Origin: an uncultured Pelagibacteraceae bacterium | Lineage (GTDB): Bacteria > Pseudomonadota > Alphaproteobacteria > Pelagibacterales > Pelagibacteraceae | Direction: 5' to 3' | Assembly: GCA_902594395.1 (NCBI GenBank) | Contig: CACJLZ010000002.1 | Coordinates: 17,197-81,196, forward strand | Length of the DNA: 64,000 nucleotides | In this document: positions 1-64,000 of the stretch, one piece after another | Numbering within the stretch: the stretch's first letter is position 1 | Layout: the number at the start of each line of letters is the position of its first letter | Position numbers and translations under genes: made by a program | Notes under the pieces: model-generated | What the model saw: only the letters and a program-made list of their open reading frames with translations | The model's database searches: none | What the model was told of the DNA's origin: nothing

Positions 1-87
1 CTTTAATCTTTTTTTAGTAAAAATTTTTAAAACATCTTTTCTTAACCGTCCCTTACTTGGTATTCCTATATTTATAAAATTTTTCAT
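1..87 (-). CDS. hisG: ATP phosphoribosyltransferase catalytic subunit HisG, N-terminal fragment (runs off window)
   Basis: Reverse strand from ATG at 87 reads MKNFINIGIPSKGRLRKDVLKIFTKK..., a typical HisG N-terminus; ATGA overlap with the hisZ stop. Confidence 0.8.
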   Translation of the reverse strand, partial: MKNFINIGIPSKGRLRKDVLKIFTKKRLK

Positions 88-1142
88 GATTGATAATTTA
101 AGTTAAAAGCTGCTCCAACTGCCGGTATTTGTTTTTTTGAACCAAGATCAGAAATTAATTTGTCATAACGACCACCGTTACAACAATTAATAATTTTCGA
201 CTTTAATTTGATGTCTATTTTAAAAACTATGCCAGTGTAATACTCCAATTGTCTACCAAAGGCTGATGAGAAAACTACATTCAACTTAGATATTTTGTTT
301 TTTGAGACAGGAAAATATTTCTGATCAACAAAAAGGTTTATTTTATGTTTTTTAAAGAATTTATTTAATTCCTTTGCAGCTTTATTTATTGGGCATTTAA
401 TTTTTAGAAACTCTTTAATGATTTTTGATGTTTTACTTCCTTTACTTGCTCTTCTTGGATCCTTAATCTTTTTATCAAACCTTTCTAAAATTTCTTTTAA
501 TGTTCTACCTGCAACAATTGATGATAGATTACCCTTTAACATTTTTAAATATCGTCTTTTATCAACTTCAACAATAGTTGGATCTACATCAGAATTTGTC
601 TCTAATCTTTTTAATAAATCACTGAAATATTCCTCTCGCCAAAAATGTCTTGTAAGTCTTAATTTCCATCTTTTTGGTATATCTAATTTAGATATTAAAA
701 GATTAAAAATCTCTACATTACCAACAGTTAAAGTGCCAGTTGAGTATTTCAAATTTTTTAGTGATTTAAGTGATGTATTTATTATTTCTTTGTCATCATT
801 TTTTTCATCTTTCGATCCTATAATCTCAAAACCAACTTGATTTCGTATTATAGAGTCCTTTTTATTTTGAGATTTTCTATAAGCCTGTCCGCTATAAAAT
901 ATTTTTTCTTTGCCCTTTAAATTGTTTTCTAAATATCTGAGACAAGAAGCAATGGTAAGGTCAGGTCTTAAACATAATTCATTACCTGTCTGATCTGTAA
1001 ATGAAAAAATAAATTTTCTAAAACTTTCACCAGATCTTTGAACTATATGATTAGTCTCAATAACTGATGGCAATTCAATATATTTAAATCCTTTAGACTG
1101 AACTGATCTAAGGATCTTGTTAGATAAATTTTTTGATTTCAT
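84..1142 (-). CDS. hisZ: ATP phosphoribosyltransferase regulatory subunit (HisRS-like, HisZ)
   Basis: 352 aa HisRS-like paralog (class II aaRS motifs, LRPDLTIASCLRYL, NGGRYDKL) lying between hisS and hisG. Confidence 0.85.
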   Translation of the reverse strand: MKSKNLSNKILRSVQSKGFKYIELPSVIETNHIVQRSGESFRKFIFSFTDQTGNELCLRPDLTIASCLRYLENNLKGKEKIFYSGQAYRKSQNKKDSIIRNQVGFEIIGSKDEKNDDKEIINTSLKSLKNLKYSTGTLTVGNVEIFNLLISKLDIPKRWKLRLTRHFWREEYFSDLLKRLETNSDVDPTIVEVDKRRYLKMLKGNLSSIVAGRTLKEILERFDKKIKDPRRASKGSKTSKIIKEFLKIKCPINKAAKELNKFFKKHKINLFVDQKYFPVSKNKISKLNVVFSSAFGRQLEYYTGIVFKIDIKLKSKIINCCNGGRYDKLISDLGSKKQIPAVGAAFNLNYQS

Positions 1143-2517
1143 TTATTAAATTTTCTTTTGGAAATGTGATTTGGTTATTCGCCCCTTTAGCCCCAAGTAG
1201 ATTTTTTAATGTTATTTTATTATCTTTAAATTCATTTTCACCGCAGATAACTGCAACTGGACATTCTCGTTTGTTAGCATAAGTAAGTTGCTTACCTAGA
1301 TTTTTTTTACTATCCAAAAATATTTCAGAATTGATATTATTTTTTCTTAAATTATCTAAAATTTCGTAATAATTTTTTAAATATTTTTCATCCATTACAC
1401 AAACAATAACTGGATTTTGTGTATCAACTTCTATTTGATTTAATTGCATCATTGCGAATAGCAATCTATCAACACCAATACTCACACCTGTTCCTGGAAT
1501 ATCTACACCCTTAAATCTTGAAATTAATTTATTATATTGTCCGCCTGAGCAAATACTTCCAATATCAACTTCGTTACCCTTAATATTTTTTACTTTAAAA
1601 TTTAGATTGGTTTCAACACAAAACCCATCATAATAATCTAGACCTCTAACTATGGTAAAATTAGTTTTTACTTGATCAGAATAATTTCCAAAGTTTAAAA
1701 CTTCAAATAATTCCTCTAGTTCTTTAATGCCCTCTTGGGTAACAGGATTTTTAAAATTTTCTTTAAGTTCCTTTAAATCTTTAATCCTTAAAAAATTTAA
1801 GATTTTTGAAGCTTGCTCATTACTTAAGTTTGCTCCTTTTGTTATAGCTCCACTTTTATCTTTTCTTTCTTTTTTTAATAATTCTTCGACACCCTTTAGA
1901 CCAAAACCTGGTTTATCGAGTTTATCTATAGCTCTCATTACTTTGATTTGTTTATCTTTTTCAATTTTCAAATCCTCAATCAGACCTTGAATGATTTTTC
2001 TGTTACTGACATTAACAGTAAACTGATCTTTTTTTAAACCACAATCTATTAAAGTATTTGAGATCAAATTACACAATTCAGTATTGGCTTGAGCTGGATT
2101 AACGTTTCCAACTATATCACAATCTGCTTGGGTAAATTCCCTATACCTAGCATTTCCAGATTTTTCATTTCTAAATACATTTTGAATTGCATATCTTTTA
2201 TATATTGAAGGAAGCTCTTGATTATTTTGTGCAACAAATCTAGCAAGTGGACTTGATAAGTCATATCTTAAAGTAATATTTTTTTCTCCATCATCAAATG
2301 TAAACACATCAGACATAGGATTATTCTCGTCCTCTGCAAGAAAGGAGCCTATATTTTCACTAATTTCAAATGATGGTGTTTCCAATGGATCAAATCCATA
2401 TTTAATAAAATTTTTCTCAATAACCCCATATAGTCTTTTTTTGAGAATTAATTTTTTATTCCATCTATCTTCAAAACCTGAGGGTAGTCCAGGAATTAAT
2501 TTATTTTCTTTATTCAT
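1120..2517 (-). CDS. hisS: Histidyl-tRNA synthetase
   Basis: Class II HisRS (LRYDLSSPLARFVAQN, RGLDYYDGFCVE, CSGGQYNKLISRF). Start placed at MNKENKLIPGLPSGFEDRW; the 16 upstream codons in the ORF track read through a tRNA. Confidence 0.95.
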   Translation of the reverse strand: MNKENKLIPGLPSGFEDRWNKKLILKKRLYGVIEKNFIKYGFDPLETPSFEISENIGSFLAEDENNPMSDVFTFDDGEKNITLRYDLSSPLARFVAQNNQELPSIYKRYAIQNVFRNEKSGNARYREFTQADCDIVGNVNPAQANTELCNLISNTLIDCGLKKDQFTVNVSNRKIIQGLIEDLKIEKDKQIKVMRAIDKLDKPGFGLKGVEELLKKERKDKSGAITKGANLSNEQASKILNFLRIKDLKELKENFKNPVTQEGIKELEELFEVLNFGNYSDQVKTNFTIVRGLDYYDGFCVETNLNFKVKNIKGNEVDIGSICSGGQYNKLISRFKGVDIPGTGVSIGVDRLLFAMMQLNQIEVDTQNPVIVCVMDEKYLKNYYEILDNLRKNNINSEIFLDSKKNLGKQLTYANKRECPVAVICGENEFKDNKITLKNLLGAKGANNQITFPKENLINEIKKFI

Positions 2518-2521
2518 TTTT

Positions 2522-2595
2522 TGGTACCTTGAGTAGGTTACGCTCCTACGACTTCGGATCCACAAACCGACGTGATACTATTTCACCATCAAGGC
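2522..2595 (-). tRNA. tRNA-His (anticodon GTG), non-canonical D- and T-loops
   Basis: Reverse strand folds as GCCTTGA TG GTGA-AATAGTA-TCAC G TCGGT-TTGTGGA-TCCGA AGTC GTAGG-AGCGTAA-CCTAC TCAAGGT A CCA; anticodon GTG, U72/A73, no G-1 encoded, CCA encoded. Confidence 0.85.
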
Positions 2596-2664
2596 ATATC
2601 CTTTTTTGTTTTATCTTATTTTGTTGTTATTTAAAATTATAATATAAATGATAATTCGCTAGCT

Positions 2665-2766
2665 TTAGCCAGCATGGAAATGAGCGTGCACACCTCTATT
2701 AGTTCCTCTAAGAGCAAGTCTTTGAGTACCTGAGTTTATTCTGTAATTGATCTCATTTTTATTCAT
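2665..2766 (-). CDS. Candidate 33-aa leader peptide MNKNEINYRINSGTQRLALRGTNRGVHAHFHAG (not in ORF track)
   Basis: Open frame just upstream of tRNA-His/hisS; three His codons in its last seven codons; promoter-like TTGAAT-N16-TAATAA ends 7 nt before the ATG. Confidence 0.5.
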   Translation of the reverse strand: MNKNEINYRINSGTQRLALRGTNRGVHAHFHAG

Positions 2767-2773
2767 AAGGAGC

Positions 2774-2801
2774 TTATTAGACAAAAATTTAAATTATTCA
2801 A
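2774..2801 (-). promoter_or_regulatory. Candidate sigma70-type promoter for the leader ORF / tRNA-His / hisS-hisZ-hisG unit
   Basis: Reverse strand TTGAAT (2796-2801), 16-nt spacer, TAATAA (2774-2779), placed after the cspA terminator. Confidence 0.4.
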
Positions 2802-2802
2802 C

Positions 2803-2845
2803 CCTAAAAAGAAAAGGACGTTTTCTTATTTCTAAGAAAACGCCC
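2803..2845 (-). terminator. Rho-independent terminator of the csp gene
   Basis: Reverse strand GGGCGTTTTCTTA-GAAA-TAAGAAAACGTCC followed by TTTTCTTTTT. Confidence 0.9.
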
Positions 2846-2861
2846 TTGTAAAATATTTAAA

Positions 2862-3074
2862 TTAATCTAATTTTTTTAAATTTACTGCTGAAGGGCCTTT
2901 TGGACCATCCTCTAAAGTAAATTCTAGTTTATCTCCTTCATTTAGAAATCTCATTCCTGCAGCTTTTACTGCGCTGGCGTGAACAAAGGCATCTTTTTCT
3001 TTATCGTCTCTTTCTATAAAACCATAACCTTTTTTGCCATTAAACCATTTTACTTTTCCTTGAATTGTACTCAT
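2862..3074 (-). CDS. Cold-shock protein (CspA family)
   Basis: [19 protein letters not shown]...DAFVHASAV cold-shock domain, 70 aa. Confidence 0.95.
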
Positions 3075-3149
3075 CTTTTTACTCGTCCTTTTGTTATTTA
3101 TTTAAGATAGAAGTTAATTTCTTTGTATATTAATTTCAAGATGTTTTGG

Positions 3150-3224
3150 TGGTGCCTCGGGAAGGATTCGCACCTCCGACACAAGCCTTTTCAGGGCTCT
3201 GCTCTACTCCTGAGCTACCGAGGC
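3150..3224 (-). tRNA. tRNA-Phe (anticodon GAA), with A18 and G55
   Basis: Reverse strand GCCTCGG TA GCTC-AGGAGTA-GAGC A GAGCC-CTGAAAA-GGCTT GTGTC GGAGG-TGCGAAT-CCTTC CCGAGGC A CCA. Confidence 0.92.
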
Positions 3225-3230
3225 AAAAAG

Positions 3231-3446
3231 TTAACCTCTAAAGATAATTCTGCCTTTAGTAAGGTCATAAGGTGTCATTTCTACAGTCACATTATCACCT
3301 TGTAATACTCGAATTCTGTTTTTTCTTAACTTACCTGCAGTATGTGCTGTCACTACGTGACCATTTTCCAATTGAACTCTAAACATAGCATTAGGTAACA
3401 GGTCAGTTACTTTACCCTTAAATTCAAGTAAATCTTGTTTTGACAA
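3231..3446 (-). CDS. infA: Translation initiation factor IF-1
   Basis: [67 protein letters not shown]. Confidence 0.97.
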
Positions 3447-3448
3447 AT

Positions 3449-4732
3449 TTATTTTCTCCTAATTCGTTTTTTCACAGATTTAGCGTGTGCAGCCAACCCT
3501 TCATAATTTGCAAGAGTTATAACTGATGGTCCAAGCTTTTCAATACCCTTTTTTGATAAGTTTATGTATGAAATTCTTTTATAAAATTCATTGACACTTG
3601 TACCGCTTGAAAATTTAGCAGAACCATTAGTTGGTAATATATGGTTTGAACCAGCATTATAATCGGTCATTGCCATCACGGCATATTTTCCTAAACAAAC
3701 AGAACCAGCATTTTTAATTCTTGAAATAAAAGATTTGTAATTTTTTACATTTAATTCTAAATGCTCAGGGGCAATTTTGTTTACAATATCAATTATTTGT
3801 TTATCTGATTTTACTTGAATTAAAATTCCATTATTTAATAAACTTTTCCTTGCAATAGCTGTTCTTGGAATTTTTTTTAATTGTTTATAAATTTCACCCT
3901 TAGTTTTAATTATTAAGTCTTTACTTTTAGAAATTAAAATACATTGAGCAAGTTCATCATGTTCTGCTTGACCAATAAGATCGCTTGCTATCCAGTCTGG
4001 TTTTGAAAATCTATCACCAACAACAGTTACTTCTGATGGTCCAGCTATCATTCCCTCAACACCAACATCTCCAAAAACCTCCTTTTTAGCGGCAGCCACA
4101 TACTTATTGCCGGGACCGACAATCTTGTTCACTCTATTAATTTTTTTTGTTCCATAAGCAACTGCTGCAATCGCTGATGGACCACCAATAGAATATATTT
4201 CTTTAATTTTACATTTTTGAGCCGCATATAGTACTGCAGGATTTTGTTTTCCTTTATATCCTGGATTAATCATAATTATTCTTTTTACTCCAGCAACTAT
4301 TGCTGGGATAGCATTCATTAAAACACTTGAAGGATAAGACGCTGATGATCCTGGCACATAAATTGCAACAGACTCGATTGGTAGATATTTGTACTCTAGT
4401 TTATTTTTTAATTTATCTGTGTAAGAAATATTTTCAAATTTTTGTAATGAGTGAAACTTGTAAATTCTTGAATAAGCAAGATCGATAGCATTTTTTACTT
4501 TGAGGTCTAGGGAATTAATAGATTTTTTAATTTGACTAAAACTAGGTTTGATTACTCTGTTCTGATTAAATTTTTTCTCATACTTTAACAATGCTTTATC
4601 ACCATTTTTTTTTACATCATTAATTATTTTTATAACAGAAACAGAACTAGTTTTTAGTTTTGTTTTTCTTCTTAATAATAAATCATCTAACTGTTTATTA
4701 AAATTTCTAGATTTACTTTTTAATATTTTCAT
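3449..4732 (-). CDS. hisD: Histidinol dehydrogenase
   Basis: [52 protein letters not shown] motifs. Confidence 0.97.
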
Positions 4733-4734
4733 AT

Positions 4735-5127
4735 TTATTTAATCTCATTTTGATCCTCTAACCTTACTTCAATCGTTTCTGTAGTCAAAACAATGTGACT
4801 ATTATTATCAAAAATTAAATTTATTTCATAATCATCTTTATTTTTCAAATAATCGATGCCAATTAAGTTTAATATTTCCTCCTTATTTGCTTGATCAATA
4901 TTTTTAGATTTAACCTTATCAACAAAATCAAATCTGCAAATACTGTTTATTTTCTTATTTATTTGATCAGTCTCAATTTTAGTTCTTTCGATCGATAATA
5001 AAAAAACTTTGCTTGATGCTAAATACTTAATATTATCAACTTTTGTTTTTGAGCCTGAAACACATGCTGAGATCATTTGCAATCCCTCTTGATCATTTGC
5101 GATAATTTTAGCTAGGTATTTGCTCAC
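4735..5127 (-). CDS. DUF2948 family protein
   Basis: 130 aa; position between hisD and murA and sequence pattern match the alphaproteobacterial DUF2948 family. Confidence 0.7.
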   Translation of the reverse strand: MSKYLAKIIANDQEGLQMISACVSGSKTKVDNIKYLASSKVFLLSIERTKIETDQINKKINSICRFDFVDKVKSKNIDQANKEEILNLIGIDYLKNKDDYEINLIFDNNSHIVLTTETIEVRLEDQNEIK

Positions 5128-6386
5128 TATTTTAATCTTTTTATTTTAACCCCAATTTTTTTTAATTTATGCTCAATATTTTCATACCCACGGTCCAGAT
5201 GATAAATCCTGTTAATTATTGATTTACCTTTTGAAACCATTGCTGCTAATACCAATGAAACTGATGCTCTTAAATCGCTAGACATTAATTCAGCACCTAT
5301 AAATTTAGTATTTCCATAAATGTAAGCTTTATTATTCTTTACATTTATTTTTGCACCAAGTCTGCGCAGTTCTGCTACATGCGTGAATCTATTTTCAAAT
5401 ATATTTTCAGTAATAGAACTTTTTCCACTTGCTTTACACATCAAAACCATAAGTTGAGACTGTAGGTCGGTTGCAACGCCTGGATATTCCTTAGTTTTAA
5501 TATTCTTAATTGATCTAATTTTTTCTGGACCTTTAATAAAAATTTTTTCTTTATGTACTTTTATTTTTGCACCAAACCTTTTTAGTAATTCTAATTCGGT
5601 TTTGATGATTTTTGCGTCAAAATTCGATATCTTCAAATTTCCTTTTGCCAATGTTGCTGCCACACAAAAGGTGCCAGCCTCTATTCTGTCAGCCATGACT
5701 GAGTATTCTGTTGGATTTAAAGTTTTTACTCCAACAATTTTACATGTTCTCCCAATCCAGGAAATCTTCGCTCCTGCTGAATTTAAAAACTTTGTTAAAT
5801 CTTTTATTTCGGGTTCAATTGCGCAATTTTTTAAGATAGTCGTACCTTTTGCTAAACTAGCTGCAATTATAGAATTTTCTGTAGCTCCTACAGATAGTCT
5901 AGGGAACTTTATAGTTGATCCCTTTAATTTACCATTAGATTTAGCTAAAATATAGCCATCTTTTAAAACATAGTTCATCCCAAGTTTTTTCAAAGAGTCT
6001 AAATGGTAATTTATTGGTCTTGCTCCAATTAAACATCCACCAGGCAAAGAAATTTTTGATTTATATTGTCTTGCAATTAAAGGACCTAAAACCAAAATTG
6101 AACCTCTCATTGTTTTTACAAGTGAATAACTCGCAAATGTTTTTAATTTTTTTTTATTATGTATTCTGGCGACTCTTTTATCTTTAGATAAAGTAATTTT
6201 TGAACCTAAAGATCTTAATAAGTTTATCATTGTATTGATATCCCTTACCTTTGGTAAATTTTTTAATATAACTGGCTGATTGAAAAGTAAAGTTGCTGCT
6301 AATATTGGAAGTGAGGAATTTTTTGATCCTGAGATTTCAACCTCTCCCCTTATCCTACATGGGCCCTTTATTGAAAACTTTTCCAT
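5127..6386 (-). CDS. murA: UDP-N-acetylglucosamine 1-carboxyvinyltransferase
   Basis: EPSP-synthase-like fold: SGSKNSSLPILAATLL, PGGCLIGARPINYHL, DLRASVSLVLAAMVSKG. Confidence 0.95.
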   Translation of the reverse strand: MEKFSIKGPCRIRGEVEISGSKNSSLPILAATLLFNQPVILKNLPKVRDINTMINLLRSLGSKITLSKDKRVARIHNKKKLKTFASYSLVKTMRGSILVLGPLIARQYKSKISLPGGCLIGARPINYHLDSLKKLGMNYVLKDGYILAKSNGKLKGSTIKFPRLSVGATENSIIAASLAKGTTILKNCAIEPEIKDLTKFLNSAGAKISWIGRTCKIVGVKTLNPTEYSVMADRIEAGTFCVAATLAKGNLKISNFDAKIIKTELELLKRFGAKIKVHKEKIFIKGPEKIRSIKNIKTKEYPGVATDLQSQLMVLMCKASGKSSITENIFENRFTHVAELRRLGAKINVKNNKAYIYGNTKFIGAELMSSDLRASVSLVLAAMVSKGKSIINRIYHLDRGYENIEHKLKKIGVKIKRLK

Positions 6387-6389
6387 AAG

Positions 6390-6950
6390 TTATTTTTTGA
6401 TTTTTGCTACCTGAATTGTAGTTTGACCCTGATATTTACCATTTTTAGACTTGTATGTTGTCTCTGGTTGAGTATCTGATTTGAAAAATAAAAATTGAGC
6501 TATACCCTCATTAGAATATACTTTCGCTGGAATGGGTGTAGTATTACTCAATTCTATTACTATATTTCCTTCGAATTCATTTTCTATTGGTGTTACATTG
6601 CAAATAATACCAGTTCGTGCATAAGTACTTTTTCCAACACAAATACATAAAACGTCTTTCGGTATTCTAAAATACTCAATTGTTTTCGCTAAAACAAATG
6701 AGTTTGGAGGAATAATACAATGAGGACCCTTTCTCTCTATAAAGTTATCATCGGAAAAATTTTTAGGGTCTACTAAAGAGCTATTTACATTAGTAAATAT
6801 TCTGTACTCATCTGAAATTCTGACATCATAACCCATACTACTAAGACCATAAGATATTTTTCCCTCAGAAACTTGATGATCTAGAAATGGTTCAATCATA
6901 TTATGTTCTTTACACATTTTTTTTATCCAAGAGTCAGGCTGGATGGACAT
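6390..6950 (-). CDS. dcd: dCTP deaminase
   Basis: [14 protein letters not shown]...[47 protein letters not shown]. Confidence 0.95.
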
Positions 6951-7051
6951 TATTTATATTTTTTCTTATTTTTTTTTTGAAAAAGCTTTCTTTTTTTTAA
7001 ATTTTTTTTAAGAGCTAAACTTAAACGCTCATTTTTATCTTTTGTAATCAT
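6950..7051 (-). CDS. 33-aa basic conserved-looking small protein (not in ORF track)
   Basis: [37 protein letters not shown] overlap with upstream ORF and TAATG overlap with dcd; resembles the short RLxxALRxNLxRRKxQ proteins of alphaproteobacteria (recalled, not searched). Confidence 0.65.
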
Positions 7052-7248
7052 TCTTTATTTGGATTTGTAAGAAAATCTAGAGTAATTGGTTTAGATGCAT
7101 CTAAAACTTTTTCTTTATTGTCATCTTTTTTGGTACCTTCTTTCGCTAAACGTTTTGCTTTTTTTTCAGCAAGTTTTCTCTCTCTTTTAGCTTGCTTCTC
7201 CATAAGTTTAGCGCTTTTAGTTGATTTATAATCGTAATGAATGCCCAT
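7048..7248 (-). CDS. Small Lys-rich hypothetical protein
   Basis: 66 aa, MGIHYDYKSTKSAKLMEKQAKRERKLAEKKAKRLAKEG..., coupled to the downstream small ORF. Confidence 0.6.
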   Translation of the reverse strand: MGIHYDYKSTKSAKLMEKQAKRERKLAEKKAKRLAKEGTKKDDNKEKVLDASKPITLDFLTNPNKE

Positions 7249-7348
7249 AAAAATTCCCTTATAAGATATAAATCATATTAGACAAAAAATTAAGGCAATA
7301 ATTTGAAAAAAATGCTTTATTATTCGTAAAATACAATTTGTGATTAAT

Positions 7349-7422
7349 GCTCCTGTAGTTAAATGGTATAACAAGTCCTTGGTAAGGACTAGTTCCCTGG
7401 TCAGTACAGGGTGGGAGCACCA
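7349..7422 (+). tRNA. tRNA-Thr (anticodon GGT)
   Basis: GCTCCTG TA GTTA-AATGGTA-TAAC A AGTCC-TTGGTAA-GGACT AGTT CCCTG-GTCAGTA-CAGGG TGGGAGC A CCA. Confidence 0.92.
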
Positions 7423-8145
7423 CTAATTTTTATAAAATGATTTTCTAAGGAAAATTGTAATCAAAACTAAAAAAATAAATGCAAGAATAGGTATATATAT
7501 TTCAGAAGAAATCAGAATATCACTAAATTTAGGAACGTCGGCATTTTCTTCAATAATTTTTTCTAATCCATTCCCAATAGAAACAGCTAAAAAAATTTGA
7601 GGAATAATCCCTATCAATGTTGCAAAGAAAAAATTATATATTTTCACATTAAAAAGTGTTGGTAAGAGACAGCTTAATTGCCATGGTACCCCTCCTATAA
7701 ATCTGTAGATTAATAGATAAATAAATTCTGAGCTTTTAATTCTAATTTCAAGTGTTTTAAACCTATTTAAAAACTTCTCTCTAACAATATCTTTTAAAAA
7801 ATAATTACCAAAAATATATAAAAAAGTTGCTCCAATACTTAACCCCAAAACCACAATAATAGTTCCAATCCATTTGCCTAGAATAAAACCACCAAGGAGT
7901 GCAATTGGAGATCCAAATCCTAAAAAAGGAAATACCCACAAGATAGTTAAAAATAAAAAAATTAAAGATACTAAAAATAAGTTAGAACTTTTTAATTCAA
8001 GAAAATATAATCTATTCTTTTTTATAAAATCATAAGATGTTATTTCTTGGAGACTAAATTTTGAAAAAAACAATAATAAAAATATTAAAACCAAACTTAC
8101 ATAGGATATTCCAATAATTAATTTAATTTTTTTTGTTTTTTCCAT
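7423..8145 (-). CDS. TVP38/TMEM64 (VTT-domain) family membrane protein
   Basis: Hydrophobic 240 aa; GFGSPIALLGGFILGKWIGTIIVVLGLSIGATFLYIFGNYFL and YRFIGGVPWQLSCLLPTLFNV pattern. Confidence 0.75.
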   Translation of the reverse strand: MEKTKKIKLIIGISYVSLVLIFLLLFFSKFSLQEITSYDFIKKNRLYFLELKSSNLFLVSLIFLFLTILWVFPFLGFGSPIALLGGFILGKWIGTIIVVLGLSIGATFLYIFGNYFLKDIVREKFLNRFKTLEIRIKSSEFIYLLIYRFIGGVPWQLSCLLPTLFNVKIYNFFFATLIGIIPQIFLAVSIGNGLEKIIEENADVPKFSDILISSEIYIPILAFIFLVLITIFLRKSFYKN

Positions 8146-8237
8146 ATTAACTATCGTATTTATAAAATCTTATATTTGCTATTTATATATTTAATTACTA
8201 TAAAGATCGAAAATTTTAATAAATAAAAATCACTTTT

Positions 8238-8378
8238 ATGAAAAGAACTTATCAACCTTCCAAAATCAAAAGAGCAAGAAAACACGGTTTTAGATCAAAA
8301 ATGAAAACTAAGGGTGGCAAGAAACTTTTAGCTAGACGAAGAGCAAGAGGCAGAAAATCGTTAACTGTGTCTGGTTAA
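8238..8378 (+). CDS. rpmH: 50S ribosomal protein L34 (not in ORF track)
   Basis: [46 protein letters not shown]; followed by rnpA. Confidence 0.97.
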
Positions 8379-8381
8379 TCA

Positions 8382-8726
8382 ATGAAAAGCAAAATACTTG
8401 CTCTTTCAAAAAACGAAGAATTTAAAAAGTTACTTCAACAAAAAAAAGTATCAAATAAATACGTCACAATTTTTTTTGGCTATCTAAATAATAAAAACAA
8501 AAACAAATTTAATATTTCATTTGTAACAAAGAAAAAAATTGGAAATGCTGTTAAAAGAAATAAAATAAAAAGGCGACTAAGAAACATAATGAATGATGCA
8601 TTTAAAAAAATATCAATAAATTTGCGTTATTCATATCTTGTTATTGCTAAGCCAACTATGCTAAATAATGAATTTAAAATAATAAAAAAAACCTTGTTTC
8701 AAGAATTTATTAAAATAAACAAATGA
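8382..8726 (+). CDS. rnpA: Ribonuclease P protein component
   Basis: [26 protein letters not shown] motif; between rpmH and yidD. Confidence 0.92.
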
Positions 8727-8962
8727 ATATTTTTACACAGTTATTGATCAAATTTATTAAAACCTACAAATATATAATTAGTCCTTTGATTGGTCCCTCA
8801 TGCAGATACTTGCCAACTTGTTCTGAATACAGTATTGAGGCTCTAAAAACTTACGGTTTTATAAAAGGTCTTTCGCTAAGTTTTAAAAGAATTGTTTCAT
8901 GCCATCCATGGGGAAATAGCGGATTTGATCCAGTTAAAAAAGAAATAAAAACAAAAAAATAA
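8723..8962 (+). CDS. yidD: Membrane protein insertion efficiency factor YidD
   Basis: [31 protein letters not shown]...[10 protein letters not shown]. Confidence 0.95.
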
Positions 8963-10641
8963 TGGATTCAAAAAATACAATAGCAGCTATAGCATTATCC
9001 TCGGCAGTAATTGTTTTATATTCATTATTTTTTGTTCCTGAAAAATCAACAACAAATCAAAACCTAGTTGAGAAAGAAAAAATTGAGCAAAATACTGATA
9101 CACCAAGCTTAGAACAAAAAGATACTTTCATTGAAATTTCGAGAAAAGACGCATTAACTGAAAGTGAGAGAGTTGAATTTGAAAATTCAAATGTAATTGG
9201 TTCGATATCTTTAAAAGGTGCAGCAATAGATGATCTAACTTTCAAAAATTATAATATTGAACTTGATGGTGACGAAAAAATAACTCTGTTAGGGCCAAGA
9301 AATATTAAAGAGGGTTATCTGATTGAAAGTGGATTTGTAACCTCAGATAAAAATATAGATATTCCTACATCAGAGACTATCTGGTCTATAAAGGGAAATA
9401 AAAAATTAACTGAGAATTCTTCAGTAAAATTATCTTGGACAAATGATCAAGGAATTACTTTTGAAAAAGAAATTTCTTTAGATGACAAATATTTATTTTC
9501 AATCAAGCAAAAAGTAATAAACAAAACAAATAGTAAATATGACTTTTATTCTTACGGTCAGATTATAAGGAATGAGATCCCAGACATAATAGACTTTTTA
9601 ATTCTTCATGAAGGGTTGATTGCGACTTTAGATGATGAGTTAATTGAGGAAGATTATGACGATATTCAAGAAAAAAAATTTACAAAAACTGCTCAAAAAG
9701 GTTGGTTAGGTATAAGTGACAAATATTGGATTACATCATTAATACCTCCACAAAATAAAGAATTTAAAACAACCTTTGATTATAAAGATAAATTTAGGGC
9801 TAATTTTATCGCAACTGAACCTCTTGAATTAGGTCCAAATAATTCTATTGAAGAAAATTTACAAATTATAGTTGCTGCTAAAAGGGTGGATGTTATTGAT
9901 GGTTATGCAAAAAATTTAGCTATCGATAAATTTGACTTAGTTATTGATTGGGGTTTCTTATATTTCATAACTAAACCTTTGTTTTTTGGAATTGATTATT
10001 TTTTCAAACTGCTTGGTAATTATGGATTAGCGATTATAGCTATAACAATCTGTATTCGTTTAGTTTTCTTTCCTTTAGCAAATTTTTCTTTTAGAAGCAT
10101 GGCAAAAATGAAAGCGCTTACTCCTGAAATGGTAAGATTAAAAGAGCTTCATAAGAATGATAAAATGAAATTACAACAAGAAATGATGGCTTTATATAAA
10201 AAAGAAAAAGTCAACCCAATGTCTGGCTGTCTTCCAATTCTTATTCAAATACCAGTTTTTTTTGCTTTGTATAAAGTTTTGTTCGTGACAATAGAAATGA
10301 GACATATGCCTTTTTATGGATGGATTCATGACTTAAGTGAACGTGATCCTACAAGTATATTCAATCTATTTGGGTTGCTACCTTACGATGTGCCATCATT
10401 TTTAATGATTGGTGCTTGGCCAGTAGCAATGGGAGTTTCAATGTGGGTACAACAGAAATTAAATCCTGCTCCAACAGACCCAATGCAGGCAAAAATATTT
10501 ATGTTTTTTCCACTTTTTTTAACTGTAATACTAGCGCCCTTCCCTAGTGGTTTGGTAATTTATTGGACTGTGAATAATATACTAACTATGGCTCAACAAG
10601 TGTTCATTATGAAAAGAACAACTGTTAAGACTGTCACTTAA
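8962..10641 (+). CDS. yidC: Membrane protein insertase YidC
   Basis: 559 aa; GNYGLAIIAITICIRLVFFPLANFSFRSMAKMKALTPEM...NPMSGCLPILIQIPVFFALYKVL. Confidence 0.97.
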   Translation: MDSKNTIAAIALSSAVIVLYSLFFVPEKSTTNQNLVEKEKIEQNTDTPSLEQKDTFIEISRKDALTESERVEFENSNVIGSISLKGAAIDDLTFKNYNIELDGDEKITLLGPRNIKEGYLIESGFVTSDKNIDIPTSETIWSIKGNKKLTENSSVKLSWTNDQGITFEKEISLDDKYLFSIKQKVINKTNSKYDFYSYGQIIRNEIPDIIDFLILHEGLIATLDDELIEEDYDDIQEKKFTKTAQKGWLGISDKYWITSLIPPQNKEFKTTFDYKDKFRANFIATEPLELGPNNSIEENLQIIVAAKRVDVIDGYAKNLAIDKFDLVIDWGFLYFITKPLFFGIDYFFKLLGNYGLAIIAITICIRLVFFPLANFSFRSMAKMKALTPEMVRLKELHKNDKMKLQQEMMALYKKEKVNPMSGCLPILIQIPVFFALYKVLFVTIEMRHMPFYGWIHDLSERDPTSIFNLFGLLPYDVPSFLMIGAWPVAMGVSMWVQQKLNPAPTDPMQAKIFMFFPLFLTVILAPFPSGLVIYWTVNNILTMAQQVFIMKRTTVKTVT

Positions 10642-10669
10642 ATAATTGATTATCTAAGACAATAAATAA

Positions 10670-11518
10670 ATGGATTTAGAAAAAATACTTCCCAAAGATG
10701 GACCGCCAATAGATGAGGTTTCAAAATACATAGAAAAATATAAAAATGATCTCATTGTAATAAAATACGGTGGAAATGTTTTTATAGACAGAAAAATCTT
10801 TGATAATTTTATAACAGATATAAACATACTAAATAAATTAGGGATCTCTTTTACAGTTGTTCATGGAGGAGGTCCTAGAATTAAAAGAGAACTAGACAAA
10901 TCAAATATTCAATCAAAATTTATCAGAGGTTTGAGGGTAACTGATGAAAAAATTATAAACATCGTTGAGTCAGTTTTAATTGATTTTAATAATGATATTG
11001 TTGTCTCTTTGAAAAAGTTTGGAACTGATGCTGTCTCAATCCATACAAAAAAAAATAATATCATCAAAGTAACTCCAGAGGCTAAAGAGCTTGGATTTGT
11101 AGGGATACCCAATAAAATTGATAACAATTTAATTGAGAAAATTCTTAATAAAAAACAGGTTCCAATAATTTCACCATTAGGTCTAGGAAATGACAATCAT
11201 CCATATAATATCAATGGAGATACAGCTGCAGGTGCAATTGCGAAGTCATTAAGATCTAGAAGATTGCTATTAATGACTAACGTTGAAGGAGTTTTAGATA
11301 AAGACAAAAAACTAATTGATGAAATCTCTTCCTCTGAAATTTTAAAAATGATTGAGGAAAATATAATTACCGAGGGTATGATACCTAAAATAAATACTTG
11401 TTTGGATGCTGTAAATAATGGAGTAACAGCAGTTGGTATAATTGATGGAAGAAAACAACACTCTATATTGTTTGAAATTTTTTCTGACAAGGGCTCTGGG
11501 ACTTTGATTAGAAAATGA
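10670..11518 (+). CDS. argB: Acetylglutamate kinase
   Basis: VIKYGGNVF, FTVVHGGGPRIKRELDK, INGDTAAGAIAKSL, LLMTNVEGVLD, EGMIPKINTCLDAV. Confidence 0.95.
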   Translation: MDLEKILPKDGPPIDEVSKYIEKYKNDLIVIKYGGNVFIDRKIFDNFITDINILNKLGISFTVVHGGGPRIKRELDKSNIQSKFIRGLRVTDEKIINIVESVLIDFNNDIVVSLKKFGTDAVSIHTKKNNIIKVTPEAKELGFVGIPNKIDNNLIEKILNKKQVPIISPLGLGNDNHPYNINGDTAAGAIAKSLRSRRLLLMTNVEGVLDKDKKLIDEISSSEILKMIEENIITEGMIPKINTCLDAVNNGVTAVGIIDGRKQHSILFEIFSDKGSGTLIRK

Positions 11519-12207
11519 AAAATTTTAAAGAAATGAAATATCTTCTGTTGGATCTAGATGGAGTTTGTTATGGTAAACACAATAACTACTCTTTAGAGAA
11601 AGTTTTTGGCCAAGTATCACAAAGAATGACTATGTTCATATCTGAGAGACTAAAAATAGATATGGCAGAAGCAAAAAAATTACAAACTGATTATTATTAT
11701 AAATACAATACTAGTTTAAATGGTTTAATGATACATCATGATATACCCCCGGAAGAATTCCTAAAATTTGTTCACACAATAGATCTTTCATTTATGAAAG
11801 AGGACAAGATTATGAGAAGTGAACTTGAAAAATTAGATATGGAAAAATTTATTTTTACAAATGGGAGCGCCGAACATGCTAAAAATATTTTAACCCATCT
11901 AGGAGTATATGATCTCTTTGGAAGAGATAAAATTTTTGATATTAAAGATGCTGGGTATGTGCCAAAACCTGAGGCTAAAACTTTTGATTTAATGGTTAAA
12001 AAATTTGGATTAAATCCAAAAGAAACAATTTATATAGAAGATATCGCAAAAAACCTTAGTATTGGTTATGAAAGGGGATGTGCAACTGTTTGGTTAATTA
12101 ATGATGAGCATTTTGGTAAGATGGATTCTAATAAAGATTATATATCTCATAAAATTGAAAATCTGTCTTTATTTCTTAAGGAAATAAGGTTATTAAAAAG
12201 TCAATAA
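11515..12207 (+). CDS. HAD-superfamily pyrimidine 5'-nucleotidase-like protein
   Basis: LLLDLDGVCYG, FTNGSAEHAKNILTHLGV, KPEAKTFDLMVKKFG, IEDIAKNL; SDT1-like HAD motifs. Confidence 0.75.
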   Translation: MKNFKEMKYLLLDLDGVCYGKHNNYSLEKVFGQVSQRMTMFISERLKIDMAEAKKLQTDYYYKYNTSLNGLMIHHDIPPEEFLKFVHTIDLSFMKEDKIMRSELEKLDMEKFIFTNGSAEHAKNILTHLGVYDLFGRDKIFDIKDAGYVPKPEAKTFDLMVKKFGLNPKETIYIEDIAKNLSIGYERGCATVWLINDEHFGKMDSNKDYISHKIENLSLFLKEIRLLKSQ

Positions 12208-12210
12208 ATC

Positions 12211-13014
12211 ATGTCTATAGAAAAAATTATAAATGATGCTTGGGAAAACAAAGATCAAGTAAATCCAAAATCGGATCAGTCCTTAAAGGATGCAATCAAT
12301 CAAGTAATAAGTGACTTGGATAGTGGCAAATCAAGAGTTGCTGAAAAAATAAATGGAGAATGGGTAACTCATCAACACCTAAAGAAAGCAATTATGCTAA
12401 GTTTTAGAATCTATCCAATGGAAAATTTAAATGGACCTTATTCCAGTTGGTATGACAAAGCTCATTTATTAAAAGGTAAAACTGCAGGTTGGACCAAAGA
12501 ACAACATGAAGCTGCTGGCTTTCGCATGACACCCAATAGTCCAGTACGGCCTGGATCTTTTATTGGAAAGAATGCCGTTCTAATGCCATGTTATGTAAAC
12601 ATTGGTGCTTTTATTGGAGCTGGGACTATGATGGATACGTTTAGTCGTGCTGGTAGCTGTTGCCAGATTGGAGAAAATTGTCATATATCAGCTGGATCAG
12701 GAATTGGAGGTGTATTGGAACCCGCTCAAGCACTACCAACTATCATTGAAGATAATGTTTTCGTTGGAGCTATGTCTGAGGTTGTTGAGGGAGTTATTGT
12801 TGAAGAAGGAAGTGTTCTTTCAATGGGATGCTACATTGGACAAAGTACCAAAATTGTAAACAGATCAAATGGTGAGATTACAAAAGGTCGTATACCACCT
12901 TATTCAGTTGTAGTACCAGGCACGCACAAAGATCTTTATGCTGTTCATATAATAAAAACAGTCGATTCAAAAACTAGGTCAAAGACATCAATTAACGATC
13001 TTTTAAGAGATTAA
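12211..13014 (+). CDS. dapD: 2,3,4,5-tetrahydropyridine-2,6-dicarboxylate N-succinyltransferase
   Basis: Left-handed beta-helix; NVFVGAMSEVVEGVIVEEGSVLSMGCYIGQSTKI. Confidence 0.95.
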   Translation: MSIEKIINDAWENKDQVNPKSDQSLKDAINQVISDLDSGKSRVAEKINGEWVTHQHLKKAIMLSFRIYPMENLNGPYSSWYDKAHLLKGKTAGWTKEQHEAAGFRMTPNSPVRPGSFIGKNAVLMPCYVNIGAFIGAGTMMDTFSRAGSCCQIGENCHISAGSGIGGVLEPAQALPTIIEDNVFVGAMSEVVEGVIVEEGSVLSMGCYIGQSTKIVNRSNGEITKGRIPPYSVVVPGTHKDLYAVHIIKTVDSKTRSKTSINDLLRD

Positions 13015-13016
13015 AT

Positions 13017-14174
13017 ATGCAAAAGATTAATGAATTACAATTAGCTAAAGAGCTAATTAGATTTCCAACTGTTACTCCAGTAGACGCTGGTGTGATGAAA
13101 TTTTTAGAAAAAAAATTGAAAAAACTTGGTTTCAAAACAAAATTACTTGAATTTAAAGAGAAAGATTTCAAACCAGTTAAAAATTTATATGCAAGGTTGG
13201 GAAGAAAAGGACCTAATTTTTGTTATGCAGGTCACCTAGATGTTGTTCCCCCGGGTAATATAAAAGATTGGACGATAAATCCATTTAAACCATCTGTAAA
13301 AAATAATCATTTAATTGGAAGAGGTGCAAATGATATGAAAAGTTCTGTTGCAGCTTTTGTTTCTGCTGTAAGCAATTTTTTATCAAAAAATGAAAAATTT
13401 AATGGATCAATTAGTCTATTAATTACTGGAGATGAAGAGGGTGATGCAATAAATGGTACCAAAAAAGTCGTAGAATATTTAAAAAAAAGAAAAGAGAAAA
13501 TAAATTTTTGTCTTGTTGGTGAACCAACTAATCCAAATAAATTAGGTGAGATGATTAAAATTGGGCGTAGGGGAAGTTTGACTGGTAAATTAATTATATT
13601 TGGTTCACAGGGTCATGTTGCATATCCTGCTAGGGCAAATAATCCTTCAACTATAATTGTTAATATTTTAAAAGAACTGAAAGACATTAAGTTTGACAAA
13701 GGAACTAAAGATTTTCAACCTACAAACTTGGAAGTTACTAAGATTAATATAAATAATACTGCAGATAATGTTATTCCAGCAATAGCTGAAACAACATTTA
13801 ATATAAGATTCAACAACAAACATACTTCTAATTCTTTAAAAAAAAGACTTAATAAGATTTTTAGAAAAATAACCAAAAAACATAAATCAAAATTTAAAAT
13901 TGAGTATAGAGTTTCTGGTGAAGCTTTTTTAACAAAACCGAATAAAACGACATTTATGATACAAAATGTCATTAAAAAGATAACTAAGTTAAAGCCAAAA
14001 TTATCTACAACAGGTGGAACTTCAGATTTACGATTTATAAGAACTATATGTCCTGGTCTTGAATTTGGATTAGTTGGAAAAACTATGCATAAAGTTGATG
14101 AGGCAGTATCTTTAAAAGATTTAAAAAATCTAACTAAAATTTATGAAAGTATTTTAAAAAATTATTTCAAATGA
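13017..14174 (+). CDS. dapE: Succinyl-diaminopimelate desuccinylase
   Basis: YAGHLDVVPPG, GRGANDMKSSVAAFV, TGDEEGDAINGT, GEPTNPNKLGEMIKIGRRGS. Confidence 0.95.
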   Translation: MQKINELQLAKELIRFPTVTPVDAGVMKFLEKKLKKLGFKTKLLEFKEKDFKPVKNLYARLGRKGPNFCYAGHLDVVPPGNIKDWTINPFKPSVKNNHLIGRGANDMKSSVAAFVSAVSNFLSKNEKFNGSISLLITGDEEGDAINGTKKVVEYLKKRKEKINFCLVGEPTNPNKLGEMIKIGRRGSLTGKLIIFGSQGHVAYPARANNPSTIIVNILKELKDIKFDKGTKDFQPTNLEVTKININNTADNVIPAIAETTFNIRFNNKHTSNSLKKRLNKIFRKITKKHKSKFKIEYRVSGEAFLTKPNKTTFMIQNVIKKITKLKPKLSTTGGTSDLRFIRTICPGLEFGLVGKTMHKVDEAVSLKDLKNLTKIYESILKNYFK

Positions 14175-15094
14175 ATACAGCGATAATAAATTCTGACTCT
14201 TATGAAAAACATGACACTGGTAACGGTCATCCTGAACAACCTAAAAGAGTAATTGCCATAAAAGAAAAATTAAGAAAAAGAAGTGATCTGATATGGGAAA
14301 AACCAGGTTGTGTGCCCGATGATATATTGGCAATGACACATTCAAAAGAATATATTCGTAACTTAAACAGTTCTTTTCCACAACAAGGTCTAAAGTTTTT
14401 AGATGGAGATACTGTCATTTCACCAGACAGTAAAAAGGCAGTATTCGATGCTGCTGGCTCAACAATTAGGGCGATAGATGGAGTAGAAAATAAAGAATTT
14501 AAGAACGCATTTTGTCTAGCGAGGCCTCCTGGACACCATGCAGAAAAGGATAAAGCAATGGGATTTTGTTGTATATCAAATGCTGGAGTAGCCACTAATT
14601 ATTTAATTAAAAATTATAAATATAAGAGGGTTGCATGCGTAGATTTTGATGTGCACTGGGGAAATGGAAATTATGATGTTATGCGTAATAACAAAAATTC
14701 ATTGTATATATCAACACACCAATATCCTTTTTATCCCGGCGGAGGTACGGACAAAGATAAAGGTGACTTTAATAATTCTTTAAATATACCTTTACCAGCA
14801 GGCACAAACTCAGAGGAATATTTTAATGCATTCGATAGAGTTTTAGATAGATTAGTTAATTATAAACCTGATTTTCTAATATTTTCAGCAGGTTTTGATG
14901 CACATAAAGATGATCCTTTAGCTCAATTTAAATTAAAATCAAAAGATTTTTACGAAATTACTAGAAGAACTTTAGCTGCTACCAACGAGTTTACTAAAGG
15001 AAAAGTTATTTCTATTCTTGAAGGTGGTTATGACTTAAATGCGTTATCTGAAAGTGCTAATGAACATGTTAACGCACTTGTTGAATTCAATTGA
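14171..15094 (+). CDS. Histone deacetylase / acetylpolyamine amidohydrolase family protein
   Basis: ARPPGHHAEKDKAMGFCCISNAGVA, VDFDVHWGNGNYDVM, YPGGGTDKDKG, FSAGFDAHKDDPLA, LEGGYDLNAL. Confidence 0.92.
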   Translation: MNTAIINSDSYEKHDTGNGHPEQPKRVIAIKEKLRKRSDLIWEKPGCVPDDILAMTHSKEYIRNLNSSFPQQGLKFLDGDTVISPDSKKAVFDAAGSTIRAIDGVENKEFKNAFCLARPPGHHAEKDKAMGFCCISNAGVATNYLIKNYKYKRVACVDFDVHWGNGNYDVMRNNKNSLYISTHQYPFYPGGGTDKDKGDFNNSLNIPLPAGTNSEEYFNAFDRVLDRLVNYKPDFLIFSAGFDAHKDDPLAQFKLKSKDFYEITRRTLAATNEFTKGKVISILEGGYDLNALSESANEHVNALVEFN

Positions 15095-15124
15095 TTTAAA
15101 CTTACTAAATAATAAATCTCTCAC

Positions 15125-15601
15125 ATGAAACTTTATAGAATTAAAAGATCTAAAATTGATAAAAGAGGTCGAGGTCTTTATGCTACACGTGATATTAAAG
15201 AAGGAACAAAAATAATAAATTACGTTGGCAAAATTATTACAAATAAAGAGGTAGATGAGTCAACTAAGTTTGATAATAAAAAACCTATTTACTTATTCAC
15301 ATTAAATAAAAGATATTCCCTCGATGGAGATTTTTCATGGAATATCGCAGGTCTAGTAAACCATAGTTGCAATAACAACTGTGATTATAATGGTAAGGGA
15401 CTTAAAGTATGGATTACTGCAATTCGTGATATTAAAAAAGGTGAGGAGTTTACTTGTGATTATGGATTTGGTTATGATGAGGACTATAAACAATTTCCTT
15501 GCAAATGTGGTTCAAAAAATTGCTGTGGTTATATTGTAAGAGCAGAGTCTAGATGGAGAATAAATAAAAAGTTTGCAATGAGTAAAAAAATTAATAAATA
15601 A
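15125..15601 (+). CDS. SET-domain lysine methyltransferase-like protein with post-SET Cys motif
   Basis: GRGLYATRDIKEGTKIINYVGK, GLVNHSCNNNCDY, DIKKGEEFTCDYGF, CKCGSKNCCGYI. Confidence 0.9.
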   Translation: MKLYRIKRSKIDKRGRGLYATRDIKEGTKIINYVGKIITNKEVDESTKFDNKKPIYLFTLNKRYSLDGDFSWNIAGLVNHSCNNNCDYNGKGLKVWITAIRDIKKGEEFTCDYGFGYDEDYKQFPCKCGSKNCCGYIVRAESRWRINKKFAMSKKINK

Positions 15602-16331
15602 CTCTAGCTAAATAAAGACCTTCAGGTGGTGCAGGCGGTGCACACAAAATTCTTTTTTTGGAGTTCATAACAAAATTAAATTTTTTTAAAGTCCATTTTT
15701 TCTCACCGACATATTTTAAACAACCAACCATTGATCGAACTTGTTGTTGTAGAAAAGATTGAGATTGAAATTCTATTTCTATTTTATCATTTCTTGATTT
15801 TATCTTAACAGATCTCATAGTTTTAATTGGACTTTTGGCTCTACAACTAGAAGCTCTAAAGGTAGAAAAATCCTTTGTACCAACTAATTTTTTTGCAGCT
15901 TTTTTCATTACTATTAAGTCGAGTTTATTAATAACGTGCCATCCTCTATTTTTATCTATTACAGGTCTACTTAAACGATTAATTATTATATACTTATATA
16001 TTCTCATTCTTGCAGAAAATCTTGCATGAAAATCTTTACCCTTTTTATTAATTTTAATGATTGAAATCTTTTCCTTATTCAAAAAATGATTTAGAGATTT
16101 TAAAAATTTACTCAAATCTTCGATTTTTTTTTTACACTCAAAATGGGCAGATTGTTCAAGTGCATGTACTCCTTTATCCAATCTTCCTGCACCAAACAAA
16201 ATAATTTTTTCCTTTAATAATTTAGAAACTCTCTCTTGAATAAGACCCTGTATGGTTTTGCCTTTTGTTTGAATTTGCCAACCTCTAAAATTGGTACCTA
16301 CATATTCTATTAATATCTGATATCTAAACAT
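15591..16331 (-). CDS. truA: tRNA pseudouridine(38-40) synthase TruA
   Basis: YQILIEYVGTNFRGWQIQ, GAGRLDKGVHALEQSAHF, FLQQQVRSMVG; start moved to MFRYQILIEY. Confidence 0.93.
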   Translation of the reverse strand: MFRYQILIEYVGTNFRGWQIQTKGKTIQGLIQERVSKLLKEKIILFGAGRLDKGVHALEQSAHFECKKKIEDLSKFLKSLNHFLNKEKISIIKINKKGKDFHARFSARMRIYKYIIINRLSRPVIDKNRGWHVINKLDLIVMKKAAKKLVGTKDFSTFRASSCRAKSPIKTMRSVKIKSRNDKIEIEFQSQSFLQQQVRSMVGCLKYVGEKKWTLKKFNFVMNSKKRILCAPPAPPEGLYLARVIY

Positions 16332-17256
16332 TAGATATGATTGAACCTTTTTTAATTTGAGATCCAAGCATAAACTCACCAATTTTTTGAACCTTTTTTC
16401 CCTCTCTCTGTATCTCAAGAACTTTAATAGATTTTTTGCCTCCACACGCTATTTCAAGATTGTCTGATATAACCTCACCATTTTGACCACCACCATTTCC
16501 AATTTCTGCTTTTAAAATTTTATATCTTTGGCCGTTAAAATTGAAAAAAGCTCCTGGAGAAGGATATAAGCCATTAATTTTTCCAATTATTTTTAAAGCA
16601 TCACTTTTCCAGTCTATTTGCCCTTCATTTTTAGTAATTTTTTTTGCATAAGTGGCTTTTGAATTGTCTTGATCAACAAAATTTGATTTACCCTCTAAAA
16701 TTTCATCTACAACATCTAAAATTTTATCCGCTGCCATTAAAGCGAGTTTTTCAGAGACCTCTTTTGCATTCAGACTTTGATCAAGTTTTATTTTATAAGT
16801 GTTACTTACAGGTCCACTATCCAATTCTTCATTAATTTTCATTATACTGATCCCTGTTTCTGTGTCTAAATTCATTATAGCCCTCTGAATAGGTGCAGCA
16901 CCTCTCCATTTTGGGAGTATAGATGCATGAATATTTATAAAACCTTTTTTTGTTAAACTTAAGAATTCTTTAGGAATTATTTGTCCATAGGCTACAACAA
17001 TTGCAAGATCAGCCTCCATTTTTTTTAAAAACTCATATTCCTCAGTGTTATTTTTCAAGCTCTGTGGAGATCTGAATTCTATATTTAAAGTTTCCGATAT
17101 ACCTTGGACTGGTGATTTATTTATCTTCTGACCTCGGTGAGATTTTTGAGGTGGTTGTGTATAAACCAAATTTATTGGAAAACCATTTTGATATAGAGAT
17201 TTTAATATTGGAACTGCAAACATGGGTGTACCCATAAAAATGATTTTTTTAGGCAT
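16324..17256 (-). CDS. fmt: Methionyl-tRNA formyltransferase
   Basis: KIIFMGTPMFAVPILKSL, INIHASILPKWRGAAPIQRAI. Confidence 0.95.
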   Translation of the reverse strand: MPKKIIFMGTPMFAVPILKSLYQNGFPINLVYTQPPQKSHRGQKINKSPVQGISETLNIEFRSPQSLKNNTEEYEFLKKMEADLAIVVAYGQIIPKEFLSLTKKGFINIHASILPKWRGAAPIQRAIMNLDTETGISIMKINEELDSGPVSNTYKIKLDQSLNAKEVSEKLALMAADKILDVVDEILEGKSNFVDQDNSKATYAKKITKNEGQIDWKSDALKIIGKINGLYPSPGAFFNFNGQRYKILKAEIGNGGGQNGEVISDNLEIACGGKKSIKVLEIQREGKKVQKIGEFMLGSQIKKGSIISNV

Positions 17257-17258
17257 TT

Positions 17259-17783
17259 CTAAACTAATATTCTGTCAGGCTTTTTTTTTGTTTTTGAAAT
17301 TTTTTTGATGATGATATCTCTTTTTAACTTTGATAGATGGTCAATAATCAATTTTCCATCTAAATGATTAATTTCGTGCTGTAAACAGGTTGATAAAAGA
17401 CCATCACACTTTAAATTTTTTTTTTCTCCATTGATATCAATATATTCCACTTCACAAATTTTTGGCCTTTCAATTTCTATAAATGTATCTGGAATTGATA
17501 AACAACCCTCCTCATAAATTGAGGTTTCATCACTAACTTTTTTAATAACAGGATTTATGAAACTTAAAGGTTCCCTTTTTTCATCTTTAGTAGACACATC
17601 AATTACTAAAATTCTTTTCAGGATACCTATTTGTACTGCAGCTAATCCGATACCTCTCGAAGCATACATTGTATCAAATAAATCATTGATTAGTTTTTTT
17701 TCGTTAGTGCTGACTTTTTCTAATGGTTTAGAGATTTTTTTTAAAGTTTCGTCAGGAACTGTAATTATATCTTTAATGCTCAT
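17259..17783 (-). CDS. def: Peptide deformylase
   Basis: GIGLAAVQIG, EEGCLSIPD, LQHEINHLDGKLIIDHLS. Confidence 0.96.
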   Translation of the reverse strand: MSIKDIITVPDETLKKISKPLEKVSTNEKKLINDLFDTMYASRGIGLAAVQIGILKRILVIDVSTKDEKREPLSFINPVIKKVSDETSIYEEGCLSIPDTFIEIERPKICEVEYIDINGEKKNLKCDGLLSTCLQHEINHLDGKLIIDHLSKLKRDIIIKKISKTKKKPDRILV

Positions 17784-17806
17784 TAGATAAATAAATAAAC
17801 TAATTT

Positions 17807-19579
17807 TTAAACTTTTAAAGGAAGAACTTTTAATAGAATCTTATTACGTAAGAAGTCTACGTTTAATTGATTAAGTGCACTTATTATAAAAAATAGGGTG
17901 TCCTCATCTAAAGTACTCAAATCATCTTGACCAATAACCTCTATAATTCTAAGAATTGTTGAAGCAGACTCATTATTATTTATCATGACCTGAATATCTG
18001 TTGGCATTTCAGAGTCTAGAATTTTATATAAATTGTCGTATTTCTTATCAATTTTTATGCCATCTGATTTTAATGACTCGATTAAAATAATATCTTTTTT
18101 TGAGATAGAATACTTTTTATCTTTTTTTATTTTTTTGAGAAAATTATTGAGATCTTTTTCTATTTTTGTTTGGTTATATTCTCCAATAAAATATTTTATA
18201 AGTTTTGATTGATGTAAAAGATCATCATTATACTTTATTTTAGTTTGTTTTTTTTCATCAGTATTAATATTTTCTAAATAAAAACTAGTATGTTTTGAAG
18301 AAATTTGATCTAATTCAATATCTTGCAAAAGGTCTTTTAATTTCTCGTCAAAAGCATTACCAATTTTATCCTTGATGAATGCTTCTTTTAAAAGTTTCAT
18401 TAACTCTATTTTTTTATTTATGTCAGACTCTAACAATACACTTTGATATAAAAGGGCCCTACTTTCAATATTAGTTAAAGATTTGAATACTGTTTTGACA
18501 TTCAAAAATTGATCAATCGTAAACTGAAACCTTTTGTAAATTTGAAACAATTCATCTTCAAGATAATTCTTATTATGTGTGGCATACTCGATTAATTCTA
18601 TTTTTTCTAATTCATCCAAGTCAATTTCATTAGTTTGATATAATAAATTTGAAGCAGCTAAATATTTCCATATTAATGGATTAGTATTTTCTTTTGGTTC
18701 GAAAAAAAATTCTGGGTTTGTTTTATGAGCCAAATGAAACTCTAGGATATTTTTTTCAGAAATAGCTTTATCAATTTCATCTGTATATCCAAAAAGATAG
18801 TTTAATTTATTTTCAAAATATTGGTCGTTAAAACCTAATTCTTTTTTTAAGTCAAAAATCAATTGTGCTTCATCTTTTTTTCCATTGCTTATCAAACAAT
18901 AGATATTAAATTTTGACAAATAATTGTTTTTTATTGGTTCTGAACTATTTAAAAGAATTTTGCAAGCTTGATCAAGCTTAGATTCAGATAAATATTGATC
19001 AACTAAATATTTACTTAGTTTAGGGTGTAAATTTAAAATATCATTCTTGATTAAATACTCCTCTATTAGCTCTAAGTTATTATATTTTATCAACCAATCT
19101 GATTTGATTTTTAAGAAATCCCTTTCACTAATATTTTTTTTGGGATAATAAGCGTTTGTTAGTAAAATAATATTCAAAAGTTCTGAAGCATCTCGTGATA
19201 AGTTCATTTTAGCTAAATTAGAGAAAAGATATTTTAATTGATCACCATTTGAATTGGACCACATATCAATTTTCAATCCAAAATCCTCAGGATCGTAGAG
19301 ACCAACTATTTTAATTTTTTTGGAATTTAAAGTTTCGTCAACTTTAATTGAGTCTGATTTATCTTTAGTTTGCATATTAAAAACATTTATTTTTTCAGTT
19401 TCAAGTGCGCTCTCAGTAGTTGAAATTAATTCTTTATTTTCAGAATTTTCTTGTATTTGCTCTTGATCAATATTCCATATATCTACAGGCTCATTTTCTG
19501 AAAAGGAATTCACGATTGAAAGGTAAAGAATAATTAGAATTGATAAATAAGTTTTATTTAACAATTTTAAAATTTTCAT
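17807..19579 (-). CDS. Large secreted/membrane-anchored hypothetical protein, helical (TPR-like), low-similarity
   Basis: 590 aa with N-terminal signal-like hydrophobic segment (LNKTYLSILIILYLSIVNSFS), then an acidic, helical body; no catalytic motif seen. Confidence 0.6.
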   Translation of the reverse strand: MKILKLLNKTYLSILIILYLSIVNSFSENEPVDIWNIDQEQIQENSENKELISTTESALETEKINVFNMQTKDKSDSIKVDETLNSKKIKIVGLYDPEDFGLKIDMWSNSNGDQLKYLFSNLAKMNLSRDASELLNIILLTNAYYPKKNISERDFLKIKSDWLIKYNNLELIEEYLIKNDILNLHPKLSKYLVDQYLSESKLDQACKILLNSSEPIKNNYLSKFNIYCLISNGKKDEAQLIFDLKKELGFNDQYFENKLNYLFGYTDEIDKAISEKNILEFHLAHKTNPEFFFEPKENTNPLIWKYLAASNLLYQTNEIDLDELEKIELIEYATHNKNYLEDELFQIYKRFQFTIDQFLNVKTVFKSLTNIESRALLYQSVLLESDINKKIELMKLLKEAFIKDKIGNAFDEKLKDLLQDIELDQISSKHTSFYLENINTDEKKQTKIKYNDDLLHQSKLIKYFIGEYNQTKIEKDLNNFLKKIKKDKKYSISKKDIILIESLKSDGIKIDKKYDNLYKILDSEMPTDIQVMINNNESASTILRIIEVIGQDDLSTLDEDTLFFIISALNQLNVDFLRNKILLKVLPLKV

Positions 19580-19733
19580 TAGGTATTATTTTTTCAATTG
19601 GTTTTTTTGGTGCTGGGAAATCTAATTTATTTAAAAGAAAAATTATTCCAATAAATACAATTGCAATTAAAAATAACTTTATTAATAATCCAATTATACT
19701 TTTGCTATAACTTGTTTTTCTTGTAAATTGCAT
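19554..19733 (-). CDS. 59-aa single-TM hypothetical protein (not in ORF track)
   Basis: MQFTRKTSYSKSIIGLLIKLFLIAIVFIGIIFLLNKLDFPAPKKPIEKIIPNENFKIVK; 26-nt overlap with the downstream 590-aa ORF. Confidence 0.65.
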   Translation of the reverse strand: MQFTRKTSYSKSIIGLLIKLFLIAIVFIGIIFLLNKLDFPAPKKPIEKIIPNENFKIVK

Positions 19734-19790
19734 ATAAGTTTAATTAATTTCAAATTAAGACATATTTGTGTTTTTTCAATAAAGAAACTT

Positions 19791-20303
19791 ATGAAATCAA
19801 AGGAAAATTTAGTTTTTATAGGAATGATGGGCTCTGGGAAGAGCTCTATTGGCTCTTTGGTATCAAAAAAATTAAATCTTAACTTTTTTGATATCGATCA
19901 ATTAATTGAAAAAGATCAAAAAATGAAAATATCAAAAATTTTTGAAATAAAAGGAGAAAACTTCTTTAGGGATATTGAAAAAAAGGTATCTCTTAATATT
20001 TTAAAAAGTAAAAAAGGTGTGGTTGCACTTGGTGGAGGAGCTTTCATCAATCGAACGATTAAAAATGAGGTTTTAGAAAATCACTTATCATTTTGGCTTA
20101 ATTGGAATATCGATACTTTAATTAATAGGATTAAAAACAGTAAAAAAAGACCTTTGGCAGTAAATTCTAGTAAAAATGAGCTCATAGAAATCATAAAAAA
20201 ACGTTCAATTATTTACTCTAAAGCACTATATAAAATAGATTGTGAAAATTTTACAAAACAACAAATTGCAAAAAAAATCATAGATATTTATGAGTCCAAT
20301 TAA
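19791..20303 (+). CDS. aroK: Shikimate kinase
   Basis: LVFIGMMGSGKSSIGSLVSKKLNLNFFDID, GGGAF; start chosen at MKSKENLVF rather than the longer ORF start. Confidence 0.92.
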   Translation: MKSKENLVFIGMMGSGKSSIGSLVSKKLNLNFFDIDQLIEKDQKMKISKIFEIKGENFFRDIEKKVSLNILKSKKGVVALGGGAFINRTIKNEVLENHLSFWLNWNIDTLINRIKNSKKRPLAVNSSKNELIEIIKKRSIIYSKALYKIDCENFTKQQIAKKIIDIYESN

Positions 20304-21396
20304 ACTAATAGTTAAAACTAAATCAGAAAAATATCCTATTATAATTGGGAGAAATTTAATTTCTAATTTATCACAGATATTAAAAAAAAATTCTATCAGC
20401 TTTAAAAAATGCTTGTTAGTTTTTGATAAAAATGTTCCAAATAGATATGTCACACAAATTTCAAGATCTCTAAAAAGATTTGAGGTTTACAAATTTATTT
20501 ACAATGCTAATGAGAAAAATAAAAATCAGAAAAATGTTAATAAAATTTTAAATCTTTTGCTCCAAAAGAATTTTTCAAGAGATGACAGTCTAATATCTAT
20601 TGGAGGAGGCATTACTGGTGATGTAGCAAGTTTTGCGGCAAGTTTATTCAAAAGAGGTCTAAAATTTGTAAATATTCCAACAACATTGTTATCACAAGTT
20701 GACTCATCTGTTGGCGGAAAAACAGGTATTAACACATCTCAGGGCAAGAATTTAATTGGAAGTTTTTATCAACCTAAAATTGTTATCAGCGATGTAGACG
20801 TTTTAAAGAGTCTACCATTTAGAGAAGTAGTTTGTGGTTACGCAGAAATAGTAAAACATGCATTAATTGCAAATAAAAAGTTTTATAATTTTCTGGATAA
20901 AAATATTGATGACGTATTGAAATTAAAGTCTCCAACTATTGAAAAATCTATTTATGAGAGTTGTAAAGTTAAAAAATCCATAGTTGAAAAAGACGAAAAA
21001 GAAAAAAATCTGAGAAAAATTTTGAATTTTGGACATACTTTTGCTCATGCATATGAGGCAAGTTTAAATTTTTCAAAAAAATTAAATCATGGAGAGGCAG
21101 TAATTCTAGGTATGAAATCTGCGTTTGAATTTAGCAAAAATAAAAAGCTGATTACCCATAAAGAATTTGATTCTGCAATTAAACATCTTAATAATTATCA
21201 TTTTCCAGTTTCTATTAAAAATTATTTTACAATAAAAAAAATTAATCAGATCATATCCTTTATGATAAGAGACAAAAAGAATAACTCTAAAAATATTAAG
21301 CTTATGTTAATTAAAAAAATTGGAGGCCCAATAATTGAAAAAGAAATTTCAGATGTTACCGCCAAACTTTTTTTAAAAAAAAAATTAATTAATTAA
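20290..21396 (+). CDS. aroB: 3-dehydroquinate synthase
   Basis: SIGGGITGDVASFAASLFKRGLKFVNIPTTLLSQVDSSVGGKTGIN, LNFGHTFAHAYE. Confidence 0.96.
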   Translation: MSPIKLIVKTKSEKYPIIIGRNLISNLSQILKKNSISFKKCLLVFDKNVPNRYVTQISRSLKRFEVYKFIYNANEKNKNQKNVNKILNLLLQKNFSRDDSLISIGGGITGDVASFAASLFKRGLKFVNIPTTLLSQVDSSVGGKTGINTSQGKNLIGSFYQPKIVISDVDVLKSLPFREVVCGYAEIVKHALIANKKFYNFLDKNIDDVLKLKSPTIEKSIYESCKVKKSIVEKDEKEKNLRKILNFGHTFAHAYEASLNFSKKLNHGEAVILGMKSAFEFSKNKKLITHKEFDSAIKHLNNYHFPVSIKNYFTIKKINQIISFMIRDKKNNSKNIKLMLIKKIGGPIIEKEISDVTAKLFLKKKLIN

Positions 21397-21645
21397 AATT
21401 TGTAAAGAGTGAATATGATTTTTTAATTCCTCGTCTAATATTTTATAAATTTTTTTATTACTCTCAATTTTATTTAATTTCTTAAGCTCCTCAGACTCTA
21501 TACTGATTTTTAAATGAAATTTTTTACTTTCATGTCCTGGATGATTTTTATGTAAGAATGTTTTATCTTCTATCAAAATATTTTCAATATTAATATTTTT
21601 TTTTATTTTTTTTTTTACGTTTGTAATTAATTCATCTATATTCAT
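21385..21645 (-). CDS. BolA family protein
   Basis: DKTFLHKNHPGHESKKFHLKISIESEELKKLNKIESNKKIYKILDEEL...HSLQI. Confidence 0.8.
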   Translation of the reverse strand: MNIDELITNVKKKIKKNINIENILIEDKTFLHKNHPGHESKKFHLKISIESEELKKLNKIESNKKIYKILDEELKNHIHSLQILIN

Positions 21646-21661
21646 TTGATATAATTATATC

Positions 21662-22183
21662 ATGAAAAATATCTGTGACTGGAATAATTGCAATGAAATT
21701 GGTGAATATAAAGCACCAGTTGAAAAAGATAATAGTAAAAAATTTAGGTTATTATGTTTAAACCATGTGAAAGAATTTAATAAAAATTGGAATTATTTCT
21801 CAGGAATGAACGATGATCAAGTGATTGATTTTTTGAAATCAGACATGGTTTGGCATAAACCTACTCAAAGTTTTAGTTCTTCAGATAATTTTTTTAAAGT
21901 CTTGTGGAATAATACTTTGCGAGACGAACTTGATAAAGAAAAGTTAAAAAGTGATTTTAATCACATGGGACAATTTAGATATAATCACAAAGACATCAAA
22001 GCATTTGAAATATTGGGTATTTCTGTAGGATCGAATTGGGGAAAAATTTATGAAAAATTTAAAATACTTGTTAAAAAATTTCACCCTGATATGAATTCTG
22101 GGAATAAAAAATTTGAAGAAAAACTTAAATTAATAACTTTGGCTTACACTCAGTTAAAAAATACTTATAGAGAAAAAAATTGA
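21662..22183 (+). CDS. DnaJ-domain protein
   Basis: C-terminal J-like domain [53 protein letters not shown]. Confidence 0.8.
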
Positions 22184-23154
22184 CACCAAATATCAACAGT
22201 CAGCCTGACATAAAACTCTCAATAAAACAAACCTTTGGGATAGAGTCCAATATGGAGGTGGATGCTTTTTCTAAAAAGAATGAGTATGTGCCAGAAATAG
22301 ATAAAAACTACAAATTTGATCGTGATACTACTCTAGCTATCATCTCGGGTTTTGCTTTTAACAAAAGAGTTTTGGTTCAAGGATATCATGGAACAGGAAA
22401 ATCTACTCATATAGAACAAATTGCTGCAAGGTTAAATTGGCCTTGCATCAGAGTAAATTTAGACAGTCATATCAGTCGTATAGATTTAATAGGTAAGGAC
22501 GCGATTGTTTTGAAAGATGGTAAGCAAGTTACACAATTTAATGAAGGGATTTTACCTTGGTCCATACAAAACCCCATTGCTTTAGTATTTGATGAATATG
22601 ATGCAGGAAGACCTGATGTAATGTTCGTTATACAGAGGGTGCTTGAAGCACAAGGTAATTTTACTCTTTTAGACAAAAATAAAGTAATTAAACAAAATAA
22701 ATTTTTTAGATTATTTGCAACCTCTAATACTATTGGTTTAGGCGATACAACAGGTCTTTACCATGGAACTCAGCAAATAAATCAAGGCCAAATGGATAGA
22801 TGGAATATTGTTACAACCTTAAACTATCTCAGTCTTGATAAAGAAATGGAAATTATTTTAGCAAAAAATAAAGATTTAAATAATTCAAAAGGAAAAGAAA
22901 AAGTTTCTAATATGATAAAAGTTGCTTCATTAACTAGAAAAGGATTTATAGCTGGTGATATATCAACAGTTATGAGTCCAAGAACAGTTTTGCACTGGGC
23001 TGAAAATTCAGAAATTTTTAAAGATACAGGTTACGCTTTTAGGGTAACATTTTTAAATAAATGTGATGAGATTGAAAAGAACATAATCGCAGAATATTAC
23101 CAAAGGTGTTTTGGTGAAGAATTGCCAGAGTCCTTATTAAATATCCAAATTTAA
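22180..23154 (+). CDS. cobS: CobS-like AAA+ ATPase (cobaltochelatase subunit family)
   Basis: [69 protein letters not shown] start. Confidence 0.88.
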
Positions 23155-24953
23155 TGAACAATAAGACTGAGAGTTTAAAAGAAAAGCTTAGACAAGCTCT
23201 ATCCTCTACTGCAAGGGTAATTTCAGATGATTTAGGTATTAATACAAAAAAGAATATTAAAAATTCTGAAAAACAAGATTTAATTGAATTGGAAAATTTA
23301 AATTCAAAAAACGATTTTATTAAAGCTAGAGCAGAAACAGACTCAAAAGCTCTTAAAAGGAAATTTTCGAGTGAGTCTATATTTAAAAAAAATTTACCCA
23401 CTGGTTCTTCATGTAAATCACTTTACACAATCACAGAAAAAATAAGATATGAAAAATTGGGATCTAAAATGTTAAAAGGAATAGACAAAAATTTACGAGA
23501 TAACTATATTCAAATGATTAATCACAAAAGAGAAAATCAAATTAAATCCAAAGATGATGTGTCTGTGATAGAAGCTTTTGAATTATATATGTTAAAAAAT
23601 TTTCACAAAATCAAACTTAGTCCTTTAACATCAAAAATGTTAGATTTCTGGGAAAAAGATTTTGATAAATCAATTTTTGAACATATAGAATTTTTTGAAA
23701 AAAATTTAGAAAATCAAAATATATATAGTTCGAAATTTTCTCAAATACTGCAAAAGATGGATATATTTCAATCAGAAGAAAATGAGAAAAAAAAAGATGA
23801 AAATCAAGAGGATAACCAAGATAATCGGTCGAGTGATAATGATGAACGTGAGGATGAGGATAAGAAAGATCCTGAAAAACAAGATGAAACGGACACAAGT
23901 TTGGACTCGGATTATAATATTGATGAATATAAATTAGATGAACAGATTGTTGATACAGAATCAGATGAACAAAATTCAGAGCACTTAATTCAAAAAAAAA
24001 ATTTAAAAAATTTAAATGTAGATTACAAAATCTTCACAACACAATTTGATGAAATTACAAAAGCTGAAAATCTCGAGAATTCTGATGAAGCTAATAAACT
24101 TCGAAAAACTTTAGATCAACAATTAATTGGTTTCCAAGATGTTATCACAAAACTTGCTAATAAACTTCAGAGACAATTGTTGGCAAAACAGAATAGAGCT
24201 TGGGAGTTTGATTTAGAGGAGGGACTACTTGACAGCTCTAAGTTACCGAGAATTATAATGGATCCATATAATTCTTTATCTTTCAAAAAAGAAAAAGATT
24301 TAGACTTTAAAGATACTGTTGTTACACTTTTAATTGATAACTCAGGTTCTATGAGAGGTAGACCAATTACAATCGCAGCTATTTGTGCTGATATTCTCTC
24401 TAGAACACTGGAGCGTTGCTCTGTAAAAGTAGATATACTAGGTTTTACGACAAAAAATTGGAAGGGTGGTCAAAGTAGAGAGTTTTGGAATAAAAACAAT
24501 AAACCCAAGACACCTGGGAGATTAAATGACTTGAGACATATCATTTATAAAGGGGCAGATACACATTGGAGACAGGCAAAAGATAACCTTGGGTTAATGT
24601 TAAAAGAGGGTTTGCTTAAAGAAAATATAGATGGTGAGGCTATTACATGGGCCTTCAATAGAATTAAAAAAAGGAAAGAAGAAAGAAAAATTTTGATGGT
24701 AATCTCAGATGGTGCGCCTGTTGATGACTCAACTTTGTCAGTAAATTCTGGTGATTTTTTAGAGAAACATTTGAAAAAAATGGTGAAGTTTATTGAGGAT
24801 AAATCTGAAATAGAAATTTTAGCTATAGGAATTGGTCACGATGTTTCGAGATATTATAAAAGAGCGATTAAAATTACTGATGTAAATGAACTTGGTGACG
24901 TAATGATTTCTCAATTGAGCTCATTATTTGACAAAAAAGCAAAATTACATTAA
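23154..24953 (+). CDS. cobT: CobT-like vWA-domain protein (cobaltochelatase subunit family)
   Basis: Acidic linker ([31 protein letters not shown]) plus [33 protein letters not shown] and [18 protein letters not shown]-like motifs. Confidence 0.88.
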
Positions 24954-26230
24954 ATTTTTTTTAAATCTTGATTTTTCCATCTTATATTAACCTCTGCTCC
25001 AGTTCTTGTTTTAGAATTTTGACAATTCAAAGAGGCAAAGTTTTTCTCAAGTAAGTTTTTACCAATAAATATTCCTAAACCTAAACCAGATTGTTTCTTA
25101 TTCTTGTTCTTAAGTGTTCTTAAATAAGGTTCACCTATTTTTGATAATATTTCACTTGGATATCCTTCACCATCATCTTCGATAGTGATTTCAGTATAAT
25201 CATTATTACTTTTTAAAGTTATAAATATTTTTTCTCTAGCAAATTTATTCGCGTTTCCAATAAAATTTCTCAAGCCATATATTATCTCAATTGATTTTGG
25301 AATTTTTCTCGAACTTGAATCTTGATCGAAATTTAGAATAAATTTTTTACTACTTGTTTCTTTAAATGAATTAATAATTTGAATGATGTATTTTTTAAAA
25401 TTTAAGTCCTCATCTATAAAGTCGTCTTCTTCAATCGGGTTTAAAGACAACTTTTTTAAAATTTGATTACATCTCTCTACTTGACTTGATAATAATTCTA
25501 TATCTGATTTCAGTTCTGCACTGTCCTTTAATTGATCTTTTAGCTCTTGTGAGATAATTTTGATAGTGGATAATGGAGTTCCAAGAGAATGTGCTGCTGC
25601 AGCTGCTTGACCCCCTAAAGATAACATCTCATGTTCTTGAGCCATTATTTCCTCCATTTTACTTAATGCTTCTTTTCTTTTTCTAGATTCAGAGCCAAAT
25701 ACTATTGCAAAATAATTTAAGAAAATTAAGGCAATTACTAATGCAATTGGAATTGAATAATAATAATAGGGATCGACATGAAAATGATCATTTAATGGAG
25801 CAGGTAAGTCCTTAGCATAAAATGTCAAAAAAATAATCATTAGTATTGTTGTAACAACAAGAAATAAATTTGTTCTAATACCTAAATTTGATGATGCAAA
25901 AACACTAGGAATTAATAAAAAAATAACAAAAGGATTTACGACACCTCCTGTAAGATATATCAGTGAACCTAATTGAAGTATATCAATCATTAAAAAAACT
26001 AGCGCAGATCTATCAGAAAGTTGAGTTTTATTGTAAATTAAGATCAAATAAAAATTACTTAAGGTCCCAATAAAAATAATTAGATTCGATAAAAAAAAAT
26101 TAAAATCGAAATTGAAAAAAAAATAAACTATATATACTGAAATCAATTGCCCTATTATACCTATCCATCTTAAAGAAATATAAGTAGATTTTTTTAAAGT
26201 ATGAAATTTTGAAGTTTCAAAAAACTTCAT
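24950..26230 (-). CDS. RegB/PrrB-like sensor histidine kinase
   Basis: Multi-TM N-terminus; [27 protein letters not shown]-box; [28 protein letters not shown]-binding motifs. Confidence 0.8.
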
Positions 26231-26233
26231 GGT

Positions 26234-28300
<2,067 letters not shown>

Positions 28301-28430
28301 TTAATTTAGGAAAAATAAATTATATCATTTTTTAAGTTTATTTGTGTATTTATAATAAATAGTTATGAATTATTTCCTCAAATAACCCTTAATTTTCAAT
28401 ACTTTTTTAACTTTTTTGAATATTGCTATG

Positions 28431-29126
28431 TTAAAAATGGTTTTTAAGATTTTTTGAAAAAAAATAACTTGGCCCCATTTTTTTTTCAAAATAATACCCA
28501 TGCTTAATTAAATAATCACTCAAATCTATCTCATTTTTTGGATTTAAAATCTCGATACATATAAGTTTAGGATTATAAAATTTTAGATTTATTGATTTGA
28601 TTACTTTTATATCTAATCCCTCTATATCTATATTTAAAAAATCAAATTTGTGATTTATCAAATTATTTATTGTTTTTGTTTCAACATAATAAGTTTTTTT
28701 TCTTAATTTATCACTATCAGATAATTTTAAATGATCTAGAGATATTGTGTTTAGTGGACTAAACAGATTTTCTATATAAACCTCAACTTTTTCGACCTTG
28801 TCACTAATGGCAGCACATATATTTTTATCATTTGGTCTTAAGATATTAAACAAATCAATAGATGTTTGATTTAAATCTATGTTAGTTCCTTTCCATCCTT
28901 TTTTATGAAGTAAATATGTGTTATTAAACTTAATTGGATGAAATGCACCAATATCTAAATACGTACCTTTGTTAATTTTATCTTTAAAAAATTCTATGAT
29001 AAAAATATCTTCACCACATTGGGAGTAACTTTTTTTCTTCAAAAAAAATTTTTCTAACCAAAATATTCTGAAAAATAAATAAGGTTTATAAAAAATACTG
29101 TCTTTATTTATGAATTTTTTAATCAT
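28431..29126 (-). CDS. FkbM-family methyltransferase
   Basis: SQCGEDIFIIEFFKDKINKGTYLDIGAFHPIKFNNTYLLHKKGWKGTNID, FDFLNIDIEGLD. Confidence 0.85.
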   Translation of the reverse strand: MIKKFINKDSIFYKPYLFFRIFWLEKFFLKKKSYSQCGEDIFIIEFFKDKINKGTYLDIGAFHPIKFNNTYLLHKKGWKGTNIDLNQTSIDLFNILRPNDKNICAAISDKVEKVEVYIENLFSPLNTISLDHLKLSDSDKLRKKTYYVETKTINNLINHKFDFLNIDIEGLDIKVIKSINLKFYNPKLICIEILNPKNEIDLSDYLIKHGYYFEKKMGPSYFFSKNLKNHF

Positions 29127-29139
29127 ATCAAAATTCTAA

Positions 29140-29229
29140 TGGCGGAGAGAATGGGATTCGAACCCATGAAAGAGTTTCCCCTTTACACGCTTTCCAAGCG
29201 TGCGCCTTCAACCACTCGGCCACCTCTCC
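29140..29229 (-). tRNA. tRNA-Ser (anticodon GGA)
   Basis: 90 nt with long variable arm, loop CTTGGAAAG, canonical D-loop GG and T-loop TTCGAAT, encoded GCCA end. Confidence 0.96.
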
Positions 29230-29237
29230 AATTAAAT

Positions 29238-30047
29238 CTAAATAATAAAATCATGGTACTTGCTTATATTCTTAAGAATATAATCTGGGAAATCTTCATT
29301 TAATTCTACTACTTCATACTTATGACCTCTTTCAAAAAGATCTTCTTTATTTGCTATTTTTTTTTTAATAGTTTTTTCAGAACAAAATTTTTCATCAGAA
29401 TATTCTGAGTGTGCAAAAGTTTTTAATTTGAGAGATATTTCTGCTACTGACATTATGTTATTAAAATGCCATCCAGCATTATGAAATATTTCAATATTTT
29501 TTTCTTTGTCAAATCTTAAAAAATTATATTTAAGGTTTTTTGTAATAACTTTTTGTCTCATAAAATCTATAGACTTCAAATTCTTTTTTTTACAAACTCT
29601 TGTACCTTCCCAAGGTGTCTCGTGAGGATTAAAAATATTGAATTTATAATTGAAGCATTTTTGCAGAAATATTCCATATTTTTTATTTAGCTTAAAATTT
29701 TTTAATAATTCTGGATTAATTATTTCATCTGGGTCAGAAAAAAAAATATAATCATCGGGATCAGCAAAATTTGTCTCTGAAAGTAGGAACTCCCTTTGGA
29801 TTGCTTGGTTTTCCCAACGATTTGTATTTTTTGGAAAAGGTTTTTCTAATAAGGAATATTTTATTTTTTTTGCATCATAATAATCTTTCCAAACAAAATT
29901 TTTTTTCTTTTCTTTACCTGTATGATCAAATTTTGACTCACAAATTACAAAATAATCAACATGATTGGATAATATATTATACCTTAATTCAAACATAAAA
30001 TTATTATCAAAAAAAGTTATACAATCTAAAATTTTGTTTTTTACCAT
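29238..30047 (-). CDS. Glycosyltransferase family 17-like protein
   Basis: DCITFFDNNFMFELRYNILSNHVDYFVICESKFDHTGKEK, FFSDPDEIINP, NAGWHFNNI. Confidence 0.8.
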   Translation of the reverse strand: MVKNKILDCITFFDNNFMFELRYNILSNHVDYFVICESKFDHTGKEKKKNFVWKDYYDAKKIKYSLLEKPFPKNTNRWENQAIQREFLLSETNFADPDDYIFFSDPDEIINPELLKNFKLNKKYGIFLQKCFNYKFNIFNPHETPWEGTRVCKKKNLKSIDFMRQKVITKNLKYNFLRFDKEKNIEIFHNAGWHFNNIMSVAEISLKLKTFAHSEYSDEKFCSEKTIKKKIANKEDLFERGHKYEVVELNEDFPDYILKNISKYHDFII

Positions 30048-30058
30048 CAGAAAATAAT

Positions 30059-31864
30059 TTATTCTTTTTGTATTTTTAATACTCCTATAAAAGCCTCTTG
30101 TGGAATTTCTACCCTACCAAATTGTTTAGATCTTGCTTTACCCTTTTTCTGTTTTTCTAAAAGTTTTCTTTTTCTATCTGTCGCTCCACCACCATGAATT
30201 TTTGTCAAAACATCCTTTTTAAATCCTTTTATTGTCTCCCTAGCAATTATTTTTCCACCTATTGCTGCTTGAACGGGTATCATAAAATTATGTCTTGGTA
30301 TTAAATCTTTCAATTTTTCACAAACTTCTCTTCCAGTCTTTTGAGCAAAATCTTTATGAATCATCATGGCTAAAGCATCCACTGGCTCTCCATTTACTAA
30401 AATATTAAGTTTGACTAGATCACCATTTCTGTAGCCGATAATTTCGTAATCAAAACTAGCATAACCGCTTGTCATAGATTTAATTCTATCATTAAAATCA
30501 AAAACTACTTCATTCAATGGTAATTCATAAGTTAGTACAGCTCGATTTCCAGAATAATTTAAATTGATTTGAATTCCCCTTTTGTCTTGGCATAATTTTA
30601 TTATAGAGCCCAAATATTGGTCTGGGGTGATTATAGTAGCTCTGATCCAGGGCTCCTCTATGAAATTTATCAATGTGGGATCTGGTAAGCTTGATGGATT
30701 TTGTAAATCTTTTATTTCTCCATTATTAAAGTTAATTTTATATACTACACCTGGTGTTGTGGTTAATAAATTTACATCAAACTCTCTTTCTAATCTTTCA
30801 GTGATTATTTCAAGATGAAGTAATCCTAAAAATCCACATCTAAAACCCAGGCCTAAAGCTGAAGAAGACTCAGCTTCAAAAGAAAAACTAGAATCATTTA
30901 ATTGTAACTTTGCCAAACCATCTTTTAATTTTTGATATTCAGAGCTGTCCACTGGAAATAATCCGCAAAACACTACTGGCTTGCTGGGCTTAAATCCAGG
31001 TAAAGCCTCAATTTTAGGTTTGGAAGCATCACAAATAGTGTCTCCAACTTTTGTATCTGATAAAACTTTAATACCGGTTGTTATAAAACCTATTTCACCA
31101 GAATTTAACTCATTTATATCCTTAGGTTTGGGAGTAAAAACTCCAACTTTTTCTACAATATAATCTTGATTAGTAGAAAGCATCTTAATCTTCATATTTT
31201 TTGTAATTTTACCATTAATAACTCTAACTAATATTACAACACCTAAATAAGTATCGTACCAACTATCAACTAATAAACATTTTAAATCTTCATTTATATT
31301 TCCTTTTGGTCCAGGTAATCGATAAATAATTTGCTCTAAGATTTCCTCTACTCCCTCTCCAGTTTTACCAGAACATGGAACTGCATTTTCTGTATCAATA
31401 CCAATGACATCTTCGATTTGTTTTTTAGTTCTCTCTAAATCTGATGCAGGTAAATCAATCTTATTTAAAATAGGAATAATTTCATGGTTAATATCCAGGG
31501 CTTGATAAACATTGGCAAGTGTTTGTGCTTCTACACCCTGCGTACTGTCAACAATTAATATTGAACCCTCACAAGCATAAAGTGATCTACTCACTTCATA
31601 GCTAAAATCTACATGGCCAGGTGTATCAATGATGTTTAAGATATAATTTTTTCCGTTTTTTGCTTTATAATTTAATTTTACGGTTTGTGCTTTTATTGTG
31701 ATACCTCTCTCTCTTTCTATATCCATTGAATCTAAAACTTGAGATTTCATCTCTCTTTCGGTTAATCCACCACAACTATGAATGATTCTATCTGCAATAG
31801 TAGATTTACCATGATCTATATGCGCGATGATTGCAAAATTTCTTATATTATCAATGGTGCTCAT
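30059..31864 (-). CDS. lepA: Elongation factor 4 (LepA)
   Basis: [66 protein letters not shown]. Confidence 0.97.
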
Positions 31865-31870
31865 TTAAAA

Positions 31871-34276
31871 TTATGATCGGATTTTAGCACCAGTTTTATT
31901 TTCAACTGTCTTGATTATCAAGTTATTAATTTGTTCTAAATCAGCCTCATTTAAGGTTTTTTCGGATGACTGTATTGTTACACTTATTGCTATTGATTTA
32001 TGATTTTCAGGAATGTTTTCACCTTCATAAACATCAAAAACTCTAACATTTTTTACTAAACTTTCATCTACACTTGAGATGACATTTATTAAATCTTGAG
32101 CATTCACATTTTTGTTTATAATAAATGCAAAATCCCTCTCAGATTTTTGATAATCAGAAAATGAGAATTTTACCTTAAGATCATTTAGAGTTTTCTCTGG
32201 TAATTTTAAATTATCCATAAAAATTTCAAAACCAACTAAAGACTCAGTTTTCATATCGACCTGCTTTAGAATATTAGGATGTATTTCTCCAAAATATGCA
32301 GCCACTTGATCATTTCTGTTATCTAAAAACAGTCTTCCTGATTTGCCAGGGTGATAATAATTAGGCGTTTTGTTATCAATGAAAAATTTTTTAGAATCGT
32401 AACCAGCTTCAACTAAAGTTTGGATTACGTCTCTTTTCACATCAAACACATCTACATTTCTATCTTTTTCTATCCAAGATAATCTTGATTTTTTTCCTGC
32501 AGACAAACCACAGACTACTGTATTCTGTTCACCGGGATTAGAACCATTAAAAATAGGACCTATTTCAAATACTGATAAATCCTTAAAACCTCTATCGAGG
32601 TTTTTATTAATATGCATTATTAAATTTGAAAAAACTGAATTCCTTAAAACTCCTAATTCTGTACTTATAGGATTAATAATTTTTATCTCTTTTTTTTTGT
32701 CTCTAAAATAATCATTATAACGTTGGTCTGTGAACGACCAAGTGATTGCTTCCAGATAACCTTTAGAGGCAATTGATCTTTGTAAAAAATGAAATAATTT
32801 CTGAAATTTATTTAAAGTAGATTTTTTTCTTTGTTTAATTGGCTCTATATTCTTTATCTTTTCATAACCACTTATTCTTACCAACTCCTCGACAATATCT
32901 ACTTCCTGTGAAATATCCGGTCTCCATGAAGGAACACCTAATTTTAATCTTTTTTTGTCACTTTTTACCCCAAAACCAAGATTCTCTAAAATTTTAATCA
33001 TTTCTTTTAAAGAAATTTTAAAACCAGATATTTTTTCAAAAATATTTGGGTCAAATGAGATTTTTTTTGTTTTGTAAGTTTCTATTTTTTGAATATCAAT
33101 TTTGCTAATTTCACCACCACAAATCTCTTTTATTAATTTTGCAGCTTTATTTAAACCATCTTCGATTGATAACGGATCTATGCCTCTTTCAAATCTAAAC
33201 TTTGCATCAGTGTCTAGATTCAATTTCTTTGCTGTATTTCTTATTGATCCCGGTTCAAAATAAGCTGACTCTAATAATATATTTTTCGTATCAAATTCTG
33301 TACCAGATCTTGTACCACCAATAATTCCTCCAAGTCCTAAAATACCTTTATTATCGCTAATAACACACATGCCACTCTCCAATTTATAATTTTTATTATC
33401 AAGTGCTGTAAACTCTTCTCCAGACTTAGAGTTTCGAACAATTATACCTTTTTCAATTTTGTCAGCGTCATAAGCATGTAATGGACGATTAACATCAAGC
33501 ATAACATAGTTTGTGATGTCAACTATTGCTGAGATAGGTTTTTGACCAATAGAAGTTAACTTATCTTTAAGCCATTTAGGGCTTTCAGAATTTTTGACAT
33601 TTGTAATTAAACAGCTTCCAAACGCAGTACATCCTTGTCCTTTTTCCTTATTAATTTTTACTTTTAAAGTATGTTTATTTCTTGAATGAATTTTTTTTTC
33701 CTCTAAATCTACTAACTTTCCAAAACCTGATGCAGCCAGATCTCTAGCAATTCCTCTAATTCCAAGACAGTCTGGTCTATTAGGTGTTATAGAGAGATCA
33801 ATAAGATTTACTTTTGATTTTGAAAAATAACTTTTACCAATATTTTTTCTAAATTCCTTTTTTAATTCAGTAATCCCATCACTCTCATAAGACAAATTTA
33901 ATTCAGACTCTGAACAAAGCATTCCATAAGATGTAACACCCCTTATTTTAGTAACTGCTAATTTTGTCTTAGTTTTGGGAATAATTGCACCTGGAGGAGC
34001 ATATATAGTCAACAATCCCTCTCTCGCATTTTCTGCACCACATACAACTTTTTTAATATCATTTTCTCCAATATTAACATCGCAAACTTTTAGTCGATCT
34101 GCATTTGGATGTTTTTCAATTTTTATGATTTCAGCTACTTTGAATAACTCGTTATCAGCAGAAAGTCTCTCTATACTTTCTACCTCTAAGCCTATGTTGG
34201 TAAGTTGTTCTAAAAGATTTTTTTCTCTCAGATTTGTTTTCAGATGATCTTTTAACCAATCAAATGTTATTATCAT
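31871..34276 (-). CDS. pheT: Phenylalanyl-tRNA synthetase beta subunit
   Basis: 801 aa; tRNA-binding, B3/B4, B5 and FDX-ACB pattern; downstream of pheS. Confidence 0.97.
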
Positions 34277-35340
34277 CGACTAAGGCCCCTATAATTCGTA
34301 GGTACGTCTAGCGGATCAAATCCAAAATGATTTAACCATCTATAATCACAATCAAAAAAAGCTCTTAAGTCATTTATCCCATATTTGAGCATTGCAAGTC
34401 TATCAATCCCAATACCAAATGCGTATCCCTGAAACTTTGATGGATCAACTTTAACATTTTTTAAAACATTAGGATGAACCATTCCACAGCCTAAAATCTC
34501 TAACCATTGATTACCTTCTCCTATTATAATTTTTCCATTTTTCATTTCGTATCCAATGTCAACTTCAGCGGATGGTTCTGTAAAAGGAAAATGGCTCGGT
34601 CTAAATCTCATCTTAATTTTATCTACTTCAAAAAACTCTTTGATAAAATAATTTAAACATCCTTTCAAATGACCCATGTTTATATTTTTATCTATATGAA
34701 GTCCTTCAACTTGATGAAACATTGGTGAATGAGTTTGGTCACTATCTGATCTATAAGTTCTTCCCGGTGCAATAATTTTAAATGGTGGCTTATCTTTCAA
34801 CATAGTTCTAATTTGGACTGGAGAAGTATGTGTTCGTAGTAATTTCTGCTTTTTTTCATCCAGATAAAAAGTATCGTGCATATCTCTAGCTGGATGATTT
34901 TCTGGTGTATTTAACGCTGTAAAATTATTATATTCATTCTCGACGTCTGGACCTTCCGCCACGCTAAAACCTATTTCGGAAAAAATTGATGATATTATAT
35001 CGATCGTTTGTGAAACTGGATGAATTTTCCCTCGAACAAATGATCTTTCCGGTAATGTTATGTCAATTTTTTCTTTTTCTAATTTCTTGCTAATTTCAGC
35101 ACTTTCAAGTTCATTTATTTTCGAACTTATTAAATCCTGGAGTTCATCTTTTATTATGTTCAAATCAGAAGCAAATTTTTTTCTTTCTGACTCTGCAATT
35201 GCTCCAATTTTTTTAAATTGAGTTGAAATTAATCCACTTTTGCCAAATAGATCAGATTTAATTTGGTTTATTTCTGCAATATCTAATTTTCCACTAAGTT
35301 TTGAAAAAAATTCATCTTTTATTTTTTTAAGATCTGACAT
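34273..35340 (-). CDS. pheS: Phenylalanyl-tRNA synthetase alpha subunit
   Basis: [58 protein letters not shown]. Confidence 0.97.
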
Positions 35341-35383
35341 TTACACAGATTATTTCTTCAGAGAAATAAAACAATAGCGAAGA

Positions 35384-35740
35384 TTAATTTAAAGCAGATT
35401 GAGCTTTTTGGACTATAGTTTTAAAGGCTTCTGGACTATCATACGCTATCTCAGCTAGAATTTTTCTATCAATTTTTATTCCACATTTATTTAATCCGTT
35501 AATAAACTTAGAGTACGTCAAACCTTCTGCTCTCACCCCGGCGTTTATTCTTTGTATCCACAGTGATTTAAAATCTCTTTTCTTATTTCTACGATCTCTG
35601 TATGCATACTGCATTGCTTTTTCCATAGCTTGCTTTGCAACTCTGATAGTGTTTTTTCTTCTGCCCCATTGACCTTTGACAGCTTTTAAAACTTTTTTAT
35701 GTTTTGCTCTACTAGTAACACCTCTTTTAACTCTTGCCAT
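35384..35740 (-). CDS. rplT: 50S ribosomal protein L20
   Basis: [67 protein letters not shown]. Confidence 0.97.
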
Positions 35741-35741
35741 A

Positions 35742-35948
35742 TTAACCCCTTAGACTGTAAGGCATATATGACTTAACAATTTTACCATCTTGTTTCGACA
35801 TAGTTGTGGTGCCTCTTAATTTTCTTATTTGAGAATTTGTTCTTTTTATCATGCCATGTCTTTTACCAGCTTGGGCCATTATTACTTTACCTTTTGCAGA
35901 TATTTTGAACCTTTTTTTTGCAGAGCTTTTTGTTTTTAGTTTTGGCAT
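35742..35948 (-). CDS. rpmI: 50S ribosomal protein L35
   Basis: [22 protein letters not shown]...[18 protein letters not shown]. Confidence 0.96.
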
Positions 35949-36001
35949 AATTTTGCGAGTTTATACAAAGAATGTAATTAATTTACAACTACTATTAAAG
36001 C

Positions 36002-36547
36002 TTATAAAGGCTGAATTACCATTATCATTTGCTTTCCATCAAACTTCGGGTCCAATTCTACCTTGCCAATTTCTTTCATATCCTCTTTGATCTTAGTCAT
36101 TAATTCATTGCCTAAATGTGAGTGCTGAAGTTCTCTGCCTTTAAATCTTATTGTAAATTTCACTTTATCACCTTTGGCAATAAATTTTTTTGCATTTTTT
36201 ACTTTGAACTCATAATCATGCGTCTCAGTTACGGGCCTCATTTTAATTTCTTTTAATGCAATTATTTTTTGTTTTTTTTTAGCAAGGTTTGCTTTTTTTT
36301 GTGCATCATACTTATATTTTCCCATATCCATGATTTTGCAAACTGGTGGATTTGCATTTGGAGCTATTTCTATTAGATCTAAACCTTGATTCTTCGCCAT
36401 CGATATTGCTTCGTTAGTGCTTATAACTCCTAAATTTTCTCCATCACTGCCTATAACTTGAACTTCCGGAGATGAAATTCTATTGTTAGATCTTGGACCT
36501 CGATCCTTAGTTCTTCTCTGAAAATAATTTTGCTTAAAATCTGCCAC
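36002..36547 (-). CDS. infC: Translation initiation factor IF-3
   Basis: NNRISSPEVQVIGSDGENLGVISTNEAISMAKNQGLDLIEIAPNANPPVCKIMDMGKYKYDAQKK; GTG start. Confidence 0.96.
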   Translation of the reverse strand: MADFKQNYFQRRTKDRGPRSNNRISSPEVQVIGSDGENLGVISTNEAISMAKNQGLDLIEIAPNANPPVCKIMDMGKYKYDAQKKANLAKKKQKIIALKEIKMRPVTETHDYEFKVKNAKKFIAKGDKVKFTIRFKGRELQHSHLGNELMTKIKEDMKEIGKVELDPKFDGKQMIMVIQPL

Positions 36548-38467
36548 TTAAATTGAAGATGCTTTATTTAAAGCAGAAAATGTCTTTAAAAATTTATTTA
36601 GTTCCATATTTTCTTGTTTATTAGAGTCCAACCTTCTAATAGTTACGGAGTTACTGTCAACTTCTTTTTTACCACAAATTAATAAAATAGGGACTTTTGT
36701 AAGAGAATGTTCTCGAATTTTGTAGTTTAAATTATGATTTTTTAAATCAACTATTGAGCTCATCCCAGCTTCTTTTATTTTTTTCGAAACTTTAATTGCA
36801 TATTGCTCAAAGTCTTCTGAAATTGGAATTACTACTGTTTGCAATGGAGATATCCAAAATGGAAACTTTCCGGCATAATTCTCAATTAAAATCCCAATAA
36901 ATCTCTCAAGTGATCCAAACAACGCTCTATGTAACATCACAGGAACTTTTTTTGTTCCATCTTTATCAACATAAGTAGCGTCTAACCTTCCAGGTAAGTT
37001 TAAATCTACTTGCACAGTTCCACATTGCCAATCTCTTCCAATTGCGTCTCTTAATACAAATTCTATTTTTGGACCATAAAAGGCACCTTCTCCCTTATTT
37101 ATACTATATTCTAATTTTGTTGCTTTAACTGCCTCAAGTAATGAGGCCTCAGCTTTATCCCACACTTTATCTTCACCCACTCTTACTTCTGGCCTATCAG
37201 CATATTTTAAAACTACTTTTTCAAAACCTAAATCTTTATAAATATCTAAAATTAAATTAGTTACATTTAAACACTCGCTAGTAATTTGATCCTCTGAACA
37301 AAAAATATGCGCATCATCCTGTGTAAATGCTCTTACTCTAAGAAGTCCGTGTAAAGCTCCTGAAGGTTCATATCTATGAACTTTACCAAATTCTGTTATT
37401 CTTAATGGTAAGTCTCTATAACTTTTTAAACCTTGATTAAAAACTTGTATATGACCAGGACAATTCATGGGTTTTATTGCAAAAACTTTTTCGTCAGGGG
37501 TCTCAGAGGTATACATGTTTTCTCCATATTTTTCCCAGTGTCCTGATTTTTCCCATAACAATCTATCTAATACCTCTGGGGTATTTACCTCTTTATAGCC
37601 AGCTGCATCTTGGCGCGCCCGCATATAATTAATTAGTTTTTGAAATAATGCCCAACCCTTCTCATGCCAGAAAACAGATCCTGGACTCTCCTCTCTGAAA
37701 TGAAACAAATCCATTTCTTTACCAAGTTTTCTGTGATCTCTTTTTTCTGCTTCCTCAATTCTTTTTAAATAATCATCTAAATCTTTTTGAGAGGCCCAGC
37801 CAGTTCCGTAAATTCTTTGTAACATTTCATTATTTGAATCTCCACGCCAATACGCACCAGCAACTTTTGTAAGCTTAAACGCTTTACCAATTTTTCCAGA
37901 AGAAACTAAGTGTGGGCCTCTACACAAGTCATGCCAAGTATCACCATGATGATAAACAGTTAATTCCTCACTCTCCGGTATACTCTCTATTATTTCTGCT
38001 TTATATTTTTCACCAATTTTTTTGAAATGACTTATTGCTTTATCTCTGTTCCAAACCTCTCTTCTTGTTTTTACATCTTTGTCAATTATTTCTGACATTC
38101 TTTTTTCTATTTTTTCTAAATCATCCTCCGTAAAGGGTTCTTTACGTGCAAAATCATAGTAAAAGCCGTTTTCAATTACTGGTCCAATAGTTACTTGAGT
38201 GCCAGGGTATAATTCTTGAACAGCCATCGCCATAATGTGAGCAGTGTCATGTCTTATAACTTCAAGGCCTTCGGGATCTTTTGCAGTATAAATTTTTACC
38301 AAACAATCTTTCTCGATTGAAAAATATAAATCTTTTAGCTCACCATCTACACTCATTATCAATGCTTGTTTTGATAATGACTTACTTATTTTTTCTGCAA
38401 TATCTAAGCCTGTAACTTCTTTTGGGAATTCAATATTTTTTCCATCTGGTAGTGTAATTATAGGCAT
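36548..38467 (-). CDS. thrS: Threonyl-tRNA synthetase
   Basis: TGS, editing domain [34 protein letters not shown], class II core [28 protein letters not shown]. Confidence 0.97.
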
Positions 38468-39622
38468 TTAGTTTAATAGTCTTTTATACTCTGAATATGT
38501 AGAAAAACACATTTTTTCAACATTAAATTTTTTAATTATATTACTTCTTCCTTCTTTGCCCATTAGATTTATTGATGTTTCATCCATAGTTAATCCACGA
38601 ATTATTTTTTTACTTAAAGACTCTGCGTCTCCTGATTTAAATAAAAAGCCTGTTTTTTCATCATTAACTGTCTCGTTAGATCCTCCAATATTGCTAGCTA
38701 TAATTAATTTTTTCATTGATTGTGCCTCCACTGCTACTCTTCCAAAAGCTTCTGGTTCTATTGAGGCTGATACAATTATATCCGAAACTTTATAGGCTAA
38801 CGCCATATCTTCACAGTAATCTATAAATTTTATTTGATTTGTTAAACGATATTGCTCTGTGAGACGAATTAATTTTTTTTTATATAAATCTCTTCCTTGA
38901 TCATTTCCAAGTATAACCGCGTGAAAAGCTTCATAACCTAATTCAATTTTTACTAAGTTAATTGCCTCAATAAATAATTCTTGTCCTTTCCATGAAGTAA
39001 GCCTACCCGGCATTAAAATGATTTTTTTTTCATCATTTATATTCCATTTTTGAAGTAATTTTTTTTCATCATTTTCTAGTTTTGTAGAAGAGTCAAAATA
39101 ATCAACATTTATACCTCTAAAAATAACTAGAAATTTTTTTTGGCTTGTCAAGAATTCAGAATAGTTTTCTTTAATATGAGAAAAAATAAAATTTGATCCC
39201 GCAATTATCAAATCAGATCTTACCATAACAGAATTATAAAATTTTTTAAGTTTACCGCTAAAGTTATAAGTTCCATGAAATGTAGTTACAAACTTTCTAT
39301 TTGTTAACTTTGTTGCAAATAAACAAGACCAGGCTGGCGCTCTACTTCTTGCGTGAACAATTGAGATCTTAAAAAATAAGATTATCCCAATTAATAAAAT
39401 TGTATTAATTAAAATTAATAATGGGTTTTTACTATGTACTGGAAGTTTAATTAATTTTACTTTTTTTTTATCAACAAATTTTGTTAATTCTCCTCCACTT
39501 GTTACTATAAAAGATTCACACCCATTTTCTGGTAAATAATGAGCAATATCATAACATCCGGTTTCTGCTCCTCCATAACCTAGTTTTGGTATTACCTGCA
39601 AGACTTTTATATTAGACGACAT
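38468..39622 (-). CDS. Glycosyltransferase, GT4-like
   Basis: VLQVIPKLGYGGAETGCYDIAHYL, ILMPGRLTSWKGQELFIEAI, PEAFGRVAVEAQSM. Confidence 0.9.
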   Translation of the reverse strand: MSSNIKVLQVIPKLGYGGAETGCYDIAHYLPENGCESFIVTSGGELTKFVDKKKVKLIKLPVHSKNPLLILINTILLIGIILFFKISIVHARSRAPAWSCLFATKLTNRKFVTTFHGTYNFSGKLKKFYNSVMVRSDLIIAGSNFIFSHIKENYSEFLTSQKKFLVIFRGINVDYFDSSTKLENDEKKLLQKWNINDEKKIILMPGRLTSWKGQELFIEAINLVKIELGYEAFHAVILGNDQGRDLYKKKLIRLTEQYRLTNQIKFIDYCEDMALAYKVSDIIVSASIEPEAFGRVAVEAQSMKKLIIASNIGGSNETVNDEKTGFLFKSGDAESLSKKIIRGLTMDETSINLMGKEGRSNIIKKFNVEKMCFSTYSEYKRLLN

Positions 39623-39664
39623 GTATTAAGATTATATAATAATAGAGATAACTAATAAACTTTT

Positions 39665-40411
39665 ATGAGTAAATTCAATTACTTAAAAATAAATAGGTCT
39701 AAAAAAATTAGATATTTAAAAAATTACCAAAAAAATACAACTTACATCGTTTTTTTACACGGGTTTATGTCTGATTTAGAGGGAAAAAAACCTAAAACAT
39801 TTTTAAATTTTGCAAAAAAAAATAAACTTGGTTTTCTTGCACCAGAATATTCTGGTCACGGTAAATCATCTGGTAAATTTACTAAAGGTAATGTCTCAAA
39901 ATGGACTAAAGATACAACTTTGTTAATTAAAAAAATTGTCAAAAAAAATAAAATCATATTAGTTGGCTCAAGTATGGGCTCTTGGATCGCTTTAAATCAA
40001 TTTAAGTTTTTTAAAAAACAAATTATAGGGTTTTTAGGAATTGGTTCTGCACCACAATTTTTAGAGGGTTTAATGTGGAACAAATTTTCAAAAAAAATGA
40101 AAAAAGAAATAATAAAGAATAGGATTATCAATTTAAAGCATGGGAGTTATGAATATCCAATCTCTTTACAACTAATTAAAGATGGCCGAAAAAATAAAGT
40201 ATTTCATAAAAAAATTTACGAGAAATTAAAGATTACTATGGTTCATGGACAAAAAGATGAGTCTGTCCCTGTCAGTTATTCAAAAAAAATTCTAAAAATT
40301 TTTGTAAATTCAGAAAAAAAATTAGTTATCATTAAAAAAGGTGATCACAGCTTATCTTCACCTAAATGGTTAGGTATATTAAAAAAAGAATTAAAAATTA
40401 TGATTAACTAA
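39665..40411 (+). CDS. Alpha/beta hydrolase
   Basis: VFLHGFMSDLEGKK, ILVGSSMGSWIALNQ, MVHGQKDESVPV, KKGDHSLSS. Confidence 0.85.
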   Translation: MSKFNYLKINRSKKIRYLKNYQKNTTYIVFLHGFMSDLEGKKPKTFLNFAKKNKLGFLAPEYSGHGKSSGKFTKGNVSKWTKDTTLLIKKIVKKNKIILVGSSMGSWIALNQFKFFKKQIIGFLGIGSAPQFLEGLMWNKFSKKMKKEIIKNRIINLKHGSYEYPISLQLIKDGRKNKVFHKKIYEKLKITMVHGQKDESVPVSYSKKILKIFVNSEKKLVIIKKGDHSLSSPKWLGILKKELKIMIN

Positions 40412-43400
40412 CTTCTTTAATCCTAGACTTAAATGTAATTGGATTTTTGAGTTTATTAATCATCTCTTTTGGACAAACCTGAACAAAATTTTTAATTTCA
40501 GCCTCAAAGTTTTCAAAAATATCTTTTGATATCAACGATCCTGTCTCTTTTGAATGTTCTAAAATTAATTCTTTTAAATAACTTGTCCAATAATCTGTTT
40601 CAACATTTTGCCAAACGACTGAGTCTGGATTAACTTTTTTTTCAAACTCATTCAAATTATCATAGATAAATGCTATACCTCCAGTCATGCCAGCTGCAAA
40701 ATTATCTCCAACACTTCCCAAAATAACCACTGTTCCTCCAGTCATATACTCACAGCCGTTTGAGTCACAACCCTCAATAACTGTAGTTGCACCAGAGTTT
40801 CTAACAGCAAATCTATCGCCTGCTTGACCTGCAGCAAAAAGTTTGCCTGACGTAGCTCCATACAAAACTGTATTTCCGATGATTGTATTTTCATTAGAAA
40901 CTAAATTACTTTCATCCGAAAGTTTTATCGAGATTGTAGCACCTGACAATCCTTTACCGACATAATCGTTTGCATCACCTTTGAGATTTAATTTTAATCC
41001 TTTTGATGAAAAAGCACCAAATGATTGACCCGCGGAGCCTTTGAAATTTAACGTGAGGAAATTTTCATCAAGTTTTTCGTAACCATACTTTTTGTAAAGA
41101 TGATGTGAAATTCTTGTGCCAACTGCTCTGTTTGTATTTTTTATAATAAATTCTTTCTCAACTTTTTCTGAATTATCTAAAGATTTTTCTATTTCTGGCC
41201 AAATTTCCTGGTCTAATGTTTCAGGTACTTTGTTGATCTCCAATGAATCACAATATCTTTTATTGTTTCCTGGATCTGCTTGAACAAATAATGGATTTAA
41301 ATCCAAGTCATCTAAATTTGGTGAAGCTTTATTAACTTGCATTAATAAATCAGTTCTTCCAATAATATCATTTAATGATTTAAAACCTAATTCAGCTAAA
41401 ATTTCTCTTACTTCAGATGCAATAAAAGTGAATAAATTTACAACCTTGTCTGGAGTGCCAGAAAATTTTTCTCTCAATTTTTCATCTTGTGTACAAACAC
41501 CTACTGGACAAGTATTCGAATGGCACTGTCTTACCATTATACACCCCATTGCCACTAGAGCTGTTGTAGCAACTCCATATTCTTCTGCTCCCATCATTGC
41601 AGCAATAACAATATCTCTTCCAGTTTTAATACCACCATCGGTTCTTAATGTAACTTTGTGTCTTAAATTGTTTAGTGTTAAAACCTGATTTGCCTCAGTG
41701 AGACCCATCTCCCAAGGTATTCCAACATATTTGACACTAGTTTGAGGAGTTGCACCTGTTCCTCCATTATGACCCGAAATTAAAATAATATCTGCTTTTG
41801 CTTTAGCTACACCTGCAGCAATGGTTCCAATTCCAGATGATGCTACTAACTTAACGCCAACTCGTGCTTTTGGATTTGTTTGCTTTAAATCGTAAATCAG
41901 TTGCGCTAAATCTTCAATCGAATAGATATCATGATGTGGAGGGGGAGAAATCAATGTTACTCCTGGTGTGGAATGTCGTAGTCTTGCAATTTCCTCTGTA
42001 ACTTTGAAACCAGGTAACTGGCCACCTTCCCCTGGTTTAGCACCTTGGGCCATTTTTATTTCTATTTCGTTACAATTATTTAAGTAATTTACAGTCACTC
42101 CAAATCTAGCTGATGCGATTTGTTTTACTCTAGAATTTGCACTGTCACCACTGTCCATTACCTTAAATCTCTCTGCATCTTCACCACCCTCACCACTACA
42201 AGAGGCTCCTTTAATTCTATTCATTCCAATAGCAAGTGTTTCATGTGCTTCCTTTGATAAGGCACCATGAGACATGCTTCCGCTACCAAATCTTTTTAAG
42301 ATTTTTTCTATTGGTTCAACTTCAGATATATTTATTGACTGACCTAATTTTTTTTTTCTAAAATCAACTAAATCTCTTAAATTAATTGGGGGTAAATTGT
42401 ATATGCCTTCAGCATATTTCTTATATGCCTCATATGAATTCGAGCCCACAGCGCTTTGTAATAAATGAATAAGCTTTCCTTGATATTGGTGAGTTTCTCC
42501 GTTTTTCCTATATCGATACATACCCCCAATTGGCAATACAGTATCTGTACTTTCAAATGCTTCCTTGTGAATTTGTCTTATCTTTTTTTCAATCCCGACT
42601 AAACCAATGCCTGAAATTTTTGATGTAACTCCAGGAAAATAATCATTTACGACTGTTCTGCTCAATCCTACAGTTTCAAAATTACATCCACCTCTGTAAG
42701 AACTTAAAACTGAAATCCCCATTTTTGACATTATCTTCAATAAACCCGCATTAACTGAATTAATGTAGCGTTGTACACACTCATCAAAACTAAATTGGCC
42801 AAAAAGTTTTTTTTCGTATCTTTGATATAAACTATCAAAAGCCAGATATGGATTTACTGTAGTTGCTCCAACTCCAATTAATGTTGCAAACGAATGAGTA
42901 TCTATAGCCTCTCCAGACTGAACGTTTATAGAAACATAACCTCTTAATTTTTTTTGTATCAAAAATGTGTTTATGGCTCCGACACATAATAACATAGGCA
43001 TTGGCAATCTTTCAGATGAGAGATTTTTGTCACTTAAAATCAATTGGGTAATGCCTTGTCTTACTGCAATTTCAGACTCTTTTCGAATCCTGTTAATAGA
43101 ATTTTCTAAATTATCATCTTGTGAAAATGAACAATCAATAGTTACTGAATTTTTACCAAAAAAATTAGTGAACTTATTAAATTGTGAATTTGATAGAATA
43201 GGACTATTTAAAACATAAATATTCTCTTTAGTTAAGGTATCAAAATCAAGAATATTACCTAAATTTCCAAATCTTGTTTTTAAACTCATTACTTTATTTT
43301 CCCTCAAAGAATCAATTGGTGGATTTGTTACTTGACTAAAATTTTGTCTAAAAAAATGATAAAGTGGTCTATACTTATCAGATAGCACTGCTAAGGGAGT

Positions 43401-44909
43401 ATCATCACCCATTGAGCCAGTTGCTTCTTTTGCATCTTCTGCCATTGGATGTAAAATAAGCTCAAGATCCTCTAAACTTATTCCGAAAGTATATTGTCTT
43501 CTCCTTAAGCTTTCGCCATCAAAATTATGTTTTTCATTGGAAATTGATAATTTTTCATCTAGATCAATTATTTGAGAATTGAAGTGTTTAAATTCTTTAG
43601 CCAAATAATCTTTTATTTGACTATTAGAAAAAACTTTACCTTTTTCAATTCTAACCCCGATAATTTCACCAGGACCAAGTCTTCCCTTGGTTAAAATTTT
43701 TTTTTCATTTAAATCAATCATTCCTGTTTCTGAGCCTGCAAAGATCATTTTGTCTTTTGTAATGGCATATCTCAAAGGTCTAAGACCATTTCTATCATTT
43801 GCAGCTATAACCCATTCATTGTCTGTAGCAGCAATAGCAGCAGGTCCATCCCATGGTTCCATTGTGCTATTTAAAAAATTAAATAGTTGCTGATGACTTT
43901 TTGATAATGTCTTATTTTTTTTTGACCATGCATCCGGTACTAGCATTAATTTAGCTAATGGTGCAGATTGGCCTGATTTATTTAATAATTCAAATACATT
44001 ATCTAAAGCTGCAGAGTCAGAGACACCTTTTTGGATTACTGGTTTTAAATTTTCTATGTCCTCGAAAAGTGGGCTACTCATTTCTTGTTCGTGAACTTTC
44101 ATCCAGTTTTTATTACCTTTATAAGTATTTATCTCACCATTGTGCGCTATGGCCCTAAATGGTTGAGCTAAGCTCCAGCTCGGTGCGGTGTTAGTTGAAA
44201 ATCTTTGATGAAAAATTGCATATCTTGAAATAAATCTTGAATCTCTAAGATCTAAATAAAAGTCAGATAAAGACTCTGCTAAATATAGCCCTTTATAAAT
44301 TATAGATTTTGAGCTAATTGAACAAATATAAAAATTATTCAATGAGGCATCAAAAGCTTTATTTTCAATTCTTTTTCTTATTTCATAAATTTTTCTCTCT
44401 AAGTTTTTATCTAATAAATTTGAATCATTAGGTTTAAAAAGAACTTGTATGATTTCTGGCATGGTTTGAAGAGCTTTTTCCCCTAAAACTTTTGAATTTA
44501 CTGGTACTTGTCGCCAACCATATATACTAAAATTATTTTTAGTTAGTTCACTCTCAACTATTGTTTTGCAACTTTCTTGCGCTGTATAGTCATTTCTAGG
44601 TAAAAAAATCATTCCTACACAGATTTCAGAATTATCATAATCGTGACCGGTAACTTGTATTTTTTCTATAAAAAAGTCTTTCGGAATTTCAACATGTATT
44701 CCAGCTCCATCACCCGTTTTACCATCTGCATCAACGGCACCTCTGTGCCAAACTGCTTTTAAAGCTTCAATTCCATACTCAACTATAGCCCTAGATTTTT
44801 TTCCCTCTGTAGATGCGATTAAACCAACACCACAAGCATCGTGTTCCATCTCTTTTGAATAAACATGATTTTTTGTAAGTAACTCTAAATTTTTTTTATA
44901 ATTTTCCAT
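40404..44909 (-). CDS. gltB: Glutamate synthase (NADPH) large subunit
   Basis: Start set at [33 protein letters not shown] (Cys-nucleophile region); [38 protein letters not shown]. Confidence 0.96.
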   Translation of the reverse strand: [1501 protein letters not shown]

Positions 44910-46348
44910 TAAGCTACTTTTGTTTTTTTCAATTGCATATTTTCTAAATATGTTTTCATAGAAGAAGCTGCATCTCTCCCATCTTTGATTGCCCATACTA
45001 CTAAAGACGCTCCTCTTACAATATCTCCTGCAGCAAAAACACCTTTTAGATTTGTTTCCATCGTATTGAAATCAGTTTTAATTGTTCCCCATTTTGTTAC
45101 TTGTAACTCTTGTGCGTCAAATAATAATGGTAAATTTTCTGGATCAAATCCAAGAGCTTTGATTACCATATCGGCTTTCACCATAAATTCTGAACCCTCT
45201 TTAATTTCTGGTTTTCGTCTTCCTGATTCATCTGGTTCACCTAATTCAATTTGATTAACAACTAAATTTTCGATTTTATTTTTTCCCTTAAATTCTTTTG
45301 GACTAGAAAGCCAAACAAATTCTACACCCTCTTCCTCAGCATTTGCAACTTCTCTAGCAGATCCAGGCATATTTTCTTTATCTCTTCTATATAAACATTT
45401 TACCGACTTTGCTTTTTGTCTTACTGAAGTTCTTACACAATCCATTGCTGTGTCGCCACCACCTATCACGACAACATCTTTTCCCTCAGCGTTTAAAATT
45501 CCTTTATCAAATAACTCTACTTTATCTCCTAGACCTTTTTTATTTGATGCTGTCAAAAACTCCATTGCAGGAAAAATATTACCTAAATCATTACCAGGTA
45601 ATTCAACTTCTCTTGGTTTATATACACCCGTCGCTATTAAAATTGCATCATGTTTTTTTCGCAACTGTTCTAGAGTTGCATCTTTACCGACTTCAAAATT
45701 TTGAATAAATTTTATCCCACCATCCTTTAACAACTTTGTTCTTCGCTCAACTACATGTTTTTCAAGTTTAAAATTTGGAATTCCATAAATTAATAGTCCA
45801 CCTGCGCGATCATATCGATCATAAACAGTAATTTTATATCCATTTTTCCTTAGCTGCTCAGCGGCTGCCAATCCTGCGGGACCGGCACCAATTATTCCAA
45901 CGCTTTGGTCTTTTTCATGTTTTAGAGAAATTGGTTTAACCCAGCCTTGTTCCCATGCTTTATCATTAATATATTTCTCAACTGAGCCAATAGTAACTGT
46001 TCCATGTCCTGATTGCTCAATAACACAGTTACCCTCACACAATCTGTCCTGAGGACAAATTCTTCCACACACCTCTGGCATATTGTTAGTGCTTTGAGAT
46101 AATTCGTAGGCCTCTTTTAATCTTCCCTCAGCTGTAAGTTTTAACCAATCTGGAATATTGTTGCTTAAGGGACAATGTACTTGGCAAAATGGAACTCCAC
46201 ATTGAGAACATCTGCTTGATTGTTCTTCAGCTTTTTTAGTTACAAACTCGTCATAGATCTCATTAAAATCCTCTTTTCTTGTGCCAATCTTTCTTTTAGG
46301 TGGTGTTTGTTGACCTATTTTCACAAATTTTAACATTTTATCAGTCAT
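44909..46348 (-). CDS. gltD: Glutamate synthase (NADPH) small subunit
   Basis: CSQCGVPFCQVHCPLSNNIPDWL, GIIGAGPAGLAAAEQLRKNGYKITVYDRYDRAGGLLIYGIPNFKLEK. Confidence 0.96.
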   Translation of the reverse strand: MTDKMLKFVKIGQQTPPKRKIGTRKEDFNEIYDEFVTKKAEEQSSRCSQCGVPFCQVHCPLSNNIPDWLKLTAEGRLKEAYELSQSTNNMPEVCGRICPQDRLCEGNCVIEQSGHGTVTIGSVEKYINDKAWEQGWVKPISLKHEKDQSVGIIGAGPAGLAAAEQLRKNGYKITVYDRYDRAGGLLIYGIPNFKLEKHVVERRTKLLKDGGIKFIQNFEVGKDATLEQLRKKHDAILIATGVYKPREVELPGNDLGNIFPAMEFLTASNKKGLGDKVELFDKGILNAEGKDVVVIGGGDTAMDCVRTSVRQKAKSVKCLYRRDKENMPGSAREVANAEEEGVEFVWLSSPKEFKGKNKIENLVVNQIELGEPDESGRRKPEIKEGSEFMVKADMVIKALGFDPENLPLLFDAQELQVTKWGTIKTDFNTMETNLKGVFAAGDIVRGASLVVWAIKDGRDAASSMKTYLENMQLKKTKVA

Positions 46349-46404
46349 AGAATCTCTAAATTTTTGGCAAATTATACATTGTTTTTAGTAATAAAAGTAT
46401 TATT

Positions 46405-46445
46405 TAGGTCAATAATTATGACCTATAATTAATGCTATTTAGCAT
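46405..46445. promoter_or_regulatory. Two adjacent dyad-symmetric elements in the gltD/uppP divergent intergenic region
   Basis: TAGGTCA-ATAATTA-TGACCTA (46405-46425) and ATGCTA-TT-TAGCAT (46432-46445). Confidence 0.5.
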
Positions 46446-46531
46446 AAAATGTGAGAAATTTATTTTTTGCATACCTATTATGATTAAATCGAATTGTTTA
46501 AAATGAATATTTTTTAAGTTACGACATCTTT

Positions 46532-47311
46532 ATGCTTCAAAATTTTATAGAAATACTAATTCTTTCTGCGGTCCAAGGAATTTCGGAATTTTTACCTGTT
46601 AGCTCTTCGGCCCATCTGATCTTAATATCAAATTTTTATGATTTTAGCTCAAGCTCTTTATTCATTGATATTGGTCTGCACTTGGGTTCTTTATTTGCAA
46701 TAATCTATTACTTTAAAAAAGATTTACTAAATTTAATAAACAATCAAAAACTATTGGTTTTGATTTTAGTTGGATCAATACCTCTTATAATTTTTGGATA
46801 TATAATATATTCGATCGAAATAATTAATCTTTTAAGAAATATAGAAATTATTGCATGGACAACTCTATTTTTTGGTTTAGTCCTATTTTTATCAGATAAA
46901 AGAGATACTGATCAAAATATATCAACCAACTTAAATATAAAATCAATATTATTCATAGGTTTATTTCAAATTTTAGCACTCATACCTGGTGTGAGTAGAG
47001 CAGGGATAACTTTAACAGCAGCTCGATTTCTAAAATTTAATAGAGTTGACTCAAGCAAAATCGCCTTTTTATTATCTATACCCGCGTTAGCAGGGGCAAG
47101 TTTTTTAGGTCTTCAAGATGCTGTTCAACAGTCAACTGAACTTAATTATTTATTATTAATTGCAGTTACTCTTTCTTTTATCTTTTCATTTATCACAGTC
47201 AAATATTTTATAAGATATGTAAGGAATTTTTCTTTAACCGTATTCGTAATTTATAGAATTATTATTGCTTTAGTTCTATTATTGATAATTTATTTTCCTC
47301 ATCAAGGGTAA
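46532..47311 (+). CDS. uppP: Undecaprenyl-diphosphate phosphatase
   Basis: LSAVQGISEFLPVSSSAHLILIS, ALIPGVSRAGITLTAARFL. Confidence 0.95.
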   Translation: MLQNFIEILILSAVQGISEFLPVSSSAHLILISNFYDFSSSSLFIDIGLHLGSLFAIIYYFKKDLLNLINNQKLLVLILVGSIPLIIFGYIIYSIEIINLLRNIEIIAWTTLFFGLVLFLSDKRDTDQNISTNLNIKSILFIGLFQILALIPGVSRAGITLTAARFLKFNRVDSSKIAFLLSIPALAGASFLGLQDAVQQSTELNYLLLIAVTLSFIFSFITVKYFIRYVRNFSLTVFVIYRIIIALVLLLIIYFPHQG

Positions 47312-48187
47312 TAATTGAGAAATTAAAACACCACACAATATGAACAAGCACCCTAATATATTATTAAAATCTAAAATTTGACTTAATAAAACCCATGCTG
47401 CGATAGTTGCAAATACACCTTCTAATGAAAAAATTATGGCTGCTGGTGCAGGTGTTATGTTTTTTTGAGCGTAAATTTGTAAGACGAATGCAAAACCACC
47501 TGATAAAATTCCTGCATAGAGTATAGAGTCTATCTCGTTGAGAATATTTTCAATTACAAATTCTTCATAAATCAAACTAATAATAAAAGAAAATAAAGCC
47601 ACTAATAAAGTTTGGATTGCACCTAATGTTAAAGGTAAGTTATATGTTTTAACAATCATTCCAGTAAATATTATGTGAGTGCTCCAGAATAATGCTCCAA
47701 GAATGACCAATGTGTCTCCAAGTCTAACTATAGCATCATAAAAATTGGTTAAAAGATATCCGCCAATTAAGCATAAAATAACTGAAGGCCATACACTCCA
47801 ATGCAATGAGTCTCTCTTAAATATAAAAATAATAATTGGCACCATCGGAACGTAAAAAATCGTAAAGAAAGCAGCATTAGCTACATCTGTGTAAAGCAGA
47901 GCTACTTGCTGCAATGCCGATCCTAAAAATAATGATAATCCTATTAAAAAAGATAGAATAGCAAAATATCTAAAACCAGTTTTAAATTCTAATTTAAATT
48001 TTTTAGTCTCAAATAATAATGCTAAAGGTAGAATTGCCAAAAAACCCACAAAAAATCTTACTGCATTAAATGTAAACGGACCAATATCATCCATGCCTGT
48101 GTCTTGAGCAATAAATGTAGTTCCCCAAATAAATGTACAAAGCAAAGCACTTAACAATGAAACGCTTTTAGACATAATTTTTATCAA
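47279..48187 (-). CDS. EamA/DMT-superfamily transporter
   Basis: About 10 TM segments; LLCTFIWGTTFIAQDTGMDDIGPFTFNAVRFFVG. Confidence 0.88.
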   Translation of the reverse strand: MIKIMSKSVSLLSALLCTFIWGTTFIAQDTGMDDIGPFTFNAVRFFVGFLAILPLALLFETKKFKLEFKTGFRYFAILSFLIGLSLFLGSALQQVALLYTDVANAAFFTIFYVPMVPIIIFIFKRDSLHWSVWPSVILCLIGGYLLTNFYDAIVRLGDTLVILGALFWSTHIIFTGMIVKTYNLPLTLGAIQTLLVALFSFIISLIYEEFVIENILNEIDSILYAGILSGGFAFVLQIYAQKNITPAPAAIIFSLEGVFATIAAWVLLSQILDFNNILGCLFILCGVLISQLLPLMRKINYQ

Positions 48188-49449
48188 ACGGCTAACTTAT
48201 AAGCAAAATTTTTACCAAGATTTTCTTTTAAATCATTATTAAATCGAGCTGCCTCCGCACCATCAATAATTCTATGATCATAAGATAGTGAAAGTGGCAA
48301 CATAGTGCGCGTTACAAATTTTCCATCCATGAATACTTGTTTTTTTTCTGCTCTTCCTACTCCTAAAATAGCAACTTCAGGATAATTTATAATTGGGGTA
48401 AAAAAAGATCCCCCAATTCCCCCTAGGCTGGTTATCGTCATACAACCTCCGAATAACTCTTTTTTATCAATTTTAAGATCTCTACATTGCTGACTGATTT
48501 TTTTTAATTCTGTGCTTATTAGAGAAATATTTTTATTATCTGCATTTCTTAATTTAGGAACCATCAAACCATGTGGTGTATCCACTGCTATGCCAACATG
48601 ATAATACTTTTTAACAGTCATTTTACCGTTTTCAATTTGATCGATTGAGGTATTAAAATTTGGAAATTTTTTTAATGATGTTGTTAATGCTTTCACGATG
48701 AAAGCTAATGGTGTAATTTTTTTTTTTTCACCAGTATATACGTCCGTAAGAGAAGTTCTAAATTCCTCTAATTCGGTTATATCAGCTTCATCATGATTGG
48801 TTACGTGAGGAATTTTTGTCCAAGAGTTCATTAAATATTTAGACGACAACTTTTTCACTCTGGGAATGTCTTTAATATCTACTTCTCCAAAATCTGAATG
48901 GGAATACTCTAGTTCAATTTTTTGTTCAGTTGTATTTTGATCTTTGAAACTTTTATCAGATTTAGTTGCAACAAATAACTTTACATCACTCTCGGTAACC
49001 CTACCTTGTCTTTCACTACCTCGGACTTTGTTGATATTAACTCCAAGTTCTCTCGCAAATTTTCTAACTTTTGGTGAAGCAGAAGCTTTTGTAGAAAAAT
49101 CTTTAACTATTATATTTTCAGACTCATTGGTTTTTTTTACATCATTTTTTTTTATTTCTTTTGGTAATTGACTTTTTGGTAATTCTTGAGCGCTTGTTTC
49201 TTTTATTTCTTCCTCACTTTCAATTTCAATAATTTTATCGCCTTCCGATACCTTGTCTCCAATTTTAACATTCAAAGAAATTATGGTTCCATCATCAGAA
49301 GATGGTATTTCCACACTTGATTTATCACTTTCAATAGTTATCAGTGGATCATTCTTTTTTATTTTTTGACCTTTTTTAATTAAAACTTCGATGACTTCCA
49401 CATCTTTGAATTCACCAATATTTGGAACTTTTATATCTTTCTTGAACAT
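48184..49449 (-). CDS. aceF: Dihydrolipoamide acetyltransferase (PDH E2)
   Basis: Lipoyl domain (TIESDKSSVEIPSS), E3/E1-binding ASPKVRKFARELGVNINKVRGSERQGRVTESDV, catalytic SLSYDHRIIDGAEAARF. Confidence 0.94.
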   Translation of the reverse strand: MFKKDIKVPNIGEFKDVEVIEVLIKKGQKIKKNDPLITIESDKSSVEIPSSDDGTIISLNVKIGDKVSEGDKIIEIESEEEIKETSAQELPKSQLPKEIKKNDVKKTNESENIIVKDFSTKASASPKVRKFARELGVNINKVRGSERQGRVTESDVKLFVATKSDKSFKDQNTTEQKIELEYSHSDFGEVDIKDIPRVKKLSSKYLMNSWTKIPHVTNHDEADITELEEFRTSLTDVYTGEKKKITPLAFIVKALTTSLKKFPNFNTSIDQIENGKMTVKKYYHVGIAVDTPHGLMVPKLRNADNKNISLISTELKKISQQCRDLKIDKKELFGGCMTITSLGGIGGSFFTPIINYPEVAILGVGRAEKKQVFMDGKFVTRTMLPLSLSYDHRIIDGAEAARFNNDLKENLGKNFAYKLAV

Positions 49450-52400
49450 TATAATTTTGTTGGCATTGGTTTTTCTTTATCAATTTTATATTTTTTTATT
49501 GCCTCTTGAGCATATTTAGATGCAATTAATTGTTCTTTAGCTAAAATACTTAGTCCATAAGTAACAACATGTTCTTTATCAACTTCAAAAAACTTTCTTA
49601 AATTTTTTCTCGTGTCGCTACGACCAAATCCATCTGTTCCTAACGAATAAAAGCTCTTGTTAATATAAGGTCTAATTTGGTCTGAATTCATCCTCATATA
49701 ATCTGATGCAGCCAAAATTGGACCTTCAGTTTTGCCTAAACAGATTTCAACATATGATTTTTTTGGTTCTTTTTCAGGATTTAATAAATTATACCTTTCA
49801 ACCTCTAAGCCATCTCTTCTTAATTCATTAAAACTAGTTACACTCCAAACTTCACTATCAATTTGATATTCCTTTTGTAGAATCTCAGCACCAGCTATCA
49901 TTTCTCTTAAAATTGTGCCTGATCCTAGAAATTGAATTTTGGTTTTTTTATATTTATTAAATTCTTTAATTTTATATATTCCTTTTAAAATGCCTTCTTC
50001 ACATGATTTTTCAGTTGGCATAGCAGGATGAGGATAATTTTCGTTCATTGTCGTAATGTAATAAAAAATATTTTCTTTCTTCTCATGCATTCTTTTCAAT
50101 CCTTCTCTAAAGATTGTTGCTAGTTCATAATGAAATGTTGGATCATAAGACTTACAGTTTGGAATAGTTGATGCCATTAAATGACTATGTCCATCTTGGT
50201 GCTGTAAACCTTCTCCCGCTAATGTTGTTCTCCCAGCAGTAGCACCAATTAAAAACCCTCTTGATTGACTGTCTGCTCCTGCCCAAGCAAAATCACCTAT
50301 TCTTTGAAAACCAAACATTGAGTAAAAAAGATAGATAGGGATCATTTCAATATCATGATTTGTGTATGAAGTGCCTGCAGCAATCCATGAAGACATTGCA
50401 CCTGCCTCATTAATTCCTTCCTCCAAAACTTGTCCGCTTTTTTCTTCTCTATATGAACTTAATTGTGCTGAGTCCTCAGGTTCATATTTTTGTCCCTCAT
50501 GAGCATAAATACCAATTTTTTGAAAAAAACCCTCCATACCAAATGTTCTCGCCTCATCAGGAATGATTGGTACTAATCTTGAGGCAACATTTTTATCTCT
50601 CAGAAGATTAGTAAGCATTCTTACTAATGCCATCGTAGTCGACATTTCTTTTTTACCTGTTGACTCTTTCATATTGTCAAAAATATTTTTTGGAGGAGCT
50701 TTAATGGGTTTTGCATAAGTAGTTCTCTCTGGGATAAATCCTCCTAATTGAAGTCTTCTTTCTTTGATATATTTTATTTCTGGTGAATTTTGGTCTGGCT
50801 TATAATACTCAATATTTTGTACCTGTTTATCAGTTAAAGGAACATCAAACCTGTCTCTGTAATACATCAAATCGTCTATATCTAATTTTTTAGTTTGATG
50901 TGTAGTATTTACACTCTCACCACTTTTGCCCATCCCGTATCCCTTTATGGTCTTGGCAATCACAACTGTTGGGCTTCCAATATTCTTTGAGGCTTTATCA
51001 TAAGCTGCAAAAACTTTGTGAGGATCATGTCCGCCTCTATTCAATCTCCATATATCTTTGTCTGAAAGGCTTGAGATTAACTCTTTAGTTTCAGGATATT
51101 TACCAAAAAACTTTTCTCGCACATAAGCTCCATCTCTTGCTTTCATTGCTTGATATTCTCCATCGACAGTTTCATTCATAACTTTAATTAAATGGCCAGT
51201 TTTATCGTTAGCCAATAACGGATCCCAATAAGAACCCCAAATTACTTTGATAACATTCCATCCAGCTCCTCTAAAAATCCCCTCTAGTTCTTGTATGATT
51301 TTTCCATTACCCCTCACAGGTCCGTCCAATCTTTGAAGGTTACAATTGATCACAAATATTAGGTTATCTAATTTTTCTCTAGCTGCTAAACCAATTGCTC
51401 CTAAAGACTCCGGTTCATCCATTTCCCCATCTCCTAAGAAAGCCCACACTTTTCGTCCTTCATCTTTAATAAGACCCCTGTTAATCAAATATTTCATATA
51501 TCTTGCTTGATAAATAGCCAACATTGGTCCTAAACCCATTGAAACTGTAGGAAATTGCCAAAAGTTTGGCATTAGCCAAGGATGTGGGTAAGATGATAAA
51601 CCTCCTGGATCAACTTCTTGTCTAAAACTATCTAATTGTTTTTCATTAAGTCTTCCCTCAAGAAATGCTCTTGCGTACATACCTGGAGCGCTATGTCCTT
51701 GAAAATAAATTAAGTCTCCTCCAAATTTATTGTTTTTTGCTCTCCAAAAATGATTCATTCCTACATCATAAAGCGTAGCCGCAGATGCAAATGTTCCAAT
51801 ATGTCCTCCAAGTTCAGGAAATTTTTTATTTGCGCGAACTACCATTGCTGCGGAATTCCATCTTATCAATGACCGAATTCTTCTCTCAATATTTTGATCA
51901 CCATTTGATTTTTTCTCTTCATTTACTGGAATTGTATTTATATAAGGTGTGTTTTGTGTGTAGGGAATATTTGCACCCTCCATATAAGCTTTATTAATTA
52001 ATTCCTTTATTAAATAATGAGCTCTTTGATTTCCATCTTTTTCAATTACCGAGGTGAGTGATTCTAACCATTCATTAGTTTCTAATGGATCAATATCGCT
52101 TTCATTAACTACTTGAATTATTTCTGGTTTTTTTCTCTCAATATTATTTGTATGAATAATTTGCTCTTGTTTTTTTTCTAATGATTTTTCTGCTTCTTTA
52201 ATTAAATTTTCAGTGTCTTTTGGAATAGTTTTTTTTGTAGAGTGTACTTCATTTGACCCTAAAATATTAAGAATTAAATCACCTTTTGAAACTTTATCAC
52301 CTACTTTAACTTTTATTGTCTCAATTATACCTGATAACGTTGAAGGTATTTCAACACTCGATTTATCACTTTCAATAGTGACTACTGGATCATTTTTGGC

Positions 52401-52487
52401 AATTTTTTGGCCTTCTTTGACAAGCAATTCAATGACCTCTACATTTTCAAAGTCACCTATATCAGGAACTAATAGTTTTTCACTCAT
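49449..52487 (-). CDS. aceE: Pyruvate dehydrogenase E1 (homodimeric AceE type) with N-terminal lipoyl domain
   Basis: 1012 aa: lipoyl motif VTIESDKSSVEIPST near N-terminus, then AceE core (NIERRIRSLIRWNSAAMVVRANKKFPELGGHIGTFASAATLYDVGMNHFW, FLGDGEMDEPESLGAI). Confidence 0.95.
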   Translation of the reverse strand: MSEKLLVPDIGDFENVEVIELLVKEGQKIAKNDPVVTIESDKSSVEIPSTLSGIIETIKVKVGDKVSKGDLILNILGSNEVHSTKKTIPKDTENLIKEAEKSLEKKQEQIIHTNNIERKKPEIIQVVNESDIDPLETNEWLESLTSVIEKDGNQRAHYLIKELINKAYMEGANIPYTQNTPYINTIPVNEEKKSNGDQNIERRIRSLIRWNSAAMVVRANKKFPELGGHIGTFASAATLYDVGMNHFWRAKNNKFGGDLIYFQGHSAPGMYARAFLEGRLNEKQLDSFRQEVDPGGLSSYPHPWLMPNFWQFPTVSMGLGPMLAIYQARYMKYLINRGLIKDEGRKVWAFLGDGEMDEPESLGAIGLAAREKLDNLIFVINCNLQRLDGPVRGNGKIIQELEGIFRGAGWNVIKVIWGSYWDPLLANDKTGHLIKVMNETVDGEYQAMKARDGAYVREKFFGKYPETKELISSLSDKDIWRLNRGGHDPHKVFAAYDKASKNIGSPTVVIAKTIKGYGMGKSGESVNTTHQTKKLDIDDLMYYRDRFDVPLTDKQVQNIEYYKPDQNSPEIKYIKERRLQLGGFIPERTTYAKPIKAPPKNIFDNMKESTGKKEMSTTMALVRMLTNLLRDKNVASRLVPIIPDEARTFGMEGFFQKIGIYAHEGQKYEPEDSAQLSSYREEKSGQVLEEGINEAGAMSSWIAAGTSYTNHDIEMIPIYLFYSMFGFQRIGDFAWAGADSQSRGFLIGATAGRTTLAGEGLQHQDGHSHLMASTIPNCKSYDPTFHYELATIFREGLKRMHEKKENIFYYITTMNENYPHPAMPTEKSCEEGILKGIYKIKEFNKYKKTKIQFLGSGTILREMIAGAEILQKEYQIDSEVWSVTSFNELRRDGLEVERYNLLNPEKEPKKSYVEICLGKTEGPILAASDYMRMNSDQIRPYINKSFYSLGTDGFGRSDTRKNLRKFFEVDKEHVVTYGLSILAKEQLIASKYAQEAIKKYKIDKEKPMPTKL

Positions 52488-52586
52488 TTAATATTTAGAT
52501 CTTATACACTATATAATTTTACTTAATTGCTAATTTTAACACATTCTGCTCAATTTTTTGACACTCTTCTGAAGTATCCTTTAAAA

Positions 52587-52703
52587 ATGATTAAAAAGTT
52601 ATTAAATACACTCTTGCAGCCAAAAGTAAGCACTTACATTGATGCTAAAATTTGGATACAAAAAATTCTACTTAAAGAGAAATTAAAAAAAAATAATTCT
52701 TAA
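52587..52703 (+). CDS. Possible 38-aa small hypothetical protein (not in ORF track)
   Basis: MIKKLLNTLLQPKVSTYIDAKIWIQKILLKEKLKKNNS; short, convergent 4-nt overlap with thiolase stop. Confidence 0.3.
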   Translation: MIKKLLNTLLQPKVSTYIDAKIWIQKILLKEKLKKNNS

Positions 52704-53875
52704 ATTCTCTCAACACATATAGCTATGCCCATTCCACCACCTATGCATAGTGTAGCGCAACCTTTATTCTTTTTCTGTTTTATCATTTCGTGAATTAGAG
52801 TGACTAATATTCTGGCACCTGATGCTCCTATAGGATGACCTAAAGCTATAGCTCCTCCATTAACATTAACTTTATTCTCGTCAATATTTAACTCACGTAT
52901 TACTGCAATGCTTTGAGCGGCAAAAGCTTCATTAATTTCAAAAAGATCAATATCATTTAAATTCCATTTTGCTTTTTTAACTGCTTCACGCACAGCCTCA
53001 ATTGGTCCAAGACCCATAAGAGTTGGGTCAACTCCAACTGAAGCCCATGAGATTATTTTTACTAAGGGTTGAATTGATCTTTTTTTTGCCTCTTCAAAGG
53101 TTGTTAATAATAAAGCAGCAGCACCATCATTAATACCTGATGAGTTTCCAGGTGTAACGGTCCCATCTTTTAAAAATACTGCTTTTAACCTGCCTAAATC
53201 TGATTTAGTAAGATCTTTTCTTGGATGTTCATCTTTCTCAAGATTAATACCAGATCGATTTATTTTAATTAGTTCTTCCTTAAATCTATTAGTATTAATT
53301 GCAGTTTCTGTTTTTTTTTGAGAATTTAATGCAAAGTCATCTTGTTCAACTCGTGAAATATTAAATTTTTTTGCAACATTTTCAGCTGTTACACCCATAT
53401 GATAATTATTAAATGCATCTATCAATCCGTCATTTATCATTGTATCTATCAAATGTTCTTCTAAAATTTTTTTACTATCCCGGTAAAAAATTGAATGTGG
53501 GGCTAATGACATGTTTTCTTGTCCGCCAGAAATTACATTTTTTACCTCTCCTAATTTAATTGACTGATAACCTGAGATTACAGCTCTAAGTCCAGAGCCA
53601 CAAACTTGATTTACTATGTGGGCTGGTTTAGAAATATTTATACCTGCATTTATCGCAGCCTGTCTTGCAGGATTTTGGCCTCCACCAGCTGTGAGTACTT
53701 GGCCCATAATTACTTCATCAATATCATTTTTACCTAATTTACTTTTTCTTAAAATTTCCCTAATAACTATTGATCCCAACTTATCAGCACTTAATTCTTT
53801 AAGAGAGCCTTTATAAGCTCCAATTGGAGTTCTAATAGCCTCTACAATTACAACTTCATTTATTGAATTATTCAT
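52700..53875 (-). CDS. Acetyl-CoA acetyltransferase (thiolase)
   Basis: NQVCGSGLRAVISGYQSI, NVNGGAIALGHPIGASGARILVTLIHEM, CIGGGMG. Confidence 0.95.
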   Translation of the reverse strand: MNNSINEVVIVEAIRTPIGAYKGSLKELSADKLGSIVIREILRKSKLGKNDIDEVIMGQVLTAGGGQNPARQAAINAGINISKPAHIVNQVCGSGLRAVISGYQSIKLGEVKNVISGGQENMSLAPHSIFYRDSKKILEEHLIDTMINDGLIDAFNNYHMGVTAENVAKKFNISRVEQDDFALNSQKKTETAINTNRFKEELIKINRSGINLEKDEHPRKDLTKSDLGRLKAVFLKDGTVTPGNSSGINDGAAALLLTTFEEAKKRSIQPLVKIISWASVGVDPTLMGLGPIEAVREAVKKAKWNLNDIDLFEINEAFAAQSIAVIRELNIDENKVNVNGGAIALGHPIGASGARILVTLIHEMIKQKKNKGCATLCIGGGMGIAICVERI

Positions 53876-53947
53876 AATAATTTAAATTTGTCTTAGCATT
53901 AAAATACACTAAAAAATGATATAGAATAATAAATAAAATTTAAAAAT

Positions 53948-54024
53948 GCGCCTGTAGCTCAACTGGATAGAGCGCTTGGCTACGGACCAGGAGGTTCTGG
54001 GTTCGACTCCTAGCAGGCGCACCA
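53948..54024 (+). tRNA. tRNA-Arg (anticodon ACG)
   Basis: 77-nt cloverleaf, loop CTACGGA, D-loop with GG, T-loop TTCGACT, encoded ACCA. Confidence 0.97.
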
Positions 54025-54039
54025 ATTATAAGATAATTT

Positions 54040-54138
54040 ATGATGAAATGGTTGATTAAATCCTCTCTTCAAATGTCTGTTATTTATTTTTTTATAATTA
54101 TTCTTATAGTTTTACTTATTTTAACTTTTATACTTTAA
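54040..54138 (+). CDS. Possible 32-aa single-TM microprotein (not in ORF track)
   Basis: MMKWLIKSSLQMSVIYFFIIILIVLLILTFIL; directly upstream of the thioesterase ORF. Confidence 0.4.
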   Translation: MMKWLIKSSLQMSVIYFFIIILIVLLILTFIL

Positions 54139-54144
54139 CAAATT

Positions 54145-54540
54145 ATGCCTAATTCATTTGAACAAATAAGTTTAAAGCACGGTTTTATGAAACATAATGG
54201 TGGTGTTATGTTTAGAAACATCTCTGAAAACGAATATGAATTTAAATCAGTTATTAATGAAAATCATTTGAATGCAGCAGGCATAACCCATGGAGGATAC
54301 TTAGCTGCTTTGATAGATGCTGGAGCAGGAACAGCAGTGCACCGTAATTCACAAAGTGCGCAATGTGTAACAATTTCCTTAGATCTTAAATATATCGGTG
54401 CTTCAAAAATTGGTGATGAGATTATAGGGCATGTAAAAATTCTAAAAAAAACAAAAACATTAGTATTTATGTTTTGTGAATTAAAATGTAATGACAAAAT
54501 TATTACATCTGCTTCCGGAGTTTGGAAAATTCTTAAATAA
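54145..54540 (+). CDS. PaaI-family hotdog thioesterase
   Basis: NAAGITHGGYLAALIDAGAGTAVHRN hotdog motif. Confidence 0.88.
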   Translation: MPNSFEQISLKHGFMKHNGGVMFRNISENEYEFKSVINENHLNAAGITHGGYLAALIDAGAGTAVHRNSQSAQCVTISLDLKYIGASKIGDEIIGHVKILKKTKTLVFMFCELKCNDKIITSASGVWKILK

Positions 54541-54556
54541 AGTCATAGGACTTTAT
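54537..54556 (+). terminator. Hairpin overlapping the thioesterase stop codon (possible terminator)
   Basis: ATAAAGTC-ATAG-GACTTTAT perfect 8-bp stem; weak U tract. Confidence 0.45.
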
Positions 54557-54719
54557 GTTTGATAGTAATTGGATAATTAATCATATTATGATAAATTTAA
54601 GTTTAAGATCTTAAAATGAGAACTTTTTATAGAACGATTCGGTCCTGTTTTAGTCTATTTTTGTTCTTAACGAGTAACTACATCTTGTAGGTATAATATT
54701 AAACATACCAAAAATAGAA

Positions 54720-57194
54720 ATGAATAAAAATAAAATCACAGCAGTTCTTGGTCCAACAAATACTGGCAAAACCCATTTAGCAATAGAAACCATGCTATCT
54801 TTTGATACTGGAATGATTGGTTTTCCATTGAGACTTTTGGCTAGAGAAGTCTATGACAAAGTTATTAAAAAAATTAGATATGATGAAGTTGCTTTAATAA
54901 CTGGTGAAGAGAAAATTATACCTTCAAATGCAAAATATTTTTTATGTACAGTAGAGTCAATGCCTATTGATAAAGATTTAGAATTTGTAGGCGTTGATGA
55001 AATTCAAATGTGTGCAGACCACGAACGAGGTCATATTTTTACTGATAGGTTGCTTAATATGAGAGGTAGTAAACTCACAATGTTTATGGGTTCAAACACA
55101 ATTAAAGGAATAATTTCAAAATTAAATGATGACATAGAATTCATTGATAGAAAAAGATTATCTAAACTTACTTACTCAGGTCACAAAAAAATTTCACGTA
55201 TAAATAGAAAAACTGCAATTATAGCTTTTTCAACTGAAGAAGTTTACGCAATAGCAGAATTAATAAGAAGACAAAAAGGTGGAGCTGCAATTGTAATGGG
55301 ATCTTTAAGTCCAAAAACAAGGAACGCACAGGTAGAATTATACCAATCAGGTGACGTTGATTTTTTAGTAGCAACCGATGCAATTGGAATGGGTATAAAT
55401 ATGGATTTAAATCAGGTGTATTTTTCTAATTTAAAAAAATTTGATGGAAAAAAATTAAGGAAACTAAATCTTTCCGAGATAGGCCAAATTGCTGGAAGAG
55501 CAGGTAGATATCTCAATGATGGTAATTTTGGTATCACGGGTGATTGTAAAGAAATTACAGCTGAAGAAGTTGAACTTTTAGAAAATCATAAATTTGAAAA
55601 TATTAGAACGTTATTTTGGAGAAACTCGGATTTAAATTTTAACAATCCCGCTTCGTTATTAAAATCACTTGAAGAAAAGCCAAATGAAGATTGGCTTAGA
55701 AAAATTCATGAATGTGAAGATGAGAAGGTTTTGAAATATTTTTTAAAAAAATTGGACTTATATAATCTGTCAAATGCAAAAGAAATACTTAAGCTACTAT
55801 GGGAATGCTGTCAAATTCCTGACTTTGTAAAGAAAACTTATGGAAATCACATCGATGTTGTTGAAAAAGTATTCAATTTTTTAAACAGTGATAAGAAGAA
55901 AATATCAGACAATTTTATGCATTTACAGCTTATGAAGCTAGATAAACTAGACGGAAATGTAGATTCTTTAGCGAATAGAATTGCAAATGTGCGAACTTGG
56001 TCATATGTTTCAAATAAAAACAATTGGGTTGAAAATCAAAATTATTGGATTGAAAAAACTAAATTCTTAGAGGATAAACTTTCAGATAGACTTCATGAAG
56101 AGCTTACAAAGACATTTATTGATAAAAGAGCAAGTGTGCTTGCTAGAGGTTTAAAACAAGATATGGAATTTGATACTAAGATTTTAGAAAATAATAATGT
56201 TATTATTGATGATCAATTTATAGGTAAAATAAATGGACTTAAATTAGAACTTGATCTTAAGAAAGGAGCTTTAGAGACTGATATTAAGTCTCTAAAAAAA
56301 GCTGCAAGAAAAACAATAGGACCAGAACTTGAAAAAAGAATTCAAATTATAATTGATACAGGTTTAGTTGAGCTAAAAAACGACTCTAAAATTTATTGGA
56401 ACAATGCAACAATTGGTAAGTTAATTACTGGTAAAGATTATTTGAGCCCTAACATAGAATTATTAGTGGATGACATGTTAGAACAAAATCAAAAAACTAA
56501 ATTAATTACTTTTTTGGAAAAATGGTTAAAAAATAAAATTGCAACGGTTTTGAAAAGTCTTTATGACTTAAAAGATCTCAAGGATAAAAACTCATCGATT
56601 AAAGCCTTAGCGTATCAACTCTATGAGAATAATGGTGTTATTAAGAGAGATGAGGTGTCTGAGTATTTAAAAAAATTAGATCAAAATGATAGAAAAACTC
56701 TAAGAGATCTAGGTGTAAAATTTGGTAGATATCATGTTTTTTTATTTAAATTGATAAAGCCAGAACCAGTTTCTCTACGAACCCTTTTATGGAAAAATCA
56801 TAATCAAAAATACTTTAATTTAGAACCTCCAACTTTTGGTTTAAATTTTTTAAATGACAATAAAATTAAAAATAAAAACTTTATGTTACTTTGCGGGTTT
56901 GAAAAATTTAATAATTTCTATATTAGAATAGATATTTTAGAGAGATTATTTGTACAAATAATAAATTCAGATACGAATGTGAAAGAAATAAAGATGATAC
57001 CAGAAATGTTAAATTTATTGGGATGTAATAAAGATAACTTTAAACAACTGCTTAAAGCTATGAGTTATAAAATTTTGGAAAAAAATAATGAAGTTTACTT
57101 CAAGTACATTCCAAAAAAGAAAATAAAGTCTCGAAATAAAGAGAATATTAAAGAAAACCCTTTTGGTGTCCTAAAACATTTAAATCTTAATTAA
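54720..57194 (+). CDS. Suv3-like DExH helicase
   Basis: AVLGPTNTGKTHLAIETML, GFPLRLLAREVYDKV, FVGVDEIQMCADHERGHIFTDRLLN, ATDAIGMGINMDL, IGQIAGRAGRY. Confidence 0.92.
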   Translation: MNKNKITAVLGPTNTGKTHLAIETMLSFDTGMIGFPLRLLAREVYDKVIKKIRYDEVALITGEEKIIPSNAKYFLCTVESMPIDKDLEFVGVDEIQMCADHERGHIFTDRLLNMRGSKLTMFMGSNTIKGIISKLNDDIEFIDRKRLSKLTYSGHKKISRINRKTAIIAFSTEEVYAIAELIRRQKGGAAIVMGSLSPKTRNAQVELYQSGDVDFLVATDAIGMGINMDLNQVYFSNLKKFDGKKLRKLNLSEIGQIAGRAGRYLNDGNFGITGDCKEITAEEVELLENHKFENIRTLFWRNSDLNFNNPASLLKSLEEKPNEDWLRKIHECEDEKVLKYFLKKLDLYNLSNAKEILKLLWECCQIPDFVKKTYGNHIDVVEKVFNFLNSDKKKISDNFMHLQLMKLDKLDGNVDSLANRIANVRTWSYVSNKNNWVENQNYWIEKTKFLEDKLSDRLHEELTKTFIDKRASVLARGLKQDMEFDTKILENNNVIIDDQFIGKINGLKLELDLKKGALETDIKSLKKAARKTIGPELEKRIQIIIDTGLVELKNDSKIYWNNATIGKLITGKDYLSPNIELLVDDMLEQNQKTKLITFLEKWLKNKIATVLKSLYDLKDLKDKNSSIKALAYQLYENNGVIKRDEVSEYLKKLDQNDRKTLRDLGVKFGRYHVFLFKLIKPEPVSLRTLLWKNHNQKYFNLEPPTFGLNFLNDNKIKNKNFMLLCGFEKFNNFYIRIDILERLFVQIINSDTNVKEIKMIPEMLNLLGCNKDNFKQLLKAMSYKILEKNNEVYFKYIPKKKIKSRNKENIKENPFGVLKHLNLN

Positions 57195-57198
57195 AAAT

Positions 57199-57609
57199 AT
57201 GTTTTTTAAAAAAGAAAAAAATAAAAATGATGATCTAATAAAAGTAGCTGCGTTATTGATTCATGCGGCTAAAATTGATGAAAACTTCTCAATAAACGAA
57301 GAGAAAATTATTAAAAAAGCTCTTTTAGAAATAGGTGCTGATAACGAAAACATAGAAATGATATTGACTTATGGTAAAAAAGCAGAAGAAAATTCCAATC
57401 AAATATTAGACTTTACTAAAGAGGTAAAAAATATGGATGAACAAAATAAGATTAAGATAGTTGAGACACTTTGGAGAGTAATTTACTCAAATAATGAGGC
57501 GGATATTTATGAAACAAACTTAATGAGAAGATTAACTGGATTATTATATATTGACAGTAAATTAATGGGAGATATTAAAGAAAAAATTAAAAAAGAAATT
57601 CTAAAATGA
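57199..57609 (+). CDS. TerB-family (tellurite resistance TerB-like) protein
   Basis: [32 protein letters not shown]...[25 protein letters not shown]. Confidence 0.78.
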
Positions 57610-57932
57610 CTTACATAGTAAACGATAAATGCATCAAATGTAAATTGATGGACTGTGTTGAGGTGTGTCCGGTTGATTGTTTTTATGAAGGAAAAAATAT
57701 GCTTGTAATTAAACCGGATGAGTGTATAGATTGTGGCGTTTGTGAGCCGGAATGTCCAGTAGATGCAATTAAAGCTGATACAGAGCCTGGTAGCGAAAAA
57801 TGGTTAGAAATCAATCGTCAATATTCTGAAATCTGGCCCAATATAAGTGAAAAAAAAGATCCACCTGCGGATCATGAAAAATATAAAGATGAGCAAAATA
57901 AGTTTGAAAAGTATTTTAAAGAAAACCTTTAA
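57606..57932 (+). CDS. fdxA: 7Fe-type ferredoxin
   Basis: [54 protein letters not shown]. Confidence 0.95.
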
Positions 57933-58749
57933 AAAAAAATCAAAAACAAAAAAAATTAAAAAAATAATTAAAGCAAGAAAATCAAAAATAAAGAAAACTA
58001 AAGAAAATAAAAAAAATTTAAAAGTAATTTCAAAATCTTCAAAAAAACTAATTAAAAAAAATGAAAAAAAAATTGAGACAAAAACAGAAAATTTAAGAAT
58101 TCCAAAAAATAATGAATTAAAACCTGAAATTAAGAAAGTTAAAAAGCAAAGTACAGAAAAGAGAGAATACAAAATAAAAGACTACGTTGTATATCCAAAA
58201 CATGGAGTAGGACAAATTACTGAATTCAAAAAAATCAATATTGGCGGAATAGATGTCGAAACATACATTATAAAATTTGAAAAAGATAAAGCAAATGGAA
58301 TGGTACCAGTAAATAAACAATCTCATTTACGTCCATTATCTACAATTAATCAAGTTAATAAAAGTATATCCATTCTAAAAAGCAAACCTAAAATTAAAAG
58401 ATCGATGTGGAGTAGAAGAGCTCAAGAATATGAAGCAAAAATTTCGTCTGGGAAAATCTATGAACTTGCTGAAGTTGTAAGGGATTTAAATAAGGGAGAT
58501 GATATAATGATTGATCAATCTTATAGTGAAAGACAACTTTTTGAAAAAGCTTATGAAAGAATTATCTCAGAGTTTCAAATAGTGTTGGATTTATCAAAAG
58601 ATGATACACAAAAAAAATTAGACAAAGCTTTAAAAAGAAATTCTAATAAAGAAATTAAAGAGGAAAATAAAACTCCAAAAACTTCAAACAATAACGATTT
58701 ACCTGTTGAAGAACCAATTTCAGATGATGAGGATCGAATTGAAGAATAA
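57889..58749 (+). CDS. CarD-family transcriptional regulator with long Lys-rich N-terminal extension
   Basis: CarD core [48 protein letters not shown] preceded by ~90 Lys-rich residues; start at [12 protein letters not shown] is the best candidate, overlapping fdxA. Confidence 0.88.
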
Positions 58750-58791
58750 AAAAAACGCCTCTCACACAAAAAGTTATGAGAAGCGTTTTTT
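58750..58791. terminator. Bidirectional terminator between carD and the polybasic peptide gene
   Basis: AAAAACGCCTCTCA...TGAGAAGCGTTTTTT inverted repeat with A/T flanks. Confidence 0.8.
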
Positions 58792-58809
58792 ATAAAGAAT
58801 ACTAAGTTA

Positions 58810-58887
58810 TTATCTTCTTCTTCTTTTCTTAGCTTTTTTCTTAGCTTTTTTCTTAGCCTTCTTTGCTTTTTTTCTTCTCTTAGGCAT
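58810..58887 (-). CDS. 25-aa polybasic peptide MPKRRKKAKKAKKKAKKKAKKRRRR (not in ORF track)
   Basis: ATG preceded by SD-like GGGAG, two tandem stop codons, convergent terminator downstream, dyad upstream. Confidence 0.7.
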   Translation of the reverse strand: MPKRRKKAKKAKKKAKKKAKKRRRR

Positions 58888-58905
58888 CTTTAGCTCCCTT
58901 TTTTA

Positions 58906-58936
58906 GTTAAACGAATCAAAATGATTCGTAATTAAC
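58906..58936. promoter_or_regulatory. Dyad element upstream of the polybasic peptide gene
   Basis: GTTAA-ACGAATCA-AAA-TGATTCGT-AA-TTAAC, 19 nt upstream of the ATG. Confidence 0.5.
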
Positions 58937-59086
58937 TTATTTTTATTTTTTTATATACGTTATGTCAATTCTTTAATTAAAGTTTTAATTTTCAAAAATA
59001 AAAATTAAAAATAAAAAAAATTTTTATAATCTAATGTGTAAAAAAGTTAATGTTTATGCGCTTTATAATCAATTATTTTTATTTAA

Positions 59087-60787
59087 TTAATAAAGTTTTT
59101 CTAAATCATCTTTATATTTTTTCAAAATTTTTTTTCTTTTTAGTTTTAATGTTGGCGTTAACATTCCATTTTCAATTGTAAATTCTTCTTTAATTAATTT
59201 AAATTTTTTAACTTTTTCAACTGAAGATAAAGTTTTATTTAAGTTTTCTAAATAAATTTCAATATTTTTTCTATTTTCTTCACTTTCAGATACAATTAAA
59301 GCAACTAAATAAGTTTTTTTATCTCCGTAAACAAAACTTTGTTTAATTTTTTCATTTAAACATAATAAATTTTCAATTTTAGATGGTGAAATGTTATCTC
59401 CTCCAAGACTAACTATTATTTCTTTTTTTCTATCAGTAATTTTTAAATTTCCATCCTGTGTAATCACCCCAATATCACCAGTATGCAACCAGCCATTCTT
59501 TATGACATCAGCTGTCTCTTTTTCCATGTTCCAATAACCAAGCATTACATTTTCACCTTTGACTAAAATTTCACCATCCTCAGCTATATCTACTTGGTTT
59601 GTTTTAAAAGGAGGACCAACTGTCTCGATTTTGATTTTTCCTGGAATATTACAACTTACCACAGGTGAGGCTTCGGTAAGACCGTAGCCTTGAAGGGTGG
59701 GCAATCCTATAGCATTTAAAAATTCTCCAATTTTTTGGTCCAAAGCGCCACCCCCAGATACAAAGGCTTTCAGTTTTCCACCAAATTGATTTTTAATCTT
59801 TTTTCTTACCAGTTTTTCGCAAAGAAAATTAATTAATTTTTCTTTCAATGTTAAATTCTCACTATTCAGTTTTTTTGTTCCGATTGAGATAGTGGATGAT
59901 ATTAGTTTTTTCTTAAAACCTTTTTGCTTTGAAAAATTCATTGAAATTTTACTGTACAAATTTTGATAAAATCTTGGCACTGCTGTCATAATAGTAGGTT
60001 TTGCAATAGACATGTTGGATAATAACTTCTCTAGACTTTCAGCATAATAAATTTTTGCACCAAGCGAGATTTGAACAAATTGAACTGCATGCTCATATGA
60101 ATGAGACAAAGGTAACCATGTTAAAAAAGTAGGTTCACTATTTTGAACTAATTGATTTAATATTTCTTGAGCTCCTTCACAATTTGATAGAATTCCTCCA
60201 TGACTGAGCATTACTCCTTTAGGATTGCCAGTTGTTCCAGATGTATAAATTATACAAGCAAGGTCTTTCCTTTCAAGGTTTTGATTAAAAATTAAATCAG
60301 TACCTGATTTCTTTTTTTTAGAATATTCATTAAATATATTTTCTATATTCTCGACTCTTTCATTTATGTTTTCAATAGATAAAATTTTTATTTCATCCGA
60401 GATAAATTTTTTTATTTTGTTTAATTGGGTTTCATTGGAGACGATACAAATTTTTGGGTTACAATCATTAATGATATATTCATAATCTTTTTCTGAATAA
60501 GTTGTAAATAAAGGTACCGTAACCCCACCTGCATTCATAATTGATATGTCAGAGATAAGCCACTCAGGTCGATTTTCAGATAATAGGATGCATCGGTCTC
60601 CGTCAGCTAAATTTGCTTTTAAGTATTCAGATAAAATTTGGATTTTTGTAGAAACTTGCTCCCAAGTCAAAAAATCTTTTTTGTTTTCTTTTAACCATTT
60701 TAAAAATGGCTTATCAGTAACTGAGTTTATTTCTTTATACTTTGTAAAAAAAAGTTCTACTAAACTATTTATTCTACTTAATTGCAT
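59087..60787 (-). CDS. Long-chain acyl-CoA synthetase (AMP-binding)
   Basis: IIYTSGTTGNPKGVMLSHGGI, GYGLTEASPVVS, GWLHTGDIGVITQDGNLKITDRKKEIIV. Confidence 0.93.
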   Translation of the reverse strand: MQLSRINSLVELFFTKYKEINSVTDKPFLKWLKENKKDFLTWEQVSTKIQILSEYLKANLADGDRCILLSENRPEWLISDISIMNAGGVTVPLFTTYSEKDYEYIINDCNPKICIVSNETQLNKIKKFISDEIKILSIENINERVENIENIFNEYSKKKKSGTDLIFNQNLERKDLACIIYTSGTTGNPKGVMLSHGGILSNCEGAQEILNQLVQNSEPTFLTWLPLSHSYEHAVQFVQISLGAKIYYAESLEKLLSNMSIAKPTIMTAVPRFYQNLYSKISMNFSKQKGFKKKLISSTISIGTKKLNSENLTLKEKLINFLCEKLVRKKIKNQFGGKLKAFVSGGGALDQKIGEFLNAIGLPTLQGYGLTEASPVVSCNIPGKIKIETVGPPFKTNQVDIAEDGEILVKGENVMLGYWNMEKETADVIKNGWLHTGDIGVITQDGNLKITDRKKEIIVSLGGDNISPSKIENLLCLNEKIKQSFVYGDKKTYLVALIVSESEENRKNIEIYLENLNKTLSSVEKVKKFKLIKEEFTIENGMLTPTLKLKRKKILKKYKDDLEKLY

Positions 60788-60791
60788 AATT

Positions 60792-60876
60792 TGGTGGGCG
60801 AAGAGAGAATCGAACTCTCACTTCTTGCGAAACACGATTTTGAGTCGTGCGCGTCTACCAGTTCCGCCATTCGCCC
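60792..60876 (-). tRNA. tRNA-Leu (anticodon CAA)
   Basis: 85 nt with long variable arm, loop CTCAAAA, T-loop TTCGATT, encoded ACCA. Confidence 0.95.
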
Positions 60877-60934
60877 CGATTGTTAAATAATATATTAAAT
60901 AGTATAAGAACTAAAATTATATTAAAACCAAAAA

Positions 60935-61540
60935 ATGTTTAAAAATCTTTCCAAAAAATGTTTAGATTTGGCAGGTCACAAAAGTTCTAAATACTATTTA
61001 GCGATTGTGTCATTTGTTGAAAGTTCATTTTTTCCTATTCCTCCTGACGTTATGGTTATTCCAATGGTAATCTCCAAAAAAAATGAATTTAAAAAAATTT
61101 TCCTTATAACAACAATATTTTCAGTTTTAGGTGGCATGCTCGGTTACATAATTGGAGCATTCTTTTTTGAGTTTGGAGCTCAAATCATGAATTTTTATGG
61201 TTATGAGAATAAACTAGATAATATAAAAGAAAGCTTAATTAGAAATGATGGTTTTTATGCTTGGCTAGGAATACTTTTTTTAGCAGGTTTTACACCTCTT
61301 CCTTATAAAGTTTTTACGATTACGAGTGGTCTCATAGGTTTTAACTTTTTAATTTTTATTTTAATAAGCTTAATTTCTAGAGGATTAAGATTTTTTTTAG
61401 TGTCATATTTCTCTTATAAGTTTGGAGATCTATTTAATGAATTTATGGATAAACATGGGTCAAAATGGTTTACGATAATTGGAATATTAATTGTTATTGT
61501 TGGATTAGTAGTTTATCTAATTTTTAAATCTAATGTTTAA
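60935..61540 (+). CDS. DedA/YqaA-family (VTT-domain) membrane protein
   Basis: FVESSFFPIPPDVMVIPMVI, GGMLGYIIGAFFFEFG, FLAGFTPLPYKVFTITSGLIGF. Confidence 0.85.
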   Translation: MFKNLSKKCLDLAGHKSSKYYLAIVSFVESSFFPIPPDVMVIPMVISKKNEFKKIFLITTIFSVLGGMLGYIIGAFFFEFGAQIMNFYGYENKLDNIKESLIRNDGFYAWLGILFLAGFTPLPYKVFTITSGLIGFNFLIFILISLISRGLRFFLVSYFSYKFGDLFNEFMDKHGSKWFTIIGILIVIVGLVVYLIFKSNV

Positions 61541-62018
61541 TTTAAAAGCTGAATTTTATTTAAAAATAATTTTTTTATTTAGCTTTATTGCTTTAATTTC
61601 TGCTTTTTTTATAGAATATATTCTTGGACATCAGCCTTGTAATTTATGTTTAATAGAGAGAATTCCCTATGGATTAAGCATTATGATAATAATGGCGATC
61701 TTTTTAATTAGAAAAAATCAGAAATTCTTAGTTATGTTATTAATCCTTACTTTTATCTTCTCTTTTGCAATTTCATTTTATCATTTTGGAATTGAACAAG
61801 GTTTTTTTCAGGAGTCATCTGTTTGTGGAGCAAAGAGTTCGACAGAAATTGTCACTAAAGAAGATTTGCTTAAACAATTAAGTGAAAAAACAATAAGTTG
61901 TAAAGATGTGACATTTAGGATTTTTGGATTATCGCTCACAAGCATTAATATTGTAATTAGTTTACTGTTTATTATAACACTTTTAAAAATTTTTAAAAAA
62001 TATGAAAAAAACAAATAA
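61533..62018 (+). CDS. dsbB: Disulfide bond formation protein DsbB family
   Basis: Four TM; GHQPCNLCLIERIPYGL CxxC, second Cys pair SSVCGAKSS...KTISCKD. Confidence 0.88.
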   Translation: MFNLKAEFYLKIIFLFSFIALISAFFIEYILGHQPCNLCLIERIPYGLSIMIIMAIFLIRKNQKFLVMLLILTFIFSFAISFYHFGIEQGFFQESSVCGAKSSTEIVTKEDLLKQLSEKTISCKDVTFRIFGLSLTSINIVISLLFIITLLKIFKKYEKNK

Positions 62019-62532
62019 AAGAGTACAGGAATTTATTAGAGTTGATCATGCTGGTGAGAGAGGTGCTGTCAAAATCTATGAAGGCCAATTGTTAGCTTTA
62101 AACACTATTGTAAAAAATGAAAGTTTAAAAAAAACAATTGAAGATATGAAAGAACACGAAATAGAACATTGTCAATTTTTTGAAAAAGAAATAAAAAAAA
62201 GAAATATAGAACCAACAAAATTTTTACCCTTATGGGATTTACTAGGTGTTGGTTTGGGTTTTGGCTCTACATTATTAGGCAAAAAAGCTGCAATGCTATG
62301 TACAGCATCCGTTGAAGAAGTTATTGATAAACATTATTTAGATCAAATTAATCAGCTTGGTCCTGAAGAGGAAGAATTAAAAAAGAAAATTACAAAATTT
62401 AGACAAGATGAATTAGATCATAAGGATATTGCTTATGAGGAGGGTGCAACAAAAAAAGGCTTTTACGCTATAATGGACAAAATTATCAAAACTGGATCTA
62501 AATTAGCAATAAATATTTCTGAGAAAATTTAA
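62002..62532 (+). CDS. coq7: Demethoxyubiquinone hydroxylase (Coq7 family)
   Basis: IRVDHAGERGAVKIYEGQL, HEIEHCQFFE, ASVEEVIDKHYLDQI, DELDHKDIAYEEGA. Confidence 0.94.
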   Translation: MKKTNKRVQEFIRVDHAGERGAVKIYEGQLLALNTIVKNESLKKTIEDMKEHEIEHCQFFEKEIKKRNIEPTKFLPLWDLLGVGLGFGSTLLGKKAAMLCTASVEEVIDKHYLDQINQLGPEEEELKKKITKFRQDELDHKDIAYEEGATKKGFYAIMDKIIKTGSKLAINISEKI

Positions 62533-62534
62533 TT

Positions 62535-63104
62535 TTAAGCTTCTAGCTCAACATCCCAATATAAATAGTCCATCCAACTTTTATGTAAATAATTTGGGGG
62601 AAAATTCTTGCCATTTTTATGTAAGTCCTCTGTTGATGGTTGATAAGGATATTGATTGAGTTTCATTCCAGAAGATTTTAATAATTTTCCACCTTTTTTA
62701 ACATTACATGCAGAACATGCTGTTACAACATTATCCCAGTGTGTTTCTCCACCTTTTGATCTTGGTAAAAGATGGTCAAAAGTTAATTCCTCCCCACTTC
62801 CACAGTATTGACATGAAAATTTATCTCTTAGAAAGACATTAAATCTTGTAAAACTTGGTTGAGATTGTGGGACTATATAATCTTTGAGAGCAATAACACT
62901 TGGAAGCTGCATTTTAAACGATGGACTTCTAACAATTCTATCATAACTATTAACTATAATTACTCTATCTAAAAAAACTGACTTTACTGTATCTTGCCAA
63001 GACCATAATGATAAAGGGTAATAGCTTAAAGGTCTATAATCTGCGTTTAAAACCAACGCAGGGCATTTTTCTAATGACACATCTTGTTCAATAAAATTAT
63101 TCAC
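62535..63104 (-). CDS. HNH endonuclease family protein
   Basis: FSCQYCGSGEELTFDHLLPRSKGGETHWDNVVTACSACNVKKGGK. Confidence 0.93.
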   Translation of the reverse strand: MNNFIEQDVSLEKCPALVLNADYRPLSYYPLSLWSWQDTVKSVFLDRVIIVNSYDRIVRSPSFKMQLPSVIALKDYIVPQSQPSFTRFNVFLRDKFSCQYCGSGEELTFDHLLPRSKGGETHWDNVVTACSACNVKKGGKLLKSSGMKLNQYPYQPSTEDLHKNGKNFPPNYLHKSWMDYLYWDVELEA

Positions 63105-63127
63105 GACTAAATTTTAACTTAAATAAA

Positions 63128-63155
63128 AAATGAATTCAATATTTAGAATTCATTT
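63128..63155 (-). terminator. Hairpin terminator overlapping the stop codon of the carboxylesterase gene
   Basis: AAATGAATTC-TAAATATT-GAATTCATTT on the reverse strand, followed by a T-rich tract. Confidence 0.7.
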
Positions 63156-63803
63156 AAATTTTTTTAAAATATAATTTAATGCTATACTAGAGGCCTCTAT
63201 TGGAATATGATGATCACAATTTCTAATTAAATGGGTCTCTATTTCAATATTTGATCTAATAAAGAAATCTTTTGCCTCTAACATATAGTTAGGTGAGACA
63301 ACATGATCCGAGTCACCATGAATTAATAAGATACTTGTTGGCGTTTTCTTTCTTTGCTTGAGATCCTCTTGATCAATAATCTTACCAGAAAAACCTACTA
63401 CACAACTAAACTTGCTTTTAGATGTAAGTCCTAGGTTAATTGACATCATACATCCTTGGCTAAAACCAGACAAACAAATCTTATTATTTTCTAGATTATA
63501 TTTAATCTTTATTTCATCTATGAATTGATTGAGTTTTTTTTCAGCCTTAATTGACTCCTCTAAGATATACTTTGGATCATCTTTTGTAAGATCGAACCAT
63601 TGATATCCAGATGGATTTATTGGACAAGGTTCGTGACCATTTGGACAGAGAAAAATTGTATTTGCAAGGTGCCTTTTCCAATTTAATGAAAGCATACTTA
63701 TATCTTTACCATCGCCTCCATACCCGTGAAGTAAAATAACTGCGTTTTCAATTTTCACATCTTTTTCTGGTTTTATTATGGTTGTATCAAGGCAAAATGT
63801 CAT
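63150..63803 (-). CDS. Phospholipase/carboxylesterase-family alpha/beta hydrolase
   Basis: VILLHGYGGDGKDISML, ICLSGFSQGCMMSINLGL, LIHGDSDHVVSPNYM, CDHHIP. Confidence 0.9.
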   Translation of the reverse strand: MTFCLDTTIIKPEKDVKIENAVILLHGYGGDGKDISMLSLNWKRHLANTIFLCPNGHEPCPINPSGYQWFDLTKDDPKYILEESIKAEKKLNQFIDEIKIKYNLENNKICLSGFSQGCMMSINLGLTSKSKFSCVVGFSGKIIDQEDLKQRKKTPTSILLIHGDSDHVVSPNYMLEAKDFFIRSNIEIETHLIRNCDHHIPIEASSIALNYILKKFK

Positions 63804-63852
63804 AGTAATTGATTTATGTTTTTTTATCTGTAAAACAGCCTACTATAATTTT

Positions 63853-64000
63853 ATGATTTCTGGAATATTAGTAAAAATTTTATCTATAATCTTATTGATA
63901 GCAGTTGGTTTGGTTTTAATTCTTGGTATTGGAACTTTATTTAAAGGTGGAGAAACAAGTAAAAAATACTCTAATAAATTAATGCAATTAAGAGTCTTGC
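63853..64000 (+). CDS. HIG1-domain-like twin-TM protein, N-terminal fragment (runs off window)
   Basis: MISGILVKILSIILLIAVGLVLILGIGTLFKGGETSKKYSNKLMQLRVL...; typical alphaproteobacterial HIG1-like pattern. Confidence 0.6.
   Translation, partial: MISGILVKILSIILLIAVGLVLILGIGTLFKGGETSKKYSNKLMQLRVL

Follow-up and report, generated by a model that had tools for sequence, protein, structure and literature searches.

In the his operon leaders of gammaproteobacteria (Rfam His_leader), an open reading frame (ORF) with His codons is followed by a hairpin. In mitochondria, tRNAs punctuate the transcripts, and mRNAs are released when the tRNAs are excised. In Bacillus, His leaders have been described in front of hisZ and of a paralogue of hisS (PMC2965389). 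The RNA of the trpL attenuator of Sinorhizobium meliloti (rnTrpL/peTrpL) has the ATG of its leader ORF as its 5' end (PMC7298713). For the SAR11 bacteria, a tRNA-His/HisRS pair of the RRCH type has been reported in seven of eight strains (PMC3937112); the sections of that paper considered here, which concern identity and phylogeny, describe neither a junction between tRNA-His and hisS, nor a leader, nor a HisRS free of histidine.

The locus analysed here lies at one end of a 64,000-nt stretch of SAR11 DNA, called the window. We propose, with a probability of roughly 0.6, that a His-leader attenuator stands before an operon tRNA-His–hisS–hisZ–hisG, in which tRNA-His is the first structural gene, and that the leader is most probably a sensor of histidine in the form of charged tRNA-His. 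As in the leaders of the Bacillus hisS paralogue and hisZ, and likewise in those of the gammaproteobacterial his operons, the histidine genes are preceded by a short ORF, in which His codons are clustered, and then by a hairpin. The SAR11 locus is unlike both in that leader and hisS are separated by a tRNA-His gene, in that the leader ORF is predicted to be leaderless, and in that the hairpin is weak and, in the clade of the window, poor in U, with neither an antiterminator nor an Rfam match found. It resembles S. meliloti trpL in being alphaproteobacterial and in the predicted start of the RNA at the ATG, while trpL differs by sensing Trp, by controlling trpE(G), by having a proper terminator and antiterminator, and by lacking a tRNA or synthetase gene. 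The window's tRNA-His, with A73, no templated G-1 and a matching HisRS, is like the RRCH-type pair as reported in the sections cited above. Finally, the coding sequence starts a few nucleotides after the 3' end of the tRNA, as in tRNA punctuation, unlike which the SAR11 locus is a bacterial operon with promoters of its own, where cleavage is putative. In the open-access literature that was searched, neither the leader nor the tRNA-His–hisS junction was found described. The features, all on the minus strand, are as follows.

2796-2801 (-): TTGAAT, -35-like element of the predicted leader promoter P1
2779-2774 (-): TAATAA, -10-like element of P1, predicted
2665-2766 (-): predicted histidine leader peptide of 33 aa, MNKNEINYRINSGTQRLALRGTNRGVHAHFHAG and stop, predicted leaderless, from sequence and conservation
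2674-2688 (-): His codons CAC GCT CAT TTC CAT, predicted stall site, from sequence and codon columns
2657-2674 (-): hairpin TGCTGGC-TAAA-GCTAGCG, directly 3' of the last His codon, its loop containing the stop codon of the leader, from a scan for terminator-like structures
2610-2615 (-): GATAAA, -10-like element of a possible second promoter P2, 14 nt upstream of tRNA-His
2522-2595 (-): tRNA-His(GTG), Rfam RF00005, 50.6 bits, with encoded CCA, G1-U72, A73 and no G-1
2518-2521 (-): AAAA spacer between the encoded CCA and the hisS ATG
1120-2517 (-): hisS, histidyl-tRNA synthetase, 465 aa, no His (TIGR00442, 345.9 bits, cut-off 286.75)
84-1142 (-): hisZ, ATP phosphoribosyltransferase regulatory subunit (NF008953, 395.1 bits, cut-off 384), overlapping hisS
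1-87 (-): putative hisG, first part of an ORF of 228 aa that runs over the edge of the window, overlapping hisZ, named by its N-terminal sequence and position

The Proposed Operon and Its Histidine-Free Synthetase

Downstream of the leader are thus genes for the charging and synthesis of histidine: tRNA-His, hisS, hisZ and hisG. The putative hisG ORF is found at 3098-3784 of locus L233, which corresponds to 16597-17283 of contig C2 in genome G000. The order hisS-hisZ-hisG is found in the Pelagibacteraceae and also in a sister family of the same order, where hisZ and hisG-like ORFs were looked at in one genome.

HisRS contains no histidine in 107 of 108 proteins of the family, and the 108 proteins hold a single His in total. 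The one sister-family HisRS that was checked has none either, and 28 other alphaproteobacterial HisRS have between 0 and 15 (mean 0.94%). At the average His frequency of the window, 1.6%, the chance of finding none in 465 residues is about 0.0006 for one protein, the relatives not being independent of each other. That His is almost wholly missing from HisRS proteins with as little as about 46% identity is a sign of selection. That a cognate amino acid is used sparingly in its own pathway is a known idea; the literature search found no paper on low His usage in HisRS.

The Junction between tRNA-His and hisS

Reading along the minus strand, G1 of the tRNA is at 2595, A73 at 2525, CCA at 2524-2522, the AAAA spacer at 2521-2518 and the ATG of hisS at 2517-2515. 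This is the geometry on which the original prediction was built, and it is confirmed by the sequence and by Infernal, which finds the tRNA. When the spacing is compared across relatives, the junction turns out to be conserved through the Pelagibacteraceae: over 118 family loci, of which one was badly parsed, the distance from CCA to hisS is 4 nt in 88, 5 nt in 18, 6-7 nt in 5 and 23-29 nt in 6. A spacing so uniform is, on this count, no chance result. Since a gap of 4 nt leaves no room for a promoter of hisS, the two genes very probably share a transcript. Outside the family, 28 other alphaproteobacterial loci gave no ARAGORN call of a tRNA-His close to hisS, and the sister-family genome G153 has its tRNA-His some 1.4 kb upstream of hisS, a gene standing between the two.

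Some variants may be recorded here. The inserts of 23-29 nt, found in six relatives (L170, L171, L226, L227, L229 and L232), are mostly hairpin-like. The tRNA-His upstream of hisS in L230 is seemingly without an encoded CCA (GTGTAC, then GCCCAAAATG). Elsewhere in the window, at 59087-60876 on the minus strand, an ORF of 566 aa begins 4 nt after tRNA-Leu(CAA), with the same geometry as tRNA-His and hisS.

The tRNA-His genes at the family junctions are of clearly different alleles, with 28 distinct sequences that include two doubtful parses. Placed on the HisRS tree, the allele types imply no fewer than 19 changes, the minimum being 6; many forks of the tree are weak, but its starred branches alone force several changes of allele. 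From this follows that the tRNA gene has been exchanged repeatedly, with the architecture tRNA-His–hisS retained throughout.

How much of this could be plain streamlining? Under such an explanation the two genes would share a transcript, the spacer would have no regulatory meaning, hisS would lack a Shine-Dalgarno (SD) sequence as its neighbours do, and a leader ORF might still exist. In the same genome, four other tRNAs are likewise followed by an ORF at most 6 nt after the CCA (Gln 3 nt, Glu 3, Leu-CAA 4, Pro 6), 46 of 49 window genes are without an SD-like tetramer, and the spacer itself is A-rich, 4-7 nt long and replaced by an insert of 23-29 nt in six loci. Streamlining leaves unexplained, however, that the pair was kept through at least 19 allele changes, and it is silent on the leader and on the His-free HisRS. 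We consider it unlikely as a full account, although it is the best of the rivals.

The Probable Histidine Leader and Its Hairpin

The attenuator reading draws on what lies upstream. A small ORF precedes tRNA-His in 118 family loci, including clades with differing tRNA-His alleles; it is situated 150-250 nt upstream of hisS and varies in length from 19 to 38 codons. In the window it ends in GVHAHFHAG. Among the 67 distinct leaders of 33 codons, the last His (codon -3) is invariant, being CAT in 53 and CAC in 14, and 64 of 67 have His at -5 and 64 of 67 at -7, where both His codons are likewise in use, while the N-terminus drifts. Over 115 distinct leaders the His content is 10.3%, so that the ORF is His-rich.

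In 99 of 118 loci the leader ATG is preceded by a TTG at a distance of exactly 35 nt, and in 114 the distance is 34-36 nt; by chance, 5.6% of all ATGs have such a TTG. This distance puts the ATG at the expected start of transcription, and the leader is therefore predicted to be leaderless. A second box, [TG]ATAA[AT], is shared by 116 of 118 loci upstream of tRNA-His; its distance from G1 is 10-18 nt in 114 of them and 39 nt in two. Such a conserved -10-like element, placed between the hairpin and tRNA-His, could free the tRNA from control by the leader. In L170, a hairpin-like insert, GGGAATGTGGTTAAGAATATTTCCC, is located between the promoter-like box and tRNA-His.

Next to a His codon, 117 of 118 loci have a fully paired stem of 6 bp or more, compared with 3.6% of shuffles. 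In the consensus fold the hairpin covaries, with compensatory changes, for example from GCTGGC/GCTAGC to GCAAGC/GCTTGC, and in many clades the leader stop codon sits in the loop.

Several properties speak against an attenuator. The 10 nt after the hairpin contain 2-8 T, and 3 in the close relatives of the window, in whose clade AATTATCATT makes a poor U-tract; the hairpins are modest, with a median of -8.9 kcal/mol; the fold of the full window leader is no better than that of shuffles (z -0.60); and the P2-like box might bypass the hairpin altogether. The consensus fold of 33 leaders contains the terminal hairpin and no antiterminator, a result that would still be compatible with other designs, in which the stalled ribosome itself blocks the stem. 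The Rfam His_leader covariance model matches neither the window nor the sister-family loci, and no Rfam family matches the leader region. In some clades, moreover, the stop of the leader ORF comes only after the hairpin, at odds with the model in its simple form.

Independent support for a His leader before hisS comes, as we read it, from the sister family. Here an ORF of 11 codons precedes hisS, such as MFKFKHHHYHI or MIVYTHHHIHI, in this case without a linked tRNA, and it is followed by hairpin-forming sequence and, in many loci, by CCCCTTTTT. In L216-L224, where such His leaders lie some 100-130 nt before the match to hisS, the next elements are a hairpin and a CCCC-T tract that is conserved.

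The same data bear on the suggestion that the small ORF is an independent gene, for instance for a metal-binding protein in view of its histidines, with no relation to the control of hisS. Its own promoter-like sequence and hairpin, and the second promoter-like box before tRNA-His, would suit a separate gene. Its N-terminus is nevertheless poorly conserved where the His codons beside the hairpin are kept, its length ranges over 19-38 codons, the peptide has no match in Pfam, and the sister family has the 11-codon HHHYHI leader before hisS, which together make this suggestion improbable.

Shine-Dalgarno Sequences and tRNA Processing

The original prediction had placed control at the junction itself: folding of tRNA-His would hide an SD sequence in its acceptor stem, or 3' processing would free the start of hisS, so that the state of the tRNA would set the synthesis of HisRS. 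The AAGG in question does sit in the 3' acceptor strand, at 2530-2527, and the geometry is real and conserved. Masking is, however, not borne out by the relatives, since AAGG is present in only 4 of 26 distinct tRNA-His sequences, and in 15 of these 26 no SD-like tetramer occurs within 20 nt of the hisS ATG. Within the allele group of the window, the acceptor stem may read GCATTAG/CTAATGT or GCTTTGG/CCAAAGT, such that pairing is kept and AAGG is gone. Furthermore, when ORFs of at least 120 aa are considered and the first ATG is taken as the start (some starts possibly being wrong), an SD-like tetramer at -20 to -4 is found in 3 of 49 window ORFs, compared with 265 of 2073 ATGs overall (12.8%), and with a stricter SD test in none of the window ORFs. 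An SD-less hisS thus seems ordinary in the window, and with 3 of 49 genes carrying such a tetramer there is no sign that hisS needs one. Given that AAGG is not conserved and that the window genes lack SD sequences, masking by the acceptor stem is rejected as unsupported.

Processing fares somewhat differently. With a leader of 4 nt, it must affect the 5' end of hisS, and it is plausible that a cut behind the CCA would give a hisS mRNA with almost no leader. All seven genomes tested have RNase E/G, and six have an RNase Z-like protein, with a score below the family cut-off; as these proteins are present, 3' processing of tRNA-His is possible. Nothing was found in support of folding or processing of the tRNA as the control point, and in six loci a hairpin-like insert takes the place of the short spacer. 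Control at the junction is accordingly quite improbable, and the upstream His leader is the better supported candidate.

The tRNA-His Gene

The match of the element before hisS to the Rfam tRNA model is 50.6 bits, where the gathering score is 29 (Infernal). It has a cloverleaf with acceptor arms GCCTTGA/TCAAGGT, a His anticodon in the loop TTGTGGA, and the alphaproteobacterial His identity bases. Its D-loop, AATAGTA, is without G18G19, and its T-loop is AGCGTAA rather than TTCRANN, so that the conventional D-loop GG and T-loop TTCRA are both missing. ARAGORN made no call for the window tRNA-His and missed all alleles with the T-loops AGCGTAA (51 loci) or GGCAGAA (2 loci), because the D- and T-loops are unusual.

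In 26 distinct homologues, pairing in the acceptor stem is intact in 181 of 182 cells, with compensatory changes in many, and such changes also accompany the preserved anticodon and T stems. G1-U72 and A73 are the same in all of them, in line with the alphaproteobacterial type of HisRS that the cited sections of PMC3937112 report for SAR11. As the window's own genome is 55% complete, copy number was taken from relatives. In a set of 143 family genomes with a completeness of 90% or more, from which the window's genome was excluded, the window allele or a near relative of it occurs once per genome where present; matches to a canonical tRNA-His pattern in the allele-bearing genomes were, by look and among the matches listed, tRNA-Leu variable arms or chance. 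Genome G020 is a complete relative with the same allele (one contig, 99% complete), and all its full-length tRNA matches were read: 31 ARAGORN-called tRNAs cover the 19 other amino acids and none is for His, which leaves the element before hisS as the one other full-length match. Because it carries the only His anticodon of G020, has covarying stems and keeps the identity bases, the element is evidently a real tRNA-His with an odd elbow. A weak partial tRNA match of 33 bits, without an ARAGORN call, lies at 838387-838444 of contig C1 in G020.

In E. coli, ThrRS represses its own thrS mRNA through a tRNA mimic. A corresponding mimic, bound by HisRS and not working as a tRNA, would agree with the unusual D- and T-loops and the failure of ARAGORN, but it is rejected as extremely improbable, given that the element is the only tRNA-His of G020, that G1-U72 and A73 are invariant and that other clades have an ordinary tRNA-His at the same place; a double role, as tRNA and operator, would be compatible with these data.

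Two other candidates were tried on the origin and variability of the gene. Descent of the window allele from a remodelled tRNA-Val(GAC), which has the same T-loop, is unsupported, since the identity of 53% is no better than with other tRNAs. Nor is tRNA-His unusually variable: its mean pairwise identity of 0.795 is only modestly below the 0.875 of tRNA-Phe at the same loci, a comparison set that may hold misassignments. Odd T-loops are found in several tRNAs of the window's genome (at 2522-2595 of the window and in L002, L018 and L009): AGCGTAA in tRNA-His and tRNA-Val(GAC), GTCAGTA in tRNA-Thr(GGT) and TGCGAAT in tRNA-Phe.

Discussion

To see how the attenuator would work, consider first a cell in which His-tRNA is sufficient. 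The ribosome would then complete the leader ORF, the hairpin would form, and transcription from P1 would end or drop. When His-tRNA is scarce, the ribosome would instead stall on the His codons and cover the 5' arm of the hairpin; with the stem thereby kept open, RNA polymerase from P1 could read into tRNA-His, hisS, hisZ and hisG. Basal expression may be supplied by P2, just before tRNA-His. The 4-nt junction would, in this scheme, be a product of operon compaction, and the near-leaderless hisS message left after excision of the tRNA would be usable because genes here do without SD sequences. A HisRS without histidine can, further, be made while histidine is short.

These elements may be joined into a wider picture, which we put forward tentatively, at somewhat less than even odds. 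A single SAR11 transcript would carry a self-contained circuit for histidine supply, with a leaderless sensor ORF, the only tRNA-His, a near-leaderless message for a His-free HisRS, hisZ and hisG. A shortage of charged tRNA-His would raise the tRNA, its synthetase and the biosynthesis together, and the synthetase would be made without consuming histidine.

On the practical side, annotation with ARAGORN would show some SAR11 genomes as being without tRNA-His. SAR11 bacteria, thought to possess few regulators, rank among the ocean's most abundant cells. A conserved leader sensor, if true, would be a rare case in which one leader possibly controls both a tRNA and the enzyme that charges it, and the His-free HisRS suggests lasting selection for making this enzyme when histidine is scarce.

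Follow-up and report, generated by a model that had tools for sequence, protein, structure and literature searches.

A polybasic micro-gene of Pelagibacterales whose translation start is probably controlled by the rhtB RNA in the genus Pelagibacter

The stretch of 64,000 nucleotides analysed here (the window) carries an open reading frame of 25 codons plus stop (58887..58810, minus strand, followed by the tandem stops TAATAA) that encodes the polybasic peptide MPKRRKKAKKAKKKAKKKAKKRRRR. The locus raises the question of whether so short and repetitive a frame is a gene and, if so, what holds its sequence in place. A preliminary description had reported a 25-residue Lys/Arg/Ala frame with a Shine–Dalgarno (SD) sequence, tandem stops, its own terminator, an upstream dyad and a 12-bp repeat, and all of these features were confirmed at their positions.

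The SD, GGGAG, lies at 58898–58894, 6 nt 5' of the ATG, and forms with the spacer the leader GGGAGCTAAAG (58888..58898, minus strand); in the predicted fold of the mRNA, most of the start region is unpaired. Further upstream on the same strand is the 5'-leader hairpin ACGAATCA-UUU-UGAUUCGU (58911..58929), whose dyad pattern, ACGAATCA-aaa-TGATTCGT, is unique within the window, with 0.07 occurrences expected. A promoter −35 box, TTGACA, is located at 58963..58968 (minus strand), the −10 box probably lies in the AT-rich stretch at about 58939–58946, and the transcript would start just 5' of the leader hairpin. The 12-bp tandem repeat encodes KKAK units (58824..58857, 2.8 copies, 100% match). An intrinsic terminator hairpin of 17 pairs (58750..58791) is situated between the convergent 3' ends of the micro-gene and a carD homologue (57925..58749, plus strand; PF21095 CarD_C, 6.6e-20; PF02559, 2.7e-13), which served as synteny anchor; two terminators were found in this region, compared with 0.5 expected. 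The upstream co-directional gene (59087..60787, minus strand) encodes a 566-aa AMP-binding protein that is long-chain acyl-CoA synthetase-like by sequence motifs alone. At its N-terminus, the CarD homologue carries a long Lys-rich extension (57925–58170), and thus two adjoining genes both encode polybasic tracts; a Lys/Ala-rich stretch on this side is also present at a carD locus of another order (L386).

The carD-downstream regions of relatives were searched for the peptide. Within the genus, a convergent polybasic ORF follows carD in 28 of 30 loci, the remaining two of which end at contig edges, and a polybasic ORF of 21–99 aa lies shortly after carD in all 26 loci from ten other Pelagibacterales genera of both families. 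These ORFs measure 21–58 aa in the other genera of the same family and 40–99 aa in the second family, where the orthologues read MEELKVIFAKARKKAKKKAAPKKK... (KKAAPKKKRKAAKRKPAKKK; KAAPKK repeats). A TTGACA(-like) box and a 5' CGAATCA hairpin precede the gene in both families (TTGACA/TTGAC is kept in the aligned leaders), so orthology stands on more than a low-complexity peptide. The CGAATCA element and its hairpin occur throughout the order, also in genera that lack the small RNA described below (e.g., loci L072 and L081). The hairpin arms in the genus usually contain GAATC/GATTC (GANTC) sites, and an mRNA stabiliser, an operator and a methylation site are candidate roles for the element. Frame, SD, promoter, 5' hairpin, terminator and carD-convergent position are therefore conserved order-wide, which upholds the initial view of a deliberate gene; a lack of conservation of frame or SD in relatives had been named as evidence against it, and both are conserved.

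Selection acts at the codon level as well. In the genus, 105 different coding sequences specify 55 peptides of 20–35 aa built exclusively from K, R, A, M, T, P and S, and the length variation between strains that had been predicted from the repeat is real between species. Synonymous changes make up 57% of codon differences (808/1415), compared with 18–26% expected from random point changes, and K↔R exchanges account for 73% of replacements. Start, frame and composition are conserved, and the codons are under purifying selection. Exact copies of the leader and first codons were found in records of Pelagibacteraceae, Pelagibacterales or Candidatus Pelagibacter, with the sole exception of a 514-bp contig labelled Mycoplasmatales, which is probably a binning error. 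An origin outside the order was considered and rejected, since the neighbouring gene is missing from all 29 carD loci of other alphaproteobacterial orders; one of these loci has no more than a Lys/Ala-rich ORF that extends into the CarD side. Viral spread was likewise rejected, as the locus was found in no phage record and the loop of the small RNA matched no IMG/VR contig. On sequence evidence, the micro-gene is monocistronic and conserved across Pelagibacterales, and we regard it as near certain that it is real. A literature search returned nothing on the peptide.

The strongest conservation at this locus, absent from the preliminary description, is that of the leader. Among 43 carD-anchored loci of the genus, the 11 nt before the ATG read GGGAGCTAAAG in 37, GGGAGCTAAAA (the AAAA form) in four and carry other single changes in two; positions −48 to −18 share only about 40% identity between species of the genus. 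For the 6 nt before the ATG, identity is 0.96 in the genus versus 0.56 in genera without a match to Rfam family RF01814 over the cut-off, and the spacer differs almost every time in other genera of the family. Judged by these alignments, the genus leader is conserved beyond ribosome-binding needs.

The nearly frozen leader is explained by another locus, since it is complementary to the loop of the rhtB small RNA. The rhtB RNA motif (RF01814) was described as a conserved hairpin near rhtB, of unknown role and without a proposed target (Meyer et al. 2009; PMC2704228). The copy in the genome from which the window comes lies outside the window (G000, contig C1, 64015–64097) and scores 78.3 bits with the covariance model, against a gathering score of 55 (E 7.1e-15). 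At most one mismatch from GGGAGCTAAAGATG, this genome has two sites only, the micro-gene leader and, on the opposite strand, the RF01814 loop. The RF01814 RNA contains 5'-UUAGCCAUCUUUAGCUCCC-3', which is the reverse complement of the mRNA from the SD through the spacer and AUG to codon 2; the predicted pairing site on the mRNA is GGGAGCUAAAGAUG-c-CUAAG (58879..58898, minus strand). Despite one mismatch, the duplex of the window's own pair reaches −35.4 kcal/mol, and none of the 12,790 window stretches on both strands scores better; the next stretch is at −24.5, and the next best ORF start among the 103 in the window at −23.1. This ranking covers the 64-kb window and was complemented by pattern searches in genomes. 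The mismatch is internal to the duplex (codon 2 CCU versus AGCC in the sRNA) and recurs in other MPK-type species. One-sided mRNA changes consist of an end mismatch in genome G168 and a G:U wobble in G199. In a further genome (G160; loci L360 and L048), a degenerate sRNA loop, AACCAUCUUUAGCUCUCGG, accompanies an unusual peptide, MAAKRKAAKKSKKKAKKRSR, possibly a decaying or re-tuned pair.

RF01814 exceeds the cut-off in 89 of 99 genomes of the genus, one copy each; the 41 genomes searched from other genera gave no match above it. Weak hits in other genera were, where read, chance-like matches or the peptide gene itself. Since the varying loop length misplaced the stem arms in automatic alignment, we paired the arms directly. 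All nine stem pairs are intact in each of 88 fetched hairpins, which share the bulged-hairpin form, and double compensatory changes occur at three stem positions (T-A to C-G, C-G to T-A and T-A to A-T). The loop differs at one main position. An extended −10-like element, TGNTANNNT, lies upstream of 81 of the 88 hairpins, and a clear U run follows the stem in only 29. Each of the 31 loci read has its upstream neighbour on the opposite strand. A co-directional gene follows the hairpin in 26 of the 31; several of those read are RhtB/LysE-like, and otherwise it is a different gene at a greater distance. In the window's genome, the gene after the hairpin is on the opposite strand. The constant orientation of the upstream neighbour, the variable downstream neighbour and the −10-like element make the sRNA look like its own transcription unit; given the co-directional gene in 26 of 31 loci, the hairpin could also act in cis.

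In many species (L121–L150), the RhtB/LysE-like gene starts directly 3' of the hairpin with no evident SD, and the sRNA may also serve this exporter as an attenuated leader. On the promoter side of the sRNA, the loci read (L033, L121–L150) have the same small ORF, MKKKGHRPITRVKNPEPNIEDPDWVIWAAWADRITFEEIE..., on the opposite strand; a conserved AATGCA element marks a divergent promoter region that the two possibly share.

If the two RNAs pair, a change on one side should be matched on the other, and this is what we find at the one varying position, −1 of the mRNA, where A in the mRNA corresponds to U in the sRNA and canonical pairs have G:C. The initial case was a set of three AAAA-leader genomes, all with the matching U in the sRNA loop. 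The A form, GGGAGCTAAAAATGGC, is present in 16 of 399 genomes of the genus and occurs at both loci in 13; the other three genomes are incomplete, and a search that allowed one mismatch recovered no form of one partner in them, canonical or otherwise. Taken together, 13 A:U and 35 G:C genome pairs show no discordant case, although part of the G:C set was picked because both sites matched the canonical form, and the A-form scan is therefore the unbiased figure. On a tree of CarD and the acyl-CoA synthetase-like protein, 48 genomes agree and none disagrees. The trait changed five times on this tree (three changes are forced by well-supported branches), and both partners changed each time. Only one core base co-varies, and with 3/3 or 5/5 independent pairs a sign test does not reach formal significance.

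Genera without RF01814 over the cut-off provide a natural control: they have drifted spacers and no clear second complementary site. A search of other genera with the pattern GGRAGN{3,7}ATGGCNAA returned mainly the peptide genes themselves or scattered single hits. We also considered other targets of the sRNA and rejected them, as the extra one-mismatch sites in the genomes inspected fall within ORFs of other genes and not at their starts. With complementarity, duplex energy and co-variation in agreement, pairing between sRNA and mRNA is very likely.

Our model is as follows. The sRNA would start at its 9-bp stem, at GATAGTCC of the rhtB element, and would expose the loop UUAGCCAUCUUUAGCUCCCGG, which would pair with the mRNA from SD and spacer through the AUG to the second codon. 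Such pairing would block 30S loading and thereby occlude the translation start. Pairing over SD and AUG predicts inhibited translation initiation by known mechanisms, from which repression is the probable outcome. Transcription of both loci and pairing in the cell are likewise presumed. We thus consider it likely that the locus is an H1-like, nucleic-acid-binding micro-gene whose translation is controlled by a trans-encoded rhtB sRNA in the genus Pelagibacter.

The properties of the peptide suggest what would be controlled. The 55 peptides of the genus are composed of K 53%, R 20% and A 18%, have no D/E and carry a net charge of +12 to +24. A K/A/P-rich repeat composition without acidic residues, as in Hc1/Hc2-type H1-like proteins, is present, and the sister family consists of KAAPKK repeats. 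The likeness to histone H1 or AlgP tails suggested earlier is thus borne out by the composition and by the longer second-family orthologues (KKAAPKKKRKAAKRKPAKKK, 40–99 aa); family models gave it no backing, with no Pfam, NCBIfam or PDB match for the peptide and no Pfam or NCBIfam hit for the longer orthologues, in searches limited by the low complexity of the peptide. Binding to nucleoid, ribosome or RNA therefore stays a matter of inference. The peptide is very basic, probably disordered and histone-H1-tail-like; most likely it coats or condenses nucleic acid, and the chances that it binds the nucleoid are about even.

A rather unlikely alternative places the peptide among small ribosomal or rRNA-binding proteins, with the same sRNA control. 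Small basic ribosomal proteins of 24–33 aa are known, and in size and charge the peptide resembles bS22, bL37 and bTHX; its strong SD would also fit. Unlike these proteins, however, it is repeat-like, with indels between close species (20–35 aa in the genus, 40–99 aa in the KAAPKK sister family) that would not be expected of a fixed rRNA-pocket protein, and neither a family model nor a solved chain of bS22, bL37 or bTHX matched it. A more distant option, which we consider improbable, reverses the roles: the polybasic mRNA would act as sponge or anti-terminator on the rhtB hairpin, which in many species lies directly 5' of a gene for a LysE-type exporter, and the K/R-rich ORF would report the supply of Lys and Arg. 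The co-directional, in several cases RhtB/LysE-like, gene after the hairpin, an attenuator-like U run in about a third of hairpins and the original placement of the motif by rhtB (PMC2704228) all fit such a scheme. However, sRNA and loop are kept where rhtB is not adjacent, both in the window's genome, with its opposite-strand gene, and in several species with other neighbours. Moreover, genera without the sRNA still carry the polybasic gene and its promoter, so the peptide serves a function independent of this RNA.

The same distribution makes it very unlikely that the two loci form a trans-encoded type I toxin–antitoxin pair, in which the peptide would be toxic when translated and the sRNA would be the antitoxin. 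A tiny ORF and an sRNA complementary to its start in a near-perfect duplex do recall such systems, but the peptide is syntenic and order-wide and the sRNA is confined to one genus, so other genera would keep a toxin without its antitoxin. The loci are also far apart, and type I toxins are mostly hydrophobic, whereas this peptide is polybasic. Least credible of all is a match by coincidence, or an inert inverted copy of the gene start, with the leader conserved for ribosome binding only. The SD and ATG on the opposite strand of the hairpin would allow an origin from the start of the micro-gene, yet other genera manage with varied spacers, the co-varying base lies outside the SD, and no A/G change that would break pairing was seen without a change in the partner. 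The opposite-strand ORFs (MAK*, MAR*, MAI*, MA*) are not conserved, and the extra one-mismatch sites noted above lie away from gene starts.

Control of the micro-gene by the rhtB sRNA, the reading we favour, has a parallel in Chlamydia. There, the AUG of the hctA mRNA, which encodes an H1-like protein that condenses DNA, is occluded by loop 1 of the IhtA RNA (PMC4355289). IhtA has 107 nt and three stem-loops, and its 7-nt interaction at −1 and around the start codon avoids the SD; repression has been shown by experiment, and the loop is conserved across species (PMC4355289, PMC3469542). In both systems, a trans sRNA has a conserved hairpin loop complementary to the start-codon region of a message whose product is small, basic, Lys-rich and H1-like. 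The likeness is one of logic only, as there is no sequence relation: the rhtB sRNA is a single hairpin of roughly 50 nt that would form about 20–26 pairs over SD, spacer, AUG and codon 2, and repression, experimental for IhtA–hctA, is predicted for the rhtB sRNA and the micro-gene. HctA, in addition, is much longer than the 25-aa peptide. With HctA/HctB and the C-terminus of AlgP the peptide shares K/A/P/R repeats (KKAAPKKK, AKKKAKK) and length polymorphism; unlike them it has only 20–35 aa and no Pfam match, and its H1 likeness comes from sequence alone. To our knowledge, Chlamydia offers the one known case of an sRNA that blocks the start of a basic, histone-like protein, and the Pelagibacter pair looks like an unrelated, differently built variant of this logic with an apparently dedicated target. 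More tentatively, and with some doubt, we propose an sRNA-gated "micro-histone" of 20–35 residues, essentially the single target of its sRNA, that arose in one genus independently of IhtA–HctA and froze the mRNA start.

The partner locus is a member of RF01814, and this orphan Rfam family from 2009, for any target of which our literature search found nothing (the Pelagibacter expression literature searched has no mention of rhtB), gains a specific target backed by co-variation. A previously undescribed micro-gene is added to the SAR11 core gene set, and a second, unrelated case of a histone-like protein under start-codon sRNA control comes into view. The pair points to dedicated on/off control of a histone-like peptide in the very abundant marine SAR11 cells. 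If true, chromosome packing would be under RNA control in bacteria that are the most abundant in the sea and have few transcription regulators.
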